Shown piece after piece: positions 1-64,000 of a stretch of DNA of 64,000 nt. The stretch's first letter is position 1. The number at the start of each line of letters is the position of its first letter. Made by a program: the position numbers and the translations under genes. The notes under the pieces were generated by a model. It did not search any database. It was not told the origin of the DNA and worked only from the letters and a program-made list of their open reading frames with translations. This DNA is from Actinophytocola xanthii (GTDB lineage: Bacteria > Actinomycetota > Actinomycetes > Mycobacteriales > Pseudonocardiaceae), in assembly GCF_001921205.1 (NCBI RefSeq), contig NZ_MSIE01000044.1, positions 1 to 64,000 of the forward strand, written 5' to 3'.

Positions 1-696
1 AAGGTCACCAGTGCCGGCGCCGGCTCACCCAACCGCCTGCTGTACACCGGCCCCGCCACCGTGACGCCGCCCCCGGCACCCAAGCCGCTCCCACCGGCGC
101 TGGTCGTGGCCAACCCCGGTGCCCGCTCGACGGTCCTCGGCACCACGGCGTCGCTCCAGCTCACGGCGACCGGCGGCACCACCCCGTACACCTGGAAGGC
201 GAACGGGCTCCCGACCGGCCTGACGATCAACACGGCCGGCCTGATCTCCGGTACGCCGACTGTCACGGGCACCTGGACGGTCTTCGCGACGGCTACCGAC
301 GCCGCCAGGAAGATCGCCACGACGACGTTCACCTGGACGGTCGCCAAGGCCGTGTGCCCGCCGGTGGCCAACGTCGCCGACGTGCGGATCAGGGACCTGA
401 CCCAGGCGGTCAGCACGGTGAACGTCACCGGCTGTGTCGGCAAGGCCTCGACCGCGAGCATCATCGAGATCCACGTCCGGCACAGCGCACGCGGACAGCT
501 GGTGGTCGAGCTGGTCGCCCCGGACGGGACGGTCTACCCGCTGCTCAGCCACACCGGCGGCACCGCGGACAACATCGACCAGCGGTTCACCCGCAACCTG
601 TCCGCCGAGAACGCCAACGGCGTCTGGCAGCTGCGCGTGCGCGACACCCAGCTCGGCGACTCGGGCTACGTGGACCGGTGGATGCTGGACCTCTGA
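1..696 (+). CDS. Secreted serine peptidase, C-terminal part (putative Ig domain + P-domain), 5' truncated
   Basis: The reading frame is open from base 1, so only the last 231 residues are visible. The first residues (SPNRLLYTG) resemble the end of actinobacterial secreted subtilisin- or trypsin-type peptidases, but the catalytic domain lies outside the window. About residues 30-118 look like a putative Ig domain (SGTPTVTGTWTV pattern). About 121-231 match a proprotein-convertase P-domain, including the typical LRVRDTQLGDSGYVDRW end. P-domains usually stabilise or target extracellular peptidases. The peptidase identity is inferred from the tail only. Confidence 0.75.
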   Translation, partial: KVTSAGAGSPNRLLYTGPATVTPPPAPKPLPPALVVANPGARSTVLGTTASLQLTATGGTTPYTWKANGLPTGLTINTAGLISGTPTVTGTWTVFATATDAARKIATTTFTWTVAKAVCPPVANVADVRIRDLTQAVSTVNVTGCVGKASTASIIEIHVRHSARGQLVVELVAPDGTVYPLLSHTGGTADNIDQRFTRNLSAENANGVWQLRVRDTQLGDSGYVDRWMLDL

Positions 697-726
697 CGGG
701 GGGAGGGGCCGGGGAGGCGCCCCGGG

Positions 727-2067
727 TCACGAGCCGGTGCTCGGGGCCCGGGGCGCGCCCACGTCGCCGATCGCCGCGACGATCGTCTGCACCTGGTTCC
801 GGCCGGAGTCCTTGGCCACGAACAACGCGTCGTCCGCGGCGAGCAGGACGTCCTGCAGCTCGGGCCCGAACTCCGGGTAACAGGCGACGCCGACGGAGAC
901 GCTCAACCGGTCGACGGCGCCGCCGCCGGTCTCCGAGATCGGCACCCGCAGCTCGCGCACCCGCTCACAGACGCGCTCGCCGATCGCCCGCAGGGCCTCC
1001 GCGTCGACCTCGGGGCAGAGCATCACGAACTCCTCGCCACCCCAGCGCCCGACCACGTCGTAGCGTCTGGCACAGGCGGTCAGCGTGTCCGCGACGGCCT
1101 GCAGCACCCGATCGCCGACCAGGTGCCCGTGTGCGTCGTTGACGGCCTTGAACCGGTCGAGGTCGACCATCAGCACGCCGACCTGGCTGCCGTCCCGCGC
1201 CGCTCGCTGGATCTCCGCGGTCGCCAGCGTCGTCCACGCCGTCGCGTTGGCGAGGCCGGTCTTCTGGTCGGTCGAGGCCGCCTCCTCCAGCTGGCGCATC
1301 AGCACGCTGCGGTGCAGCACGAGCAGGGCCGGCACGACCATCAGCGCCCAGGCCGGGTTGAACGAGATCAGCAGCGCGGTGATCGCGCCGAGCCCGAGCG
1401 TGCCGTACTCCAGCGCGTTCTCCTTGCCGGTGCCCAGCGCCCGCCGCAGGTCCAGCCGACGCTCGTGCAGGGTGATCGCGGCCGCGACCAGGCCGGAGTT
1501 GACCGCGGAGTAGGCCAGCACGGCCAGGGCCACCGCGACCACCGTCACCGGGCGGTCCCACTGGTCCGGGCCGGCCGGGGCGACCAGCTCCCGCACCAGC
1601 CAGCCGGTGTGCGCCGCGAGCGCCACGGTCGAGGCGGTGAACACCAGCCGGTAGGCCCGCACCCCGCGCACCCGGTACCAGCTGCGCCAGAACAGGTGCA
1701 GGTAGAGGGCGCCGACCACGGCCGGGGTCAGCGCCGGCGGGAGTACCAGCGCGGCGGAGAACGTCCAGACCGAGGTCAGGTTGACGTGCGGGGTGTCGTT
1801 GAACCGGCGGCGGACCCGCTCGACGTGCCGGGTCAGCTCACCCATGAGCAGACCGAGCCCCACGATGATGCCGAGCGCGGTCAGGTCGGCGGTGGTGACC
1901 ACCGCCTGCCGGGAGAGCAGCGCCGTCACCGCGACCGCGGTGAGCTCCACCACGAGGATGAGAGTGAGCACCGGCGCGGGCTCCCTCCACAGTGCCCAGC
2001 GCGAGGGCGACCTGGACCGGTGATCGGCGTCCGGGGATGCTGATCGCGCTGATCGGGCGAGAACCAC
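727..2067 (-). CDS. Membrane-anchored GGDEF diguanylate cyclase
   Basis: Predicted to make cyclic di-GMP from two GTP at the inner face of the membrane. The N-terminal ~250 residues contain about six hydrophobic segments forming a sensor-like membrane domain. The C-terminal ~170 residues are a GGDEF domain with an intact active-site motif GGEEF (near residue 342) and the upstream FKAVNDAHGH and GDRVL signatures. No EAL domain is present. The frame stays open to 2124, but codons above 2067 are encoded by the tandem repeat, so a GTG at 2067 is the preferred start. No strong RBS decides it. It reads away from the repeat array. Confidence 0.85.
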   Translation of the reverse strand: MVLARSARSASPDADHRSRSPSRWALWREPAPVLTLILVVELTAVAVTALLSRQAVVTTADLTALGIIVGLGLLMGELTRHVERVRRRFNDTPHVNLTSVWTFSAALVLPPALTPAVVGALYLHLFWRSWYRVRGVRAYRLVFTASTVALAAHTGWLVRELVAPAGPDQWDRPVTVVAVALAVLAYSAVNSGLVAAAITLHERRLDLRRALGTGKENALEYGTLGLGAITALLISFNPAWALMVVPALLVLHRSVLMRQLEEAASTDQKTGLANATAWTTLATAEIQRAARDGSQVGVLMVDLDRFKAVNDAHGHLVGDRVLQAVADTLTACARRYDVVGRWGGEEFVMLCPEVDAEALRAIGERVCERVRELRVPISETGGGAVDRLSVSVGVACYPEFGPELQDVLLAADDALFVAKDSGRNQVQTIVAAIGDVGAPRAPSTGS

Positions 2068-2071
2068 CTGA

Positions 2072-3565
2072 TCAGCACCCCCGTCGCCGCAGTCGGCGGC
2101 TGTCCTGCCGGGAGGAGGTGCCAACGATGAACAAGGACTGGTGACCCTTTCGTTCCGCCTCAGCGCTTCCCGCGCCGCGGTCCGCGGCTGTCCTGTTGGG
2201 AGGAGGTGTCAGTGGTGAACAAGGACTGGTGAGCCTTTCGTTCCGGTCAGCGCTTCCCTTGCCGTGCTCGGCGGCACTCCCTGTGGGAGGAGGTACCAAC
2301 GATGAACAAGGACTGGTGAGCATCTCATAATGATCGGTGCCGTCGTCTTCGCGCCCTCCCGTGCGGGCGGGCGAACCCGCCCGGCGGGAACGGGCGCGAA
2401 GCAACGACACCCCGACGACACCGCAGAGCAGCACCCCGAGCGCACCGCCCGCGGCCACGGCGACGACCGGGCCGGTGGCGTCGGCGACCAGGCCCGCGCC
2501 GAGGACGGCGACTCCCTGCGAGGACAGCACGCCCGCGCCGACGAGTCCGGAGGCCGCTCCGCGCCGGTAGTCGGGCACCCCGAGGACGAACGCGGCCTGC
2601 GCGAGGACCAGGTACGCGGTGGTGCACGCCCCGGACAGCGCCCACAGCACCACGACCAGCGCGAGCGGCGGCCCGGTGAGGCAGGCCAGCAGCGGCAGGC
2701 CCGCGGCCACCGCGAACACGACGGTGGCCGAGGTTCGGTTGGCCGGCGGAACCCGGCTGACCAACCACGCACCCACGATGCTGCCGACCGGGTCCGCGGC
2801 CATCAGCAGGCCCACTGCCGCTGCCGTCACGCCAAGTCCGGCGGCGTAGGGGGCGGCCAGCGCCTCCGGCACGACGAACAGGCCGACCAGCCAGGACAAC
2901 GCGGTCAGGGCCCGCAGGACCGGGTCCCGCCAGATCAGCGTGACGGCTCCGGGCGAGCGCGACGACCTGCCGGTGCGCGCGGCGGGGCGGTGGGCGACGC
3001 CGACCAGGAGCACGGCGGCGCCGAGCGCGAAGGTCGCCGCGTTCAGGCCGAGCGCCACGTGCGGGTCGAGCACCACCAGCAGTGCGCCGCCGCCGAGGAA
3101 CCCGGCGACCTGGGCGGCCTGGTTGGTGATCGTGCGCAGGGTGAGCCCCAGCAGGTACCGCTGGCCGGTGAGCACGGTGGGGAGCAGCGCCTGCTGCGCG
3201 GCCTTGACCGGCGCGCCGCCCAGGGTCACCAGGACAACCAGCACCAGCAGCACCGGTAACGGCAGGCTCGGGACGGCCATCGCCGCGGCGATCCCGGCGC
3301 GGAGGAGGTCGACGACGACCATCAGCTCGCGGCGCGGGAAGCGGTCGGCCAGCCAGCCCAGCAGGGCGCCGCCGACCAGCGCGGGGAGGAACGTGAGGGC
3401 GTAGGCGAGCGCGGTCAGGCTCGCCGAGGAGCTCTGCGCGTAGACGAGCACGGCCAGGCCGACTCGGGCGAGCTGGTCCCCGGTGACCGACAGCAGGTCC
3501 GCGGCCCAGAGGGCACGGAACTCCCGAACAGCGAGCACCTTGCGAAACCCAGCCCGACGACCCAT
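2072..3565 (-). CDS. MFS transporter (EntS-like exporter family)
   Basis: A proton-driven exporter of the major facilitator superfamily, about 12 membrane segments within the first ~390 residues. The N-terminus (REFRALWAADLLSVTGDQ) and the GWLADRFPRRELM loop resemble the EntS/MFS_3 group that exports siderophores and small natural products. The ATG at 3565 starts just before this core. The upstream extension of the frame is not family-like. It lies 129 bp downstream of the NRPS gene on the same strand, so it may export that product. The last ~107 residues are low-complexity sequence encoded by the tandem repeat array and are not part of the normal family. Confidence 0.8.
   Translation of the reverse strand: MGRRAGFRKVLAVREFRALWAADLLSVTGDQLARVGLAVLVYAQSSSASLTALAYALTFLPALVGGALLGWLADRFPRRELMVVVDLLRAGIAAAMAVPSLPLPVLLVLVVLVTLGGAPVKAAQQALLPTVLTGQRYLLGLTLRTITNQAAQVAGFLGGGALLVVLDPHVALGLNAATFALGAAVLLVGVAHRPAARTGRSSRSPGAVTLIWRDPVLRALTALSWLVGLFVVPEALAAPYAAGLGVTAAAVGLLMAADPVGSIVGAWLVSRVPPANRTSATVVFAVAAGLPLLACLTGPPLALVVVLWALSGACTTAYLVLAQAAFVLGVPDYRRGAASGLVGAGVLSSQGVAVLGAGLVADATGPVVAVAAGGALGVLLCGVVGVSLLRARSRRAGSPARTGGREDDGTDHYEMLTSPCSSLVPPPTGSAAEHGKGSADRNERLTSPCSPLTPPPNRTAADRGAGSAEAERKGHQSLFIVGTSSRQDSRRLRRRGC
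2127..2144 (+). CDS. Five-codon mini-ORF MNKDW, copy 1
   Basis: ATG start, five sense codons, TGA. It is preceded by AGGAGGT at a seven-base spacing, an ideal Shine-Dalgarno. Whether it is translated is unknown. No homology can be judged at this length. Confidence 0.35.
   Translation: MNKDW
2215..2232 (+). CDS. Five-codon mini-ORF MNKDW, copy 2 (GTG start)
   Basis: This copy uses GTG in place of ATG yet keeps AGGAGGT, the seven-base spacing (spacer sequence different from copy 1) and the same four following codons and stop. A start-to-start substitution is what selection on initiation would leave, although one substitution is weak evidence. Confidence 0.35.
   Translation: MNKDW
2302..2319 (+). 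CDS. Five-codon mini-ORF MNKDW, copy 3
   Basis: ATG start with AGGAGGT seven bases upstream and the same five codons. The sequence after the stop diverges from copies 1 and 2, so the conserved core here is just SD through stop. Confidence 0.35.
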   Translation: MNKDW

Positions 3566-3694
3566 CGCCCGCCTCGCTCGCTCCCCAACTCCAACAGGCC
3601 GACACCGGAACCCTAGGGGCCGGGCGGCGGGGGAACAGGGCACCGAACGTTGTCTACCTGAATGGCTCAACCCGGTCACGCAGCGTGAGAACGA

Positions 3695-6600
3695 TCATCG
3701 GATCGTCCAGGACCTGCTCCCGGGCCTCGGCGAGCGTCGCCCGGCTCGACCGGTCGCCATCGAGGCCGCCAGCCCGGCGATCGTGGGCGCGGTGAACAAG
3801 GTGGACAGGGAGAGGTCGACCGCGAGCCCGCGGCGGATCCGGGCGATCAGCCGCGTCGCGGTCAGCGAGTGCCCCCCGAGCGCGAAGAAGTCGTCATGTA
3901 CGCCGATGGGGGTCCCCGGCCCGAGGCTGAGCACCTCGCGCCAGATGGTGGCCAGTCGCCGTTCGGTGTCCGTGCGCGGCGGGACGGTCCGGGTGCGGTC
4001 TTTGGTCCAGGCCGGTTCGGGCAGCGCGGCATGGTCGATCTTGCCGTTCGGCGTCGTCGGCAGCGCCTCCAGCGAGACGTAGCGGTCGGGCTGCATGTGG
4101 TCGGGCAGCCGGCGGGCCAGCCAGGGCCGCAGCTCGGCGGCACCCACCCGGCGACGGGGCACCAGGTAGGCGACCAGCCGCACCGCGGCGTCGCCGGTCG
4201 TCCACGTCGTCACGGCCGCGTCGCGCACCGAGTCGTGCGCCCGCAGCGCGGCCTCGATCTCGCCGAGCTCGACCCGGTGCCCGCGCACCTTCACCTGGCG
4301 GTCGGCGCGGCCGAGGAACTCCAGCCGGCCGTGCCGGCGGCGCACCAGGTCGCCGGTGGCGTAGAGCCGGGCTCCCGGCGTCGCGGAGAAGGGGTCGGGC
4401 CGGAACCGCTCCGCGGTCTGCCCGGGCAGGTTCCGGTAGCCCCTGGCCACACCCGCCCCCCCGATGTGCAGCTCGCCGATCACCCCGTCCGGCACCGGTC
4501 GCATCGCGCGGTCGAGCACGTACAGGGTGGTGTTCGCGACCGCCGGGCCGAGCCGGATCGGGTGCGGGGCCGGCGGGACGCGGCCGGCGGCGGAGTAGAC
4601 GGTGGTCTCGGTCGGGCCGTACCCGTCGATCAGCTCGGCGCCGTCGCCGCGCAGGGCGTCGGCCAGCTCCCGGGTGAGCGGCTCGCCGCCGGTGATCCGC
4701 AGCCGCACCCGGGTGGGAACCCCGCCGGCGGCGACCAGCGAGCGCCACGCCGACGGCGTGCCCTGGACGACTGTCGCGCCGCTCTCGACCAGCCGCTCGC
4801 GCAGCCGGTGACCGTCACCGACGTCGTGCGCGGCGAGCAGGGTGACCGACGCGCCGCGCAGCAGCGGGGCGATCATCTCCACGACCGACATGTCGAACGA
4901 GGGCGTGTTGATCGAGGCGACGCGGTCCGCGGGCGTCAGGTCGAGCAGCTCGTCCAGGTGCGACAGCAGGTTCGCCACACCGCCCCTGGTCACCTCGACG
5001 CCCTTGGGGCGCCCGGTGGAGCCGGAGGTGAACAGCAGGTAGGCGAGTGCCGTCGGGGGCGGCTCGGGCGGCGTCCCGGGCACCTCGGTGAGGTCGATGC
5101 TGTCCAGGTCGATGCTGTCCAGGTCGATCACCCGCCAGGGACCGGGCAGCTCCACGCCGGCTGCCCGGTGGGTGAGCAGGACCGGTGCCCCGGCGTCGGC
5201 GGCCATCGCGCTGAGCCGCTCCGCCGGCCAGGTGGGATCCAGCGGGACGTGACCGCCGCCGGCCCGCCAGGTGGCGAGGATGGCGAGCGGTACGGCGGTG
5301 CCGCGGGCCAGGCACAGCGCGACCGGTACGTCCGGCCCCACCCCGTTGCCGCGCAACAGCTCGGCCAGCCGGTTGGCCCGCTCGTCCAGCTCCGCGTAGG
5401 TCAACGCCCCGTCCGGCCCGCAGACCGCGGGTGCGTCCCCGAAGCGGCGCAGGTCGACCCGGAGCGGGCCGCCGGTCCGCACCGGGACGGCCGGCGGACG
5501 GGCGCTGGTCAGCGGCAGCTCGGCCACCGGCCGGTGCGGGTCGGCCATCGCGGCACGTAGGGCCACCGCGTAGGTCCCGGCGAACCCGGCAACGCTCACC
5601 TCGTCGAACAGGTCGACGTCGTAGCTCCACCTCGCCCGCCACCGGTCCGGTCCCGGTTCGACGGTCAGGAGCAGGTCGAAGGCCGAACCGCCGTTGGGCA
5701 GCGGCTCCGGGGCGAACGTCACCCCGTTCGCGGTCAACGGTTCGGGCCGGGGCTCGACCGCGAACATGGTCTGCACGAGCGGTGTGCGGGTCGCTCCGCG
5801 CTGCGGTGCCAGCAGGTCCACCAGCTGTTCGAACGGCAGGTCCTGGTTGGCGAGCGCGAGCTGGACGGTGCGCTGGGTGTTCGCGGCGAGCTCGGCGACG
5901 GTGGTGTCCGGGGAGATCCGCGCCGGCAGCGCGAGGGTGTTGGCGAGGAAGCCGACCAGGTGTTCGGTCTCCGGTCGGGTGCGGCCCGGGACGGGGGTGG
6001 CGACGAGGAACTTGTCCTGCCCGGACAGCCGGTGCAGGACGGCCTGGTACACCGCGAGCAGCTCGCCGAACGATGCGCCGGGCGCCGGCTCGAGCTCGGT
6101 CACCAGCTCGGCCCCGCGCCCGCGAGCCGCGGTGTGCGGGCGGTCGGTCGGCAACCGCAGGACGGTGGGGACTCCGGCCAGCTCCCTCGTCCAGTGTCGT
6201 GCCGCCTGGGCGAAGCCGTTCGCCTCGACCTGCTCCCGCTGCCAGACCGCGTAGTCCGGGTACTGCAGCGCCGGCTCGGGAAGGCGTTCGCCGGCGTAGT
6301 ACCGGGTCAGCTCGTCGAACAGCACCGCGCAGGACCAGCGGTCGACCACGGCGTGGTGCACCACCAGGACCAGCTCGTGCGCCTCGGCGTGGTGGCGGAC
6401 CAGACCGGCCCGCAGCAGCGGTCCTGCCGCGAGGTCGAACGGGGCGCGGACCAACCTGTCCACCTGGGACGGTTGGATCGCCACGACCGGCACGTGCGCC
6501 CGCGGGGCGACGACCTGCGTCGGGATCCCGTCGGTCGCGCCGAACGTGGTCCGCAGCGCCTCGTGCCGCGCGATGAGCGCCCGCAGTGCCTCGGTGAGCC

Positions 6601-6733
6601 GGCCTGGGTCCAGCGGACCGCTGACCGTGATCCGCCAGCCGATGTTGTGGGCGGGGCTACCCGGTAGGAGTTGGTCGAGCAGCCACAACCGCCGCTGGCC
6701 CGAGGATGTGGGGAAGACGAAGACGTGGTTCAC
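3695..6733 (-). CDS. Single-module non-ribosomal peptide synthetase (C-A-PCP)
   Basis: A stand-alone module of 1012 residues. The condensation domain (~1-430) has the catalytic HHxxxD motif as HHAVVD near residue 125. The adenylation domain (~440-900) shows LLFTSGSTGRPKG, GYGPTETT, YATGDL, RGHRVELGEIE and NGKID cores. The carrier domain has DDFFALGGHSL with the phosphopantetheine serine near 951. No thioesterase, reductase or epimerase follows. The binding-pocket code read by eye is roughly D-M-V-Q-I-G-G-V-Y, from which I cannot name the amino acid. The downstream MFS gene is a plausible partner. A GTG at 6733 starts the C domain. A 15-bp duplication (5096-5127) adds a DLDSI repeat between domain cores. 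Confidence 0.93.
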   Translation of the reverse strand: MNHVFVFPTSSGQRRLWLLDQLLPGSPAHNIGWRITVSGPLDPGRLTEALRALIARHEALRTTFGATDGIPTQVVAPRAHVPVVAIQPSQVDRLVRAPFDLAAGPLLRAGLVRHHAEAHELVLVVHHAVVDRWSCAVLFDELTRYYAGERLPEPALQYPDYAVWQREQVEANGFAQAARHWTRELAGVPTVLRLPTDRPHTAARGRGAELVTELEPAPGASFGELLAVYQAVLHRLSGQDKFLVATPVPGRTRPETEHLVGFLANTLALPARISPDTTVAELAANTQRTVQLALANQDLPFEQLVDLLAPQRGATRTPLVQTMFAVEPRPEPLTANGVTFAPEPLPNGGSAFDLLLTVEPGPDRWRARWSYDVDLFDEVSVAGFAGTYAVALRAAMADPHRPVAELPLTSARPPAVPVRTGGPLRVDLRRFGDAPAVCGPDGALTYAELDERANRLAELLRGNGVGPDVPVALCLARGTAVPLAILATWRAGGGHVPLDPTWPAERLSAMAADAGAPVLLTHRAAGVELPGPWRVIDLDSIDLDSIDLTEVPGTPPEPPPTALAYLLFTSGSTGRPKGVEVTRGGVANLLSHLDELLDLTPADRVASINTPSFDMSVVEMIAPLLRGASVTLLAAHDVGDGHRLRERLVESGATVVQGTPSAWRSLVAAGGVPTRVRLRITGGEPLTRELADALRGDGAELIDGYGPTETTVYSAAGRVPPAPHPIRLGPAVANTTLYVLDRAMRPVPDGVIGELHIGGAGVARGYRNLPGQTAERFRPDPFSATPGARLYATGDLVRRRHGRLEFLGRADRQVKVRGHRVELGEIEAALRAHDSVRDAAVTTWTTGDAAVRLVAYLVPRRRVGAAELRPWLARRLPDHMQPDRYVSLEALPTTPNGKIDHAALPEPAWTKDRTRTVPPRTDTERRLATIWREVLSLGPGTPIGVHDDFFALGGHSLTATRLIARIRRGLAVDLSLSTLFTAPTIAGLAASMATGRAGRRSPRPGSRSWTIR

Positions 6734-7108
6734 GGTGGCGCCACTAAAGGGCGGCTAAACGGGCGGAATCACGCTGGAAAAACTGGTGGAACCCGCTCAT
6801 CGCACACGCCTTTCCCTGGTCAACTTCTCGGCCACAGGACGCTACAGCGGCGTCGTGGGCGACGAATCGGCCGAACGGAGCCATGGTCGAACCGGCGAGA
6901 ATCAATTGGGAAACGGTGCTTACTTTGGGAGACGGCGTGTATACGAACCGCAAATGCGAAATCGCATACCTGCGGGGATGTTTTTGATTTGCAAATGCGT
7001 CACAATCGGCCGAACGGCACCCGTGGTGCTGGGCCAACCGTCAGGTACACGCGGCGTTCGCAGGAATGTGAGGAAGTTTCAGACCTGGGTGATGGTCCGT
7101 TCGGAGTA
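6734..7108. other. AT-richer intergenic region upstream of the NRPS gene
   Basis: No convincing gene lies here. Bases ~6890-7010 are markedly less GC-rich than the surroundings and contain the nonamer GCAAATGCG twice in direct orientation (6950-6958 and 6991-6999) with CGCAT between. This is promoter- or operator-like and could serve the leftward NRPS gene. Open frames across it on both strands have no family resemblance. Confidence 0.5.
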
Positions 7109-7141
7109 GGCGGGAAGGGCCCCGGGGGTGCCCCTCCCGCC
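7109..7141. terminator. GC-rich hairpin (possible terminator)
   Basis: Arms 7109-7120 and 7130-7141 pair over 12 bases with one mismatch around a nine-base loop. There is no U-tract, as is common in actinobacteria. Confidence 0.4.
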
Positions 7142-7240
7142 TGGCCGTACTCAGGCCGGCTTGAGGGGGTCGTGTCCCATCGACATGAGGCGGTGCCCGG
7201 CCTACCCGGCCTCCCCCGCGGCGAAACCCGGCGCCGGGAT

Positions 7241-7266
7241 GGGTAGGGCGGAGCCTCCTGGGGTAT
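7241..7266 (+). promoter_or_regulatory. Possible sigma-B-type promoter of the DUF4235 gene
   Basis: GGGTAT at 7261-7266 matches the actinobacterial sigma-B -10 element, with GGGT 16 bases upstream fitting the loose -35. It lies 25 bases before the GTG start of the DUF4235 gene. Confidence 0.35.
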
Positions 7267-7291
7267 GTGTTCGGCGAGGATGGGAGGACGT

Positions 7292-7591
7292 GTGAACAAG
7301 CACAAGCTGATCTACAAGCCGGTCGGCACCCTGATCGGTGTTCTCGGCGGGGTCGCGGCCAGCGCCGTGTTCGGCAAGGTGTGGGAGGCGGTCACGGGAG
7401 ACCGCGAGGCTCCCGAGCCGACCGACCGCAGGCGCGGCTGGGGCGAGATCCTGCTCGCGGCGGGTGTCCAGGGCGCGATCTTCGGACTGGTCCGCGCGGC
7501 CCTCGACCGCAGCGGCGCCATCGGCTACCGCAAGGTCACCGGTACCTGGCCCGACGACGACTCGGGCAAGCGGCGCCGGTTCGGCAAGTAG
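7292..7591 (+). CDS. DUF4235 membrane protein
   Basis: A 99-residue protein with the DUF4235 pattern: short basic start (NKHKLIYKP), a hydrophobic segment (TLIGVLGGVAASAVFGKVW), a charged linker, a second hydrophobic helix (ILLAAGVQGAIFGLVRA), and a basic tail. The biochemical function of the family is unknown. GGAGG at 7283-7287 sets the GTG at 7292 as start. An upstream in-frame ATG at 7265 has no RBS and lies over the promoter-like element. Its neighbours and sigma-B-like promoter suggest stress-linked expression. Confidence 0.85.
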   Translation: MNKHKLIYKPVGTLIGVLGGVAASAVFGKVWEAVTGDREAPEPTDRRRGWGEILLAAGVQGAIFGLVRAALDRSGAIGYRKVTGTWPDDDSGKRRRFGK

Positions 7592-7609
7592 CGACCGCGA
7601 ACAGATCGC

Positions 7610-7646
7610 GGCCGGCCCGAGGCGTGTTCCCCACACCGGGCCGGCC
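7610..7646. terminator. Convergent-gene hairpin terminator
   Basis: GGCCGGCCCG (7610-7619) pairs perfectly with CGGGCCGGCC (7637-7646). It lies between the convergent DUF4235 and hypothetical genes. Confidence 0.55.
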
Positions 7647-7663
7647 GGCGTTCTGTCCTGTCC

Positions 7664-8140
7664 TCACCGGCCGAAGACCTCGGCTGCGGCACGTTGACGC
7701 AGCTTCTCCAGCTCGTCGGCCTGTCGGTCGGCCCGCTCGATGAGCCGCTCCAGCCGCTCGGCCGGCAGCCGCGGGTCCCCGGCCTCGCGAAGCGCACGCC
7801 ACGCCATGCCCTTGCCGAGGACCCCCAGCCGCATGGTCTCCAGCTCGATCACCCGGCTCAGGGGGGAGCGGGAGGCGAACCGACGGTTCGGCTTGAGCCG
7901 TGTCGCCTTCTCGCCGATCCAGGCCAGCCACGGCTTGTACAGCTGGGTCTGCACGCCCAGCGTCCGCATCAGGTCCTGCAGGGCCGCCCGGTCCTCGGCG
8001 ATCTCCTCCGCGATCCGGGTCAGCTCTCCGGCCCAGTTCCCCTCGTTCCTGGCCAGGCGCCGGGACAGCTCCATGCCGGCGGTCGCGCCGGCGAGGTGGT
8101 CGTTGAGGTAGACCCCGAGCAGGGCGGGTGCGTCGGTCAT
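7664..8140 (-). CDS. Conserved hypothetical helical protein
   Basis: 158 residues, almost entirely helix-forming and with no membrane segment. The pattern (LGVYLNDHLAGATAGMEL, then RRLARNE, then LMRTLGV) is one I recognise from uncharacterised actinobacterial proteins, and the helical periodicity suggests a four-helix bundle. The start is ATG at 8140; the frame extends upstream to 8176 but without family-like sequence. It lies 36 bp downstream of the alcohol dehydrogenase on the same strand, so the two are probably co-transcribed. I assign no function. Confidence 0.7.
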   Translation of the reverse strand: MTDAPALLGVYLNDHLAGATAGMELSRRLARNEGNWAGELTRIAEEIAEDRAALQDLMRTLGVQTQLYKPWLAWIGEKATRLKPNRRFASRSPLSRVIELETMRLGVLGKGMAWRALREAGDPRLPAERLERLIERADRQADELEKLRQRAAAEVFGR

Positions 8141-8176
8141 GGCCTGGACGTACCCGCCCTGCCGGCGGTGAACCAC

Positions 8177-9361
8177 TCAGGGCAGCAGGAGCACCTTGAT
8201 GGCGCCGTCCTGCTTCTGCTGGAAGATCTCGTAGCCGTGCGGGGCCTCGCTGAGCGGCAGCCGGTGGGTGGCCAGGTCCTCGACGCCGAGCGGGTCGCCG
8301 TCCCCGGTCACCAGCGGCAGGATCTCGTCGACCCAGCGCCGCACGTTGGCCTGGCCCATGCGCAGCTGGATCTGCTTGTCGAACAGCTCCATCATGGGGA
8401 TGGGGTCCACCATCCCGCCGTACACGCCGGACAGGGAGATCGTGCCGCCGCGGCGCACCGCGTCGATCGAGGCGAACAGCGCGCCGAGCCGGTCCACGCC
8501 GGCCTTCTCGGTCATCTTCGCGGCGAGCGCCTTGGGCAGCAGGGTGGTCATCTGCTGCGCGAGCTTGCCTCCGGGCGACCCGTGCGCCTCCATGCCCACC
8601 GCGTCGATCACGGCGTCGGCACCGCGTCCGCTGGTCAGCTCGCGGATCGCGTCGCCCACCTCGCCGGACTCGTTCAGGTTCACCGGCGTCACCCCGTACT
8701 TCGCCGCCAGCGCCAGGCGTTCTGGCACCAGGTCGACGCCGATCACGGTCTCCGCGCCCAGGTGCCTGGCGATCCGGCAGCACATCTGGCCGATCGGGCC
8801 GAGGCCGAACACCGCGACGCTGCCGCCGGCCGGGACGTCGGCGTACGCGACGGCCTGCCACGCCGTCGGCAGCACGTCGGACAGGTAGACGAACCGCTCG
8901 TCCGGCGGGCCGTCCGGCACCGTGATCGGGCCGTAGTGGGCCTGCGGGACCCGCAGGTACTCGGCCTGACCGCCGGGAACCTGTCCGTAGAGCTTGGTGT
9001 AGCCGAGCAGAGCGGCACCCTTGCCGCGGTCGCGTACCTGGGTGGTCTCGCACTGGCTCTGCAGCCCCTGGCCACACATGAAGCAGTGCCCGCAGGAGAT
9101 GTTGAACGGAACGACGACCCGGTCGCCGGGCTTGAGCCGGCCGGCCTCAGGGCCGACCTCCTCGACCACACCCATCGGCTCGTGGCCGAGGATGTCGCCC
9201 TCGTCGATGAACGACCCGAGTACCTCGTACAGGTGCAGGTCCGAACCGCAGATCCCGGTGCTGGTCACCCGGATGATCGCGTCGGTCGGTTCCTCGATCT
9301 TCGGGTCGGGGACGGTGTCCACCCGGACGTCCCGCTTGCCGTGCCATGCGACGGCTTTCAT
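8177..9361 (-). CDS. Zinc-dependent alcohol/formaldehyde-type dehydrogenase (MDR family)
   Basis: A medium-chain dehydrogenase of ~394 residues that oxidises an alcohol or aldehyde adduct with NAD(P). Catalytic-zinc ligands are in TGICGSDLHLY and GHEPMGVVEEVG. The structural-zinc loop CGHCFMCGQGLQSQC keeps the spaced cysteines but the last is displaced. The Rossmann motif is VFGLGPIGQMC. The length and layout fit the glutathione-independent formaldehyde dehydrogenase-like subgroup. GGAGGAG precedes the ATG at 9361 by six bases, better than the GTG one codon earlier. A sigma-B-like promoter lies upstream. The substrate is not predictable. Confidence 0.88.
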   Translation of the reverse strand: MKAVAWHGKRDVRVDTVPDPKIEEPTDAIIRVTSTGICGSDLHLYEVLGSFIDEGDILGHEPMGVVEEVGPEAGRLKPGDRVVVPFNISCGHCFMCGQGLQSQCETTQVRDRGKGAALLGYTKLYGQVPGGQAEYLRVPQAHYGPITVPDGPPDERFVYLSDVLPTAWQAVAYADVPAGGSVAVFGLGPIGQMCCRIARHLGAETVIGVDLVPERLALAAKYGVTPVNLNESGEVGDAIRELTSGRGADAVIDAVGMEAHGSPGGKLAQQMTTLLPKALAAKMTEKAGVDRLGALFASIDAVRRGGTISLSGVYGGMVDPIPMMELFDKQIQLRMGQANVRRWVDEILPLVTGDGDPLGVEDLATHRLPLSEAPHGYEIFQQKQDGAIKVLLLP

Positions 9362-9414
9362 CACACACTCCTCCGCCTCGGACCGCCGGCATTAATGGCG
9401 GTGCGAGAAGAGGG

Positions 9415-9438
9415 TTACCCGATCGCGGGACGAGCAAC
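9415..9438 (-). promoter_or_regulatory. Sigma-B-like promoter of the dehydrogenase
   Basis: On the minus strand GTTG, 14 bases, GGGTAA. This is one base off at each end from the Streptomyces sigma-B consensus GTTT-N14-16-GGGTAY, about 54 bases before the ATG. Confidence 0.45.
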
Positions 9439-9464
9439 CGGGGCCGTTAAGTCTATAGTGGACT

Positions 9465-9914
9465 CTAGTGCTCGGGCTCCGTGATGGGCCACGACATCGC
9501 CACGGTCGTGCCCTGCTCCGACGTCGTGATCTCCGCGGTCGGCGTGAGGCCACGGATCAGCGGCAGACCACGGCCGCGGGTGCCGGGGTTCCTCGGCGGT
9601 TGCTTCCACTGCCCGTAGTCGGTCACCGTGACGACGACCCGACCGAGCTGGGGGTCCCGGACGGCACGCAGGTCGAGCACGCCCTGCAATTGCCCCGCAT
9701 AGGCGTGCTCGACGCTGTTGGCCATGGCTTCGTAACTGGCGAGAACCAGTGCCTCGCGGTCCTCGCGCGACAGGCCGCTGCGCTCCGCCCACTCGGCGAG
9801 GGCGTGCCGCAGGCTGGTGAGTCGCGCGGGGGCGGCGGGTACTCGGAAGTGGAGGTCACCCTCGCGGACGTCATCGAGTTGCTGCTGCCCGGAGTTCACT
9901 CCGCCAGTCCCCAC
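9465..9914 (-). CDS. RsbW-like ATP-binding anti-sigma/regulatory kinase
   Basis: A 149-residue GHKL ATPase (HATPase_c_2) of the partner-switching type, which binds a sigma factor or phosphorylates a STAS protein. The N-box is EAMANSVEHAY, the G1 box VTDYGQW and the G2 box RGRGLPLI. It is the standard length for the family. A GTG at 9914 preceded by GGAGG at about seven bases is chosen as start; a second GTG five codons in is possible. The STAS gene lies 57 bp upstream on the same strand, so the pair forms a classic antagonist/anti-antagonist unit. The target sigma factor is not known; the sigma gene at 52.6 kb is a remote candidate. Confidence 0.85.
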   Translation of the reverse strand: MGTGGVNSGQQQLDDVREGDLHFRVPAAPARLTSLRHALAEWAERSGLSREDREALVLASYEAMANSVEHAYAGQLQGVLDLRAVRDPQLGRVVVTVTDYGQWKQPPRNPGTRGRGLPLIRGLTPTAEITTSEQGTTVAMSWPITEPEH

Positions 9915-9971
9915 CTTTCCGCCTCCGGTGCTCTAATGTCACGTGGGAGTTGTCACGAGGCACGACAATTC

Positions 9972-10346
9972 TCAATCCTCCGTCATTGCCTGTTCACGGG
10001 TGGGGAAGATCTGGATGACGTCGGCGACGCCGGTCAGCTCCATCGGCCGGAAGGTCGACGCGCCCGACGCGACCAGGCGGAACCGCGTGTCGTCCCCGGC
10101 CTGCTCGTTGCAGCCGATCAGCACGCTCATGCCCACTGAGGCCAGGAAGCCGACCTCGGTGAGGTCGACGACGACCATCTCGGGGTTGCGGGCGAGAACG
10201 GTCGTGATCGACTCCTCGAGTACGGGAGCCGTCACCAGGTCCACCTCACCGACCACGTTCAGCACCACCGTCTCGCCGTGGTCCTCGACGTCGACCGAGA
10301 ACCCTCGTGGACCAGGGCTGTCCTCCTGAAACGCCTCGGAGCTCAT
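9972..10346 (-). CDS. STAS-domain anti-sigma factor antagonist
   Basis: A 124-residue SpoIIAA/RsbV-like protein. The core VVLNVVGEVDLVTAP is followed by VVVDLTEVGFLASVGMSVL, where the serine of the LASVG stretch is the usual phospho-acceptor. Unphosphorylated forms of this family sequester the partner kinase and release the sigma factor. The ATG at 10346 has AGGTGA upstream. It is transcribed toward the RsbW-like gene. A perfect sigma-B-type promoter precedes it, which would give positive feedback if the released factor is sigma-B-like. Confidence 0.88.
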   Translation of the reverse strand: MSSEAFQEDSPGPRGFSVDVEDHGETVVLNVVGEVDLVTAPVLEESITTVLARNPEMVVVDLTEVGFLASVGMSVLIGCNEQAGDDTRFRLVASGASTFRPMELTGVADVIQIFPTREQAMTED

Positions 10347-10391
10347 CGCGTCACCTGCCCCGCACACGTGTGTAGCCACATGCGCGGCTGA

Positions 10392-10417
10392 GTACCCCGG
10401 GCGCACGGGATCGAAAC
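10392..10417 (-). promoter_or_regulatory. Sigma-B-type promoter upstream of the STAS gene
   Basis: On the minus strand GTTT, 16 bases, GGGTAC, an exact match to the Streptomyces sigma-B consensus GTTT-N14-16-GGGTAY. The -10 lies about 45 bases upstream of the start codon. Confidence 0.6.
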
Positions 10418-10481
10418 CCGCGTCCTGCGGTCAGTTCCTGGCATCGGATATCCCCTTCGTGGTCCGGCCAAACCCTTACTA

Positions 10482-11024
10482 CTATTCGTGTTCAATCAAC
10501 CACCTATGGTCATCCCCGACTTCTGTGCTCATCACGACCCGGGGCCAGGAATCCAGCCCTCGAGCCGCTTCGGCCGCGCGGATCGCACGCAGCCCCGGCC
10601 CCCACCGGTCCTCCGGGAGGACCGAGAACCCGAGCCGCGCATAGTACGGCCCGTTCCACGGCACCTCGGCGAAGGTGGTGAGGGACAGCTTGGTGAGGCC
10701 CTGTTCGACCGCCCACCGGCGTGCGGCCTCGAGCAGCCGCCGGCCGATCCCCCGGCGCGCGTGGTCGGGGTGCACCGACACCTGCTCGACGTGGGCATGT
10801 CCGTCGACCACCGCCACCAGCAGGTACCCGACCGGCCGGCCGTCCTCGAGGTGCACCCAGGCCCGCCCGTCCCGCTGGTAGCCGGCCAGCTCGGCGAGCG
10901 ACGGGAGGTCGTCGTCGGCGACCGCGGCCATACCCAGCTCGCGGAACGCCTCGCCGGCCGCGCGCTCGACCTCCGGCAGCGCCGGCAGGTCCTCCCGCGC
11001 CGCGATCCGGATCTCACCACTCAC
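10482..11024 (-). CDS. GNAT-family N-acetyltransferase
   Basis: 180 residues. It transfers an acetyl group from acetyl-CoA to an amine. The acetyl-CoA binding signature is HPDHARRGIGRRLLEAA (motif A, R/Q-x-x-G-x-G/A), preceded by the beta-4 strand HVEQVSV and followed by the YYARLGF motif B near residue 135. The start is GTG at 11024. The acceptor substrate cannot be told. It is followed divergently by nothing and preceded by an aminoglycoside-phosphotransferase-like gene on the same strand, 50 bp apart. Confidence 0.88.
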   Translation of the reverse strand: MSGEIRIAAREDLPALPEVERAAGEAFRELGMAAVADDDLPSLAELAGYQRDGRAWVHLEDGRPVGYLLVAVVDGHAHVEQVSVHPDHARRGIGRRLLEAARRWAVEQGLTKLSLTTFAEVPWNGPYYARLGFSVLPEDRWGPGLRAIRAAEAARGLDSWPRVVMSTEVGDDHRWLIEHE

Positions 11025-11074
11025 GCGCGCATCCTGGCACGTCCCTGGTCAGGCCTCGCGCGTCCCCCGTCGCC

Positions 11075-12025
11075 TCAGGCTCCGAGCGTCAGCCAGCTCG
11101 GGTCGCCGACGGCGAGCAGCGTGAGCAGCGGGGCGCGCTCGAAGCCGGTCGGGTCGGCGGCGAGCGCACGTTCCCAGACCAGTGCGCGGGCCGCCTTGCT
11201 CACCCGGCAGGCCAGCTCGACCTCCGCGACCAGCTCGGCGCGGGGCGCGAGGTCCGTGAACGGCTCGAGGTAGGCATCGCGCAGGCGGGGCACGTCCGCC
11301 GCGAAGTTCAGCGCGACGAGCATGCTCGCGAACGAGTGCGCCACCACCGCGTCGCCCCAGTCGTAGAACCGCGTTCCATCGGCGAAGATGTTTGCCGTGT
11401 GCAGGTCGTTGTGGTCCAGGCTCGACGGCACGGGTGAGGCCGCCAGGCGATGGCACCACTCGGTGAACTCGGGCCGCAGCGCCGCCACCGCCTCGACCGC
11501 GGCCCGGTCCTCCTCGTCCGCCGTCAGCCGGCGAGCCACCTCGAGTGCCTCCTCGAACCGCGCCGGCATCGCGGAGGCACGCATGTCGGTGAGGCCGATG
11601 GCGAGCAGGGCGTCGACCTCGCCGGCCAGGTCCCGCTGGAGCTGGCCGTACCGAGGCAGCATCTCGGCCAGCTCGGCGTCGCCCGCGCCGGCCGCGTGCA
11701 GCGTCGGACCGCCGTCGGGCAGCAGCAGCCAGCCGCGGTCGAGGTCCACCGCGATCGGGGTCAGCACGCGGTCGGGCACCACCCTTCCGAGCAGCTCGTA
11801 GAGTGGGACCTCGAACACCGCGCGCGGCCCTGGTGCCTTGAGCCACACCGGGCCCTGCCCGGTGGGCGCGGTGAGAACCGTGCTCCAGGCACGCAGGTGG
11901 GGTTGGGTGACCGGTCCGGTTCTGCGCAGGCCGGCCGCGGCCAGTTCGGTGTCCATCCAGGACACCGCCCCTGCCATCCATTCCGGTGTGGACCAGGTGG
12001 CGATCCCGGTGGGCTCAGGCGTCAC
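11075..12025 (-). CDS. Aminoglycoside phosphotransferase-like kinase (APH family)
   Basis: 316 residues with the small-molecule kinase fold. The catalytic loop is DHNDLHTANIF (HxDxxxxN) and the metal-binding motif YDWGD. The N-lobe shows PVWLKAPGP in the position of the ATP-contacting lysine strand. Family members phosphorylate aminoglycosides, choline, homoserine or other small molecules. The divergence from known resistance enzymes and the absence of a resistance context argue against a specific antibiotic role. It is divergent from the wall-polymer operon starting at 12188. Confidence 0.82.
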   Translation of the reverse strand: MTPEPTGIATWSTPEWMAGAVSWMDTELAAAGLRRTGPVTQPHLRAWSTVLTAPTGQGPVWLKAPGPRAVFEVPLYELLGRVVPDRVLTPIAVDLDRGWLLLPDGGPTLHAAGAGDAELAEMLPRYGQLQRDLAGEVDALLAIGLTDMRASAMPARFEEALEVARRLTADEEDRAAVEAVAALRPEFTEWCHRLAASPVPSSLDHNDLHTANIFADGTRFYDWGDAVVAHSFASMLVALNFAADVPRLRDAYLEPFTDLAPRAELVAEVELACRVSKAARALVWERALAADPTGFERAPLLTLLAVGDPSWLTLGA

Positions 12026-12187
12026 CGGCTCATCCTGGCAGCCGCTCGGCGGCCGGGTGGGTAAACATAAGGTTTCTCTGCGGCGTCCGGGACTTGGCCT
12101 ACGGGTGTGGCAGGCGCGAAGATGGATCCGCGCGGCCCGTGTTCATCGCAGCGGCGCACCCCCACCCACCAGGCGGTACCCCCGCCC

Positions 12188-13441
12188 ATGCGCATCTGGA
12201 GTCGCCGCGTGCTCTCGTTCGGCAGGCGTAGGAAGGCCGGTGGCGACCAGCGCCGGCTGCTGGACACCCCAGGCGGTCCGCTGCCCGCGGGCTACACCCC
12301 GGGCGAGCCGGTGCCCGGCACGGTGGCCGTCTACTTCGCCGACGACCCGCGCAAGCTCTACCAGCTCCAGCAGTGGTTACCGGTGTTCGAGCTGCTCGAC
12401 GAGCTCCACCCGGTGGTGATCGTCACCCGCAACCAGGCGACCTACGCCGAGCTGGCGCGGCTGACCGGGCTGCGCCGCGTGCTCGCGCCCGCCTTCCCCG
12501 ACCTCGTCGGCCTGTTCGAGGCGAGCGAGGTCAAGGTGTGCCTCTACGTCAACAACTCCGTGCACAACTTCCACGCGCTGACCCAGCGCCGGATGCTCCA
12601 CGTGCACGTGAACCACGGCGAGAGCGACAAGGTCTGCATGGTCTCCAACCAGGTCAAGGCCTACGACCGGGTGTTCGTCGCCGGCGAGGCGGCGGTCCGC
12701 CGGCACCGCGCCGCCCTGATCGAGTTCGACGAGACCAAGCTCGTGCGGGTCGGCCGCCCCCAGCTGGACCTGCGCCCCGAGCCCCTGCTGGCCCCCAGCG
12801 AGCGGCCCACGATCCTCTACGCACCCACCTGGGAGGGCGAGAACGCGTCCAACAACTACACCTCGGTCGATGTGTTCGGCCCGGCCATCGTCGCCGCGGC
12901 CCTGTCGGTCCCGGGTGCCCGCGTGGTCTACAAGCCGCATCCCCGGGTCGTGATCAGCCCGCTGCCGGCGATGGCCGAGGCGCACCGGGCGATCGTGCGG
13001 ATGCTCGAGCGGCAGCCGGGCCACGAGGTGCTCGTCGGCGGCGACATCCTCGGCGTGTTCCCCGCGGTCGACCTGATGGTCACCGACGTGTCCTCGGTCG
13101 GGCTGGACTTCCTGTACCTGCGTGGCGACGCGCCCGTGCTGATCGCCGACCGGCACGACGACCGGGCGAGGCTGCACGCGAACGCCCCTATCAGCCGGTG
13201 CGCGGACGTGATCGACTCGGCGACCCTGGCCGCGCTCCCCGGCACGCTCGCCGACCGCCTGGCCCACGACGTCCACCACGCGGCGCGGCAGGCCGCCCGC
13301 GCCACCTACTTCGGCGACCTCGCTCCGGGGGAGAGCACGACCCGCTTCCTCGCTGCCGTCGACGACGCCGTGGCGACCCGCGACCGGTCGCTCGGCGCGC
13401 TGGAGTCCGACCCCACCACCTCCGAGGGAGTGACGGCATGA
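12188..13441 (+). CDS. CDP-glycerol glycerophosphotransferase-like (TagF-type) enzyme
   Basis: 417 residues matching the glycosyltransferase-B-like Glyphos_transf family that adds glycerol- or ribitol-phosphate units to wall polymers. Characteristic stretches are LYAPTWEG, VVYKPHPRV and VTDVSSVGLDFLYL in the C-terminal half. There is no signal peptide or membrane helix, so action at the inner membrane face is expected. The ATG at 12188 begins just before the conserved region; the frame is open to 12107 with no family sequence. It overlaps the nucleotidyltransferase by ATGA. A rare TTA leucine codon occurs at 12377-12379. Confidence 0.82.
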   Translation: MRIWSRRVLSFGRRRKAGGDQRRLLDTPGGPLPAGYTPGEPVPGTVAVYFADDPRKLYQLQQWLPVFELLDELHPVVIVTRNQATYAELARLTGLRRVLAPAFPDLVGLFEASEVKVCLYVNNSVHNFHALTQRRMLHVHVNHGESDKVCMVSNQVKAYDRVFVAGEAAVRRHRAALIEFDETKLVRVGRPQLDLRPEPLLAPSERPTILYAPTWEGENASNNYTSVDVFGPAIVAAALSVPGARVVYKPHPRVVISPLPAMAEAHRAIVRMLERQPGHEVLVGGDILGVFPAVDLMVTDVSSVGLDFLYLRGDAPVLIADRHDDRARLHANAPISRCADVIDSATLAALPGTLADRLAHDVHHAARQAARATYFGDLAPGESTTRFLAAVDDAVATRDRSLGALESDPTTSEGVTA

Positions 13442-14160
13442 CCGACCACCTGCACGTCGTGATCCTGGCCGCCGGCATGGGCACCCGGCTCGGCATGCCG
13501 CACCCCAAGCCGCTGACCCCGCTTGCCGACGGGCGCAGCATCCTGCACCGGCAGCTGGAGAACCTGAACCAGGTGTTCGGCGAGCGTGTGCGCGTGACGA
13601 TCGTCGTCGGGTTCCACGCCGAGGAGGTCATGGCCGCCGCACCGCAGGCGGTCTTCGCATACAACGAGCGCTACGAGCACACCAACACCGCCAAGAGCCT
13701 GCTGCGCGCGCTGCGGGTGGGGGCGCCCGGCGGCGTGCTCTGGCTCAACGGCGACGTCGTGTTCGACCCGCGGCTGCTCGAGCGGATCTCGCCCGTGATC
13801 GAGGCCGACCGGAGCTTCGTGTGTGTCAACACGGAAGCTGTGGGTGAAGAAGAGGTGAAGTACACCGCCACCGTCGACGGATACGTTCTGGAGCTGTCAA
13901 AATCGGTGATCGACGGCCTCGGGGAGGCCGTCGGGATCAACTACGTCGCGTCGTCCGACCGGGCGGCGCTGGTCGAGCACCTGGAGGGCTGTTCCGACAC
14001 CGACTACTTCGAACGCGGCATCGAGACCGCGATCGCGGTGGCCGGGATGCGGGTTCTGGCGTTGGACATCTCCGAGTTCTTCGTCGTGGAGGTGGACTTC
14101 GCCGGCGACCTCGAGCGTGCGAACGTGGAGGTGGGCAGGACCGTCACCTCCGCCGCCTGA
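13438..14160 (+). CDS. Nucleotidyltransferase (NTP_transf_3, LicC/MobA-like)
   Basis: 240 residues of a sugar-nucleotidyltransferase fold. The N-terminal signature LAAGMGTRLGMPHPKPL binds the NTP, WLNGDVVFDP supplies the metal-binding aspartate, and VEVDFAGDLERA is the second acidic site. Such enzymes activate a phosphorylated alcohol or sugar as its CDP- or UDP-derivative. Translational coupling (ATGA) to the TagF-like gene suggests it makes that enzyme's donor, for example a CDP-alcohol. Substrate not proven. Confidence 0.85.
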   Translation: MTDHLHVVILAAGMGTRLGMPHPKPLTPLADGRSILHRQLENLNQVFGERVRVTIVVGFHAEEVMAAAPQAVFAYNERYEHTNTAKSLLRALRVGAPGGVLWLNGDVVFDPRLLERISPVIEADRSFVCVNTEAVGEEEVKYTATVDGYVLELSKSVIDGLGEAVGINYVASSDRAALVEHLEGCSDTDYFERGIETAIAVAGMRVLALDISEFFVVEVDFAGDLERANVEVGRTVTSAA

Positions 14161-14193
14161 CCGCCGGTCCGGCGCGCGGGGTGTCGGCGCGCT

Positions 14194-14967
14194 ATGGACG
14201 GCAACGGAGTGTTCGGGCCCAGGCCGGTTCTCCTGGGGCATCGGGGTTGTGGTCGCGGAACCGTGGAGGGGCACCGGGAGAACACCCTCGAGTCCTTCCT
14301 CGCCGCGGTCGAGTTCGGGATCGACTGGGTGGAGGTCGACGTCCGGCGGACCTGCGACGACCGGCTCGTGGTCGCCCACAATCCGGCCACCGACGACGGT
14401 GTGTTCTACGCCGACATCACCGGCACCGGCGACGCACTCGACCTGGAGGAACTGCTCGAGGCCCTACCCACCGAGGTCGGCGTCGACTTCGACGTCAAGT
14501 CCGCCATGGAGGACGCCACCCGCTCCCGGGCCGACTCGACCATGGGCCGCCTGGCCGGCGTGGTGCGCCGCGAGGCCACCCGCCGCCCGACCCTGATCAG
14601 CTCGTTCGACGCGGGCGCCCTGGACATCGCCCGCGAGCTCGCACCCGAGGTGCCTCGCGGCCTGCTGACCTGGTTGTCGTTCCCGATCGGCCAGGCCGTC
14701 GCGATGGCCGGGCACCTGGACGTGCAGGTGCTGGCCCCACACTGGGGGTCGCTCCGCCCCAACGACGTCGAGCCACCGGAACTGCACCGGCCGCTGGAGT
14801 ACGTGGTGGACCTGGTGCACACCAGCGGGCGGGAGTTCCTCGCCTGGTGCCCCGGCGTGTCCTTCGCCCAGCAACTGCTCGACGCCGGGGTGGACGCGCT
14901 GTGCGTCAACAACGTCCCGCGGGTACTGGCCGAGCTGAGGCTGCCAACCCTGGCGGAGGTGGGCTGA
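14194..14967 (+). CDS. Glycerophosphodiester phosphodiesterase family protein (GDPD)
   Basis: 257 residues of a TIM-barrel GDPD that cleaves glycerophosphodiesters to glycerol-3-phosphate and an alcohol. Active-site landmarks are LLGHRGCG at the N-terminus, HRENTLESF, and WVEVDVRRTCDDRLVVAHNP with the metal-binding Glu/Asp and the second histidine. The start is ATG at 14194, though a nearby GTG is possible. It lies 33 bp after the nucleotidyltransferase in the same direction, consistent with making or recycling glycerol phosphate for a wall polymer. Confidence 0.87.
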   Translation: MDGNGVFGPRPVLLGHRGCGRGTVEGHRENTLESFLAAVEFGIDWVEVDVRRTCDDRLVVAHNPATDDGVFYADITGTGDALDLEELLEALPTEVGVDFDVKSAMEDATRSRADSTMGRLAGVVRREATRRPTLISSFDAGALDIARELAPEVPRGLLTWLSFPIGQAVAMAGHLDVQVLAPHWGSLRPNDVEPPELHRPLEYVVDLVHTSGREFLAWCPGVSFAQQLLDAGVDALCVNNVPRVLAELRLPTLAEVG

Positions 14968-14968
14968 G

Positions 14969-14997
14969 GTCCGGGGGTGGCGCGGCCACCCCCGGAC
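14969..14997. terminator. Bidirectional hairpin terminator
   Basis: Perfect 13-bp arms 14969-14981 and 14985-14997 between the convergent GDPD and chitinase genes. Confidence 0.65.
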
Positions 14998-15004
14998 GGT
15001 CCGC

Positions 15005-16555
15005 TCAGAACCCTGCCGTGATCCTGGAGAACTCCCACTCGGGCTGCTCGATGCCACTGCAGTCCGGGGTCACGCCGCCGCCGGGGCAGGGGCGGTCGCG
15101 GTTGACCGACCAGAAGGCGAGCCGGGCGAGGCCGCGGGCCTTGGCCCAGTCGCGGATCTGGGTCCAGGTGTCCGTGCTGGTCAGCTCCCGCTGGTCGGAC
15201 AGGCCGTTCATCCCGGAGATGCCCATGTGCGCGTAGGCCTGCGCGTCGGTCCACCCGAACGTCGAGCGCAGCTTGTTCTTCAGGCCCTCGGCCGCGTTGA
15301 CGGTGTCCTGGCCGATGTTCGCGCTGCCGAAGTCGAACGGCATGATCGTGAACACGTCGATCCCGGCCTGGAGCGCCGCCGCCCGCTCGATCAGCCTGTT
15401 GCCGTAGTAGTTCGGCCCGGTGGTCGTGGTGCCGAACGTGACGATCGTCTGGATGCCCGGGTTGTTCTGCTTGACGATCTTGAGCGCGTTCAGGATCCGG
15501 TCCTGCACGGCCTCGTTCTCGAACTCGTCGGAGTTCTCGATGTCGATGTCGATCGCCTTGAGCTGGTAGGCGTCGATCACCTGCTGGTATGCGCCGGCCA
15601 GCGCCTGCGCGTCGGCGCAGTTCGGGCCGAGTTTGTTGCCGCTCCACCCGCCGAAGCTCGGCACGATGTCACCGCCGGCCGCCCGGATCGCGTTGATCGT
15701 CTGCTCGTCCACCCCGCCGCGCAGCGGGCGGGTGGAGTCCCAGGCCGGGGTGCAGCCGCCGCCGGACAGCACGAACGCCATCGTGAACCAGCGGACGCCG
15801 GTCGCGGACATCACCGTCTGTGGCGACGGCGGGTTGCCCCAGCCGAGGTAGAGGTAGGGCGCTCCGCGGCCGCCGGTGGGCTGGGTGCAGCCGGTCGTTG
15901 TCGCCGAGACCGGTGCGCTGCGGGCCGACTCGCCGGCGGCGTTGTACGCGGCGACGGTGAACGTGTGGCTCGTGCAGGTGCCGAGGCCGCCGACGGTCGC
16001 CGAGGTGCCGGTCACGGTGGTCCGGACCGTCGAACCCTCGAACACCCGGTACCCGGTGACCGAGCCGCCGGAGGCGTTCCAGGCCAGCGAGATCGAGTTC
16101 GCGGTCGTGCCGGTGACCCGAGGGCTGCCGGGAGCCGGCGGGACGCCCGGGTTCCCGGAGCCGCCGTCGCAGGTGTCGCCGTTGAGCCGGCAGTTCTGGA
16201 TGCCCACTGCGCCGCCCGGGCTCCCGTTGAACCCGAACACGGCGCTCGCGCCGGAGGGCAGGGTCGGTGCCCAGGTGGGGTTGCGGAACGTGTGGTGCTG
16301 GCCGGAGCTGGTGCGCTGCGCGTCCCAGGAGCTGGTGATGGTGTGGCCGGCCGGCAGGTCGAACTCGACGGTCCAGCCGTTGAGCGCGGTGCCCGAGGTG
16401 TTGGTCACCGTCACCTTGCCCTCGAACCCGGAGCCCCAGTCGGACACCTTGGTGAACGTGGCGGTGAGGCCGGGAGCGGCGGTGGCGGGCACGGCCACCA
16501 GCCCCAACATGATCATGGCTAACGCGGCCAGCAGGACCGTCAGACGTCTACGCAT
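15005..16555 (-). CDS. Secreted chitinase: CBM2 - fibronectin III - GH18
   Basis: 516 residues. A Sec signal peptide with RRR start is cleaved around ATAA. Residues ~28-130 are a cellulose/chitin-binding CBM2 (NGWTVEFDLPAGHTITSSWDAQ). Residues ~143-222 form a fibronectin type III domain. From ~232 on is the GH18 catalytic barrel, active-site strand KAIDIDIEN carrying the DxDxE triad with the catalytic Glu; the more distal first Asp of the wider DxxDxDxE motif is replaced by Lys. It degrades chitin outside the cell. GAGGAGA precedes the ATG. Two DasR-type operators lie upstream, implying control by N-acetylglucosamine status. Confidence 0.93.
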   Translation of the reverse strand: MRRRLTVLLAALAMIMLGLVAVPATAAPGLTATFTKVSDWGSGFEGKVTVTNTSGTALNGWTVEFDLPAGHTITSSWDAQRTSSGQHHTFRNPTWAPTLPSGASAVFGFNGSPGGAVGIQNCRLNGDTCDGGSGNPGVPPAPGSPRVTGTTANSISLAWNASGGSVTGYRVFEGSTVRTTVTGTSATVGGLGTCTSHTFTVAAYNAAGESARSAPVSATTTGCTQPTGGRGAPYLYLGWGNPPSPQTVMSATGVRWFTMAFVLSGGGCTPAWDSTRPLRGGVDEQTINAIRAAGGDIVPSFGGWSGNKLGPNCADAQALAGAYQQVIDAYQLKAIDIDIENSDEFENEAVQDRILNALKIVKQNNPGIQTIVTFGTTTTGPNYYGNRLIERAAALQAGIDVFTIMPFDFGSANIGQDTVNAAEGLKNKLRSTFGWTDAQAYAHMGISGMNGLSDQRELTSTDTWTQIRDWAKARGLARLAFWSVNRDRPCPGGGVTPDCSGIEQPEWEFSRITAGF

Positions 16556-16593
16556 GCGGGTCTCCTCGTATGCAGGGCCCCCCTTGAGCGCAG

Positions 16594-16633
16594 TGTGGTC
16601 TAGACCAACAGTGATTCACAAGGTCTGGACCAA
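16594..16633. promoter_or_regulatory. Two DasR-responsive-element-like operators (dre)
   Basis: TGGTCTAGACCA at 16596-16607 is a perfect palindrome matching the core of the Streptomyces dre consensus. A second copy, AGGTCTGGACCA at 16621-16632, lies 25 bp on. Both are in the 78-bp gap before the chitinase gene. Confidence 0.7.
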
Positions 16634-17359
16634 TCAAGTTTCCCGGGCGATCAGCTCCACGGTCAGCAGCACGGCCACCGCCTCCACCGCCAGCAGCGCG
16701 ATGAGGACGACGATCTGTGTCGCTCCGGCCTGTACCGGGTCGCCGCCGCCGAGCAGGACGCCCACGAACGCCCCCGGCAGGGTCACCAGTCCCACGGTCC
16801 GGGTCTGGTCGAGCACCGGGACGAGCGCCTGGTGCGCGGTGGGCCTGGTGAGCAGCAGCGCCGCGTCCCGGTTCAGCAGGCCCAGCGCGAGACCGGCCTC
16901 GTACTCGCCGTGTCGCGTCTTCAGCTCGTCCAGTGCTCGCCGCCCGGCGAGGGAGGTGGCGGTCATCCCACCGCCGATCAGGATCCCGGCGATCGGGATC
17001 ACCGCCACCGGCTCCAGCGGCACCAGGCGAGTGCCGAGCAGCAGCGCCAGCGCCGGCGCCGCCCCGGCGGCGATCGACAGCGCGGGCGTCGTGCTGAGCC
17101 GCCCGAAGACGCGGCGGGACGAGGTGAGCGCGGCGATCACGTACATGAGCAGCACGAACCCGCCGGTCAGCCAGCCCGAGGCGAGGACGGCGGTGATCAG
17201 CAGGGACACCGCCGCCAGCTGGGCCACGGCCCGGGCGGCCGCCGTGACCACCGGTAGCCAGGGGCCGAGCTGGCCGAGCCGGACGACCAGGGCCGCGAAG
17301 GCGGTCAGCAGTACGAGGACTCCGGCCAGCGGCCAGCCCACCGCGATCATCCCGTTCAC
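16634..17359 (-). CDS. FetB/YbbM-type (UPF0014) ABC transporter permease
   Basis: 241 residues, about seven membrane helices (AGVLVLLTAFAALVV, QLAAVSLLITAVLA, FVLLMYVIAALT and others). The helix with IPIAGILIGGGMTATSLA and the RTVGLVTLPGAFVGVLLGG stretch are family signatures. E. coli FetB, with FetA, is linked to iron efflux. No ATPase gene lies beside it here, so its partner is elsewhere or absent. A GTG at 17359 is used; an ATG three codons later is equally possible and neither has a clear SD. It is divergent from the hydrolase at 17451. Confidence 0.8.
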   Translation of the reverse strand: MNGMIAVGWPLAGVLVLLTAFAALVVRLGQLGPWLPVVTAAARAVAQLAAVSLLITAVLASGWLTGGFVLLMYVIAALTSSRRVFGRLSTTPALSIAAGAAPALALLLGTRLVPLEPVAVIPIAGILIGGGMTATSLAGRRALDELKTRHGEYEAGLALGLLNRDAALLLTRPTAHQALVPVLDQTRTVGLVTLPGAFVGVLLGGGDPVQAGATQIVVLIALLAVEAVAVLLTVELIARET

Positions 17360-17450
17360 CCGACCAGTGTGCGGGTTTCTCCCGGAGCGACGATTCCGGG
17401 CGCGGCGGGGAGTCCTACCGACGTCACCTCCGCTACGAAAGGACGACGTG

Positions 17451-18260
17451 ATGACCACGAGCCACACTCTGGACGTGCCAGGAGCCCGGCTGTACTACGA
17501 GGTCCGGGGTTCGGGACCGGTCCTGGTCGCCATGGGCTCACCGATGAACGCCGCGGCGTTCGCTCCGCTCGCCGACGCCCTCGCCGCCGACCACACCGTG
17601 GTCACCCTCGACCCGCGGGGGATCTCCGGCAGCCGGCTCGAGGACCCGGGCCAGGAGTCCACACCCGACCTGCGTGCCGACGACGTCACCGCGATCCTGG
17701 ACGCGATCGGTGCCGCGGACGCCGACGTCTTCGGCAGCAGCGGCGGCGCGGTCACCGGTCTCGCCCTGGTCACCCGGCACCCGGACCGGGTGCGGACGCT
17801 GGTCGCGCACGAGCCGCCGCTGCTCGAGCTGCTGCCCGACGCCGCCGAGCGGCACGCCGCCACCGAGGCGAACATCGAGGTGTTCCACCGGGACGGGCCG
17901 GGGGCAGCCTGGGCGACGTTCATGGTCAACGCCGGGTTCGACCTGTCCGGCGAGGACGGCGGCGGCCCCGTCGCGCCGGACTACGAGCCAAGCGAGGAGG
18001 ACTTGGCCAACACCGCCCGGTTCTTCGCCCACGAGCTGCGCGGCACCACCCGTTACGTGCCTGACCTCGCGGCGCTCCGGGCGGCCAGGGTGGTCGTGGG
18101 CGTGGGTGCCGCCTCGGGCGGGCTGCTCACCGTCCGGACCTCGGTCGCGCTCGCCGAGTTGTTGGGGTCCGACCCGGTGGAGTTCCCGGGCGACCACGGC
18201 GGCTTCACCGACGTGCCGGTCGAGTTCGCCGAGCGGCTGCGCAAGGTGCTCGCTGGCTGA
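17451..18260 (+). CDS. Alpha/beta hydrolase
   Basis: 269 residues, cytoplasmic. The nucleophile elbow is FGSSGGAV (GxSxG), the oxyanion region RGSGPVLVAMGSPMNA, and the catalytic histidine lies in FPGDHGGFTD near the C-terminus. This resembles the EstX/aryl esterase-like hydrolases common in actinobacteria. Substrate unknown. AAAGGA precedes the ATG at 17451. It converges on the cutinase gene with a strong hairpin between. Confidence 0.85.
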   Translation: MTTSHTLDVPGARLYYEVRGSGPVLVAMGSPMNAAAFAPLADALAADHTVVTLDPRGISGSRLEDPGQESTPDLRADDVTAILDAIGAADADVFGSSGGAVTGLALVTRHPDRVRTLVAHEPPLLELLPDAAERHAATEANIEVFHRDGPGAAWATFMVNAGFDLSGEDGGGPVAPDYEPSEEDLANTARFFAHELRGTTRYVPDLAALRAARVVVGVGAASGGLLTVRTSVALAELLGSDPVEFPGDHGGFTDVPVEFAERLRKVLAG

Positions 18261-18273
18261 CCACAGCGCGAAC

Positions 18274-18303
18274 GCGGGGCACCCGGGTCGCCGGGTGCCC
18301 CGC
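18274..18303. terminator. Bidirectional hairpin terminator
   Basis: Perfect 13-bp arms (18274-18286 and 18291-18303) with a four-base GTCG loop, between the convergent hydrolase and cutinase genes. Confidence 0.7.
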
Positions 18304-18315
18304 TGCCGGTGCCCG

Positions 18316-19179
18316 CTACACGTGCGGGCAGGTGTGGCGGTACTCCTCGATGTCACTGTCGTTCGGCGGCGGGCAGAGAAACTGCTCGTAGCGGGTGTCG
18401 TTGTCGACGAACCGCTTCATCCAGGAGATGAGGTACTTCGCCATCGTGGTGTTCGGCGTGTTCGGGAAGAAGTGGCTTGCCCCGTCCAGCTCCATGTACG
18501 CCTTCTCCGACGCGGCCGGGATGGACTGGTAGAACGGGATCGAGTGCGAGGACACCGATGCCACCGAGTCGCTCTCGCCGCCGATGATGAACGTCGGTGT
18601 CCGCACCGAGGACCAGGTCTTGTCCGCGTTCCACGGTGCGAGCGGCACCGAGGCCTGCAGGGACGGCCGGGTCTCGGTCGCCTCCAGCGAGCCGCCGCCG
18701 CCCATCGAGTGTCCGGACACCGCGAGCCGGGACGCGTCGATGCGCCCGCGGACCGAGGACCGCTGGGTCAGGTAGTCCAGGGCCGCCAGCAGCTGGTCAC
18801 CGCGGCTGTCCGGCTGGTCGAGGACGGTCAGCGTGTCGATGGTGATCACCACGAACCCCTGGGAGGCCAGCCGCGGACCGATCCAGGCGATGCTCGACTG
18901 GGTCGCGGTGAACCCGGGGGACACGGCGACCGCGCCGAAGGTGCCCTCGGCGGTGCTCGTCGGGTAGTAGATCGTCCCGCCCCCGAAGCCGGTCACGACC
19001 AGGCTGGACACCGAGGTCTGGGATACCGCGAACGGACCGCGGGTCGCCTCGATGCTGTTCTCGGTCGGGTCGGGGCCGCGCTCGTACGGGTTCTCCTGCG
19101 CGCTCGCGGTGCTGGCCGTGCCGGCCAGCACCGAGCCGGCCAGGGCCAGCCCGCACAGGGTTCGAAGGGTTCGTCGCAT
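18316..19179 (-). CDS. Secreted cutinase / polyester hydrolase (TfCut2/Cut190-like)
   Basis: 287 residues. The Sec signal peptide ends around STASAQ; the mature protein begins [10 protein letters not shown] as in Thermobifida and Saccharomonospora cutinases. Catalytic triad: Ser in [10 protein letters not shown], Asp in GGESDSVAS, His in DGASHFF. The substrate-groove tryptophan ([11 protein letters not shown]) is kept; the groove tyrosine of TfCut2 (PGYT) is Phe here (PGFT). A C-terminal cysteine pair (FLCPP and HTCPH) matches the family disulphide. The family cleaves cutin, triglycerides and synthetic polyesters. AGAGG sets the ATG at 19179. It is divergent from a TetR gene. Confidence 0.92.
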
Positions 19180-19335
19180 CTGTCGCACCTCTCGGTCGGC
19201 TCAGCGCTGAGCGCCGGGTTGGAAGCGTATGGTGATGGAAGCGTCGCAGCGAGTAGGCATCACTCGCATCGGTGAAATCGCCGGTGCGTCTGGCAGCCGG
19301 GGTCCGAGCGGCCGCCGCGGCCGTAGGCTTCGGGC

Positions 19336-19953
19336 GTGAGCGCCACGGCCGAGGAGATCGTCCGGGCCGCCGCGCACTGGATCGGGCGCGGCGCCCGCCT
19401 GGACACCCGCACGTTCGCGACGGCCCTCGGCATCTCCCGCAGCACGCTGTTCCGCCGGGTCGGCAACCGCGAGGAGTTGATGGGGGAGGCGCTCTGGTAC
19501 CTGGCCGACCGCACCATGGCGGCCGCTCTGCGCGCGTGGCAGGCGGAGAACGGCGACCGGGTGCGGGACGACTCGGGCGAGCTGCGCTGCCTCGCGGTGA
19601 TGCGCCGGTACCGGTCGGACATCGCCGGCAACGAGGGGTTCCGCCGCCTGCTCGACGAGGAGCCGACGGTAGCGATCCGGGTGCTGACCGACCCGCAGGG
19701 CCGGGTCCAGCCCAGGGTGATGAGCGCCCACGTCGACCTGCTGCGCCGCGACGTCGAGGACGGCGGCTTCGTGCCGGCGGTGAGCCTGGAGAGCCTCTGC
19801 TACGCGATAGTCCGGCTCGGCGAGGCGTTCCTGTACTCCGACGTGCTGGTCGGCCGGGCACCGGACCTGGAGGCCGCGTCGACCTTGCTCGCCGCGCTAG
19901 TCGAGGCGGGTGTCCCGGCTCGGGAGTCCTCCGTCCGGGCGACCGCCTTGTGA
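19336..19953 (+). CDS. TetR-family regulator (QsdR-like)
   Basis: 205 residues. The N-terminal helix-turn-helix is TFATALGISRSTLFRRVGNREELM; the C-terminal ligand domain carries the QsdR-type pattern (FRRLLDEEPTVAIRVLTDPQG). In rhodococci QsdR controls a lactonase in gamma-lactone catabolism; only family-level resemblance is claimed. Start GTG 19336. Its stop codon lies inside an inverted repeat that also precedes the acyl-CoA ligase, suggesting it controls that gene and possibly itself. Confidence 0.85.
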   Translation: MSATAEEIVRAAAHWIGRGARLDTRTFATALGISRSTLFRRVGNREELMGEALWYLADRTMAAALRAWQAENGDRVRDDSGELRCLAVMRRYRSDIAGNEGFRRLLDEEPTVAIRVLTDPQGRVQPRVMSAHVDLLRRDVEDGGFVPAVSLESLCYAIVRLGEAFLYSDVLVGRAPDLEAASTLLAALVEAGVPARESSVRATAL

Positions 19954-19975
19954 AACACATCCGGCTGGTGTTTCA
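19951..19975. promoter_or_regulatory. Inverted repeat, candidate TetR operator
   Basis: TGAAACAC, nine bases, GTGTTTCA: perfect 8-bp arms placed between the TetR gene and the acyl-CoA ligase 40 bp downstream. Confidence 0.55.
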
Positions 19976-20014
19976 TCGGGGGGCCGGCGTTCACCGTTGA
20001 CGCGAGGAGAGCCG

Positions 20015-21589
20015 ATGCCTGCCTGGACCGACGCGTGCTGGCCACCCGGTCTCCCCGGATCGCTCGCCTATCCCGAGGTCCCGGTCGGTGCGATCCTCGC
20101 CGGCTCGGCCCGGCGCTACCGCGACCGCGTGGCCTTCGCCCGGGGCGGCGAGGAGCTGACCTACTCGGAGCTGGGCCGACGCGCCGCTCGCTTCGCGGGC
20201 GGTCTGCTCGCCCGCGGCGTCTCCCGCGGCGACCGGGTGGCCCTGCGGATGCCGAACTGCCTGGAGTACCCGGTGGCCTACTACGGGACACTGCTCGCCG
20301 GCGCGGTGTTCGTCCCGGTCAACCCGCTCCTGCCGGAGCCGGCCGCGGCCAGGCAGATCGCCGACGCCGGCGCGGTGCTCGTGGTCACCGCGGCGGAGGT
20401 GCCCTCGATCTGCGAGGGGCATCCGGAGCTGCCCCCCGAGGTGGAGATCGACGTGCGCACGGACCTGGCGCACCTCGCGTACACCGGCGGCACCACGGGC
20501 GAGTCCAAGGGGGTTCGACTCTCGCACCGCAACGTGGTGGTCAACACCCTGCAGTACGCCTGCTGGGGCACGGGTTCGCTGCCGGCGCTGGACAGCGACG
20601 GCGGGCTCGTGCTCGACCAGGTCGGCGACGAGAGCGAGTGGCCGACCCGGCTGGGCACGGCGGTGGCGGTCAACCTGACCCCGTGGTTCCACGCAATGGG
20701 CACGGTCGCCGGCCTGAACGCGTTGCTGCTCTGCGGGTACTCGACGGTGCTGCACGACCGGCTCGACCCCGCCGCCTACCTCGCCGACGTGCAACGCCTG
20801 CGGGTCACGTCGATGGGCGGCGCGCCGGCGCTGTTCGCCGCGCTGCTCGCCTGCCCGGACATCGCCACGACCGACCTGTCCTCGGTGCGCGCGATCTCCT
20901 CGGGCGCCGCGCCGATGCCGGTGGAGATGATCCGGCGGCTGCGCGAGCTGGCGCCGGACGCCGTGATCAGCGAGGGCTACGGGCTGACCGAGGTGACGAT
21001 GGGCGCGACGCTCGGCCCGACCCACCGATCCGGGCTGCGCAAGCCGGGAACGGTCGGGGTGCCGATCTTCGACACCGAGGTGCGGGTCACTGGCCACGAC
21101 GGCGAGCCGCTGCCCGCCGGTGAGCGTGGCGAGGTGTGCATCCGCGGGCCCCAGGTGATGGCCGGCTACCACAACCGTCCGGACGCGACGGACGAGGTGC
21201 TCAGGGACGGTTGGCTGCACACCGGCGACGTCGGCGTCCTCGACGAGGACGGTTATCTGTCCATTGTGGATCGCATGAAGGACATGCTGCTCTACAAGGG
21301 CTACAACGTCTACCCACGCGAGCTCGAGGAGCTGCTCGCCGCGCACCCGGCCGTGCTCGCGGCGGCGGTCGTCGGCCGTCCGGACCAGGCTGTCGGTGAG
21401 CTGCCGGTGGCCTTCGTCGTGCCGGCCGACCGGTCGGTGAGCGCGGAGGACCTGATGGGCGCGGTGAACGAGCAGGTCGTGGCCTACAAAAGGTTGCGGG
21501 AGGTGCACTTCGTGGACCAGATCCCGATCTCGGCGGCCGGCAAGGTGCTCAAGCGGGAACTGCGCGGCCGGCTCGTCGACGTCCCGTGA
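20015..21589 (+). CDS. Acyl-CoA synthetase / AMP-dependent ligase
   Basis: 524 residues of the ANL superfamily, activating a carboxylic acid with ATP and CoA. Cores: YTGGTTGESKGV (P-loop), EGYGLTEV (A5), GWLHTGDVGVLDEDGYL (A7), DRMKDMLLYKGYNVYP (hinge) and AGKVLKRELR with the catalytic lysine. Medium- or long-chain fatty acids are likely substrates. GAGGAG fixes the ATG at 20015. It is preceded by a TetR operator candidate, and its stop overlaps the LAL regulator start (GTGA), so the two are coupled. Confidence 0.9.
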   Translation: MPAWTDACWPPGLPGSLAYPEVPVGAILAGSARRYRDRVAFARGGEELTYSELGRRAARFAGGLLARGVSRGDRVALRMPNCLEYPVAYYGTLLAGAVFVPVNPLLPEPAAARQIADAGAVLVVTAAEVPSICEGHPELPPEVEIDVRTDLAHLAYTGGTTGESKGVRLSHRNVVVNTLQYACWGTGSLPALDSDGGLVLDQVGDESEWPTRLGTAVAVNLTPWFHAMGTVAGLNALLLCGYSTVLHDRLDPAAYLADVQRLRVTSMGGAPALFAALLACPDIATTDLSSVRAISSGAAPMPVEMIRRLRELAPDAVISEGYGLTEVTMGATLGPTHRSGLRKPGTVGVPIFDTEVRVTGHDGEPLPAGERGEVCIRGPQVMAGYHNRPDATDEVLRDGWLHTGDVGVLDEDGYLSIVDRMKDMLLYKGYNVYPRELEELLAAHPAVLAAAVVGRPDQAVGELPVAFVVPADRSVSAEDLMGAVNEQVVAYKRLREVHFVDQIPISAAGKVLKRELRGRLVDVP

Positions 21590-24414
21590 GGCCCGCCCTG
21601 CTCGGCAGGGCGGCCGAGCTGCGCAGGCTGGCCGCGCTCGCCGAGACGGGTGGCGCGCTGCTGCTGCTCGGCGAGGCGGGCATGGGCAAGACGACCATCT
21701 TGTCCACAGTAGACGCCACGGTCGCCGTGTCGGGACTACTGGCCGAGCGCGACGTCCCGTTCGCCGCGCTGCACCGCCTGCTGGCCCCGCTGACCGACCG
21801 GTTCCCGCTGGTGCCCGCGCAACAGGCGGAGGCTCTGCGCGACGCCGTCGGCCTCGCCGGTCGCCCCGACGGGTTCCTGCTGCGCTGCGGCGTCCACCGC
21901 CTGCTGACCGTGCTTGCCGAGACCGCCCCGGTACGCGTGTGCGTGGACGACGCGCAGTGGTTGGACGCCGAGTCGCTGGCGGTCCTGGCCTTCGCCGCCA
22001 GGCGCCTGGCTGGCCACCCGGTGGCCGTGGTCCTCGCCGCCCGCCCCGAGCTCGCCCGGCCCGGTCACGACCCGCTGGCCGGCATCCCCAGGATGTGGCT
22101 CCCGCCGTTGCCGGAGGAGGCGTGCGAGCGCCTGCTGCCGCTCCCCGCCGGGGTTCGCGCGGTGCTGACCGAGCTGGCCGGCGGCAACCCCCAGGACCTG
22201 CTCGCGCTGGCCGAGTCGCTGAGCCCGGCGCAGCTCGCCGACCGCGCCCCCCTGCCGGAGGTGCTGCCGGAGGGACGCGCCGCCGACTACCGCGCTCGCC
22301 TGGCCGCCCTGTCCCCGCCCGCGCGGCTGCTGTTGGTCTGCGTCGCCGCGGAGCCCTCGGCGGACCTTGAGGCGCTGCATGGCTGCGCCACCCCCGCCGC
22401 CGTCGAGGAGCTGTTGACCGCGGGCCTGCTCCGCCTGGCCGGGACCGCGCCCCGCCTGCCGAGCCCGCTGGTGCGCGCCACCCTCTACCACCTGGCCACG
22501 GCCGCCGAGCGCCAGGCCGCCCACGCCTTCCTGGCCACCGCGCTGACCGGCCCCCGCCGCATCTGGCACCAGGCGATGGCCGCCCCCGACCCGGGCCCGC
22601 CCCTGGGTGACGCTCCAGCCAGCGCGGCCCCCGACCCGACCTCGCCCCTGGGTGACGCTCCGGCCAGCGCGGCCGCCGACCCGACCTCGCCCCTGGGTGA
22701 CGCCCTGGCCAGCGACGCCCCCGGCCCGAGCCCGCCCCTGGGTGACGCCCTGGCCAGCGCGGCCGCCGGCACCGACCCCGCGACCGCCACCAGCCTCCTG
22801 GAACGGGCCGCCGTCCTCACCGTCCACCCCGATCACCGGGCGACCCGCCTGTTGGCCGCGGCCGAACAGGCCTGGCTGGCCGGCCGCCCCGGCCGAGCTC
22901 GCACCCTGTTGTCCCGCTGCCACCCGAGCACTCGCCAGGCCGGCCGCGAACCCACCGGCACCTCCGAGGCCGCAGCGGCCGTCCTCGCCAGGGCCGCTCT
23001 GCTCCGGGGCGAGATCGAGCTGCGTGACGGGGAGCCGGCCGTCGCCACACACGAGCTGGCGGCCGCGGCCGAGGAGCTGGCCGACCCCACCGAGGCAGCC
23101 ACCGCTCTCCTCCTCGCCGGGGAGGCGCGCCGGCTCGGGGGTGACCTCGCCGGCTACCAGGCTCTCTCCGCCCGGGTCCCCGGCCTGCTCGCCCGCTTCG
23201 CGGCCACCGGGAGAACCGAGCCGGTACTGGCCCTCGCCGCCGCGCAGTTCGCCGGCGCGAGCGCCACCTTCACCGGGCGGCACGCCCGGGCCAGGGAGCC
23301 CCTGCGCGAGGTGGTGGCGCTGGGCTCGGCGAGCACGGACGGCGGCTCGGCGGTCTGGGCGGCGGAGGCCGCGTTCGCGCTGGGTGACCTCGAGCGGACC
23401 TTCGAGTGCGCCGCCGCCGCGGTCAGCCGCGCGAGGGCTGGCCGCCGCGCCGCCGCGCTGCCGTGGGCGCTGGTCCACCTGGCGCTCGCCGCGATCACGC
23501 TGGACCGGCACCGGGTGGCACAGGCCGCGACGGCCGAGGGCCTCGCCGCGTCGGTCGCCGCCGGCCAACGCAACACCTGGGCCGAGCACCTCTCCCTCCG
23601 TGCCCTGTCCGCCGCGTTGCTCGGCGACCGGGAGGTCGCCCTGGCCGCCCTGGACAGCGCCGCCCCCGGGATCGCGGCGCGTGCTCTTGGCCGTCCCGGC
23701 GCGGTCAGCGCGTGGGCCCTGGCCTGCCTCGACCTCGTCGACGACCGGCCGGGCGACGCCCTCGGCCGGCTGGAGACCCTGTGCGCCGGCGTGAGCGGCG
23801 ACCAACCGGCCATCCGCGTGCTCACCACCGCACAGCTGGTCGAGGCGGCGGTCCGCGCCGAGCAGCCGGACCGCGTCACGCGCGCCCTGGCCACGTTCGA
23901 CGAATGGGTGCTGGCCGGCGCCGACCCGGCCTGGCTCGCCCTGTCCCACCGGTGCCACGGCCTGCTCGCCGAGGACCTCGACGGCGCCGAACACCACTTC
24001 CGCACCGCGCTGACCCTGCACCGCCGGGCCGGCTCGGCACTGGAGCTGGCCAGGACCCAGCTCGCCTACGCCAACCGCCTCCGACGCCACCGGCGTACCC
24101 GGATGGCACGCGAGCAGTTCCGCGCCGCGCTGCGCGGGTTCCGGCTGGCCGGTGCCGACCACTGGGCCGAGCGCGCCCGGACCGGGCTACGTGCCTCGGG
24201 GGAGAGCGTCGAGGACGCGAGGGCGACGCTGGCCGGCCTCACCCCGCAGCAGGCCGAGATCTCCCGGCTGGTCGCAGTGGGGGAGACCAACAAGGAGATC
24301 GCCCGCCGCCTGGTGATCAGCCACCGCACCGTCGACCACCACCTGCGCAACATCTTCGCCACGCTCGGAGTGCGCTCCCGGGTGGAGCTGGCACGCCGCG
24401 TAACCGACCTCTAG
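21586..24414 (+). CDS. LuxR-family ATP-binding (LAL/MalT-like) transcriptional regulator
   Basis: 942 residues. An N-terminal AAA/NACHT-like ATPase with Walker A GEAGMGKTT (~residue 30) and Walker B-like VRVCVDDAQW. A long alpha-helical TPR-like middle. A C-terminal LuxR HTH (LTPQQAEISRLVAVGETNKEIARRL, written here as its core only: NKEIARRLVISHRTV). LALs are activators of secondary or carbon metabolism. Residues ~334-393 contain four 15-residue Pro-Ala-rich repeats. Its GTG overlaps the ligase stop, so it is expressed with that gene. An inverted repeat follows the stop. Confidence 0.9.
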   Translation: MRPALLGRAAELRRLAALAETGGALLLLGEAGMGKTTILSTVDATVAVSGLLAERDVPFAALHRLLAPLTDRFPLVPAQQAEALRDAVGLAGRPDGFLLRCGVHRLLTVLAETAPVRVCVDDAQWLDAESLAVLAFAARRLAGHPVAVVLAARPELARPGHDPLAGIPRMWLPPLPEEACERLLPLPAGVRAVLTELAGGNPQDLLALAESLSPAQLADRAPLPEVLPEGRAADYRARLAALSPPARLLLVCVAAEPSADLEALHGCATPAAVEELLTAGLLRLAGTAPRLPSPLVRATLYHLATAAERQAAHAFLATALTGPRRIWHQAMAAPDPGPPLGDAPASAAPDPTSPLGDAPASAAADPTSPLGDALASDAPGPSPPLGDALASAAAGTDPATATSLLERAAVLTVHPDHRATRLLAAAEQAWLAGRPGRARTLLSRCHPSTRQAGREPTGTSEAAAAVLARAALLRGEIELRDGEPAVATHELAAAAEELADPTEAATALLLAGEARRLGGDLAGYQALSARVPGLLARFAATGRTEPVLALAAAQFAGASATFTGRHARAREPLREVVALGSASTDGGSAVWAAEAAFALGDLERTFECAAAAVSRARAGRRAAALPWALVHLALAAITLDRHRVAQAATAEGLAASVAAGQRNTWAEHLSLRALSAALLGDREVALAALDSAAPGIAARALGRPGAVSAWALACLDLVDDRPGDALGRLETLCAGVSGDQPAIRVLTTAQLVEAAVRAEQPDRVTRALATFDEWVLAGADPAWLALSHRCHGLLAEDLDGAEHHFRTALTLHRRAGSALELARTQLAYANRLRRHRRTRMAREQFRAALRGFRLAGADHWAERARTGLRASGESVEDARATLAGLTPQQAEISRLVAVGETNKEIARRLVISHRTVDHHLRNIFATLGVRSRVELARRVTDL
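22585..22764 (+). repeat. Coding minisatellite, 4 x 45 bp
   Basis: Four in-frame 45-bp units starting at 22585, 22630, 22675 and 22720, encoding variants of PDPTSPLGDAPASAA. They form a linker within the LAL regulator. Confidence 0.9.
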
Positions 24415-24484
24415 GTGCCATCTTGGCACCGCTTGGTGCCAAGATGGCTTGCGCAGCCGGCGACGCGGTGCCATAGTTGTGCCA
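24415..24484 (+). promoter_or_regulatory. GTGCCA half-site array (candidate RHH operator) with 14-bp hairpin
   Basis: GTGCCA occurs at 24415, 24436, 24468 and 24479, and its complement TGGCAC at 24424. Arms 24417-24430 and 24435-24448 are perfect 14-bp inverted repeats with a four-base centre. The last half-site runs into the ATG of the RHH gene. The hairpin part could also terminate the LAL transcript. Confidence 0.6.
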
Positions 24485-24993
24485 TGGACCTGACGCCCCA
24501 CGTCGACAACCTCCGGCACCAGCTTGCTGTCGCAGCCGAAGCCGCAGGTGAGGAGGCACGTCTGCTTGCCGAGCGGATGCTGGCACCCATCGACGCGGCG
24601 ACCAGGCTCACGCTGTTGACCGTGCTCTCGGCGGCGGCGGAGGAGATCACCCGCGAGCTCGCCCCGGGCTCGGTGGACGTTCGTCTCCGTGGCCAGGACG
24701 CCGAGTTCGTCGTCTCGCAACCCGCAGCCGAGTCGCGGGCCACTGCGGCACCAGATATGGCACCACCCGCGCCACCGGTGGCACCCGAGCCCGACGATGG
24801 GGCCACCACTCGCCTGAACCTCCGCCTGCCGGAGAGCCTCAAGGCCCGGATCGACGAGGCGGCCGGAAAGGCCGGGCTCTCGGCGAACGCCTGGCTCATC
24901 CGGGTCGCCTCCGCGGCCCTCGCCGAGAACGAGCGGCCGGTCCGGCGGGAGAACAGCTGGAGCGGCCAGCACTACACCGGCTGGGTCCGCTGA
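24484..24993 (+). CDS. Ribbon-helix-helix / HicB-like regulatory protein
   Basis: 169 residues. The C-terminal ~45 residues (TRLNLRLPESLKARIDEAAGKAG, core LRLPESLKARI) are an RHH DNA-binding domain as in Arc/CopG/HicB antitoxins. The N-terminal ~95 residues are helical (DLTPHVDNLRHQLAVAAEA) and carry a conserved family pattern. No toxin gene is adjacent; the next genes are DUF4097 and an ABC transporter, so an operon autoregulator is more likely than an antitoxin. The ATG at 24484 overlaps the operator array and has no SD, so initiation may be leaderless or weak. Confidence 0.75.
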   Translation: MDLTPHVDNLRHQLAVAAEAAGEEARLLAERMLAPIDAATRLTLLTVLSAAAEEITRELAPGSVDVRLRGQDAEFVVSQPAAESRATAAPDMAPPAPPVAPEPDDGATTRLNLRLPESLKARIDEAAGKAGLSANAWLIRVASAALAENERPVRRENSWSGQHYTGWVR

Positions 24994-25074
24994 CCAGCCG
25001 CTGACTTCCCGGGGCGTCGTCCCGGGCCCCTGACCAGCACACGAGCACCACCGACACCTTGTGAGGGCAGAGCC

Positions 25075-25926
25075 ATGCCTGAATTCGCCACGCCGGAACC
25101 CATCTCCGTCGTCCTGGCGGCGGTCACGGCCAACACCACGATCATCGCCGGCGACCGCGCGGACACCGTCGTCGAGGTCCGGCCGACCAACGAGTCCAAC
25201 GCCTCCGACGTGCGCGCCGCCGGCGCGGTACGCGTCACGTACGCCGACGGCCAGCTGCTGGTGAAGGGGGCCCGGCGGAGCAGCATCTTCAGCAGCAAGT
25301 CGGAGTCGTTCGACGTCCACATCGAGCTGCCGGCCGGCTCGGCGGTAGACGCCGACGTGACCTCGGGCGGGTTCACCGCCGAGGGCCGGCTTGGCCGGTG
25401 CCGGTTCAAGACCTACGACGGCGGTGCCCACTTCGAGGAGACCGGGCCGGTACAGGTGAGCCTGGGCATGGGCCGGGTGTCCGTTGCCCGCGCCTCCGGT
25501 GACGTCGACGTCAGCACCGGCACCGGCGACGTCCGGCTCGGCGAGGTCGAGGGCTCGGCCGTGGTGAAGAACCTGAACGGCAGCACGCGGATCGGCCGCA
25601 TCACCGGCGAGCTGCGGGTGAACTCGGCCAACGGGGACACCGTCGTCGAGCGCGCCGGATCCGGGGTGCACGTCCGCTCGGCCAAAGGCGGCGTGCGGAT
25701 CGACGAGGTGAGCCGGGGGGTCGTCGATCTCGACGTCGCCTCGGGCGACCTGGAGGTCGGGATCCGGGAGGGCACCGCGGCCTGGCTCGACGTGAACTCG
25801 GTGAGCGGGCGGGTGCACAACCGGATGACCCCGACCGACCACGCGCCGGAACCGGGCGAGGTGGCCGAAGTGCGGGCGCGCACGATCGCCGGCGACATCG
25901 TGGTCCACCGGGCGGACATCCGATGA
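25075..25926 (+). CDS. DUF4097 beta-strand repeat protein
   Basis: 283 residues of the putative-adhesin DUF4097 fold: repeated short strands with periodic glycine/aspartate (SGDVDVSTGTGDVRLGEVEG, core VSTGTGDVRLG), forming a right-handed beta-solenoid. There is no signal peptide or lipobox, so it is probably cytoplasmic or membrane-associated through partners. The family often accompanies ABC transporters and anti-sigma systems; its role is unknown. GAGGG precedes the ATG at 25075. It overlaps by frame with the leader of the ABC ATPase gene. Confidence 0.85.
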   Translation: MPEFATPEPISVVLAAVTANTTIIAGDRADTVVEVRPTNESNASDVRAAGAVRVTYADGQLLVKGARRSSIFSSKSESFDVHIELPAGSAVDADVTSGGFTAEGRLGRCRFKTYDGGAHFEETGPVQVSLGMGRVSVARASGDVDVSTGTGDVRLGEVEGSAVVKNLNGSTRIGRITGELRVNSANGDTVVERAGSGVHVRSAKGGVRIDEVSRGVVDLDVASGDLEVGIREGTAAWLDVNSVSGRVHNRMTPTDHAPEPGEVAEVRARTIAGDIVVHRADIR

Positions 25927-25958
25927 GGGACACCACAGGAACGAGGAGAGACACCGAC

Positions 25959-26888
25959 ATGTCGACTGCGATCTCCGCCGCTGGACTGCGCAAGTCCTTC
26001 GGCGACCACCTGGTGCTCGACGGCATCGACCTGGCCGTCCCGGAGGGGACGATCTTCGCACTGCTCGGGCCCAACGGCGCCGGGAAGACCACGATCGTGC
26101 ACGTCCTCACCACCTTCCTCCGCGCCGACGCCGGCACGGCCCACGTGGTCGGGAAGGACGTGGTCCGCGACGCGGAGGCGGTTCGCGGCGCGATCGGCGT
26201 GACCGGGCAGTTCTCCGCGATCGACGACCTGTTGACCGGGGCGGAGAACCTGATGCTGATGGCGGACCTGCACCACCTGCCGCGCACCGCCGGTCGGCGC
26301 GTGACCGACGAGCTGCTGAAGCGGTTCGACCTGACCGAGGCCGGTGCCAAGCTGCCCTCGACCTACTCGGGCGGGATGCGGCGCCGGCTCGACCTGGCGA
26401 TGACGCTGGTGGGCAGCCCGCGGGTGATCTTCCTCGACGAGCCGACGACCGGGCTCGACCCGCGCAGCCGGCAGACGATGTGGCAGATCATCCGCGAGCT
26501 GGTCGCCGAGGGCGTGACGATCTTCCTCACCACGCAGTACCTGGAGGAGGCCGACGAGCTCGCCGACCGCATCGCCGTGCTCGACGGCGGGAAGATCGTG
26601 GCGGAGGGCACCGCCGCCCAGCTGAAGCGGATGATCCCGGGAGCCCACATCACGATCCGCTTCGCCGACGAGGTCGACCTCGCGGCGGCCGCGCGCGTGC
26701 TCGGCGACGTCCAGCGCGAGGACGAGGCGCTGGTCCTGCGCGTGCCGGCCGACGGCGGGGTCCGCGACCTGCGCTCGGTCCTCGCCCGCCTCGACGACGT
26801 GTCGGTCGAGGCCGACGAGCTGTCGGTGCACACCCCTGACCTGAACGACGTCTTCTTCGCCCTGACCGATCGGAGCGCGCGCCGATGA
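25959..26888 (+). CDS. ABC transporter ATP-binding protein (DrrA-like)
   Basis: 309 residues. Walker A GPNGAGKTT, Q-loop TGQFSAID, signature YSGGMRRRLDLAM, Walker B VIFLDEPTTGLDP and H-loop replaced by TTQYLEEAD, as in the daunorubicin-resistance (DrrA) group of ABC-2 exporters. GAGGAGA seven bases before ATG 25959 fixes the start, although the frame opens at an ATGA overlap with the DUF4097 stop. It pairs with the permease through an ATGA overlap. It powers export of a hydrophobic compound or lipid; the substrate is unknown. Confidence 0.92.
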   Translation: MSTAISAAGLRKSFGDHLVLDGIDLAVPEGTIFALLGPNGAGKTTIVHVLTTFLRADAGTAHVVGKDVVRDAEAVRGAIGVTGQFSAIDDLLTGAENLMLMADLHHLPRTAGRRVTDELLKRFDLTEAGAKLPSTYSGGMRRRLDLAMTLVGSPRVIFLDEPTTGLDPRSRQTMWQIIRELVAEGVTIFLTTQYLEEADELADRIAVLDGGKIVAEGTAAQLKRMIPGAHITIRFADEVDLAAAARVLGDVQREDEALVLRVPADGGVRDLRSVLARLDDVSVEADELSVHTPDLNDVFFALTDRSARR

Positions 26889-27673
26889 GCACCTACGTGA
26901 TGACCGACTCGCTGACCATGCTTCGCCGCAACCTGACCCACGCCCGGCGCTACCCGTCGATGACGATCGGCACGCTGGCCGTGCCGGTGGTGATGCTGCT
27001 GCTGTTCGGCGGCGTCTTCGGCTCCGCGCTCGGCGGTGGGATCAGCACCGGGCTCGGCGGCGGCGACTACATCAACTACCTGGCGCCGGGCGTGATCCTG
27101 GTCGCCGCGACCTCCGGCAGTATCGCGACGGCGGTGTCGGTGTGCGTCGACGCCACCCAGGGCGTCATGAACCGCTTACGCACGATGGCCGTCGCCCGGT
27201 CCGCGATCCTGACCGGGCACGTGATCGGGGGAGTGCTCCAGACGCTGCTGAGCGTGGCGCTGGTGATCGGGGTGGCGCTGCTGATGGGCTTCCGGCCCAA
27301 CGGCGACGCCCTGGAGTGGGTGGCCGCGGCGGGCATCCTGACCCTCCTGGTGTTCGCCCTGACCTGGCTCTCCGCCGGCTTCGGCCTGGTCGCCAGGAAC
27401 GCCGAGTCGGCCAGCAACATGCCGACGCCGCTGACCTTCCTCCCCTTGCTGGGCAGCGGCTTCGTACCCACCGACTCGATGCCGGCCGGCGTCCGCCACT
27501 TCGCCGAGTACCAGCCCTTCACCCCGATCATCGAGACCGTCCGCGGCCTCCTGATGGGAACCGGCATCGGCTCGGCCTGGGTGCTCGCGCTCGCCTGGTG
27601 CGTGGTGATCGCCCTGGTCGGCTTCCTCTGGTCGCGCCGCGCCTTCGAGCGCCGCACCAACCGGCCGACCTGA
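26885..27673 (+). CDS. ABC-2 type transporter permease (DrrB-like)
   Basis: 262 residues with six membrane segments (IGTLAVPVVMLLLFGGVFG, YLAPGVILVAATSG, SVALVIGVALLMGF and others) and the ABC-2 signature around LPLLGSGFVPTDSMP and FAEYQPFTPIIE. It forms the membrane channel for the adjacent ATPase. ATG 26885 overlaps that gene's stop. A rare TTA codon occurs at 27176-27178. A terminator hairpin follows 15 bp after the stop, ending the four-gene operon that begins at 24484. Confidence 0.92.
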   Translation: MSTYVMTDSLTMLRRNLTHARRYPSMTIGTLAVPVVMLLLFGGVFGSALGGGISTGLGGGDYINYLAPGVILVAATSGSIATAVSVCVDATQGVMNRLRTMAVARSAILTGHVIGGVLQTLLSVALVIGVALLMGFRPNGDALEWVAAAGILTLLVFALTWLSAGFGLVARNAESASNMPTPLTFLPLLGSGFVPTDSMPAGVRHFAEYQPFTPIIETVRGLLMGTGIGSAWVLALAWCVVIALVGFLWSRRAFERRTNRPT

Positions 27674-27687
27674 GGCGCACGGTAGGA

Positions 27688-27721
27688 ACCGGGCCTTCGA
27701 CCACACGGTCGGAGGCCCGGT
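27688..27721 (+). terminator. Terminator of the RHH-DUF4097-ABC operon
   Basis: A 15-bp stem (27688-27702 with 27707-27721, one G-U pair) with an ACAC loop, just after the permease stop. Confidence 0.7.
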
Positions 27722-27813
27722 GTATTGCCGGCATATCGAAAAACGCATACGCCCTCGCAACGGCCCGGTGTCTTCAGTGCACGTCATGGCCACCAGGGGA
27801 AAGGACTGCGACC

Positions 27814-29058
27814 GTGACCTCTGACTCCGCGGGCGGTGTCGAGCGGCGCCGACTGCTCGGGTGGGGCGGGCTGGCGGCGGCCGGCGTGGCGGCGGGCGTG
27901 CCGGTGGTGGGGACCTCGGTCGGCCACGCCGACCCGGCCCGCCCCGGCCGGATCCCGCCGGACACCCTGCCCGGCGGGGCCTATGACCGGTTCGTCGCGC
28001 GGCTGGCCGCCGAGGACCGGTTCTCCGGCGTGGTGCTGCTGTCCTACCGGGGCCGGACCGTGCTGTCCCGCGGCTACGGGATGGCCGACCGGGAGAAGGG
28101 GGTCCGCAACCACGAGAACGTCGCGTTCAACCTCTCCTCGGCGAGCCAGCCCTTTCTGTCGGTGGCCGTCCTGCAGTTGGCGCAGCAGGGCAGGCTGGCG
28201 CTGTCGGACACGGTGGGTACCCACCTCACGGGCTTCCCCGACGACATCGCCGACCAGGTGACCATCCACCACCTGCTGCTCACCCTCGCCGGGCTGGACG
28301 CCCCGATGCCGGACTGGCAACGCGTCTTCCACAGCGTGGCGGAGGTGCACGAGGCACAGCGGCAGTGGGCGCGGCAGGCGCGGCTGGTCGCCGTCCCCGG
28401 CTCCAGCGACAACGGCCACCGCCCCGGGGCGGGCGTCGGGCTCTCCATCGCCGCCCAGGTCGTGGAGGCCGTGAGCGGCATGACGTTCTGGGACTACGTG
28501 CACGAACGCGTCTTCCGACGCTGCGGCATGACCGGCTCGGCGTACTACACCAGGCAGCAGTGGCTCACCGACGAGCGCATCGCGCACCCGTACATGATGC
28601 AGGCCGACGGCAGCCGGGTGGACGGCGTCCGCAACCTGGACAAGGGCACAGTCCACCCGGGAGCCCCGGGCAGGAACCCGGGCCGGGCCTTCGTCGGCTA
28701 CGCCTCGGGCGACGGCTTCGCCACCGCCCCGGACCTGGTCCGGTTCGCGAACGCGCTGCGTGTCGGTGCGGTGCTGGCCCCGCCCTACGTCGACCTGTTC
28801 ACCTCGGCCAAGATCCCCGGCTACGACCCCACCTCGTACCACACGTACACGATGCCAATCTCGATCATTGGCGACGTGTCGACGTTCGGGCGCGGCGGCG
28901 GGGGCGGCGGCGTCGGCGCCAACTGGACCGTCTACGGGGACAGCGGTTGGGTCGGCGTCATCCTCAGCAACTACGACGAGTTCCCGCTGCTGGAGATGTG
29001 CATGGCGGAGAACGAGGCCGTCACCGGCGTGGCGGTCGACCCTCCCGGCGGCGGCTGA
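27814..29058 (+). CDS. Tat-exported serine-hydrolase (class C beta-lactamase fold) pseudoenzyme
   Basis: 414 residues. The N-terminus has a twin-arginine motif (VERRRLLGWGG) with a hydrophobic stretch ending in VGHADPA. The body aligns along the whole length of PF00144 serine hydrolases (FSGVVLLSYRGRTVLSRGYGMADRE, core RGRTVLSRGYG; AVLQLAQQGRLALSDTV; VFRRCGMTGSAYY). All three catalytic motifs are altered: SxxK is SASQ, the Tyr-x-Asn site is replaced in GAGVGLSIA, and the usual HxG motif is GRGGGG. It is therefore probably non-catalytic, perhaps a ligand-binding sensor. GTG 27814 is the start. A two-component system follows 32 bp later. Confidence 0.85.
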   Translation: MTSDSAGGVERRRLLGWGGLAAAGVAAGVPVVGTSVGHADPARPGRIPPDTLPGGAYDRFVARLAAEDRFSGVVLLSYRGRTVLSRGYGMADREKGVRNHENVAFNLSSASQPFLSVAVLQLAQQGRLALSDTVGTHLTGFPDDIADQVTIHHLLLTLAGLDAPMPDWQRVFHSVAEVHEAQRQWARQARLVAVPGSSDNGHRPGAGVGLSIAAQVVEAVSGMTFWDYVHERVFRRCGMTGSAYYTRQQWLTDERIAHPYMMQADGSRVDGVRNLDKGTVHPGAPGRNPGRAFVGYASGDGFATAPDLVRFANALRVGAVLAPPYVDLFTSAKIPGYDPTSYHTYTMPISIIGDVSTFGRGGGGGGVGANWTVYGDSGWVGVILSNYDEFPLLEMCMAENEAVTGVAVDPPGGG

Positions 29059-29090
29059 GCCCGGCACACCGTGCTGTCTACGCTGGGTAG

Positions 29091-29774
29091 ATGCGTGTGC
29101 TGATCGTGGAGGACGAGCCCTACCTGGCGGAAGCCGTCCGGGACGGCCTCCGGCTGGCGGCGATCGCGGCGGACGTCGCCGGGGACGGGGACACCGCGCT
29201 GGAGCTGCTGGGCGTCAACAGCTACGACATCGCCGTCCTCGACCGTGACATCCCGGGCCCCTCGGGCGACGAGATCGCCAGACGCATCGTCGCCTCCGGT
29301 AGCGGCATGCCGATCCTCATGCTCACCGCGGCCGACCGGCTCGACGACAAGACCACCGGGTTCGGGCTCGGTGCCGACGACTACCTCACCAAGCCCTTCG
29401 AGCTCAAGGAGCTGGTGCTCCGGCTCAGAGCGCTCGACCGCAGGCGCGGCCACAACCGGCCACCGGTGCGGGAGATCGCCGGCCTGCGGCTGGACCCGTT
29501 CCGCCGCGAGGTGTACCGCGACGGGCGTTATGTCGCGCTCACCCGCAAGCAGTTCGCCGTGCTCGAGGTCCTCGTCGCCGCCGAGGGCGGGGTGGTCAGC
29601 GCCGAGGAGCTGCTGGAACGGGCGTGGGACGAGAACGCGGACCCGTTCACCAACGCCGTGCGCATCACGGTCTCGGCACTGCGCAAACGCCTCGGCGAAC
29701 CCTGGGTCATCGCCACGGTGTCCGGCGTCGGCTACCGCATCGACACCGGGCACGAGGACGAGAGCCGTGGATAG
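29091..29774 (+). CDS. OmpR-family response regulator
   Basis: 227 residues. Receiver domain with acidic pair VEDEP, phospho-acceptor Asp in VLDRDIPG, Thr in MLTAAD and Lys in TKPFEL. The C-terminal winged-helix domain (ALTRKQFAVLEVL to TVSGVGYRI) binds DNA. It is followed by an overlapping histidine kinase (8-bp overlap), so the two form a VanR/VanS-like pair. Probable target: the upstream exported pseudoenzyme gene or wall functions; this is inference from position. Confidence 0.93.
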   Translation: MRVLIVEDEPYLAEAVRDGLRLAAIAADVAGDGDTALELLGVNSYDIAVLDRDIPGPSGDEIARRIVASGSGMPILMLTAADRLDDKTTGFGLGADDYLTKPFELKELVLRLRALDRRRGHNRPPVREIAGLRLDPFRREVYRDGRYVALTRKQFAVLEVLVAAEGGVVSAEELLERAWDENADPFTNAVRITVSALRKRLGEPWVIATVSGVGYRIDTGHEDESRG

Positions 29775-30930
29775 GGAGCCCGGGTGGAGCGTTCGCATCA
29801 AGCTCACCCTCAGCTATGCCGGGTTCCTGATGGTCGCCGGCGCCGTGTTGCTCGCCGCCGTGTGGGTGTTCCTCCTGCGTTACGTCCCCGACCGCGCGCT
29901 CCTCATCGCCGCCGACGACCTCCCCAACGGAGTGTTTCCCATCCGGTCCAGGCTCCTGCAGGTTTTCGTTCCACGGGCGGCGGCGGCGTTGGCGTTCCTG
30001 CTGGTGTTCGGCCTCGTGGGAGGGTGGATTCTCGCCGGTCGGATGCTGTCGCCGCTGAACCGCATCACCGAGGCCACCCGCACGGCCGCGACCGGGTCGC
30101 TCTCCCACCGGATCGAGCTGGACGGGCCGGGAGACGAGTTCCGCGAGCTCGCCGACGCCTTCGACACCATGCTCGCGCGGCTGGAAGCCCACGTCGGCGA
30201 GCAGCGACGGTTCGCGGCCAACGCCTCCCACGAGCTACGCACGCCACTGGCGATCTCGCGGACGCTCCTCGACGTCGCCCGCAACGACCCCACAGCCGAC
30301 CACACGGAGCTGATCGAGCGCCTGCACACCGTCAACACGCGGGCCATCGACCTCACCGAGGCCCTCCTGCTGCTCAGCCGCGGCGACCGCGGGCCCCGCG
30401 AGCACGTCGACCTGTCCCTCGTGGCCGAGGAAGCCGCCGAGACGCTGTTGCCCCTGGCCGAACAGCGCGGGGTCACGCTGGTCGTCACCGGCGAGAAGGC
30501 ACACACGGTCGGCTCTCCGGCGCTGCTCCTGCGGATGATGACCAACCTCGTGCAGAACGCGATCGTGCACAATCTGCCCGAGGGCGGCAGCGTGCGCGTG
30601 CACACGGAACGACGCTACGGCGCGAGCCTGCTGCGGATCGAGAACACCGGTCACCCACTCCCGCCGGAGCTGGTACCGACGCTGACCGAACCCTTCCAAC
30701 GCGGTACAGAGCGGACGCGCACCGACGAGCACGCGGGGGTCGGTCTGGGCCTGGCCATCGTGCAGACCATCGTCCGAGCACACGACGGCACCCTCGACCT
30801 CACCGCCCGACCCACCGGCGGCCTCCTCGTCACGATCCGGCTTCCACCCGGGTCGCCGACCGCCTCGGTCGGGAACCTGGGGGTGTCAGAACCGCCCGGC
30901 TCGGGCGAAGGCCGTCAACCGAGCCAGTGA
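29767..30930 (+). CDS. Sensor histidine kinase (HAMP, HisKA, HATPase)
   Basis: 387 residues. Two membrane helices (~18-38 and ~70-92) flank a short outside loop, then a HAMP domain (RMLSPLNRITEATR), the phospho-acceptor NASHELRTPL and an ATPase with N-box NLVQNAIVHN and G2 GVGLGLAIV. The very small external loop suggests it senses through the membrane or a partner, for which the exported pseudoenzyme two genes upstream is a candidate. GTG 29767 is preceded by GAGGACGAG within the regulator gene. Its 3' end overlaps the convergent DUF397 gene by 45 bp. Confidence 0.92.
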   Translation: MDREPGWSVRIKLTLSYAGFLMVAGAVLLAAVWVFLLRYVPDRALLIAADDLPNGVFPIRSRLLQVFVPRAAAALAFLLVFGLVGGWILAGRMLSPLNRITEATRTAATGSLSHRIELDGPGDEFRELADAFDTMLARLEAHVGEQRRFAANASHELRTPLAISRTLLDVARNDPTADHTELIERLHTVNTRAIDLTEALLLLSRGDRGPREHVDLSLVAEEAAETLLPLAEQRGVTLVVTGEKAHTVGSPALLLRMMTNLVQNAIVHNLPEGGSVRVHTERRYGASLLRIENTGHPLPPELVPTLTEPFQRGTERTRTDEHAGVGLGLAIVQTIVRAHDGTLDLTARPTGGLLVTIRLPPGSPTASVGNLGVSEPPGSGEGRQPSQ

Positions 30931-31050
30931 CGTGCGGCCCAGCTCCAGTGCGCGCTGCGGGTTCTTGCTGTCCCGGACGGCGGCGAGGTCTCCGCGGATC
31001 TGCACGCAGTTGCCGCTTTCTCCCGAGTAGGTCGAACTACGCCACGTCAT
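30886..31050 (-). CDS. DUF397 small protein
   Basis: 54 residues beginning MTWRSSTYSGESGNCV and containing the hallmark of the DUF397 family (NCVQI, then VRDSKNP, then LTAFARAGRF). Such proteins are encoded next to XRE-DUF5753 regulators in actinobacteria and are thought to act as their partners, sometimes described as toxin-antitoxin-like. The ATG overlaps the XRE stop (ATGA), confirming the pair. Its 3' 45 bp overlap the histidine kinase gene on the other strand. Confidence 0.88.
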   Translation of the reverse strand: MTWRSSTYSGESGNCVQIRGDLAAVRDSKNPQRALELGRTSLARLTAFARAGRF

Positions 31051-31874
31051 CAGATCTCCTTCAGCAGTGCCTGGAGCTTCGCCTTCGTCGCAGACCGTGA
31101 AACCGCTATTTCGTCCAACATCATAACGTGCCGGGTGTAGGGTGCGGCCTGATCATCTTGGAGATAGATCCCGCCACTGCTGACCTCAACGTTCACGATC
31201 GGGTCCACGCTGGGGAAAGTCATGTAGTGCCAGCTGTGAAGCAGTACTGCCACGGGCTGACGCTCCCGCACGAGCCGCACTCCCACTCCGCGATCGGGAG
31301 CCTCGAGAAGATGCTTGATCTGCTCCCGAAAGGCGGCGCGACCACCAAACCCCACGCCTAGCGCTCCCTCGTAGATGTAGGCGGTGTAGTCGATTTTGCC
31401 CAGGATGTCCTGGCGGCGTCGCCGGGCGATCCAGCGCAGGTCTGCCTCGTCCGGCACGACGCGGGCGGACAACATGTACGCCCGCGCGTAGGCCTCGATC
31501 TGCAACAGCCCGGGGATCAGCATCACCGACCAGTCGATGATGCTGTTGGCCTCGGCCTCGTAACTGGCCAGCAGCCCCATCTCCGGCGGCACCCCGGGCA
31601 GCGGACGCTCCCACCAGCCACCGCTGTCGCCCTGCTTCACGAACTCGATCAGCTCCTGCCGGTCCTCCACCGGCATCCCATAAGCGGTCGTCAGCATGGC
31701 GACGTCTTCGGTGGAAATACGACGTTTTCCCGTCTCGATGCGGCTCAACGTCGGCGCGCTCAGCCCGGTCACCTTTGCCGCGGCCGCCATTCGCAGCCCT
31801 TTGGACTCACGCAGAGTTCGTAGTCGAGTCCCTATCTGACGGTCGCGGACGGTCGACTTCCTGCGGTCTACCAC
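31050..31874 (-). CDS. XRE-family regulator with DUF5753
   Basis: 274 residues. N-terminal HTH (AAAKVTGLSAPTLSRIETGKR, core LSAPTLSRIETGK) followed by the ~180-residue DUF5753 domain (IPGLLQIEAYARAYM, VSSGGIYLQDD). These Scr1/WhiJ-like regulators affect development in Streptomyces and pair with DUF397 proteins. GAAGGA six bases before a GTG at 31874 sets the start; the frame is open to 31934 without homology. It is divergent from the hypothetical at 31983, and the gap holds two palindromes. Confidence 0.9.
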   Translation of the reverse strand: MVDRRKSTVRDRQIGTRLRTLRESKGLRMAAAAKVTGLSAPTLSRIETGKRRISTEDVAMLTTAYGMPVEDRQELIEFVKQGDSGGWWERPLPGVPPEMGLLASYEAEANSIIDWSVMLIPGLLQIEAYARAYMLSARVVPDEADLRWIARRRRQDILGKIDYTAYIYEGALGVGFGGRAAFREQIKHLLEAPDRGVGVRLVRERQPVAVLLHSWHYMTFPSVDPIVNVEVSSGGIYLQDDQAAPYTRHVMMLDEIAVSRSATKAKLQALLKEI

Positions 31875-31894
31875 AGCTTTTCCTTCCCCGGCAT

Positions 31895-31932
31895 GTTTCC
31901 TCGCCGGAAACACTCCGCCGTTTTCCGAAAAC
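31895..31932. promoter_or_regulatory. Two palindromes, candidate XRE operators
   Basis: GTTTCC-N5-GGAAAC (31895-31911) and GTTTTCCGAAAAC (31920-31932) in the divergent XRE/hypothetical promoter region. Confidence 0.5.
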
Positions 31933-31982
31933 AAAACCTAGTCTCAGCATCGCGACATGCTGTGTTCGGTGGAGGGATTGTT

Positions 31983-32384
31983 GTGGCGAACGCGGTCAAC
32001 CTAACACTCGACGACCTGCTTCGGGAGTTGCGGTACCGACGATGGACGCTCTACCGCTGGGGCGAGGCCGAGGACCCGGCGCTGTTGGCCGGGGTGTTCC
32101 GCTGGTGCACCGCACGACAGGTGGACGTTCTCCTGCTCAGGCGCAACGGGTCCGGCAACGCCTACCGCGCGCCCCTCTTCCGGGAAAGGGACCTGTTCAC
32201 GCCGCCGACCGTATTGTGGGAGTACTACTGCGAAAGCGCACTGTGGACGCTGCGCGCCATCATGAGCCTGCCGGCCCCCTCCGACCCGTCTGCGCCGATG
32301 CTCATGTACCCGCCGTGCGGCGAATGCCGCCTTCCCGGCGACCTGCCGACGCCGACGGTCATCCGTCCACTCGGCATGCTCTAG
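31983..32384 (+). CDS. Hypothetical protein
   Basis: 133 residues, soluble. It has a tryptophan/tyrosine-rich N-terminal half (LRELRYRRWTLYRWG) with an FRWCTARQVDVLLLR stretch and two late cysteines (PPCGEC). I do not recognise a family. GGAGG eight bases before GTG 31983 gives a clear start. It is divergent from the XRE-DUF397 pair with shared palindromes, so it is a plausible regulatory target. Confidence 0.7.
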   Translation: MANAVNLTLDDLLRELRYRRWTLYRWGEAEDPALLAGVFRWCTARQVDVLLLRRNGSGNAYRAPLFRERDLFTPPTVLWEYYCESALWTLRAIMSLPAPSDPSAPMLMYPPCGECRLPGDLPTPTVIRPLGML

Positions 32385-32455
32385 CGAGCACCCTTTCCGG
32401 CGCCTCGAGTACGAGTACCCGGCGGGATGGCCGCGGAACCCGGATGATGGGTTCC

Positions 32456-32662
32456 ATGGCTGACAGGTTCGAGTACAAGGTGATCGAGCTCCGCGAGAAG
32501 CTGATCGGCGGCAAGATGTCCGGCGCGAAGCTGGAACGGCTGCTCAACGAGCACGCGGCAGAGGGCTGGCAGCTCAAGGCGATCACGTCTGCGGAGATCA
32601 AGGGCCGGATCGGCCCTGGTGGCGTGGAAGGCATCCTGGTCACCCTCGAGCGCCGGGTCTGA
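32456..32662 (+). CDS. DUF4177 small protein
   Basis: 68 residues: FEYKVIELREKL, LERLLNEHAAEGWQLK and VEGILVTLER match the DUF4177 domain, a small alpha/beta fold of unknown function. ATG 32456 begins next to the conserved core; ATGs four and three codons upstream are alternatives. No strong SD. Confidence 0.8.
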   Translation: MADRFEYKVIELREKLIGGKMSGAKLERLLNEHAAEGWQLKAITSAEIKGRIGPGGVEGILVTLERRV

Positions 32663-32682
32663 CTCGCGTCGAGTACTGCGCC

Positions 32683-33165
32683 TCAGTGCAGCTCGTCGTT
32701 GGTCCGTCCGGTCTTGACCGAGCGCGGGTGGTCCTCGGGGTTCCAGCCGGGGCTGGCGTACTCGTCGTTCTTGTGCAGTAGCAACCAGTGGTTGGGGTTT
32801 CCGCGCCCGGTGTGGATGAGCACGAAGCGACCGCCCAGCTTCTCGCCGTCCAGGTCGATGTGCAGCTGGCCCGCGGCCAGCGCCGCGGCCGGGTCGCCCT
32901 CGCGCCCGTGCCGCCAGGTGCCCCAGTCCCACACGATCACGTCGCCGCCGCCGGGGCGACCGGCGCCGATGATGCCTTCGAAGTCGAAGTAGCCGAGCGC
33001 GTGGTCCTCCACCCGGACCGCGAGGGAGCGCACGGTCGGGTCCAGCGTCGGCCCCTTGGGCACCGCCCAGCTGACCAGCACCCCGTCCAGCTCCAGGCGC
33101 AGGTCGTAGTGCAGCCGCCGCGCCCGGTGCCGCTGCACGACGAACCGCCTGGTCACCAATGACAT
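32683..33165 (-). CDS. LigD-type 3'-phosphoesterase domain protein
   Basis: 160 residues equal to the stand-alone phosphoesterase domain of DNA ligase D, which trims 3'-phosphates and ribonucleotides at breaks in bacterial NHEJ. Conserved blocks: FVVQRHRARRLHYDLRLE (His, Asp and Arg metal/catalytic positions), SWAVPKGP, VEDHALGYFDFEG and HWLLLHKND. No ligase, polymerase or Ku gene is adjacent. GGGAG six bases before the ATG supports the start. It is divergent from the uORF/methyltransferase unit. Confidence 0.9.
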   Translation of the reverse strand: MSLVTRRFVVQRHRARRLHYDLRLELDGVLVSWAVPKGPTLDPTVRSLAVRVEDHALGYFDFEGIIGAGRPGGGDVIVWDWGTWRHGREGDPAAALAAGQLHIDLDGEKLGGRFVLIHTGRGNPNHWLLLHKNDEYASPGWNPEDHPRSVKTGRTNDELH

Positions 33166-33178
33166 TGCGCGCTCCCGG

Positions 33179-33184
33179 TAAGAT
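33179..33184 (+). promoter_or_regulatory. -10 element placing the transcript start at the uORF ATG
   Basis: TAAGAT lies six bases before the ATG of a seven-residue uORF, the spacing seen for leaderless actinobacterial transcripts. No good -35 is visible. Confidence 0.4.
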
Positions 33185-33190
33185 CATCGC

Positions 33191-33214
33191 ATGACGTTCT
33201 TCTTCCGAGTCTGA
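33191..33214 (+). CDS. Seven-residue uORF MTFFFRV
   Basis: ATG ACG TTC TTC TTC CGA GTC TGA, with three consecutive phenylalanine codons and the stop directly abutting the first stem of the structured leader. It looks like a leader peptide, but translation is unproven. Confidence 0.4.
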   Translation: MTFFFRV

Positions 33215-33284
33215 CGCGACCGCTGGCGGGTTGCGGGTACCCCTCGCCAGCGATGCGGAGCGGTCATCCCCGCTCCGGGTCGCG
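33215..33284 (+). ncRNA. Predicted three-way-junction leader RNA
   Basis: Three perfect stems nest in 70 nt: P1 33215-33221 with 33278-33284 (7 bp), P2 33222-33228 with 33245-33251 (7 bp), P3 33256-33263 with 33270-33277 (8 bp, six-base loop). P1 begins immediately after the uORF stop. The minus strand could fold the same way, so orientation rests on the uORF and downstream gene. Confidence 0.5.
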
Positions 33285-33342
33285 ACGTGGGAGAAGATCA
33301 CGTGTTTTCTCGTGAACCTCGTCCTGGCACCGTCGTCGTCAC

Positions 33343-34359
33343 GTGACGGCCGCGCGCCTGCTGGCGCGGACGGTGCGGGGAGTCGAGTTCGTTGTCGTGG
33401 AGGAGATCCACGACCTGGGGTTGGGCCGCGTGGTGCACGTGGGTCACCGCGAGGTCTGGTTCGACTGTCCGGATCCTGGGCCGGCGCTGCTCGGCCTGCG
33501 CTGTGTGGACGACCTGTTCCTGCTGGCCGCCACGGCCGAGGGCTTGGGCCGCGGCCGGGACCTGCGTCCGCTGGCGAAGGCGGCCGCGGCGGTCGACGTG
33601 CCGGCGTTGCTCGCGCTGCGCCGGCACGTCGCCGGTGTGTCCCAGGTGGACACCGTGGACGTCTCGGCCTCGTTCCTCGGCCGGCGCGCCTTCACCCGGT
33701 ACGACCTCGAGGACGCCGTCGGTGAGCCGCTCGCCGCGGCCACCGGCCTGTCCTACCGGTCACGGCGCGTCGGCGTGCCCCCACCCGGCCTGTCCTGGCG
33801 GGTCACCGTGGCCGACGACCGGGCGGTGCTCGCGCTGCGCCTGGCGCGGCGGCCACTGCACCGGCGGGCCTACCGGCGGGTGACCCGGCCGGGCAGCCTG
33901 CACCCGCCCCTGGCCGCCGCCATGCTCCGCCTGGCTGGTCCGCTCGAGGGCCGCCGCCTGCTCGACCCGTGCTGCGGCGTCGGCACGATCCCGTTGGAGG
34001 CCGGTGCCGCCCCGGACGCCCTGGTGGCCACCGACCACGACCCGGCGGCGGTCGCCGCGGCGCGGGCCAACGGCCTGTCCTCGGCCGGCCTGGCCGACGC
34101 CGGTCGGCTGCCGGTCGGGTCGGGCGCGGTGGACGTGGTGGTGAGCAACCCGCCGTGGAACCGCCAGGTACCGGCCGGCGGCCTGCTCGCCCGCCGCCCG
34201 GACCGCTTCTGGCGCGAGCTGCGCCGCGTCCTACGCCCCGGCGGCCGAGCGGTCCTCCTGCTCCCCGCCGACCTCCGTCCCGGCCTCCCCGTGCTGGCCC
34301 GCCACCCGGTGAGCCTGTCCGGCCGACACCCGGAGGTGCTGGTCATGACGAGAGACTGA
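33343..34359 (+). CDS. Class I SAM methyltransferase, RNA-methylase (UPF0020/Trm14-like)
   Basis: 338 residues. The N-terminal ~150 residues have a THUMP-like layout. The C-terminal methylase shows LLDPCCGVGTIPLEAG (SAM site), ATDHDP and the catalytic SNPPWN motif (N/D-P-P-Y/F/W of amino-methyltransferases). It probably makes m2G in tRNA or rRNA; the exact target is unknown. The GTG at 33343 lies within a GTCACGTGAC palindrome and has no SD, so translation may depend on the upstream leader. A Nudix gene follows four bases after the stop. Confidence 0.82.
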   Translation: MTAARLLARTVRGVEFVVVEEIHDLGLGRVVHVGHREVWFDCPDPGPALLGLRCVDDLFLLAATAEGLGRGRDLRPLAKAAAAVDVPALLALRRHVAGVSQVDTVDVSASFLGRRAFTRYDLEDAVGEPLAAATGLSYRSRRVGVPPPGLSWRVTVADDRAVLALRLARRPLHRRAYRRVTRPGSLHPPLAAAMLRLAGPLEGRRLLDPCCGVGTIPLEAGAAPDALVATDHDPAAVAAARANGLSSAGLADAGRLPVGSGAVDVVVSNPPWNRQVPAGGLLARRPDRFWRELRRVLRPGGRAVLLLPADLRPGLPVLARHPVSLSGRHPEVLVMTRD

Positions 34360-34363
34360 CGGC

Positions 34364-34909
34364 GTGAGCATCAAGACGCTGTCGTCCCGAGTCGTGTACG
34401 AGAACCCGTGGCTGTCGCTGCGCGAGGACCGGATCGAGCGCGCCGACGGTTCCAGCGGCCTCTACTCGGTGATCGACAAACCCGACTTCGCGCTCGTCAT
34501 CCCCTTGGAGGACGACGGATTTCACCTCGTGGAGCAGTACCGGTATCCGCTCGGGCGCCGATCCTGGGAGTTTCCCTCTGGTGCGTTCCCCGACGGACGG
34601 AGCGGCGCGCCGGAGGAGTTGGCCGTCGCCGAGCTGGCCGAGGAGACCGGGTTCACGGCTGGTCGGCTCGAGCGGCTCGGCTTTCTGCACAGCGCGAACG
34701 CCATGACGGGTGAGGGTGTTCACGTGTTCCTGGCGACCGACCTCACGCCCGGCGAGCCCAACCGCGAGGAGACCGAACAGGACATGCGCCAGCAGTGGTT
34801 CTCGCGGGCGGACGTGGAGCGGATGCTGCGCGACGGTGTGATCACCGACGGTCCGTCCCTCGCCGCGTACCTGTTGTTCACGCTGTCGCGGCGGGGGAGC
34901 GGCTCCTGA
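34364..34909 (+). CDS. Nudix hydrolase (ADP-ribose pyrophosphatase-like)
   Basis: 181 residues. The Nudix box appears as GAPEELAVAELAEETGF with the REUxEExGU-type acidic residues. The layout, with IPLEDDGFHLVEQYRYP before the box and HSANAMTGEGVHVFLA after it, fits the NudF/ADP-ribose group that hydrolyses nucleoside-diphosphate sugars. GTG 34364. It is co-transcribed with the methyltransferase (four-base gap). Confidence 0.87.
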   Translation: MSIKTLSSRVVYENPWLSLREDRIERADGSSGLYSVIDKPDFALVIPLEDDGFHLVEQYRYPLGRRSWEFPSGAFPDGRSGAPEELAVAELAEETGFTAGRLERLGFLHSANAMTGEGVHVFLATDLTPGEPNREETEQDMRQQWFSRADVERMLRDGVITDGPSLAAYLLFTLSRRGSGS

Positions 34910-34914
34910 GGCAG

Positions 34915-34946
34915 TTGTCCACAGCTGTGGATGGAACTGGGGACAA
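34915..34946. other. DnaA-box-like cluster and palindrome
   Basis: TTGTCCACA at 34915-34923 equals the actinobacterial DnaA-box consensus. TGGGGACAA at 34938-34946 is an inverted copy with one mismatch. TCCACAGCTGTGGA (34918-34931) is a perfect palindrome that could also be a terminator between the convergent Nudix and oxidoreductase genes. Confidence 0.45.
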
Positions 34947-34965
34947 TTCGAACGCGTGTTCCGGA

Positions 34966-35928
34966 TCAGATGGTGACGACGACCTTGCCCCGGGCGTTTC
35001 CGCCCACGATGTAGCGGATTGCCTCGGCCGCGTCGGCGAGCGGGTAGGTCCGGTCGATCACCGGCGTCAGCGTGCCGTCGGCGACGAGCTGTCCGAGGTG
35101 TTCGAGGTCCTTCCGGTTCTCCTGGGAGATCACCCCGCGCAGGCGGTGGCTCACGAACGGGGAGAGCAGCATCGCGCCGAGCACCCGCTCCAGGCCGCCC
35201 AGCCACCGCCCGCCGCCCTCGCCGCCGATGATGAGCAGCGTGCCCCGGGGGGTCAGCGCCCGGCGCAGCTGGGACAGCGGGCGGAGTCCGGCGGTGTCGA
35301 GGACGACGTCGTACCGACGGGCGCCCGACACCGGGTCCTCCCGGGTGTAGTCGACGACGTGGTCGGCCCCGAGCGAGCGGGCCAGCTCGAGCTTTCCGGT
35401 GCTGCACACGCCGGTGACCTCACCCCCGGCCGCCTTGGCCAGCTGGACCGCGAACGAGCCGACCCCGCCGGCCGCGCCGATGACCAGCACGCTGTTCCCG
35501 GGCCGCACGGTGCGGCGCACGGCGTGCAGCGCGGTCAGGCCCGAGACCGGCAGCGCGGCCGCCTGCTCGAAGCTGACGTTCGGCGGCTTCGCGGTACACC
35601 TGTCCACCCGCACCCGGGCGTACTCGGCGAACGCGCCCCCGCAGGTGCCGAACACCTCCGCGCCGGGCTCGAACGCGTCGACGCCCGGTCCGACGGCCAC
35701 CACGACACCGGCGAAGTCCCGCCCGCGCACCCGGTCGCGGGGCCTGCGCAGGCCCGTTGCGGTGCGGACCAGGTAGGGCAGCCCGGCCATCAGGTGCCAC
35801 ACGCCGGGGTCGACGCCCGCCGCACGGACCTCGACGAGCACCTCCCCGCGGCCGGGCTCCGGTCTGTCGACCTCGGCCAGCGTCAGGACCTCGGCCTCGC
35901 CGTACTCGTCGTGCACGATCGCCTTCAC
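34966..35928 (-). CDS. NAD(P)-dependent quinone oxidoreductase-like (zinc-free MDR)
   Basis: 320 residues. MDR fold with GRDFAGVVVAVGPGV and the Rossmann motif VIGAAGGVGSFAVQLAK; the zinc-binding cysteines of alcohol dehydrogenases are missing, as in quinone oxidoreductases. GGAGGA sits before a GTG at 35928 that overlaps the HTH gene stop by four bases. Last gene of a three-gene operon (membrane protein, HTH, oxidoreductase). Confidence 0.88.
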   Translation of the reverse strand: MKAIVHDEYGEAEVLTLAEVDRPEPGRGEVLVEVRAAGVDPGVWHLMAGLPYLVRTATGLRRPRDRVRGRDFAGVVVAVGPGVDAFEPGAEVFGTCGGAFAEYARVRVDRCTAKPPNVSFEQAAALPVSGLTALHAVRRTVRPGNSVLVIGAAGGVGSFAVQLAKAAGGEVTGVCSTGKLELARSLGADHVVDYTREDPVSGARRYDVVLDTAGLRPLSQLRRALTPRGTLLIIGGEGGGRWLGGLERVLGAMLLSPFVSHRLRGVISQENRKDLEHLGQLVADGTLTPVIDRTYPLADAAEAIRYIVGGNARGKVVVTI

Positions 35929-36152
35929 GGCTGTTCCTCCTCGGGATACTGGAAAACCTCGTCGAGCGGCACCCGGAACACCCGGGCGATCTGGAAGGCC
36001 ATCTCGAGCGACGGCGAGTAACGCCCCTGTTCGATCGCGATGACCGTCTGCCTGGTGACCCCGAGGCGCCGCGCGAGTTCCGCCTGGGTCATCTCCCCCT
36101 GCGCGAAGCGCAGCGAGCGGATCGAGTTGGTGACCTTCGTCGGCTTCACCAT
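35925..36152 (-). CDS. Small Cro/CI-type HTH regulator (YozG-like)
   Basis: 75 residues, nearly all one HTH: MTQAELARRLGVTRQTVIAIEQGRY then FRVPLDEVFQYPEEE, the typical ending of this single-domain group. Such regulators are usually cotranscribed with small membrane proteins and repress their operon. Its ATG lies inside the 3' end of the membrane-protein gene (7-bp overlap). The likely operator is the dyad at 36583-36644. Confidence 0.9.
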   Translation of the reverse strand: MVKPTKVTNSIRSLRFAQGEMTQAELARRLGVTRQTVIAIEQGRYSPSLEMAFQIARVFRVPLDEVFQYPEEEQP

Positions 36153-36568
36153 CGCTGGAAATCACCCCGGCGGTAGGCGTAGATCTTGGCCACCGAGCCG
36201 AGGACGGCCGACAGCACGAACGCCAGGTAGATCGCGTTGGCGATCCAGAAGTGGGCCACCTCGAACATCGCCAGCAGCAGCGCCCCGACGCCCCCGAGCA
36301 CGACGAAGGACTGGCCGATCCGGTCGCCGACCTGGTTGATCTCCCGGTCTCGTTCGTCGCTGGCGGTCCCCGCCCTGGCCGCCACCCCGATGCCGAGCAC
36401 GATGGAGACGACGATCGCGCCGCCGATCGACCACAACAGCTGGGCCACGTAGGGCGTCTCGGCGAGCGGCTGTCCAGCCGCCCGAGCGAAGGTGACCACC
36501 AGGTACACCGCATAGCCGACGGCGCTGACCACCGCCATGATCCACGCGCGTCCTTCTTCGTACGTCAC
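36146..36568 (-). CDS. Four-helix membrane protein, operon partner of the HTH regulator
   Basis: 140 residues with four hydrophobic helices (IMAVVSAVGYAVYLVVTF, LLWSIGGAIVVSIVLGIGV, FVVLGGVGALLLAMFEV, IYLAFVLSAVLGSVAKIYAY) and a central charged loop DERDREINQVGDRIG. The organisation matches the DUF2178-like membrane proteins found beside small XRE regulators. GTG 36568 has GGGAG upstream. First gene of the operon. Confidence 0.8.
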   Translation of the reverse strand: MTYEEGRAWIMAVVSAVGYAVYLVVTFARAAGQPLAETPYVAQLLWSIGGAIVVSIVLGIGVAARAGTASDERDREINQVGDRIGQSFVVLGGVGALLLAMFEVAHFWIANAIYLAFVLSAVLGSVAKIYAYRRGDFQRW

Positions 36569-36582
36569 CGCGCACTCCCAAT

Positions 36583-36644
36583 GTTAAACAACTTTGACAG
36601 GACCAATGTAAATCAGAGCTGACTTGGTGTCAAAGATTTTTAAC
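36583..36644 (-). promoter_or_regulatory. Promoter embedded in a large dyad
   Basis: On the minus strand TTGACA (36628-36633), 17 bases, TACATT (36605-36610): a sigma-70-type promoter. It is framed by inverted CTTTGACA/TGTCAAAG (36592-36599, 36628-36635) and GTTAAA/TTTAAC (36583-36588, 36639-36644), suiting autorepression by the HTH protein. Confidence 0.7.
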
Positions 36645-36669
36645 CTGAGGCGTCGGCAAGCAGCACGAA

Positions 36670-36699
36670 GCCGGCCTCCGCGAACGCGCGGAGGCCGGC
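36670..36699. terminator. Hairpin terminator after the metallopeptidase gene
   Basis: Perfect 13-bp arms 36670-36682 and 36687-36699 with an AACG loop. Confidence 0.65.
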
Positions 36700-36727
36700 C
36701 GTCAGGGTCGGGTGGTGTTCGGCGGCG

Positions 36728-37630
36728 TCAGAGGCTGTTGGTGTCGAAGGTGTTGCAGCGGTTGGGATCGCCGCTCTCGAAGCCGACGTTGTACCACTTC
36801 TGCCGCTGCTCCGAGGAGCCGTGGCTGAACTGGGTCGTGTCCACCCTGCCGCCACCCAGCTCGCGCTGGATGAAGTCGTCTCCGATGCGGGACGCGGCGT
36901 CCAGCGCGGCAGCGATGTCCTCGGAGGTCACGCCGATGATCAGCGGCTCACCCGACTCGGTCGGTGTGGTCGTCGCATGGTTGGCCCAGGCCCCGGCATA
37001 GCAGTCGGCCTGCAGCTCCAGGCGCACCGAGTCCGAGGTCGGGCCGGTGCCGGGCTGCACCCGGTCCGACGTTCCGAGCAGGTTCTGCACGTGGTGGCCG
37101 TACTCGTGGGCCAGCACGTAGGCCTCGACGAACGGCCCACCGGTGGCCCCGAACCGCTGCTCGAGCTCGGTGAAGAAGTTGAGGTCGATGTAGACCTCCG
37201 CGTCGGCCGGGCAGTAGAACGGCCCCGCGGCGGAGCTGGCGCTGCCGCATCCGCCGGTCTGCACCCCGCCCGAGAAGAAGTTGGTCTGCGCGGTCCGGTA
37301 GTCCGCACCCGAGCCCGCGAACTGGTCCTCCCAGTAGGCCTGGATCGAGTTGATGAACGCGACGGCCCGGCAGTCCGCCTCCCGGTTGGCGTCCGCACCG
37401 GTCCGGCACCGCTCCGCGATGGCCTCCGACCCCACCTGCTGGTCCGGGCTCACGTCTCCGAACCCGGCGCCGGACGGGAGGGCCTCACCGCCGCCCAGCT
37501 GCGAGATCACGAAGTAGATGATCAGCCCGAGGATCCCGAGCCCACCTCCGCCGACGGCGACGCGCCCGCCCATCCCACGCTGGTCGCTGACCTGGGACGT
37601 GTCGAGCTCAGCGTTCTCGTTGAATCGCAC
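36728..37630 (-). CDS. Membrane-anchored neutral zinc metallopeptidase (YpfJ family)
   Basis: 300 residues. A short cytosolic N-terminus, one membrane helix (LGILGLIIYFVISQL) and an outside domain. The zinc motif HEYGHH with a downstream acidic residue in RLELQADCYAG and the start FNENAELDTSQVSDQRG define the YpfJ/KPN_02809 family (gluzincin-like, function unknown). GGAGG seven bases before GTG 37630 sets the start; the frame extends to 37681 without support. Confidence 0.9.
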   Translation of the reverse strand: MRFNENAELDTSQVSDQRGMGGRVAVGGGGLGILGLIIYFVISQLGGGEALPSGAGFGDVSPDQQVGSEAIAERCRTGADANREADCRAVAFINSIQAYWEDQFAGSGADYRTAQTNFFSGGVQTGGCGSASSAAGPFYCPADAEVYIDLNFFTELEQRFGATGGPFVEAYVLAHEYGHHVQNLLGTSDRVQPGTGPTSDSVRLELQADCYAGAWANHATTTPTESGEPLIIGVTSEDIAAALDAASRIGDDFIQRELGGGRVDTTQFSHGSSEQRQKWYNVGFESGDPNRCNTFDTNSL

Positions 37631-37702
37631 CGCCTGTCCTCCAAAAGCGCACCTCACGGATCTGTAGCTCGATGGTGGCACGCGCCCAGGAGGACGGCAT
37701 GA

Positions 37703-39130
37703 TCAACGAACGGCGGCCCCCTGCCGCCAGGCGCTGGCCAGCCGTTCCACCGCGTCCCCCAGCGTGGCCGGGTCGGCGAGGTAGGGGATCCGGACGTGCT
37801 CGCGGTGGCCCCGGCCCGGGTCGAACGCCGACCCCGGCACCACGGCGACCCCGTGGCGCAGCGCGGTCTGGGCAAAGGACTCGGTGTCCGTGCCGGGCAG
37901 CCGCACCCAGAGGGTCTGGCCGCCCTGTGCGCTCGTCACCTCCCACTCCGGCAGCACCCTGGCGAGCTCGCCGCGCAGGTGGTCGTGCCGTTCCCGCAGC
38001 GCCGCGACCCGCCGCCGGCGGAGCTCGTCCAGCTGCGGCAGCAGGTGCGCGGCGCTGAGCTGGGCCAACACGTCCCCGCCGAGGTCGTGCGTGGCCTTGA
38101 GCCGGGCCAACCGGGTGATCATCGCTGGGGCGGCGCGGACCCACCCGATGCGGATCCCGCCCCACACGAGCTTGCTCAGCGACCCGATCGTGACGACCTC
38201 GTCCGCGGTGGCGAAGGCGGCAATTGGTGGCGGCTGGTCGGTGAACCCGAGCGGGGCCAGCACCTCGTCGTCCACCAGCGGCGTCCCGGACCGCTCGGCG
38301 ACCCGGGCCAGGCGGCGGCGGGCGAGGGTGTGGACGCAGGTGCCGGTCGGGTTGTGGAAGCTCGCGGTCACGTAGGCCAGCGCCGGGCGCTCGCGGGTCA
38401 TCGCCGCGGCGAAGGCGTCCACGTCGAGACCGTGCTCGGCGACCCGGACCGTGCGGATGGCCGCCACCGCGTCCCGGAAGACCTCGACGGCGCCCGGGTA
38501 GGTGGGTGTCTCGGTGAGCACCCGGTCCCCGGGGGCCACCAGCAGCCGGGCGAGCAGCGCCAGCGCCTGTTGGCCGCCGGTCGTGACGAGGATCTGGTCC
38601 TGTGTGGTCGGCACGCCCTGCGCGGTGTACCGCGCGGCGAGCGCCGTCCGCAGCTCCGGAACGCCGGCGGGGTGGTAGCCGAGCCCGGCGGAGGACATGC
38701 GGGACAGGTGGTCCAGCGCGGTGTGGTGTGCCGCGACGAGCTCCGGCGGCAGCGCGTCCGGGCCGGCGCAGGCCAGCTGGAGGACGCCGTCCCCCGGCCT
38801 GTCCAGCAGGTGCAGGAACAGCGGGTTCGCGGTGGCCGTGCCGCTCGTTCCCGGGTCCGGCGCCTCGGCGCACACCCGGGTGCCGCTGCCCCTGGTCCGG
38901 ACGAGCCGGCCCTCCTGGCGGAGCACGTCGTAGGCGGCGACGACGGTGCCCCGGCCGACCGCCAGCGCCGCGGCCAGCGTGCGGTCCGGCGGGAGTAGGT
39001 GCTGGTCGGGCAGCTCCCCGTCGGCGATCAGCTGGCGGAGCCGGGTCGCCAGCAGCAGGTACAGCGGTCCCCGCCCGGCCGACCACCGGCCGAGCAGGGC
39101 CACCAGCGACTCCGGCGGAATTGGTCTCAT
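37703..39130 (-). CDS. MocR-type (GntR-aminotransferase) transcriptional regulator
   Basis: 475 residues. N-terminal GntR winged helix (LYLLLATRLRQLIADGELPD, core RLRQLIADGELP) joined to a class I aminotransferase domain with the PLP lysine in TIGSLSKLVWGGIRIGW. MocR proteins sense PLP or amino-acid adducts and often control divergent genes. ATG 39130 precedes the HTH; the frame runs on to 39334 over the divergent gene and is not used. It faces an aminotransferase gene across a 64-bp gap with ATTGG-type repeats. Confidence 0.9.
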   Translation of the reverse strand: MRPIPPESLVALLGRWSAGRGPLYLLLATRLRQLIADGELPDQHLLPPDRTLAAALAVGRGTVVAAYDVLRQEGRLVRTRGSGTRVCAEAPDPGTSGTATANPLFLHLLDRPGDGVLQLACAGPDALPPELVAAHHTALDHLSRMSSAGLGYHPAGVPELRTALAARYTAQGVPTTQDQILVTTGGQQALALLARLLVAPGDRVLTETPTYPGAVEVFRDAVAAIRTVRVAEHGLDVDAFAAAMTRERPALAYVTASFHNPTGTCVHTLARRRLARVAERSGTPLVDDEVLAPLGFTDQPPPIAAFATADEVVTIGSLSKLVWGGIRIGWVRAAPAMITRLARLKATHDLGGDVLAQLSAAHLLPQLDELRRRRVAALRERHDHLRGELARVLPEWEVTSAQGGQTLWVRLPGTDTESFAQTALRHGVAVVPGSAFDPGRGHREHVRIPYLADPATLGDAVERLASAWRQGAAVR

Positions 39131-39157
39131 CGGCGGACCAATTACCCGGTATTGGCC
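39120..39157. promoter_or_regulatory. ATTGGTC repeats, candidate MocR operator
   Basis: ATTGGTC (39120), GACCAAT (39136) and ATTGGCC (39151): alternating inverted copies in the MocR/aminotransferase gap, overlapping the MocR start codon. Confidence 0.6.
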
Positions 39158-39194
39158 CTGTCCGTCAAGCACGCCGGGGGCGACCATCCGAGGC

Positions 39195-40424
39195 ATGACC
39201 ACCTCGACCACGCCACTGACCGACCTCCCACCCAGGTTTTCGGACGCGGCGATGTCCGCCCTGGTGGACCGCCCGGTCCGCTTCGACCTCGCGGAGAGCA
39301 CCTGCCCGTCCCTGCGTCTGGGGGACCTGTTCACCCCGGCCGTCCTCGACCGCCTGGAGAAGGTGGAGATCGGCTACGGCACCACCGAGGGAGACCCCCA
39401 CCTGCGTGCCCTCGTCGCGGCCGGCGCCGGCGTGCGCGCGGACCAGGTCCTGGTCACCGCGGGTGCGAGCTCGGCGCTGTTCCTGGTGGCGCTCTCCACC
39501 TGCGGGCCCGGCGACCACGCCGTCCTCCTGGCCCCGTACTTTCCGCCGACCCGCGCGGTTCTCGACGCGCTCGCCGTCCGGACCAGCACGGTCGGGCTCG
39601 ATTTCGACCGCGGGTACCGGCTCGACGAGCAGGCGGTCGACGCCGTCGCCGCGACGCTCACGCCCGAGACCAGGCTGGTGGTGCTGGCCTCGCCGCAGAA
39701 CCCCTCCGGCGTCCGGGTCACCGAGCCGGAGCTGCGCCGCCTCCTCGAGCGGATGACCGTCCTGGCACCGCGGGCGGTCCTGCTCGTCGACGAGACCTAC
39801 CGCGAGAGCACCTACGGCGGGGCTCGCCCGCCGGCCTCCGCTGCCGCGCTCTCGCCCCGCGTCGTGACCTGCTCCTCGCTGTCGAAGGCGCACGGGGCAC
39901 CGGGTCTGCGCGTCGGCTGGCTGACCGCGACCGACCCCGCGCTGCGGGAACGGTTGCGAGCGGCCAAGTTCAACACCTCCGTCTGCTGCTCGGGGATGGC
40001 CGAGGCGCTGGCCGTGGAGGTGCTCGACCGGGCCGAGGAGGTGCTCGCCGATCGGAGCGCCTTGCTCACGAGCACGGTGGACGTGCTCACCCGGTGGGCG
40101 CGGGAGCACGCCGACGTCCTCGAGTTCCTTCCCCCGGACGGGGGAGCCATGTGCTGCCTGCGGCTGCGGGCCGACCGCGTCGACGACGGCGCGGTTCCCG
40201 CCTTCTACGAGGCGCTTGCCGCCCGCGAGGTCCGGGTCGCGCCCGGGGCCTGGTTCGCCGAGCCCGACCGCGTGTTCCGCGTCGGCTTCGGACACCTGCC
40301 CGAGGAGTCCTTCCGCGTCGCGCTCGACCGCGTGAGCGACGCCCTGTCCGTTCTCCCCGGCCCGTCCGAATTGGAAACGGGAAACGGATGTGGAAATGCG
40401 ACACCATCCCCCAGCATGGAGTAG
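39195..40424 (+). CDS. Class I/II PLP-dependent aminotransferase
   Basis: 409 residues. PLP-binding lysine in CSSLSKAHGAPGLRVGW, substrate/cofactor arginine near VFRVGFGHL, and VLASPQNPSG (Asn contacting PLP). The substrate is not predictable. ATG 39195 with GAGG just upstream. It is probably regulated by the divergent MocR protein. The last ~15 residues (after LPGPSEL) look non-conserved and lead into the overlapping start of the next gene (TAGTG). Confidence 0.9.
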   Translation: MTTSTTPLTDLPPRFSDAAMSALVDRPVRFDLAESTCPSLRLGDLFTPAVLDRLEKVEIGYGTTEGDPHLRALVAAGAGVRADQVLVTAGASSALFLVALSTCGPGDHAVLLAPYFPPTRAVLDALAVRTSTVGLDFDRGYRLDEQAVDAVAATLTPETRLVVLASPQNPSGVRVTEPELRRLLERMTVLAPRAVLLVDETYRESTYGGARPPASAAALSPRVVTCSSLSKAHGAPGLRVGWLTATDPALRERLRAAKFNTSVCCSGMAEALAVEVLDRAEEVLADRSALLTSTVDVLTRWAREHADVLEFLPPDGGAMCCLRLRADRVDDGAVPAFYEALAAREVRVAPGAWFAEPDRVFRVGFGHLPEESFRVALDRVSDALSVLPGPSELETGNGCGNATPSPSME

Positions 40425-41740
40425 TGAACGGTGTTGAGGCGTTCGGGATCGAGCTCCGGCGCCGGCGGATCGCGGCCGACTTCTCGCTGGCCCGGTTCGC
40501 CGGCCAGGTGCACTACAGCAAGGGCCACCTGAGCAAGGTCGAGAACGGGTTGGCCCGGCCCACCGAGGACTTCGCGCGCCGCTGCGACGCGTGCCTCGGC
40601 GCCGGCGGGGAGCTCCTGGCACTCGTTCGACCGAGGGGCGCGCGACGCGCCGAGGCGGCGGAGAGCTCCGCCGCCTCGGCGTTCGGCGCCGGCGAAGACG
40701 ACGCGGAGGTGTGGCTGATGGGCCTGGGTCCAGACGGCGAGTCCGGCTTCCAACCAGTGGGGAGGCGGGACGTCCTGGTGATGGGCATGGCCGCGGCTAC
40801 GGCCCTGTCCATCCCAGGACGTGTCCGCCCGGCCCACGGCGGCGACGTGGTCGGCCTGTCCAGGAGCGCGTTCGACCACACTCGCCGCCTCGGCCAGACC
40901 GTCAGCGCGAGCCTGGTCTTCCCCGTCGTGGTCAGCCAGGCCCAGATGCTGCGCGTACTCGCGCGGTCCTCACCGCACGCCCGCACCGAGCTGACCCTGC
41001 TCGCCGCGCGCAACGCGGAGTACGCGGGCTGGATGGCCCAGGAGTCCGGCGACGACAACGCCGCCCTGTGGTGGACCAGGAAGGCGGTGCGGATGGCCGC
41101 CGGTGTCGGCCGGCACGACCTCGCGGCCTACGCGCTCGTCCGGGAGGCGCTGGTCACGCTCTACCAGGGCGACGCGGCGGCGACGATCGACCTCGCCAGG
41201 CAGGCACAGCGCGATCCCCAGCTCCCGCCGCGCATCCTCGGTCTCGCGGCCCAGCGCGAGGCGCAGGGGCACGCCCTGGCCGGCGCCTACGACGAGTGCA
41301 TGCATGCCCTCGACCGCGCCGCCGACCTGCTCGCCCTGGCCGCGGCGCAGCCGAGGGACGGCGAGCCCGTCATCGGCACCACGACCGTGAGCGACCCGGT
41401 CGCGATCGTCACCGGCTGGTGCCTGCACGACCTCGGGCACTCGCGGCGGGCTGCCGAGGTGCTCGACCGGGAGGTGGCCAAGATCGCCCCCGACGCGATC
41501 CGCGCCAGGGTGCGCTTCGGCCTGCGCCAGGCGCTGGCCCACGCCGCCTCCGGCGAGATCGACCACGCGTGTGCGCTGGTCGAGGAGCTGCTGGAGTCGG
41601 TGGCCGCGCTCGACTCGGCGACCGCCCTCGCCGACGTGCAGCGCCTGTCGGCCACCATGCGGCGCTGGCCGGGGCATCCCGCCGTCCGCCGGCTGACCCC
41701 GGAGCTCACCGCGGCTATGAGCGGGAGCCAGCGCGGCTGA
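40424..41740 (+). CDS. XRE-family regulator with C-terminal TPR-like domain
   Basis: 438 residues. N-terminal HTH (FSLARFAGQVHYSKGHLSKVENG, core YSKGHLSKVENG) followed by a linker containing an RRDVLVMGMAAATAL stretch and a long helical region resembling tetratricopeptide repeats (AAYALVREALVTLYQGDAAATIDLA). Such proteins are common actinobacterial regulators of development or local clusters. GTG 40424 overlaps the aminotransferase stop by one base. Its 3' end overlaps the broken acyltransferase by 26 bp. Confidence 0.85.
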   Translation: MNGVEAFGIELRRRRIAADFSLARFAGQVHYSKGHLSKVENGLARPTEDFARRCDACLGAGGELLALVRPRGARRAEAAESSAASAFGAGEDDAEVWLMGLGPDGESGFQPVGRRDVLVMGMAAATALSIPGRVRPAHGGDVVGLSRSAFDHTRRLGQTVSASLVFPVVVSQAQMLRVLARSSPHARTELTLLAARNAEYAGWMAQESGDDNAALWWTRKAVRMAAGVGRHDLAAYALVREALVTLYQGDAAATIDLARQAQRDPQLPPRILGLAAQREAQGHALAGAYDECMHALDRAADLLALAAAQPRDGEPVIGTTTVSDPVAIVTGWCLHDLGHSRRAAEVLDREVAKIAPDAIRARVRFGLRQALAHAASGEIDHACALVEELLESVAALDSATALADVQRLSATMRRWPGHPAVRRLTPELTAAMSGSQRG

Positions 41741-42944
41741 GCGCCGGCTCGGGCACGCGCTCGCGGCCGACCAGCCGTCGTCCCCACCGCTGCGCCGGCG
41801 CCTCGACGTACCGGTAGGTCAGCACGCACAGCGGCAGCAGCACGGCGTAGAACCCGACCTCGAGCACCAGGTTGTTCTGCCGCCCGCGGCCGATCGTGGC
41901 GTCGCTCACCGCCAGCAGCACAGGGTGCACCAGGTAGACCGAGTAGCTGATCGTCCCCAGGCCGGTCAGCCAGCGCGGCAGCCGTCGGTGGCGCAGCGCC
42001 AGGCCGACCCCGAAGGTCAGTACGGCCAGCAGGAACGCCGCGATCCAGCCGCGCCGGGTGAACTAGGCCCCGTCGCCCTACAGGTACGCGCTGGCCACCG
42101 CACAGGTGACCACCACGAGCGCGACGCCGGCCGCGTACCGCGGGCTCCGCTGTCCGCTCTCGGCCCGTCGCACGGCCGTGCCGAGGAACATCACGGCGAG
42201 GATCACCAGGCCCTCCCACAGGGGGACCGTGCCGTTCAACGCGACCAGGACCAGCGCCAGCACCCCGCCCAGCACGCCGCCGAACACCCGCACCGCGGGC
42301 GGTCCCACGCTCGCACAGCAGACGGCGACCACCATCGCGGCCGAGGCCAGCGCGACCAGCGTGCCGGTGCCGACCGCGGCGGACAGGGCCGAGCCCGGGA
42401 CCAGGACGCCCGCCGTCACCCCCATCACCGCCGTCCCCGCCAGGATGAGGGCGACCGCCGCCGACCGCTGGTGCAGCCGGACCGTGAAAAGCCCCACGAC
42501 CAGCAGGTAGAAGGCCATCTCGTAGGAGAGCGTCCACAGGACGAGCAGGAGGTTGGGCGTTCCCAGCAGCTCCTGGAGCAGGGTGACGTGGGCGAGGGCC
42601 GCGGACGCGGCGCTCTGCTCGCCGAACCCGCGGACCTTCGCCGCGCCCAGCAGGCCGGCGACGAGGACGGCGGCGACCACGGCCAGCCACAACGGGTAGA
42701 TGCGGAACACCCGTCCGAGCCAGAAGCCGCGGACGCTTCCCCGCCGCTCGAGTGATGCGGGGATGATGTAGCCGCTCACCAGGAAGAACACCATGATGCC
42801 GTACCTACTGGTGTTGAACTCCGGGATCAGCTCCTGCCGGAGCTCGGGCATGAAGGCGTAGGACGAGTGGTCGAACACCACGACCAGGGCCGCGACGCCG
42901 CGCAGGGCGTCCAGCCAGTCCAGCCGTGCCCGGTTCCGGTCCAT
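41715..42944 (-). pseudogene. Acyltransferase 3 (OafA/YrhL type) interrupted by two in-frame amber codons
   Basis: The first 288 residues are a normal O-acyltransferase start: WLDALRGVAALVVVFDHSSY, VFFLVSGYIIP and FRIYPLWLA with ~8 membrane helices. The frame then meets TAG at 42078-42080, four codons (Gly-Asp-Gly-Ala), TAG at 42063-42065, and continues without frameshift (FTRRGWIAAFLL ... GTISYSVYLVHP ... YRYVEAPAQRW) to a normal family end at 41715. Both stops fit single-base changes of Tyr TAC. The family acetylates wall or surface sugars. It is either a recent pseudogene, a sequencing artefact, or read through. Confidence 0.85.
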
Positions 42945-43153
42945 ACGTAAGGGACGCGTTCGGCCCGGTCGACGTTGACAGCGCGGGCCGGTCTCTTTCT
43001 CCGCCGAGCGCCCGCGGCGCGTTTCCTGTTTCGCGCCGAATATAGCTACGTGGAAACTACTTGCTGCATTTCCGGAATTGGCTGATGCTCTTGGTGGGCC
43101 CAGTCAGAAACCCCCGGGGGATCAAAAAACGGAAACGTCAACGGAGGACTGTC

Positions 43154-43333
43154 ATGTCCATTTCTCGTACGTCCCGAATTGTTTCGGGAGTCGTTTCGGC
43201 GGCCGGTGCGGCCGCCGTCGTCCTGGTGGCGCCGATCCTCGCGGCCACCGTGGCCGTGGCCGACGGCGACTCCGGGCAGACCCCGCCGCCCCCGCCGCCG
43301 CCCACCAGCGACGGGCACAGCTGGGGTGACTGA
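43154..43333 (+). CDS. Small secreted proline-rich peptide precursor
   Basis: 59 residues. A signal peptide (basic ISRTSRI, then a long Ala/Val hydrophobic core) ends at AVA, leaving a mature peptide of about 23 residues: acidic start, seven prolines, and the end SDGHSWGD. No family recognised. GGAGG six bases before the ATG and an AT-richer 5' region support real expression. It converges on the SARP regulator gene 55 bp away; a functional link is speculative. Confidence 0.7.
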   Translation: MSISRTSRIVSGVVSAAGAAAVVLVAPILAATVAVADGDSGQTPPPPPPPTSDGHSWGD

Positions 43334-43388
43334 GGGACCAACGGTGCCGGCCGGCCGGGCCCGGCCTCGCGGTGGGGCACCGCGGGGA

Positions 43389-46364
43389 TCAGTCCCGGTC
43401 GCCGGCGCAGGCGCAGTCGAGGCGGTCCAGCTCCGAGCGGAGCCGGCGGCCCTCGGGCAGTTCGAGGTCGTCGAACTCGGCCTCGGCGCTGCGCCAGTGC
43501 TCGGCCGCCCGCGCGTGGTCGTCGACCGAGTGCAGGATGCGGGCGAGGGCGAGGTCGGCCCTCGCCCGCTGCGCGCGGTCCCCGATCTCGGTGGCCAGCG
43601 CCAGGCCGGCCCGCAGCTCGCGGAGCGCGCCCGACAGGTCGCCCCTGGCCAGCCGGGTGGCTCCCTGGTCGAGGTGCAGCTGGATCCGCAGCGACGGGTC
43701 GGGTTCCGGGCAGGCCGCCGCGGCCAGTTCGTGGTGGCGGGTCGCCTCGTCCAGCCGGCCGAGGCGGCGGTAGGCGTTGGCGAGGTTCGTGAGCGCGTAG
43801 GCCGCGGCGACGCTGTCGCCCATGTCGACGGCGAGCGCGCGCGCCTCCTGGTGGTTGGCCAGGGCCTGGTCGACCCGGCCGAGCCGCTGGCGGACCGAGC
43901 CCAGGTTGTCCAGCGTGTTCGCCAGGCCGGCCCGGTGGTCGATCGCGCGGAGCAGCGGTATCGCGGCCAGCTGCCGGCGTTCGGCCGACTCGAGCTCGCC
44001 GTGCATCTCGTCGAGGTACCCGAGATGGCTGAGCGCATGGGCCTGGCCGCGCCGGTGCCCGATCTCCTCGTACTTGACCAGCGCGGCCTCGAAGTGCGCC
44101 ATCGCGCGGCGGTGCATCCCCTGGTCGATCGCCACCAGGGCGATGCCGCACAGGCCGTCAGCCTCGCCCCGCACGTCGCCGAGTCGGATCAGCTTCGGCA
44201 GCGCCGCGGCGGCGAGCTCGAGGGCGTGGTCGAGCTCACCGGCCCGCCAGCGGGCCGTGGACAGCCGCAGCAGCACGCGCGCGTGGCCCTCGAGGTTGTC
44301 CGGGTCGCCCGCGGTGACCTCCCTGGCCAGCTCGAGTGTCTCGATCCACTCGCCCAGCCTGGCCGTGGTGTGGAAGTAGCGCCACAGCAGCAGGGCGAGC
44401 CGCCAGGTGTGGTCCGGGTGGTCGTGCTTGGCGGCGTGGCGCACGGCCGCCAGCAGGTTCGGCCACTCCGCGCCGAGCCAGTCCAGTGCCGCCCTCCGGT
44501 CCGCGAACACGGGGGCCGCCACGTGTCTCGTGTCCACCCGCGGCTGCTGGTCGCGGTCGAACGGGAACGCCGTGGTGATCGCGGCGTGCGTGGCGGCCAG
44601 GTAGAAGTCCAGGAGGCGCTCGAGCGCCGCGCGGTGCTCGGCCGGGTCGGGCGGGGGCAGGGCGCAGGAGGCGAAGCTCTTCAGCGGGTCGAGCATGCGG
44701 TAGCGCTCGGGACGGGACTCCTCGACCAGGCTCGCCTGGTACAGAGCCTCGAGCAGCGCCCTGGCCCGGTGGACCTCGCCGCCCAGCATCGCCGCGGCGG
44801 CCTCCGGCCCGAGGTCGTGGCCGGGCAGATGCCCGACCAGCCGGAACAGCGTGCGCTGCGGCTGCTCGAGCTGCTGGTAGGAGACCAGGTACGCGGCCAC
44901 CCCGGCGTCGTCGAACCCGCCGTTGGGGTTCCACGGACCGGCCTCGCCGAGCAGCCGGAGCAGGTGGTCCAGGGGCCAGGCGGGGTGCCTGCGGAACTGG
45001 GAGGCGACGATCGTGATCTGCAGCGGCACCCGTCCGCACCGCGCCACGACCTCGCGCACCCGCTCGGTCCACCCGGTCAGCCGTCTTGCGCCGGCCAGGG
45101 ACCGGAACAGCTCGACGGCCTCCGCCTCCGGCATCGGGTCGAGCCGCAGCGAGTCGGCCACGTCGAGGTCGCCGACCCGGCGGCTGGTGACGATGGCCAT
45201 GCACGCCGGTGCGTTCGGCAGCAGCGCGCGTACCTGCTCCTCCGAGCCGGCGTTGTCGAGCACGACGAGCGTGCGGGTGCCGGCCAGCTCGTCCTGGTAC
45301 AGCGCGGCCCGCTCGCGCAGCGTCCGTGGTACCTGCTCGGGCGGCACGCCGAGCTCGGCCAGCAGCTCGCCCAGGGCCTCGGTCGGCGTGGTGGGCCGCA
45401 CCTGTGGGGTGAACCCGTTCAACGACACGAACAGCCGCGCGTCGGTGAACCGGTCGCGGAGCCGGTGGGCCGCCTCGACGGCCAGCGAGGTCTTGCCCAC
45501 CCCCGGTGGCCCGCTGACCCAGACCACGGCCGGGCCAGCGCGGTCGCGACCGGGCGCCAGGGCCTCGATCTCGGCCAGCTCCTCGCGGCGGCCGGTGAAG
45601 CGGCCGGACCGGGGCGGCAGGTCGCCGCGGGGCGGGCCGTACCTGGCCTGCCTGGCCAGGCTCTGCAGCTCCGGCGGGACGGTCATGCCGTAGGCCTCCA
45701 TCGACCGTTCGGTGCGCCGGTAGACCTCCAGCGCCCGGGCCCGGTCGCCGTTGCCGAGCAGCGCACGCATCAGCAGGACGGCGAGGCGCTCGTGCGTGGG
45801 GTCCTTGTCCACCAGCGGGCGCAGCCGGTCCCGCACCCAGCGGTGGTTCCCGGACGCCAACTCCAGCTCCGCGAGGTCGCCGACCGCGTCGCGCAGTGCG
45901 TCGTCCGGCGCCAGCACCCCGCTGCCCCCGACCCGGTCGATGTCCAGGCCGTCCAGGAAATCCCCCCGCCACAGCGCCACCGCCTCGTGCAGGAGCCGCG
46001 TCGCGCCCGCCGGGTCGTCCCGGCGCCTGGCCGCGGCGGCGCCGGCGCAGAGCTTGTGGAACCGCACGGTGTCCAGCGCGTCCTCGTCGAGCTCGAGCCG
46101 ATATCCGGTGGGGGTGGTCAGAATGGCGACGTCGTCCGCTCCGGCGTCGCGGAACACGCGCCGGATCTTCGCGATGTAACCGATGATCAGGTTCGATTTG
46201 GGCCGGTTCTCACCCCAGATGATGTCGATCAGCCGCTCGCCGGGGACCGGCGTGTTCGCATGCAGCAGCAGGACCGCCAGCGCGTGCCGTTGCTGCAGGT
46301 CACCGAGTTCCACCTGGGCGCCGTCGTGCCATGCCTCGAACGGTCCCAGCAGCCGGAATTCCAT
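43389..46364 (-). CDS. AfsR/SARP-family regulator (winged helix - BTAD - NB-ARC - TPR)
   Basis: 991 residues. The N-terminal OmpR-like DNA-binding domain (MEFRLLGPFEAW to TTPTGYRL) is followed by a BTAD dimerisation domain (~95-245), an NB-ARC ATPase with P-loop GPPGVGKTSL near residue 285 and VLDNAGSEEQVRALL, and C-terminal TPRs (~660-960). AfsR-type proteins activate secondary metabolism through direct-repeat operators. ATG 46364 begins MEFRLLG, the standard family start. The candidate operator lies 90 bp upstream. Confidence 0.93.
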   Translation of the reverse strand: MEFRLLGPFEAWHDGAQVELGDLQQRHALAVLLLHANTPVPGERLIDIIWGENRPKSNLIIGYIAKIRRVFRDAGADDVAILTTPTGYRLELDEDALDTVRFHKLCAGAAAARRRDDPAGATRLLHEAVALWRGDFLDGLDIDRVGGSGVLAPDDALRDAVGDLAELELASGNHRWVRDRLRPLVDKDPTHERLAVLLMRALLGNGDRARALEVYRRTERSMEAYGMTVPPELQSLARQARYGPPRGDLPPRSGRFTGRREELAEIEALAPGRDRAGPAVVWVSGPPGVGKTSLAVEAAHRLRDRFTDARLFVSLNGFTPQVRPTTPTEALGELLAELGVPPEQVPRTLRERAALYQDELAGTRTLVVLDNAGSEEQVRALLPNAPACMAIVTSRRVGDLDVADSLRLDPMPEAEAVELFRSLAGARRLTGWTERVREVVARCGRVPLQITIVASQFRRHPAWPLDHLLRLLGEAGPWNPNGGFDDAGVAAYLVSYQQLEQPQRTLFRLVGHLPGHDLGPEAAAAMLGGEVHRARALLEALYQASLVEESRPERYRMLDPLKSFASCALPPPDPAEHRAALERLLDFYLAATHAAITTAFPFDRDQQPRVDTRHVAAPVFADRRAALDWLGAEWPNLLAAVRHAAKHDHPDHTWRLALLLWRYFHTTARLGEWIETLELAREVTAGDPDNLEGHARVLLRLSTARWRAGELDHALELAAAALPKLIRLGDVRGEADGLCGIALVAIDQGMHRRAMAHFEAALVKYEEIGHRRGQAHALSHLGYLDEMHGELESAERRQLAAIPLLRAIDHRAGLANTLDNLGSVRQRLGRVDQALANHQEARALAVDMGDSVAAAYALTNLANAYRRLGRLDEATRHHELAAAACPEPDPSLRIQLHLDQGATRLARGDLSGALRELRAGLALATEIGDRAQRARADLALARILHSVDDHARAAEHWRSAEAEFDDLELPEGRRLRSELDRLDCACAGDRD

Positions 46365-46450
46365 AACCTGTCTCCCCAGTCTCGGCCGTTGGAGGCAATA
46401 CCAACATCCGCGCACCCGCCGTTGTGTCACCGTCCGATCTCTTCTTGGTC

Positions 46451-46479
46451 CACATGTTCTCCACGTGTTCTCCGCACGC
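46451..46479. promoter_or_regulatory. 11-bp-period direct repeats, candidate SARP operator
   Basis: CACATGTTCTC (46451-46461) and CACGTGTTCTC (46462-46472), then CGCACGC in the same phase. Heptamers spaced 11 bp are the usual SARP/OmpR-type binding pattern. Confidence 0.5.
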
Positions 46480-46486
46480 TGGGTGA

Positions 46487-47020
46487 ATGGCTGTCCTGCT
46501 GTATCTGGTGTGCGACGTGTCAATGTCGGTCACGAGCGATCTCGAGCAGCTCAACGAGGACCTGGGGGAGTTTCGGCGTGCACTGCTCGCCGATCCCACG
46601 GGCGCGGCCAGCCGGCTGTCCGTGATCGCGTTCTCCGGCACAGCCGAGGTCCTGCTGCCCCTCTCACCCGTGGTCGAGATCGCCGAGATGCCGCTGCTGC
46701 GACCCGGTTCGGCGACCAACTTCGGCCCGGCCTTCACGCTCCTGCGCGAGACCATGGCGCGGGACCTGGACGGGCTCGCCGCCGTCGAGCGCCGGCCGGC
46801 CGTGCTCTTCCTGTCCGACGGGCAGCCGAGCGACCCGGCGAGCTGGCCGCCGACCTACGCCGACCTGGCCGCGCTCGGTCCGGTCGTGGTCGCGCTCGCC
46901 GTGGGGGAGGCGGAGCTGTCGACCCTGCGCCGGATCGGCACCGGCGGGGTGGTCCGCCGCCGGGCACTCGTCGGGCCGGGAACCGCGCTGGTCTCGTGGG
47001 TCCGGGAACTGACCAGATGA
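46487..47020 (+). CDS. vWA-domain protein (TerY-like)
   Basis: 177 residues making a single von Willebrand factor A domain. The MIDAS metal site is intact: DVSMS (DxSxS), the Thr in GSATNFGPAF and the Asp in LFLSDGQPSD. Similar to TerY and vWA proteins of tellurite-resistance and conflict-type systems, but no TerD or MoxR gene is near. ATG 46487. It may be divergently regulated with the SARP gene. Confidence 0.87.
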   Translation: MAVLLYLVCDVSMSVTSDLEQLNEDLGEFRRALLADPTGAASRLSVIAFSGTAEVLLPLSPVVEIAEMPLLRPGSATNFGPAFTLLRETMARDLDGLAAVERRPAVLFLSDGQPSDPASWPPTYADLAALGPVVVALAVGEAELSTLRRIGTGGVVRRRALVGPGTALVSWVRELTR

Positions 47021-47112
47021 CCGCGGCGTGGTTCATGGTCCTTCCACATCTGATCCATCGAGCTCGGGCAGGGTGGCCGGCGCCAGGGCTCACGGGAGCG
47101 GAGGAGATCTCG

Positions 47113-47127
47113 ATGGAGATCCACTGA
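47113..47127 (+). CDS. Four-codon uORF MEIH
   Basis: GGAGGAG six bases before ATG GAG ATC CAC TGA, ending 21 bases before the next gene. It may be chance. Confidence 0.15.
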   Translation: MEIH

Positions 47128-47148
47128 ACACGTCGGGAGGACGAGACG

Positions 47149-48096
47149 ATGGGTTTCCTGGCGGTGCTGGTGGCTGAGCTCAAGATCTTGCGCAAGGGCA
47201 ACGGCGTGTTCGCCGGGGATCTCCGGGGCCGGATCGGTCCGGGGTTGCGCGTCGCCTGCCGCGTGACCGAGCAGGACGGCCCGGGGGACGTGCGCCGCAA
47301 GGTGGCGGCCACCCTGGAGCGCTGTGCCGCGGCACTGCCGCCGGATCTGCGGCTCGCGCTCATGGCGGGCTACGGTCTGCTCCCCGAGGCCCGCCTGCCC
47401 CGGTACGAGGACCGGGTGCGGTGGGTGGCCGACCGGTTGGGCCACGTCCCACGCACCGCCCGCCGCCGCGTCGACGATGCCGTGCAGCACGTCGCCGAGC
47501 AGCTGTACCGGGTCTCCGCGGGCGAGGACGTCCCCCCGCCGGCGGCGTGGCACACGACCGACCTGCGGGTGCTGGTGGCCCTCGACGGCCCGCGGCCCGA
47601 GGTGGTCGAGCAGCGCCGCGTCGTCGCCCACGCCTCGGGCCTCGACGAGCTCGACCTCGCCGTGACGCTCAGCCGCAGGGACCGCTCGATCCCGCCCGCG
47701 CCGGAGGTGTCGGTCCTGCACGGGGGTGTGCTGCGCTGGCGTCGCAGGGAGTCCAGCGAGCGGCTGGGGTTCGCCCTGCGCCTGCCCGAGCCGCTCGCCC
47801 CGGGCGGGGTGCACTCGTTCGGCCTGCGCTACGTGTTCCCGGGGGAGCGGATGTTCCGCCCCTACCTCGCCTGCGTGCCCCGGCGCGCCTGTGACCTGTT
47901 CGACCTGCGGGTTCGGTTCGCGCCTGGGCGTGAGCCGGCCCGGGTCCAGCTGCTGCGTGCCGGCTTCCAGCGCGACGTCGACGACGACGAGTCACCCGGC
48001 GACGAGGTGCCGGTCGACCCCTCGGGAGCGGTCCACGTGCGCTTCCGCGGGCTCGCACCCGGCCTGGCCTACGGGCTGCGCTGGGGCCGGGGATAG
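47149..48096 (+). CDS. Uncharacterised two-domain protein
   Basis: 315 residues. The N-terminal ~115 residues are helical with a pattern I recognise from assorted actinobacterial proteins (LVAELKILRKGNGVF, LRLALMAGYGLLPEA, RTARRRVDDAV). The C-terminal ~180 residues are strand-rich, with the pattern ELDLAVTLSRRDRSIP and FGLRYVFPGERMF. No catalytic motif seen. GGGAGGAC before ATG 47149. It follows the vWA gene by 128 bp on the same strand. Confidence 0.75.
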   Translation: MGFLAVLVAELKILRKGNGVFAGDLRGRIGPGLRVACRVTEQDGPGDVRRKVAATLERCAAALPPDLRLALMAGYGLLPEARLPRYEDRVRWVADRLGHVPRTARRRVDDAVQHVAEQLYRVSAGEDVPPPAAWHTTDLRVLVALDGPRPEVVEQRRVVAHASGLDELDLAVTLSRRDRSIPPAPEVSVLHGGVLRWRRRESSERLGFALRLPEPLAPGGVHSFGLRYVFPGERMFRPYLACVPRRACDLFDLRVRFAPGREPARVQLLRAGFQRDVDDDESPGDEVPVDPSGAVHVRFRGLAPGLAYGLRWGRG

Positions 48097-48099
48097 CCC

Positions 48100-48978
48100 T
48101 CAGCCCTTCCTGCCGACCCCGGCCCAGATGATCTCCTCGCAGGGCAGGGAGGTGGTCCGCGCGCTCGGCCCGGTCTCCTCCGGACGCCACTCGGTGGCCG
48201 GGAGCCAGCCCGGGTCGACGAGGCGGAGATCCCCGAGCAGCGACCTGATCCCGCATCGGGACCGCCAGTGCACGTCGCCGCTGCCGGACCTGTCGAGGAG
48301 CTCCTTGAGGCCGGCCAGCGTTGCCCCGACGTCCTCGGGCACGCCGTCGTCGCTGACGTGGGAGATGGCGACGAACGAGCCCATCGGCAGCAGCTCGCGG
48401 AGCTTGGCGACGGCGGCCGGCACGCACTCCTGGCCCTCGGCGTCCGGCTGGCGCAGGTGGAGGAGGCCGATCAGCAGGAGGCCGACCGGTTCGGCGGGTT
48501 CCAGCAGCTCGGTCTCGACGGCCAGCTGCCAGAGGGCGTCGGGGTCGCGCAGGTCGGCGTCGACCACGGCATGCCGGCAGCGGTCGCCCCGGGCGTCGAG
48601 CAGCAGTTCGGTGTGCGCCACGGCAACCGGGTCGTTGTCGACGTAGACGACGCGGGTCTCCGGCGGGCGGCGCGTCTCGCGGGCCAGCTCGTCCGCCACG
48701 TCGTGGGTGGCACCCGCGTTCGGCACACCCGAGCCGACGTCGAGGAACTGGCGGATCCCCTGGCGCACCATGTGTCGTACCGCCCGGTTGAGGAAGAGGC
48801 GGTGGGCGAACACGATCCGACGCATCAGGGGGAACCGGTCGAGGACCTCGTCGCCGAACGCGCGGTCGACCTCCCAGTTGGCCGTGCCGCCGAGGTAGTA
48901 GTCGTGGACACGCGCGATGCTGGGCGTCTCCAGGTGGACGGTGACCGATGGTGCTGAGCCGGGCTGCCGTTCTGGCAC
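48100..48978 (-). CDS. SAM-dependent methyltransferase, DUF574 (Methyltransf_19) family
   Basis: 292 residues. Opening TPSIARVHDYYLGGTANWEVDR is the family hallmark (core RVHDYYLGGTANW). The SAM site is FLDVGSGVPNAG and the acidic strand VVYVDNDPVA. The family is abundant in Actinomycetes and of unknown substrate. GGAGG seven bases before GTG 48978. It is convergent with the unknown gene ending at 48096 (three-base gap). Confidence 0.9.
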   Translation of the reverse strand: MPERQPGSAPSVTVHLETPSIARVHDYYLGGTANWEVDRAFGDEVLDRFPLMRRIVFAHRLFLNRAVRHMVRQGIRQFLDVGSGVPNAGATHDVADELARETRRPPETRVVYVDNDPVAVAHTELLLDARGDRCRHAVVDADLRDPDALWQLAVETELLEPAEPVGLLLIGLLHLRQPDAEGQECVPAAVAKLRELLPMGSFVAISHVSDDGVPEDVGATLAGLKELLDRSGSGDVHWRSRCGIRSLLGDLRLVDPGWLPATEWRPEETGPSARTTSLPCEEIIWAGVGRKG

Positions 48979-49038
48979 GGCGGCGCCTCCCCTTTGTCGT
49001 CCGCGGAGAATAGGAGATGCTACCGCAATTAGGCGTCC

Positions 49039-49902
49039 TCAGCGTGCTGTCGGAATATTTCCGTGCTGTGCGAGGGCATGAATGAATTTCCGGCTGTCGT
49101 CCTCGGTCAACGCCGCGCGATAAGCCTCGTACCAGTAGGTTTCCCGTTCCTGGACGGCGGTTCGGCCTTTTATGAGACGGCCGTCCAGGTTGAATGGCAC
49201 ATAGACCATGTCGGCCTCCCGGCCGGGCATCCGCAAGCAGGTGAAGTCGGTGTCGATATAGGCGAGCCGGGCGTCGAAGGGCACGATGCGCAGGGAGAAC
49301 TGCGGATACTGGTCGAGCAGGTCGAGCAGGTGACCGGCCTGCTGCCGGATTACGACAGTGCTGCCGCCCGGGGCGCGGTACAGCGAGGACTCGGTGAGCA
49401 GCGCGTGGTAGGGCGGCGGGTTGTCGCGGGTGAACATCCGTCGCCGTTCCTCGCGTGCGCGCAGCACGTCGGTCTCGCCGAGGCAGGCGCCGGCCAGCCG
49501 GGACTGGAGCAGCGCGTACTGCTGGGACTGCAGCTGGAGTGGCGTCCGCTCGCTGTGGAAGGTGAAGATCTCCACGGCCCGCTCCGCGGCGTGCACCAGC
49601 TCGACCAGGTGGCGGTTGGGCGACAGGGCGGCGAGGGCGGGCGCGTCGGGCAGGGTCGCCCAGCCCTCGATCTCCTCCCGGAGCGGCTGCGGCGTGTCGT
49701 AGAACGTCATCAGCGCGTGCAGTTCGTCGGGGGACGGCACCCGGGTGCCGGCTTCGATCCTCGCGATCGTGGGCTGGCTGCGGTCGAGGGCCTCGGCTGC
49801 CTCCTGCTGGGTGCGGCCCGCGTTCTCGCGTGCGCGTCGCAGTGCCGCGGCCCGTCGTTTGGCGCGTTCGGTCGGTCGTCCCGCCACCACGTCCCCCAAC
49901 AC
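49039..49902 (-). CDS. XRE-family regulator with DUF5753 (second copy)
   Basis: 287 residues: HTH RTQQEAAEALDRSQPTIARIEAG (core DRSQPTIARIEAG) and DUF5753 (FTFHSERTPLQLQSQQYALLQ, GSTVVIRQQAGHLLDLLDQ). Start uncertain: GTG 49902 is given; GTGs at 49890 and 49887 are alternatives. A DUF397 gene lies upstream on the same strand, the reverse of the usual order. Confidence 0.88.
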   Translation of the reverse strand: MLGDVVAGRPTERAKRRAAALRRARENAGRTQQEAAEALDRSQPTIARIEAGTRVPSPDELHALMTFYDTPQPLREEIEGWATLPDAPALAALSPNRHLVELVHAAERAVEIFTFHSERTPLQLQSQQYALLQSRLAGACLGETDVLRAREERRRMFTRDNPPPYHALLTESSLYRAPGGSTVVIRQQAGHLLDLLDQYPQFSLRIVPFDARLAYIDTDFTCLRMPGREADMVYVPFNLDGRLIKGRTAVQERETYWYEAYRAALTEDDSRKFIHALAQHGNIPTAR

Positions 49903-50020
49903 CCTCGATGGAATGGCTTGTTCGGCGGGATCATAGGCGACGTGTAACGATCTTTTGCGGGCCGACTAACACTTCGGTGTCGATGCTCCCCGAATGGGCT
50001 AGTTACGATCTACGAATTCG

Positions 50021-50215
50021 TCACCTGCCGTGGCCGAGTCGCCGGACGAACGCCGCCCAGCTCGTGGGGTAGAACCGCAGCTCAGCGCCCGGTTTCTCCT
50101 TCGAGTCGCGCACGCGGACGCGCTGCCGGTCGGCCCGTACCTCGACGCAGTCGTTGAACGGGATCGAGGCGCGTGCGCGTCGCCATCCGGTGTTCGAGGA
50201 AAGGAGGTAAGGCAT
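50021..50215 (-). CDS. DUF397 small protein (upstream of its XRE partner)
   Basis: 64 residues ending with the DUF397 pattern: FNDCVEV, RVRDSKEKPGAELRF, SWAAFVRRL. ATG 50215 has no SD; GGAATATTC repeats directly precede it. It is transcribed toward the XRE gene 118 bp away. An excellent SD-like AAAGGAGG on the other strand (50201-50208) coincides with its first codons. Confidence 0.8.
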   Translation of the reverse strand: MPYLLSSNTGWRRARASIPFNDCVEVRADRQRVRVRDSKEKPGAELRFYPTSWAAFVRRLGHGR

Positions 50216-50244
50216 GCGGAATATTCTGGTACGCGGAATATTCC
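50216..50244. promoter_or_regulatory. Direct repeats GCGGAATATTC, candidate operator
   Basis: GCGGAATATTC at 50216-50226 and 50233-50243, 17 bp apart; each contains the palindrome GAATATTC. They adjoin the DUF397 start codon. Confidence 0.5.
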
Positions 50245-50393
50245 CCGGCAAGACAAAATCCTGGTCACTCCCCGGACAAATCCCGTCCAGGAACGGCGGC
50301 GGGATTCGACCGAGCCTCGAGCGGGTTCGCTTGTGCTGCCGAGGCCCGCTGCTGGATCATCCGAAACGGAGCCGCACGGACACGGGGAACCGG

Positions 50394-52373
50394 ATGACCG
50401 AACTGATCTTCGGATTGCTCAGCCTGCCCGTCTACCTGCTCATGCTCTGGCCGCTGGTCGTCGCCTCCCGGCGGGTGCTCGGGGTGCGAATCGGCGTGGT
50501 GCGCGCGCTGCTGGGGGCAGCGGCCGGCTGGGCGGTCGCCGTACACATCATGGTGCTGCTGTTCCCCGCCGCCGAGGCGTCGCCGAGCCTGTTCGTCGGC
50601 CTGGTCATCCCGATCGCCGGGTGCGCGTTCCTGACCACGTTGATGTTCCTGTTCCTCGCGGAGATGGCGCTGCCCAGCGGCGGTGGTCTGGGGGTGCTGG
50701 GCCAGGTGCGCTCGTTGCGTGCCCGGCTCGCCCGGACGCGGCGGTACTGGCAGGTGAGCCGGATCGCGATGCGCCACGGGATCGGACCGTACTTCACCGG
50801 GCGGCGGACCGACGGCGACAGGGCGCGGCACGCGGTGCTCGCCAGGTCGCTGCGGCGGGCGCTGGAGGACGGCGGGGTCACCTTCGTCAAGCTCGGCCAG
50901 GTGCTGTCCACCCGGCCGGACCTGCTGCCGCCGGTGTTCATCGACGAGCTGAGCCGGCTTCAGGACCACGTCCGCCCGGCGGACCCCGAGGCCGTCGAGC
51001 GTGAGCTGGCCCGGGCGCTCGGCCGGCCGGTGACCGAGGCCTTCGCCGAGTTCGAGAAGACTCCGATGGCCACCGCGTCGATCGCCCAGGTGTACCGGGC
51101 CCGGTTGCACACCGGCGAGGACGTCGTGGTGAAGGTGCGCAAACCTGGGGTGGACAAGATCGTCGAGCGGGACCTGGACATCCTGCACCGCATGGCGGCG
51201 ATGCTGGACCGGAAGGCGAAGTGGGCCAGGTCGATCGGCGTGGTCGACCTGGCCGAGGGTTTCGCCGCCGCCCTGACCGAGGAGCTCGACTTCCGGGTCG
51301 AGGCACGCAACATCGCCGCCGTGAGCGCCGCCAACACCGACGAGGCCGTCCTGCTGCCGACCGTGTTCGCGGAGCTGTCCAGCGAACGGGTCCTGGTGAT
51401 GGGCCAGCTGCGCGGCACCCCGATCCGGTCCGCCGTCGCCGAGGTCGACGCCGCCCGCCGAGGCGGCCTGGCGAAGACCCTGCTCGACTGCGTGCTCCGC
51501 CAGGTGCTGCTGCACGGCGTCTTCCACGCCGACCCGCACCCCGGCAACATCCTGCTGCTCGCCGACGGCCGGCTGGGCCTGCTCGACTTCGGCTCGGTGG
51601 GCCGCCTGGACGCGACCCTGCGCAGCGGCCTGCAGGAGATGCTCGCCGCCATCGCCCGCGGCGACCCCGTCGCGCTCAGGGACGGTCTGCTGGAGATCGT
51701 CGACCGCCCCGACCAGATCGACGAGCACCGACTGGAGCGGGCGCTGGGTTCGCTGGTGTCCCGGCACATGGCCGAGGGCCAGGCGCTGCAGATCGAGATG
51801 TTCTCCGACCTGTTCCGCATCGTGGCGGACTTCCGGCTGGCCATCCCCCCGGCGATAGCCTCGGTCTTCCGCGCCTTCGCCACGATCGAGGGCACCCTGA
51901 CCCTGCTCTCACCGAGCTTCAACATGATGACCGAGTCCAGGGCCTTCGCCGGCACCCTGATCGGCGAGCGGATGCGCCCCACGTCGGTCCGCCAGACCGT
52001 GACCGAGGAGCTCGTGTCGGTGCTCCCGATCCTGCGTCGGATCCCCCGCCGGGTGGACCGCGTGACCGCGGCCCTGGAACAGGGCCGCCTCTCGATCAAC
52101 GTCCGCCTCTTCGCCGACGAACGCGACCGCCACGTCCTCACCGGCATGCTCCACGAGATGCTCCTGGCCATGACCGGCATGGCGGCCGGCGTCATGGCCG
52201 TCCTCCTGCTGGCCAGCGATGGCGGCCCCAAGATCACACCGGCCGTCACGCTGAACCAGCTGTTCGGCTACAACCTCCTGGCCATCAGCGCCCTGCTCGG
52301 CCTGCGCCTGCTGTTCGTCGTGTTCCGCGCCCAACGTCAACGCGTCCTGGCCGCCGACCAACCGGACGGGTAG
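50394..52373 (+). CDS. UbiB/ABC1 (AarF) atypical kinase-like membrane protein
   Basis: 659 residues. Three N-terminal membrane helices, the UbiB kinase fold, and two C-terminal helices. Signatures: KLGQVLSTRPDLLP (KxGQ motif), VVKVRKPG (catalytic Lys), GVFHADPHPGNIL and LGLLDFGSVGRLD (DFG). The family affects quinone or lipid trafficking and ATP-dependent membrane chemistry. ATG 50394 is given; the frame is open from ATG 50214, which has a near-perfect SD, but the 60-residue extension is unlike the family. Confidence 0.9.
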   Translation: MTELIFGLLSLPVYLLMLWPLVVASRRVLGVRIGVVRALLGAAAGWAVAVHIMVLLFPAAEASPSLFVGLVIPIAGCAFLTTLMFLFLAEMALPSGGGLGVLGQVRSLRARLARTRRYWQVSRIAMRHGIGPYFTGRRTDGDRARHAVLARSLRRALEDGGVTFVKLGQVLSTRPDLLPPVFIDELSRLQDHVRPADPEAVERELARALGRPVTEAFAEFEKTPMATASIAQVYRARLHTGEDVVVKVRKPGVDKIVERDLDILHRMAAMLDRKAKWARSIGVVDLAEGFAAALTEELDFRVEARNIAAVSAANTDEAVLLPTVFAELSSERVLVMGQLRGTPIRSAVAEVDAARRGGLAKTLLDCVLRQVLLHGVFHADPHPGNILLLADGRLGLLDFGSVGRLDATLRSGLQEMLAAIARGDPVALRDGLLEIVDRPDQIDEHRLERALGSLVSRHMAEGQALQIEMFSDLFRIVADFRLAIPPAIASVFRAFATIEGTLTLLSPSFNMMTESRAFAGTLIGERMRPTSVRQTVTEELVSVLPILRRIPRRVDRVTAALEQGRLSINVRLFADERDRHVLTGMLHEMLLAMTGMAAGVMAVLLLASDGGPKITPAVTLNQLFGYNLLAISALLGLRLLFVVFRAQRQRVLAADQPDG

Positions 52374-52378
52374 CGGAG

Positions 52379-52397
52379 TGGTGACGCGCAGTCACCA
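52379..52397 (+). terminator. Short hairpin after the UbiB-like gene
   Basis: TGGTGAC and GTCACCA pair around a five-base loop, followed by TTGCGCTT. Confidence 0.45.
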
Positions 52398-52403
52398 TTG
52401 CGC

Positions 52404-52505
52404 TTCGACTCGACGTTCATCCACGGAATGCGCCGCGAGCCCGCCGACGGTCCGACGGTGACCGTGCACGCCTACTCGCCGCCGCTGGCCACCACCGGCC
52501 AGTAA
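52404..52505 (+). pseudogene. Cysteine dioxygenase C-terminal remnant
   Basis: The last 33 codons before TAA (FDSTFIHGMRR ... PTVTVHAYSPPLATTGQ) match the end of cysteine-dioxygenase-family cupins, whose C-termini carry V-H-A-Y-S-P-P-L. No upstream cupin body remains; the UbiB gene ends 31 bp before. Confidence 0.6.
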
Positions 52506-52609
52506 GCCGGTGTGAGGATGGTCTCCTGCGCCGCCGCCCCTCGCCCGCCAAGGAGCAGCTGAAGCCCCACGGCGGTCAGCCGAGCACCGACTAGAGCGGG
52601 CCGGCGCGG

Positions 52610-53530
52610 TCAGGCCGTCCGGCCCACCAGGGCCCGGCTGCGCTCGGGGTCGCGCAGCTGGCACAGGGACTGCTTTTCCAGTTGGCGGATGCGTTCCTTG
52701 GTCACCCCGACCTCGTCGGCCACCTCCTGCAGCGTGCGGGGGCGCTCGCCGTCGAGGCCGTAGCGCCTGGTCAGGATGAGTGTCTGGCGCGCGGGCAGGG
52801 TCCCCACCAGCGCCCGGAGCTCCGCGATGGTCTCCCGGTACTCGAGGGCCTCGTAGGCGGCCTCCGCGTCGCCGTCCTCGATGAGGTCGCCGACGCAGGC
52901 TCGTCCGTCGTCCCCGAGGGGGGTCTCCAGGCTGAGCGCCGCCCTGCTGACCTGGCGCAGCTCGGTGATCCTCGTCGCAGGCGCACCCGTCGCCGAGGCC
53001 AGCTCCTCGACGGTGGGGTCGTGGTCGAGCTCACGCCGGAGCTCCCGCTCGGCCCGGTTGATCCGCCCCAGCTCCTCCATGACGTTCGACGGCAAGCGGA
53101 CGGCGCGTCCCTGGTCGGCGAGCCCGCGTTCGATGGCCTGCCGGATCCACCAGGTGGCGTAGGTGGAGAACTTGTAGCCCTTCGCGTGGTCGAACTTCTC
53201 GACGGCGCGGATCAGCCCGAGGTTGCCCTCCTGCACCACGTCGAGGAAGGGCAGCCCGCGGAAGGCGTGTTTCCTGGCCACCGAGATGACCAGGCGCAGG
53301 TTCGCGCGGATCATGTGGTCCTTGGCCGCTCGCCCGTCCGCCTCGACGGTCCGCAGGTCCCGCCGCCGCCCGGCGGAGAGCGTTGGCGCGTCGCGGAGCA
53401 GTTCGGCCGCGTACAGGCCCGCTTCGACGCGCTTGGCCAGCGCGACCTCGTCGGCGGCGCTGAGCAGCGGTGTCGAACAGGCGTCCCGTAGGTAGTAGTC
53501 CGCCAGGTCGACATCCTGGGCAGACGACAT
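52610..53530 (-). CDS. RNA polymerase sigma factor, sigma-70 family (SigB/HrdD-like group 2)
   Basis: 306 residues. Region 1.2 (VDLADYYLRD), region 2 (MIRANLRLVISVARKHAFRGLPF, core NLRLVISVARKH; KGYKFSTYATWWIRQAIERGL, core FSTYATWWIRQAI), region 3 and region 4 (LTRRYGLDGERPRTLQEVADEVGVTKERIRQLE, core EVADEVGVTKERIRQ). It lacks region 1.1, so it is a nonessential group-2 factor. GGAGA before ATG 53530. A STAS gene starts 268 bp away divergently. Confidence 0.93.
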   Translation of the reverse strand: MSSAQDVDLADYYLRDACSTPLLSAADEVALAKRVEAGLYAAELLRDAPTLSAGRRRDLRTVEADGRAAKDHMIRANLRLVISVARKHAFRGLPFLDVVQEGNLGLIRAVEKFDHAKGYKFSTYATWWIRQAIERGLADQGRAVRLPSNVMEELGRINRAERELRRELDHDPTVEELASATGAPATRITELRQVSRAALSLETPLGDDGRACVGDLIEDGDAEAAYEALEYRETIAELRALVGTLPARQTLILTRRYGLDGERPRTLQEVADEVGVTKERIRQLEKQSLCQLRDPERSRALVGRTA

Positions 53531-53798
53531 GAGGTCTCCTTGCCGGTTCTCGCTCTGCGGTCAGAACGACTGTGGAGTGGCGCACGCCACGCGCCCGAAG
53601 GGCAACTCTCTTCCAACAGTCTGACCAGGCCGCACATTCCACGGCGTTGGACGAGTGACCGAGGGTCGCCTTGAGACTCACCGGCGACCCACGTACGGTG
53701 GACATGTCTCGTAATTTTCACGAGCACTACGTGAGCGACGATACGGGTTGAGCAACAGCTCGGTTGCCGGTTTTCGGGTGCAACCAAGGAGTGCCACC

Positions 53799-54191
53799 GT
53801 GCGCGACACCTGCGTCATCGCCCTGACCACCGCCACCATCCGAACAGCGGACCGCGACGGAGCCGCGGTCGTGGCGGTGACGGGCGAGATCGACATGACC
53901 AACCGGGGCCCGGTGCTGGCCTTGCTCACCGCGGAGCTCGACCAACACCCCGAGGCCCTGGTCATCGACCTGACCAAGACCGACTTCTTCGGCACGACCG
54001 GCATCAGGGTCCTGCTGGAGACCGCGAGGCACGCCGCCGACCTCGGCATCGACATGGCCGTGGCGACCGACCAGCGGGCCGTCCTGCGTCCCCTGCGGAT
54101 CACCGAGCTGGACGAGTCCCTCAACATTCACCCGACCGTGCAGCTGGCCCTGGACGCCGTCCAGCCCGCGAAGGAACCGTCGACCACCTGA
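53799..54191 (+). CDS. STAS-domain anti-sigma factor antagonist (second)
   Basis: 130 residues. VVAVTGEIDMTNRGPVLAL and VIDLTKTDFFGTTGIRVLL are the STAS core; the usual Ser phospho-site is Thr in the FGTTG stretch. AAGGAG eight bases before GTG 53799 sets the start; the frame opens at 53748. It is divergent from the sigma factor gene, which suggests partner-switching control of that or another factor. Confidence 0.85.
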   Translation: MRDTCVIALTTATIRTADRDGAAVVAVTGEIDMTNRGPVLALLTAELDQHPEALVIDLTKTDFFGTTGIRVLLETARHAADLGIDMAVATDQRAVLRPLRITELDESLNIHPTVQLALDAVQPAKEPSTT

Positions 54192-54201
54192 CCCACGCGG
54201 C

Positions 54202-54489
54202 TCAGAACAGGTTGACCACGATCACCAACACGATCGCGAACACGAACAGCCCGATCGCGAGCCAGGCCCGCTCGACCTCGTGACGCTTCTTCACCGCCAC
54301 CATCGACGCGATGGCCAACACCGAGCTACCGGCCGCCGGCACACCACCGAAAACGCCAACCGCCGTCGGCTGCGTCTGAATGGCGAAAATCGCGAAAAAG
54401 AACCCGCCGAAGGCGATGGTCACGCACACTTGGCGTCGCAACCTGCGGACGGCCCACTCGACGACGTCGTTGCGATCCCGGCGACTCAC
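54202..54489 (-). CDS. Small two-helix membrane protein
   Basis: 95 residues. Basic N-terminus (SRRDRNDVVEWAVRRLRRQ), then two or three hydrophobic segments (VTIAFGGFFFAIFAI, AGSSVLAIASMVAV, WLAIGLFVFAIVLVIVVNLF). No family recognised. GTG 54489 is the most likely start. It is convergent with the STAS gene. Confidence 0.65.
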   Translation of the reverse strand: MSRRDRNDVVEWAVRRLRRQVCVTIAFGGFFFAIFAIQTQPTAVGVFGGVPAAGSSVLAIASMVAVKKRHEVERAWLAIGLFVFAIVLVIVVNLF

Positions 54490-54530
54490 CGGCCGAACGT
54501 AGCAGCTTCCCAAGCACGTTGGAGGCCGTC

Positions 54531-54662
54531 TTGGGCTTCGTGGTTCAACCGGACACCCTGGCGAAGTACGCGACGCTCGTCGAGCGAAACGGCACCAACC
54601 TGTCGTTGGCGGACGAGGACTGGGCGTCCCGTCCCATTCTTCGAAAGCGACGGAGCCGATGA
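54531..54662 (+). CDS. 43-residue ORF resembling the start of an ESX/WXG-type protein
   Basis: TTG start with GGAGG five bases upstream. GFVVQPDTLAKYATLVERN resembles the N-terminal helix of actinobacterial type VII substrates, and it stops after 43 codons, so it may be a truncated gene. Its TGA overlaps the ATG of the lipoprotein gene (ATGA), implying coupling. Confidence 0.5.
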   Translation: MGFVVQPDTLAKYATLVERNGTNLSLADEDWASRPILRKRRSR

Positions 54663-55201
54663 TTCGCTTCGTTCCTCTCGCACTGGCACTGGCGTTCCTC
54701 ACCGCCTGCGCCACCCCTGCCAACCCGCCCACCACCTCCCGCCTCCCGGCCCCCGCCGCCTCGACGGCCTGGATGACGTCCTTATGCACCGTCGCCTCCG
54801 ACCTGCGCACCGCGCTGTGGGCCAGCGCCGCCGATCCCAGCGATCCCACCGCCCTCCGCCAGGCGTTCGACACCCAGCTGTCCGCCGCCGCCGACGCCCT
54901 CCGAACAGCCACGACGCGCCTGGACACGTTGCCCCCCAACCCCCCTGCCGGCGCCGAGCAGGCCGTAAGCGATCTGAACGACCAACTGACCACCCTGCGC
55001 GAGAACGTCCAGACCGCCCATCGCGCACTGGCCGACCTGCCGCCGGCGGCCACCGAATCCGACCTCGGCGAGGTCGTAGGTACCGCATGGCCGAGCGTCG
55101 CCAACAGGGCGGCCAAACCCCTCGACGGAGTTCCGGTCAGCGAAGACATGAAGGCCGCCGCCACCGACCCGACGTGCAAGCTCCTGCCCGGTCTTCAGTA
55201 G
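54659..55201 (+). CDS. Secreted lipoprotein of unknown function
   Basis: 180 residues. A lipoprotein signal with lipobox FLTAC (Cys ~17) is followed by a Pro/Thr linker and a helical domain (SDLRTALWASAADPSDPTALRQAF, core ALRQAFDTQLSAAADALR; VSDLNDQLTTLRENVQTAH), then two Cys (SLC near residue 42 and TCKLL near the end). No family recognised. It is coupled to the 43-residue ORF upstream and followed 83 bp on by the second SARP gene. Confidence 0.8.
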   Translation: MIRFVPLALALAFLTACATPANPPTTSRLPAPAASTAWMTSLCTVASDLRTALWASAADPSDPTALRQAFDTQLSAAADALRTATTRLDTLPPNPPAGAEQAVSDLNDQLTTLRENVQTAHRALADLPPAATESDLGEVVGTAWPSVANRAAKPLDGVPVSEDMKAAATDPTCKLLPGLQ

Positions 55202-55284
55202 AACCCGAAGAACGGTATTGGAACTCCCACAATCGCTAGGATGAGCGCCGCCGGAGTGGTCACATCCCGCCCGCGGAGGCGCAG

Positions 55285-58110
55285 ATGGAGTTCCGAGTAC
55301 TGGGGCCCCTGGAGGTGTTGGCGGGTGGGGAACCGCTCCGCCTGACCGGCCGGCGCCAACGTACGCTGCTCGCCCTGCTGTTGGTCAACGCCGATCGCGC
55401 AGTTCCCCTCAACTCGCTCATCGAATCCGTATGGGACGAGAACCCGCCCTCCACGGCGAAACGCCAGGTGCAGAACAGCCTTTCCGCGCTACGCCGCCTC
55501 CTCGAGTCCGACACCGACGCCTCGGGCGAGGCCCCCGCGATCCTGGCCGAGGGCAACGCGTACCGGCTCCGGCTCGGCGGGGGCACGCTCGACGCGCGGC
55601 TTTTCTCGACCCATGTGGGGAACGCGCGAAGCCTGAGCGCCGCCGGCGAGACCCACCAGGCCGTGGCCGAGCTACGAGCGGGCCTCCGGCTGTGGCGCGG
55701 CGCGGCCCTCGCCGGCCTGACCGGACGGTTGCTCGAGTCGGCCGCGGCGCGCCTGGACGAGCAGCGGCGGGCCGCCACCGAGGAATGCATCGACCTCGAG
55801 CTGCGCCTGGGCCGCCATGACGAGCTGGTCGGCAGGCTGACCGAGCTGGTGACGTCGAACCCCCTCCGGGAACGCCTGGTGGGGCAACTGATGGTGGCGC
55901 TGCACCGGTCCGGCCGGCAGGCCGAGGCGCTCGAGACCTACCACCGACACAGGAAAGCGCTTGCCGAGGAGCTGGGTCTCGAACCGAGTGCCCGGTTGCG
56001 CGACCTGCACGCCACCATCCTGGCCGACGAGGGCGGTGGCACCGAGTTCGCCGCGACCCGACCGGCCGCCCTGCGGGTGGTACCGGCCCAGCTCCCCGCC
56101 GACGTGGTCGGTTTTTCCGGGCGGGTCACCCAGCGCAAGGAGCTCGACCAACTCCTTCCCGGTGACAGCGACACCGCGGTGGTCGCCGCGATCGCGGGCA
56201 CCGCTGGTGTCGGCAAGACCGCCCTGGCCGTCCACTGGGGACATCGAATGCGCCAGCACTTCCCGGATGGCCAGCTGTACGTGAACCTGCGCGGCTTCGA
56301 CCCAGACGGCTCCCCGGTGCATCCGGCCGAGGCGCTGCTCGGGTTCCTGGAGGCGCTGGACGTGCCGCCGCCGCGGGTGCCGGTCGGCCTCGCCGCCCGG
56401 TCGGCTCTCTACCGCAGCCTGCTGGCGGATCGCCGCGTGCTGGTGGTGCTGGATAACGCCCGCGACGCCGACCAGGTACGCCCGCTGCTGCCTGGTAGCC
56501 GCGGCTGTCTGGCCGTGGTGACCAGCCGCAATGTCCTGTCCGGACTGGTCGCCGCCGAGGGGGCGCGGCCGGTGTTGCTGGATGTGTTCGACCTCAGCGA
56601 GGCCCAGCAGATGCTCGCCGAGCGGCTCGGCGGCGACCGCCTGGCGGCGGAGCCGCAGGCCGTCGAGGAGATCGTCGCCAGGTGCGCGTCCCTCCCCCTG
56701 GCCCTGGCGGTGGTGGCCGCCCGCGCGGCCACCCATCCCCGCTTCCCGCTTGCCGCACTCGCCGCCGAGCTGGACCTCGACCTCGACGTCCTGTCCGGCG
56801 ACGACCCGACGACCGACGTACGAGGCGTCTTCTCCTGGTCCTACCGGCAGCTGAGCGAGCCGGCGCGTCGGCTGTTCCGGCTGCTCGGGCTGCATCCTGG
56901 CCCAGATGTCACCGTGTCGGCGGCCGCGAGCCTGGCCGAGCTGCCGCCCGCTCGGGCTCGCACGCTGCTCACCGAGCTGACCGAGGCGTCGTTGCTCACC
57001 GCGCACCTGCCGGGCAGGTACGCGTTCCACGACCTCCTGCGCGCCTACGCCGTGGAGCTGGTCCATGATCTCGACACGGCCAAGGAACGACACGATGCCG
57101 TACACCGACTCCTCGACCACTACCTGCAGGGGGCCTGCGCCGCGGACCGCCTGCTCGACGCCCACCGCGATCCGATCGCCATCCCGCCCGCCCACCCCGG
57201 GGCGGTCGTCGACGAGCACCTCGACCACGAGCAGGCGATGCGCTGGTTGACCGACGAGCTGCCCGCGATCCACGGGGCGGTTGAACTTGCCGCCGGCACC
57301 GGGTTCGACCTGCACGCGTGGAAACTAGCCTGGGCACTGGCCTACTTCCTCGAGCGACGTGGACAGTGGACGGTGTGGACAGCGACACAGCGAACGGCAC
57401 TGGCGGCGGCGCAGCGCCTAGCCGACCCCGCGGGACAGGCGCATGCGCACCGCAGCCTCGGCCGGGTGCACGTCCACATGGATCGGGTCCCCGAAGCAGT
57501 TGTCTATCTAAGAGAGTCGATGCGTCTCTTCGCGGAGGCGGAGGACCTCGCCGGGGAGGCGAGAGTCCACTTTGACCTCTGTTGGATCTGTGCCAGGCAG
57601 GGGGAGCACGCAGCCTCGTTGGAGCACGCCCAGCAGTCCTTCGAGCTGTTCGAACGCATCGGCCACCGCTCAGGCCAGGCCAGGGCCCTCAACAACATCG
57701 CCTGGGGCCACAACTACCTCGGCGACCACGCCCAGGCGCTGACCGCCGGCGAGCAGGCCCTACGCCTCAACGAGCAGGTCGAGGACCGTTATGGCATGGC
57801 AGACACGTGGGACACCCTCGGCCACGCCCACCACGGCCTGGGAGATCGCGCGGAGAGCGTCGCCTGCTACGAGCGCGCCGCGCGGCTCTACCGCGATCTG
57901 GGCCACCGCTGGGCCGAAGCCGACACCCTTACTCGCCTAGGCGACGCCCACCACGCCGCGCAGGAGGCAGAAGCCGCCCGCAAGGTCTGGCGAAGGGCAC
58001 TGACCGCCCTGGACGAACTGGGCCACCCCGACGCGGAGGCGGTCCGCACCAAGCTCGAGGCACTGGACGGCCCGACGAAGGCCTCCCGCGCCACGCCGGC
58101 TACGTCGTAA
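55285..58110 (+). CDS. AfsR/SARP-family regulator (second; winged helix - BTAD - NB-ARC - TPR)
   Basis: 941 residues. MEFRVLGPLEVLAGGEP starts the DNA-binding domain; BTAD ~95-245; NB-ARC with P-loop GTAGVGKTAL at ~307 and VVLDNARDADQVRPLLP; C-terminal TPRs from ~690 (RSGQARALNNIAWGHNYLGDH). GGAGG five bases before the ATG. It is the same architecture as the SARP at 43-46 kb but not close enough in sequence to call a recent duplicate. Confidence 0.93.
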   Translation: MEFRVLGPLEVLAGGEPLRLTGRRQRTLLALLLVNADRAVPLNSLIESVWDENPPSTAKRQVQNSLSALRRLLESDTDASGEAPAILAEGNAYRLRLGGGTLDARLFSTHVGNARSLSAAGETHQAVAELRAGLRLWRGAALAGLTGRLLESAAARLDEQRRAATEECIDLELRLGRHDELVGRLTELVTSNPLRERLVGQLMVALHRSGRQAEALETYHRHRKALAEELGLEPSARLRDLHATILADEGGGTEFAATRPAALRVVPAQLPADVVGFSGRVTQRKELDQLLPGDSDTAVVAAIAGTAGVGKTALAVHWGHRMRQHFPDGQLYVNLRGFDPDGSPVHPAEALLGFLEALDVPPPRVPVGLAARSALYRSLLADRRVLVVLDNARDADQVRPLLPGSRGCLAVVTSRNVLSGLVAAEGARPVLLDVFDLSEAQQMLAERLGGDRLAAEPQAVEEIVARCASLPLALAVVAARAATHPRFPLAALAAELDLDLDVLSGDDPTTDVRGVFSWSYRQLSEPARRLFRLLGLHPGPDVTVSAAASLAELPPARARTLLTELTEASLLTAHLPGRYAFHDLLRAYAVELVHDLDTAKERHDAVHRLLDHYLQGACAADRLLDAHRDPIAIPPAHPGAVVDEHLDHEQAMRWLTDELPAIHGAVELAAGTGFDLHAWKLAWALAYFLERRGQWTVWTATQRTALAAAQRLADPAGQAHAHRSLGRVHVHMDRVPEAVVYLRESMRLFAEAEDLAGEARVHFDLCWICARQGEHAASLEHAQQSFELFERIGHRSGQARALNNIAWGHNYLGDHAQALTAGEQALRLNEQVEDRYGMADTWDTLGHAHHGLGDRAESVACYERAARLYRDLGHRWAEADTLTRLGDAHHAAQEAEAARKVWRRALTALDELGHPDAEAVRTKLEALDGPTKASRATPATS

Positions 58111-58405
58111 CGGTCGTACCCCTCGTCAACCAGGGCTCCTGAAGCGCCCCCACCTGACGTTGTTCACCGCTTGTTTCTTGACCACGCGCGTCCGACCGTG
58201 AACATCCCCGCCGGACTAGACCTGAGGCGTCGGGCCTGCGGAATGGTTGAGGGATCTCGTCATCCCTGAGGTGCACAGCCTGGTGGTAACAACCCAATCC
58301 ACTCGTGGTCCTCCGCAACTGGGGGGCGGAGGACCACGAGTTCCTCCGCCAGACCGCGGCCCTGTCGGTAGCCAGCTTCGGCACGTATTCGATCTCCGGA
58401 TCCAT
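58100..58405 (-). CDS. Doubtful small gene behind the SnoaL-like gene
   Basis: ATG 58405 has GGAGG five bases upstream and opens with DPEIEYVPKLATDRAAVW, which looks protein-like. The frame then crosses a perfect 15-bp hairpin and becomes low-complexity to 58100. It may be the surviving start of a truncated gene 44 bp downstream of the SnoaL-like gene. I recognise no family. Confidence 0.3.
   Translation of the reverse strand: MDPEIEYVPKLATDRAAVWRRNSWSSAPQLRRTTSGLGCYHQAVHLRDDEIPQPFRRPDASGLVRRGCSRSDARGQETSGEQRQVGALQEPWLTRGTTVTT
58302..58340. terminator. Strong hairpin
   Basis: Perfect 15-bp arms, CTCGTGGTCCTCCGC (58302-58316) and its complement (58326-58340), with a nine-base loop. It lies between the SARP gene and the leftward SnoaL operon. 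Confidence 0.65.
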
Positions 58406-58449
58406 GACGACCTCCGCCGCTCCGCCGCACCGGCCGCGGCCGGTAGGGC

Positions 58450-58779
58450 TCAGGGACCGCTGACGCCGAACGGGTTGTCGATCGCGTAACGCCAGCGGCC
58501 GTCCTCGCCGCGCCGGGCCACGTCGGTCGCCGTGCCGGTGAGGTCGCCGATACGCCAGTCCACGATGAGCAGCGCGAGATCCCCGGCCGGAAAGACGTGG
58601 CGCGGACGCACCGAGAGCGGTGTGCGGAGGTCGAGCATCCTCTGGTTGGCCGCCGGGTCCGCGGCATGACCGGGCCGGTCCACGAAGACCGCGCCCGGCT
58701 CGTAGTGGCGCAGCACCTCGGTGAGGTCGAACGTGTTGAAGGCGGCGGCGAAGTCGTGGGGGAGCGCGATACTGCTCAT
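58450..58779 (-). CDS. SnoaL-like / DUF4440-type small protein (NTF2 fold)
   Basis: 109 residues fitting the NTF2-like cone: FAAAFNTFDLTEVLRHYEPGAVFVD, ALLIVDWRIGDLTGTATDVARRGEDGRWRYAIDNPFG (core GRWRYAIDNPFG). Members are isomerases, cyclases or ligand carriers. ATG 58779 lies directly beside the GTG of the divergent HxlR gene; a GTG at 58815 is an alternative. Confidence 0.8.
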   Translation of the reverse strand: MSSIALPHDFAAAFNTFDLTEVLRHYEPGAVFVDRPGHAADPAANQRMLDLRTPLSVRPRHVFPAGDLALLIVDWRIGDLTGTATDVARRGEDGRWRYAIDNPFGVSGP

Positions 58780-59121
58780 GTGGACAGTGCAGCGCACGAA
58801 CTCGCCGGTCACCAAACGGTAACCTGGAACGCCCCCTCGCCCGCCTGCCCGGTCGAGGTGTCGCTAGCGGCCATCAGCGGCCGGTGGACGACCCTCGTGC
58901 TACGCGACCTGATGCTGGGCCCGCTGACGTTCGGCCAGCTGCGTGCCGGACTGCCCGCGCTGAGCGCCAAGGTGCTCACCGAACGGCTGGTCTCGTTGCG
59001 GCATCAGGGAATCGTCACACGCGGAGCCCGTGGTTACGAGCTGACGGAACGCGGGCGGCTGCTGCGACCGCTGCTGGCGCAGCTGTACCGCACGGGCGAG
59101 GCCCTGCTCGCGGAGCCCTGA
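58780..59121 (+). CDS. HxlR-family (MarR-like) transcriptional regulator
   Basis: 113 residues. ACPVEVSLAAISGRWTTLVLRDLMLGPLTFGQLR (core AISGRWTTLVLRDL) and LTERLVSLRHQGIVTR are the HxlR winged helix. The usual leading Cys (CPVE) is present, possibly a redox sensor. GTG 58780 is the only upstream in-frame start and abuts the SnoaL ATG, so transcripts are probably leaderless or start sites are misplaced. Confidence 0.8.
   Translation: MDSAAHELAGHQTVTWNAPSPACPVEVSLAAISGRWTTLVLRDLMLGPLTFGQLRAGLPALSAKVLTERLVSLRHQGIVTRGARGYELTERGRLLRPLLAQLYRTGEALLAEP
58807..58824. promoter_or_regulatory. GGTCACC-N4-GGTAACC, candidate HxlR operator
   Basis: Near-palindromic pair of GGTNACC half-sites between the divergent SnoaL and HxlR coding cores. 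Confidence 0.4.
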
Positions 59122-59141
59122 GCCGCCGGCCCGGGCTCCGC

Positions 59142-59366
59142 GAGCAGGGGAAGCGTCTCCCCTGGTACGCGGGTGGCGGCGCCGGTCGAGGTCACAAGCA
59201 CGGAGCGTTTGAGACGCCCGAGTACCTGTGGTCCGAGACCCGCGCTGCCACGCCACTCACCCTTGATCTCGTCGACCTGGATGAGGCGATGCCAGAGGCT
59301 GGCGGGGAGGCTGGTGAGGCGACGACGAGAAGCAGCAGGGGTGAACACCAGCGGGTCCAAGGCCAA
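59142..59366 (-). pseudogene. Fic-domain protein, N-terminal remnant
   Basis: VDEIKGEWR, then GLGPQVLGRLKRSVLVTSTGA and TRVPGE, match the N-terminal region of Fic/DOC-family AMPylases (consensus L-S-P-Q-x-L-x-R-L-x-R-S-V-L-x-T-S-T-G-A). The HPFxxGNGR catalytic core is absent; the frame then runs into the HxlR gene end. Confidence 0.6.
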
Positions 59367-59473
59367 TGCCCAGCCAATTTGGTCGACGTGTTCTCGCTCA
59401 GCGGGACTGGGCGGTGAGGGGTCGCTCTACGCGCCCACGCCGGGTGCGGGCGGGGGCCAGAAGGCTTCCGGTG

Positions 59474-60136
59474 TCAGCTGGTGAGGCCGGCGTCGTGGGC
59501 GAGTAGGGCGACCTGGGTACGGTTGTTGAGATCGAGTTTGGTGAGTATGTGGGAAATGTGGGCTTTCACGGTGGCCACGCTCATGAACAGCTCGCCCGCG
59601 ATCTCGGCGTTGGACTTGCCCCGCCCGACGGCGATGGCGACCTCGCGTTCGCGTTCGCTGAGCTGATCCAGCGCGGTGGTGGCGTGGCGTTGCCGGGCGG
59701 CGGCGCCGGTGTCGCTGAGGTGGGCGATGAGCTGTCGGGTCACGGTCGGCGACAGGATGGCTTCGCCGGCTGCGACCCGCGATATCGCGCGCAGGATCTC
59801 GGCGGGTGGGGTGTGTTTGAGCAGGAAGCCGCTGGCCCCGGCGCGCAGCGCGCGCAGGACGTGCTCGTCGGCGTCGAAGGTGGTCAGGACGATGACCTCG
59901 GGTGGGTCGGGTCGGGCACGCAGCTGTTCGGTGGCGGCGTGGCCGTCGAGGGTGGGCATGCGGATGTCCATGAGCACCACGTCCGGGGCGTAGGCGTCGA
60001 CGGCGGCGGCTACTTCGCTTCCGTCGCCGGCCTCGCCGACCACGGTCAGGTCGGGTGAGCCGCCGATGACCATCGCCAGGCCGGCCCGCACGAGCGGGTC
60101 GTCGTCGACGACGAGGACCCGCACCGCTGCGTTCAC
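59474..60136 (-). CDS. NarL/FixJ-family response regulator
   Basis: 220 residues. Receiver: VVDDDPLVRAGL, Asp in VVLMDIRMP, Thr in VLTTFD, Lys in LLKHTP. C-terminal LuxR HTH: LSEREREVAIAVGRGKSNAEIAGEL (core GKSNAEIAGELF). GTG 60136 lies two bases after the kinase stop; GTG 60154 is an alternative. It pairs with the kinase at 60139-61368. Confidence 0.9.
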   Translation of the reverse strand: MNAAVRVLVVDDDPLVRAGLAMVIGGSPDLTVVGEAGDGSEVAAAVDAYAPDVVLMDIRMPTLDGHAATEQLRARPDPPEVIVLTTFDADEHVLRALRAGASGFLLKHTPPAEILRAISRVAAGEAILSPTVTRQLIAHLSDTGAAARQRHATTALDQLSEREREVAIAVGRGKSNAEIAGELFMSVATVKAHISHILTKLDLNNRTQVALLAHDAGLTS

Positions 60137-60138
60137 GA

Positions 60139-61368
60139 TCAGAGGGTAGGCCACGGTAGCCAGGCCCGGAGCCGGAACTCACCGGCCGGGGTGGGTCCGT
60201 GTTCGAGGCGTCCTCCGGCGAGGGCGGCCCGTTCGGCGAGTCCGATGAGGCCGCTGCCGGCGCCGGGAATTGCGGTACCACCGCCGGTGCCCATCGGGCA
60301 CGGGTTGCGGATCTCGACGGTTACGCCGTCGCCCGGGCTTGCCCGGACGGTGACGGTCACCTCGCCGTCGGGGGCGTGCTTGCGGGCGTTGGTCAGCCCT
60401 TCCTGCACGATCCGGTACGCGCTGCGCCCCACACCAGCCGGTACGGCGGAAAGCGCGTCGGTCTGCCAGTCGAGCCGTACCCGCATCCCGGCGCGCCGCG
60501 ATTGGTCGACGAGGTCGGGGAGGTCGGCCAGAGTGGGCTGCGGCCGTTCTGGAGTCTCGTCGGACCGGTCGACACCGGTACGGAGGACGCCGATCACCTC
60601 CCGAAGGTCCTCCAGCGCCTGGTAGGCGCTGTCGCGGATCACCCCGGCGGCACGGGCGACCTCCTCGGGCGCGGCGTCGGGGCGTAGCTCCAGCGCCCCG
60701 GCGTGCAGGCTCAGCAGGGTCAGGCGGTGGGCGAGCACGTCGTGCATCTCCCGGGCGATCCGGTTGCGTTCGCCCTGGCGGGCTTCGGCGACGCGCAGTT
60801 CCTGTTCGGCCTCGACCCGGCCAGCCCGCTCCCGCAGCGACTGGCGTCGGGCCCGTACGAACATGCCCCAGGCGAGCACCGCGACGCCGAAGACGACGCC
60901 CAGCACGATCTCCGACGGGGACCCGACTGGGACGTCGGGCCGAACCTGCAGCGTCAGGAACGGTACGAGCGCGCACCCAGCCGCGATCGGGGCGACCACC
61001 GCGAAGCGCCGGTGCACCGCGACGGTGAACAGCGCGATGAGCGCCGCGCCTCCGGCGGAGGTCGCGTAGACGCTGACCAGACCCGCGGCCACGGCGAGGC
61101 CGACCGGCCAGCGCCGGCGCAGCCACACCCCCAGACTGCACAGGCCGCCGAGGACGAGGTCGACGGTGAGCGGGCCCGGCGCGATGTGCTGCGCGCGGCT
61201 GTCGGCCAGGGTCAGCACCACCACGCCAGCGGCCAGCAGGAAACACGCGGCGTCGACCACGCGGGCGCGGACCGGGCGCTTGGCCGGGCGTACCGGATTG
61301 TGGTCAGTATCGTTGATCACGCCCGTCGGTAGCGGGCTCCGATCCTGCGGGTCCGCCGGGCCCATCAT
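60139..61368 (-). CDS. DesK/NarX-type sensor histidine kinase
   Basis: 409 residues. Four to six N-terminal membrane helices (VDAACFLLAAGVVVLTLA ... VLGVVFGVAVLAWGMFV), a coiled stretch (RRQSLRERAGRVEAEQELRVAEAR), the HisKA_3 phospho-site REMHDVLAHRLTLL and an HATPase ending GSGLIGLAERAALAGG. No extracellular sensor domain is present. ATG 61368 or 61365. It is cotranscribed with the NarL regulator. Confidence 0.9.
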   Translation of the reverse strand: MMGPADPQDRSPLPTGVINDTDHNPVRPAKRPVRARVVDAACFLLAAGVVVLTLADSRAQHIAPGPLTVDLVLGGLCSLGVWLRRRWPVGLAVAAGLVSVYATSAGGAALIALFTVAVHRRFAVVAPIAAGCALVPFLTLQVRPDVPVGSPSEIVLGVVFGVAVLAWGMFVRARRQSLRERAGRVEAEQELRVAEARQGERNRIAREMHDVLAHRLTLLSLHAGALELRPDAAPEEVARAAGVIRDSAYQALEDLREVIGVLRTGVDRSDETPERPQPTLADLPDLVDQSRRAGMRVRLDWQTDALSAVPAGVGRSAYRIVQEGLTNARKHAPDGEVTVTVRASPGDGVTVEIRNPCPMGTGGGTAIPGAGSGLIGLAERAALAGGRLEHGPTPAGEFRLRAWLPWPTL

Positions 61369-61562
61369 GAGCGAAGGGTACGGCCGGGTCGGGCCCCCCG
61401 GCATCCGACCAAAGTCGAACCCGAGGTGTAGACCTTCGACCCGCCGCCATCGACCTCGGCTCGTCGCTGCGCATGCGGCCGCTCCAGCAATCTTGTTCCA
61501 CATAACCGGAACGGACGGCCCAACACAGTCTCCGAAGTCCGGCTGCGACGAAGGAGTAGGAG

Positions 61563-62261
61563 ATGAGATCACCGCAGGCCACCGCCACCAACACACTTGC
61601 CCGCAGTGGGTTCGTTCGAGGCCGGCTCGTCGGCGTCGCGGCGATCGCGTTCGTGGTGTCGGTGGTGGTGGAGAACGCGGTGTTGGCGGTGTCGGGTGCG
61701 CCGACCTTCGACGCTCCGATCGAGGAAGTGCTGGCCTACTACGCTGCCAGCCGCGACTCGGTCGCGATCGCGTCCGGTCTGGTGGCCCTGTACCTGCCGC
61801 TGCTGCTCGTGTTCGTGACGGGCCTGCACGGCCTCGTGGAGCGGCGCGGCGGAGCGGGCGCCGACTGGTCGCGCCTCGCCCTGGCCGCCGGCGCGACGCT
61901 GTCGGCCATCGTCGTGCTTGTCAACGTCCTGCAGATCGGGCTCGCGCTTTCCGCTGGCGGGCTCGCCGAGCCGACGCCCGAGTTCGAACTCGTCTGGCAG
62001 GTTCACGCGGCGGCGTTCGCGCTGGCGCTGCCAGCGCTCGCCACCACCGTCATCGGCGCGGCCCTCGCCGCGCACGCGAGCAGGCTGACCCCGGCTTGGC
62101 AGCGCCTGCTGGGCCTGGTGGGCGGAAGCCTGCCGCTCGCCGCGGGACTCGGCAACCTCGCGATCGCCGACGGCTCACCGCTGCTGTTCGTCGGACTCCT
62201 AGGGTTCGCCGCCGGGCTCGTCTGGCTGCTCGCGACCGGCGCGCGCCTCCTCCGGTCGTGA
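61563..62261 (+). CDS. Six-helix membrane protein (DUF4386-like)
   Basis: 232 residues with about six hydrophobic helices (VGVAAIAFVVSVVVENAVLAV, GLVALYLPLLLVFVTGLHGL, ALAAGATLSAIVVLVNVLQIGLAL and others, quoted by core). DUF4386-type layout; function unknown. GGAG-rich SD before ATG 61563. It is divergent from the two-component system and is a plausible target of it. Confidence 0.8.
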   Translation: MRSPQATATNTLARSGFVRGRLVGVAAIAFVVSVVVENAVLAVSGAPTFDAPIEEVLAYYAASRDSVAIASGLVALYLPLLLVFVTGLHGLVERRGGAGADWSRLALAAGATLSAIVVLVNVLQIGLALSAGGLAEPTPEFELVWQVHAAAFALALPALATTVIGAALAAHASRLTPAWQRLLGLVGGSLPLAAGLGNLAIADGSPLLFVGLLGFAAGLVWLLATGARLLRS

Positions 62262-62875
62262 CCGAGAAGAGGCCGGCGCCGAGATCGCGCACGCGGGCGA
62301 GGACTCCGTGGACGCCGCCTGGCCGAGTCCTGGCCTGCGTGGCGTGGTGGTGCCGTCGTTCTCGTGGTGCATGGTCAGGCCGGAATCCCAGTCGTACCAA
62401 CGGTTGTCGAGGTGTTCCTCCAGCGGAGAGCTCGTGCGCTCCGCCTGGAAATGGCGTCCAGCGTCGATGTGTTCCTTGGCGCGGGCGAGGATCCAGTTGC
62501 ATTCACTCGGAGGACGGCCGTCTGGCCGTCGACCATCCACCGTGCCAGATGGAGCAGGCTTCCCCGGTCCTCGTCGACCAGGCCTGCCACTGTCGGGTCG
62601 GTGTGGTGAGCGGTCTGCACGTCGGCGAGGGCGTTCGGGTCGGCCCCCGGCGATGGACGTTCGCATGGCGGCAGCCCTGCAGCGGATCCCCTACTTGAGT
62701 TCCAAGATCAAATTTCGTCATAGCTCAGCTCGAACACGTCGTGCTGCCTTGCGTGTTCGGTGGAGCCTCAACTCCGGTCTTCGCCTGCCGATGGGGGGCG
62801 GGAAGGGGTATCGCCAGGACGAACGGCGAGGAGGTGAACCCCGAAGCCGCTCAACCGAGCCCGTGAGGAGACCCG
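62262..62875. other. Long gap without a convincing gene
   Basis: Several overlapping frames exist on both strands. The most protein-like (minus strand, around 62360-62520, RWYDWDSGLTMHH) lacks an RBS and a recognisable family. It may hold a decayed gene. GGGGTATCGC occurs near 62806 but no clear promoter can be assigned. Confidence 0.4.
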
Positions 62876-63385
62876 ATGGCGACTGGAGCTGCCTGCTGGC
62901 CGCGACTGGCCGTCCTCGTCGCGTCCGTGCTCGTGTTTCCCGCGGTGCCGGTCGCGGGTGCCGACGACGGCTCGACGACCGTCAGCGTCGAGGTGGCCAC
63001 CGGCATCACGCTGACCGCGTTGAGCGGTGGTATCGCGCTGTCCGGCATGGCGGGGACCACCGTGCCCGCCAACTCCGCGGTGGTGCACGCGGTGGAGACC
63101 AACAACGTCGCCGGCTATCTCGTCACGGTCCAGGGGCACACGGCGAACCTGGCCAGCGGGCCGGAGAACGCGGACCCGGTCCCGATCGGCGCGCTCGCCG
63201 TCCGCGGGCCGGGCACGGCGCAGTTCACCCCGCTCAACTCGGCGCGCCCGGTGACCGTGTACAGCACACCCGTCCCCTCGGCGGAAGGCGGCGACGAGCT
63301 CAGGGACGACTACCGGATCGGCGTCCCGTTCGTTGCCGGGAACACCTACTCCGCGACGCTCGACTACGTGGCGAGTGCGCTGTGA
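62876..63385 (+). CDS. Secreted WxL-like surface protein
   Basis: 169 residues. Signal peptide ends near VAGADDG; the mature part is strand-rich (TTVSVEVATGITLTALSGGIALSG, core VATGITLTALSG; VHAVETNNVAGYLVTVQG). The pattern and its 3' overlap with a DUF916 gene resemble WxL-domain proteins of Gram-positive cell surfaces, though the W-x-L motif itself is not obvious. ATG 62876; weak SD. Confidence 0.6.
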   Translation: MATGAACWPRLAVLVASVLVFPAVPVAGADDGSTTVSVEVATGITLTALSGGIALSGMAGTTVPANSAVVHAVETNNVAGYLVTVQGHTANLASGPENADPVPIGALAVRGPGTAQFTPLNSARPVTVYSTPVPSAEGGDELRDDYRIGVPFVAGNTYSATLDYVASAL

Positions 63386-64000
63386 TTCCGGCTCCGAACG
63401 GCACGGGCACGGCCCGGCGTCTCCTCGCGCTCGCCTGCTCGCTGTCACTCGTGACCGGCTGGACGACGGCCGCCGCGGAACCACCCCCGCCGTCGACCTC
63501 CACGTCGTACAACACCCGGCCTGCGGACTTCTCCCTCGCCATCACCCCGGCCCGGCTCGTGGTCGGGCCTGCCGACACCGACACCGACCGGCACGTCGAG
63601 GTGATCAACCGCGGCAGCGCACCGCTCGACGTCCTCGTGCAGGAGCGGGACTTCGTCGGCGGAACCGACGGGAGCCTGGTCTTCCGGGAGGACGCGCCCT
63701 ACTCCGCGTCGGCCTGGGTGAGCGCGTCGCCCGCGAGCTTCCGCCTCCAGCCGGGCACCGCCAGGACCGTCACCGCCCGCGTCGCGGTGCCGGACGACGC
63801 GGAACCGGGCGACCACGCGGTCGCACTGGTCTTCCTCGTCCCGGCGAAGGCCACCGGCCCTGAGAACGTGCGGATCAACCGCGCGATCGCCGCTCCGCTG
63901 TACATCGCCGTGCCAGGGGCCTCGGACGACTCGGCGATCATCAGCGGGCTCGCCGCGCCGGGGTTCGTCACCGGTGGCCCGGTCGAACTCACCGCGACCA
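63382..64000 (+). CDS. DUF916-type surface protein, 3' truncated by the window
   Basis: 206 residues visible. GTG 63382 overlaps the stop of the previous gene (GTGA). Signal peptide (LALACSLSLVTGW ... AAAEP), then ADFSLAITPARLVVGPAD, EVINRGSAPLDVLVQERDF and VALVFLVPA, the layout of DUF916/WxL peptidoglycan-binding domains in an Ig-like fold. The C-terminal membrane anchor expected of the family lies beyond base 64000. Confidence 0.7.
   Translation, partial: MIPAPNGTGTARRLLALACSLSLVTGWTTAAAEPPPPSTSTSYNTRPADFSLAITPARLVVGPADTDTDRHVEVINRGSAPLDVLVQERDFVGGTDGSLVFREDAPYSASAWVSASPASFRLQPGTARTVTARVAVPDDAEPGDHAVALVFLVPAKATGPENVRINRAIAAPLYIAVPGASDDSAIISGLAAPGFVTGGPVELTAT

Follow-up and report, generated by a model that had tools for sequence, protein, structure and literature searches.

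The three tandem mini-genes at 2113-2319 on the forward strand of the window (the whole stretch of 64,000 nucleotides of Actinophytocola xanthii DNA that was analysed) are members of a previously unreported actinobacterial family of genes of 5 to 8 codons, which occur singly or in tandem and are divergently oriented to the gene of a membrane diguanylate cyclase. Across this family the SD, start, frame, stop and amino-acid sequence are conserved while synonymous change is free, and the mini-genes are paired with a single family of GGDEF proteins, each GGDEF paralogue clade having a different peptide. In our view the units are almost certainly genes on which coding selection acts; their translation in vivo is inferred, there being no Ribo-seq or proteomic data.

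The array and its neighbourhood

The features of the window referred to in the text are as follows:

1-696 (+): P-domain protein, in the place of the HxlR regulator; the contig begins here
727-2124 (-): membrane diguanylate cyclase ORF (GGDEF gene), the divergent partner; GGDEF domain E 2.6e-43
1225-1968 (-): membrane domain of the GGDEF protein; no Pfam hit; ECF S-component-like predicted fold
2072-3565 (-): MFS transporter ORF, start placed at the MGRRAG methionine; a longer span, 2072-3679, is also given
2113-2144 (+): mini-gene copy 1; SD AGGAGGT at 2113-2119; ORF ATG AAC AAG GAC TGG TGA at 2127-2144, encoding MNKDW
2201-2232 (+): mini-gene copy 2; SD at 2201-2207; ORF GTG AAC AAG GAC TGG TGA at 2215-2232, encoding MNKDW
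2288-2319 (+): mini-gene copy 3; SD at 2288-2294; ORF ATG AAC AAG GAC TGG TGA at 2302-2319, encoding MNKDW
2347-2401 (+): GC-rich hairpin downstream of copy 3; outer arms CTTCGCGCCC / GGGCGCGAAG, inner CGGGCGGG..CCCGCCCG
3695-6733 (-): single NRPS module, C-A-PCP, near the array

The pattern AGGAGGT-N7-RTG-AACAAGGACTGG-TGA has three exact matches in the window and none in 100 dinucleotide shuffles. The units are ~86-88 bp long, with copy-to-copy spacings of 88 and 87; the N7 spacer and the start codon (ATG, GTG and ATG) vary among the three copies, whereas the SD, the SD-start spacing, the codons and the stop are invariant. The earlier note, made from the letters of the window, had described three tandem units with an SD, seven-base spacing, five codons and TGA, which held exactly, and had contrasted the variable spacer and start with the constancy of the remainder, which also held. 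In copy 2, an in-frame GTG at 2212 could lengthen the peptide by one residue. No fourth copy of the MNKDW pattern was found in the host assembly (8.34 Mb) at ≤2 mismatches.

What that note had missed is that the array lies antisense between the MFS gene and the membrane GGDEF gene, and that the antisense DNA reads as linker repeats of the form TSPCSxLxPPP. Relative to the GGDEF gene the mini-genes are divergent; relative to the MFS gene, the 3' part of whose ORF passes antisense through copies 2 and 3, they are convergent. The translation of the GGDEF gene contains RRYDVVGRWGGEEF, and both the GGEEF and the RxxD I-site motifs are present; the partner meets the criterion for a diguanylate cyclase (a GGDEF domain with GG[DE]EF and RxxD I-site), and should, judging by its sequence, be an active, product-inhibited cyclase. 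The note had also placed the array beside an NRPS module and an exporter. The NRPS link was not supported and was rejected: the module was not found at the relatives' loci, and its presence here is incidental. The MFS gene is a common but not a constant neighbour (it may be fused, coupled or absent), the constant partner being the GGDEF gene; MFS as an obligatory partner was ruled out by mini-genes lacking it at L118, at L084/085 and at the MRNRES loci described below, where an SDR-like neighbour stands in place of the MFS gene.

Neither a convincing promoter nor a T-tract terminator was found for the window array. A scan with the sigma-70 consensus gave a single site (2303-2331), which falls within copy 3 and was judged meaningless, and an Rfam scan of positions 1-10000 of the window returned matches at chance level only. 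The hairpin at 2347-2401 is terminator-like, without a T-tract. At most of 19 related loci a GC-rich hairpin starts ~15-30 nt past the last mini-gene stop, the stem sequences being unrelated; hairpin scores after mini-genes have a median of 11 (background median 7, 95th percentile 10), and 58% of loci score ≥11 vs 4.5% of random windows. This enrichment is weak in Actinophytocola.

Mini-genes in related genomes and coding selection

The array is present at the same locus in the five other Actinophytocola species compared, that is, in 6/6 species of the genus, with 3 copies in the window and 2, 6, 2, 4 and 10 or more in the others. The peptides encoded are MNKDW, MTNKDW, MMNKDW, MRSWDW, MSRSWDW, MLRSWDW and MASWDW, and a second Actinophytocola locus encodes MMGKDW. 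Whole codons have been gained or lost after the start among congeners while SD spacing is constant; thus, the two copies of one congener (ATG ACG AAC AAG GAC TGG TGA and ATG ATG AAC AAG GAC TGG TGA) retain the seven-base SD spacing with one entire codon added after the start. Because relatives have one or two additional codons, the exact five-codon pattern misses them: across the family it recovered the window plus three unrelated sites with 2 mismatches, and the pattern was then widened.

Homologues occur in Amycolatopsis, Kibdelosporangium, Prauserella and more distant actinomycetes. An NKDx pattern matched 25/390 family genomes, the reversed control pattern matching none, and found nothing beyond the window in 395 genomes spanning the class. 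At 19/20 GGDEF loci (L077 alone is without) the GGDEF gene is immediately preceded by an SD-led short ORF on the other strand, the peptides being MRGKDW in Kibdelosporangium, MTNKDW, MRNKDF and MRNKDL in Amycolatopsis, MRNKDL in Prauserella, and MRNKEL. The GGDEF membrane domain is often present in 4-9 copies per Amycolatopsis genome and is also found in other actinobacterial families. When the 400 nt upstream of 143 GGDEF loci were scanned for SD-led ORFs of 4-9 codons, 237 antisense mini-ORFs were found in 105/143 loci, vs 8 in the sense-strand control and 6 in the control antisense inside the GGDEF gene; looser SD rules picked up additional mini-ORFs, and ~25-38 of the 143 loci show no mini-gene by these scans.

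Clade-specific peptides include MRNRES, MRNRDS, MSNRDS, MNGRED, MCGRDN, MRGIEF, MATREG, MASTKDQ and MAGKEW, and those outside the family include MRDNTWT, MRDNNWN, MRANSWD, MRSVQWA, MRHTSWS and MRGWKWS. Beyond the Pseudonocardiaceae (at L241-L265), the peptides are mostly of seven residues with Trp at position 6, again in tandem (MRDNTWT, MRSVQWA, MRHTSWS), and constitute a second peptide subfamily; the overall motifs are M-x-[NGST]-[KR]-[DE]-x or M-R-x-x-x-W-x. The host genome has GGDEF paralogues with mini-genes of their own, MMDKDH at G000:C12:16615 (L222) and a tandem MADRDL and MRDRDL at G000:C68:78095 (L239); none was seen at two others (L228, L233). The MRNRES arrays comprise 2-11 tandem copies, and in 15 whole Amycolatopsis genomes 104/104 hits of the MRNRES pattern fall within a single array in each genome, adjacent to the GGDEF gene.

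Across loci the conserved neighbours are HxlR, GGDEF and MFS only; the HxlR-type regulator, downstream of and convergent with the GGDEF gene (L067-L076), is conserved in most relatives and absent from the window. Coupling to an overlapping GTG gene in Kibdelosporangium was rejected, its frame not being conserved, and an MRNKDW without GGDEF at L094/L117 is probably a chance match. We also observed that the GGDEF protein of L075, from a record named Rhodococcus rhodnii NRRL B-16535, is ~98% identical to that of Kibdelosporangium aridum; this public genome is probably misnamed or mixed.

Evidence for coding selection comes from 143 MRNRES copies chosen by nucleotide similarity alone, with no protein condition. 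RNRES-stop is encoded by 143/143, and 121/125 deviations from the majority base are synonymous when read in the frame of the mini-gene, against 22% if changes were random, the four exceptions stemming from TCC/AGC serine switches; the next best frame, an antisense frame that shares the wobble positions, gives 93/125. Diversity is ~0 at the first two positions of the codons (0.03 in the case of serine) and 0.17-0.34 at position 3 of codons 2-6, with flanks mostly at 0.5-0.7, near saturation. The SWDW set was confined to 20 genuine copies, a relaxed 6-mismatch scan having admitted six chance sites; it shows 17 synonymous and 6 non-synonymous changes, all six of them an Arg/Ala alternation, while the same stretch read in the frame of the antisense fusion ORF shows 3 synonymous changes and 13 that are not. 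The criterion for protein coding, purifying selection on amino acids with an excess of synonymous change, is met in both sets (121/125 for MRNRES, 17/23 for SWDW).

The proposal in the earlier note that selection on translation keeps the tandem mini-genes is therefore supported, far beyond the window, with translation itself still inferred. In the substitution test it had suggested, relatives keep the SD, spacing, start, frame and TGA, and codons change synonymously or are inserted whole; in the search of the host and related genomes it had suggested, copies appear solely at one kind of locus. The alternative it had named, a dispersed DNA repeat, failed on both this restriction and the variation at third codon positions.

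A putative peptide ligand and its rivals

The membrane domain of the GGDEF protein has no Pfam or PDB sequence match. A predicted model, built from 12 sequences (pLDDT 85, pTM 0.83), gave structural matches whose top 17 rows are all ECF S-components (Z 8.6-14.1; next 6.9), and the best Foldseek hit had E 0.14. The model points to the six-helix, ligand-binding fold of an ECF S-component, with the caution that bundles of helices may reach high scores by chance alone. Membrane proteins of the S-component type bind substrates. The peptide type follows the GGDEF tree, and among 45 representatives peptide distance correlates with membrane-domain distance when catalytic distance is controlled (partial r 0.49, 0/500 permutations), the reverse comparison, with catalytic-domain distance given membrane-domain distance, yielding 0.04. 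This co-divergence test is exploratory, as linked genes have a common history and the loci cannot be counted as independent. Taken together, the predicted S-component-like fold, the tracking of the GGDEF tree by peptide type and the co-divergence with the membrane domain favour a ligand/receptor pair.

In the mechanism that we propose, the array would yield a short peptide directly at its final size, without leader or maturation enzyme, and tandem copies would raise the peptide dose. The peptide would be the cognate ligand of the adjacent GGDEF protein, acting via its putatively S-component-like membrane part, and its level would determine how much c-di-GMP is made. The MFS protein, which in many species is fused with the cyclase or coupled to it, may be the carrier that takes the peptide, or a ligand related to it, through the membrane. 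Translation, secretion, uptake, binding and the effect on the cyclase are all inferred, and we regard the claim that these unprocessed mini-peptides are cognate ligands of adjacent diguanylate cyclases, though the best explanation at hand, as about equally likely to be right or wrong. Against it stand the absence of transcript, ribosome-footprint or peptide data, the limits of the fold prediction and of the co-divergence test, the ~25-38 of 143 GGDEF loci in which the scans show no mini-gene, and the differing initial residues of the peptides, which would make processing differ (with Met retained in some and lost in others) and leave no single mature form obvious.

Among the rivals to this ligand model, cis-acting regulation remains possible. 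Here, the GGDEF gene, or its fusion MFS-GGDEF, would be controlled by translation of the mini-genes on a divergent or antisense transcript, for instance because ribosomes occupy it or because the nascent chain is arrested at the stop codon, and the peptide would have no independent role. The mini-genes are always near and divergent from the GGDEF gene, their transcript would in fused loci be antisense to the MFS-GGDEF mRNA, and the stop is nearly always TGA; however, arrest peptides act on a gene further along their own transcript, and no gene of the same orientation follows here, while 2-11 copies with varied N-termini are hard to account for and the last residue differs by clade (W, F, L, V, S, Q, N, D, G, T). 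We find it unlikely that the penta- to octapeptides are an array of RiPP precursors, serving as cores of a small, biarylitide-like modified natural product. Five-residue precursors and up to six copies of bytA are known (PMC13417212), many of the peptides contain Trp and an exporter is nearby, but the genes scanned (window 1-19 kb) include none for a P450, radical SAM, ATP-grasp or other RiPP enzyme, no such enzyme recurs among the conserved neighbours, and MRNRES, MNGRED and MRNKDL lack an aromatic pair. Less likely still is that translation itself is what matters, with ribosomes being sequestered or peptidyl-tRNA dropping off, as happens with the toxic minigenes of bacteria. The geometry of these, very short tandem ORFs with strong SDs, is indeed similar; yet such an effect hinges on the final codon and the tRNA that reads it, and not on a run of four or five residues that are conserved while their codons change freely among synonyms; here, the final codon varies between clades.

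The last rival, that the mini-genes are a by-product, whether of a dispersed DNA repeat or of the TSPCSxxxPPP linker encoded on the other strand by an MFS-GGDEF fusion, can be virtually dismissed as the source of the conservation. In its favour, MFS and GGDEF form in five congeners a single open fused frame, 936-1177 codons long, which passes in antisense through the array, whose reverse strand reads TSPCSxLxPPP-type repeats (also TSPCSxxxPPP), the Pro/Ser/Thr linker of the fusion protein; copy spacings in these congeners are multiples of three, and the antisense strand is therefore also kept open. In the window, by contrast, a one-base difference (88 vs 87 bp unit, near 2155-2162; natural frameshift and assembly error cannot be distinguished) splits the fusion, leaving MFS and GGDEF in different frames, and all three mini-genes are nonetheless intact. 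In other genera, the frame antisense to the mini-gene has phase f0 at L080/082/083 and phase f1 at L078/079/081/090 and is closed at L086, L105 and L107, and the peptide is still NKD[WFL] or NKE[LW]. Furthermore, the period of the MRNRES arrays (~62 bp) is mostly not a multiple of three and their neighbour is SDR-like, synonymous change sits in the mini-gene frame, no dispersed copies were found, and the criterion for a repeat (unrelated sites, codon-independent conservation) is not met. Since the antisense frame shifts or is absent elsewhere while the peptide persists, it is very likely that the mini-genes are not a linker by-product of the antisense fusion gene.

Known systems and implications

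The array resembles several known systems and differs from each: (i) The five-codon biarylitide precursor gene bytA, present in multiple copies in some strains (PMC13417212), upholds the precedent that the earlier note had cited for a five-residue gene, and shares with the array complete genes of ~18 bp in multiple copies. However, an adjacent cross-linking P450 is seen neither among the genes of window 1-19 kb nor among the conserved neighbours, two aromatic or His residues two apart are lacking (MNKDW has one aromatic; MRNRES, MNGRED and MRNKDL have none), and the constant partner is a membrane diguanylate cyclase. (ii) As with RRNPP/Phr, Rgg-SHP and AimP, a short peptide gene lies beside its putative receptor and peptides differ per paralogue. 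In those systems a longer, secreted precursor is cleaved to give the peptide, which binds a soluble regulator; in contrast, the ORFs of the array are already of 5-8 codons with no leader or signal sequence, the putative receptor is a membrane GGDEF protein, and with HxlR, GGDEF and MFS as neighbours the criterion of a cleaved secreted precursor and a soluble TPR-type receptor is not met. (iii) Transporter-diguanylate cyclase fusions, such as the ammonium transporter with a GGDEF domain (PDB 8qj3), likewise join a transporter-type membrane domain to a GGDEF output, and the MFS-GGDEF fusions of the congeners resemble them as well; here, the predicted S-component-like domain, the additional MFS partner and the divergent mini-peptide array are different. 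(iv) The ECF S-components (RibU, ThiT, BioY, FolT, PanT) have the fold that the model tentatively suggests for the GGDEF membrane domain, which nevertheless shows no sequence similarity to them that we could find, is fused to GGDEF and has no ECF module seen at the locus.

No paper on these peptides or on peptide-GGDEF systems was found in the open-licence literature searched. A bolder reading, towards which we lean slightly less than away, is that actinomycetes possess peptide-to-c-di-GMP signalling by a large family of unprocessed peptides of 5-8 residues, each encoded by stand-alone mini-genes, often in arrays, and each sensed by its own membrane diguanylate cyclase of S-component fold. Were it true, few known genes would be as short as these. 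Annotation does not see genes of five to eight codons, and the comparative data hold hundreds of them, in arrays of up to 11, with peptides under strong purifying selection; their partners are a large family of orphan membrane diguanylate cyclases of unknown input signal, in antibiotic-rich genera. If the peptides are ligands, they would provide direct, cheaply testable inputs to c-di-GMP control in actinomycetes and would show how small a functional protein-coding gene can be.

Two further observations concern other parts of the window: neighbouring HATPase_c_2 and STAS domain genes at 9465-10406 (-) resemble an anti-sigma/antagonist pair, and a strong PETase-family (PF12740) hydrolase is encoded at 18316-19188 (-), with E 1.4e-126.
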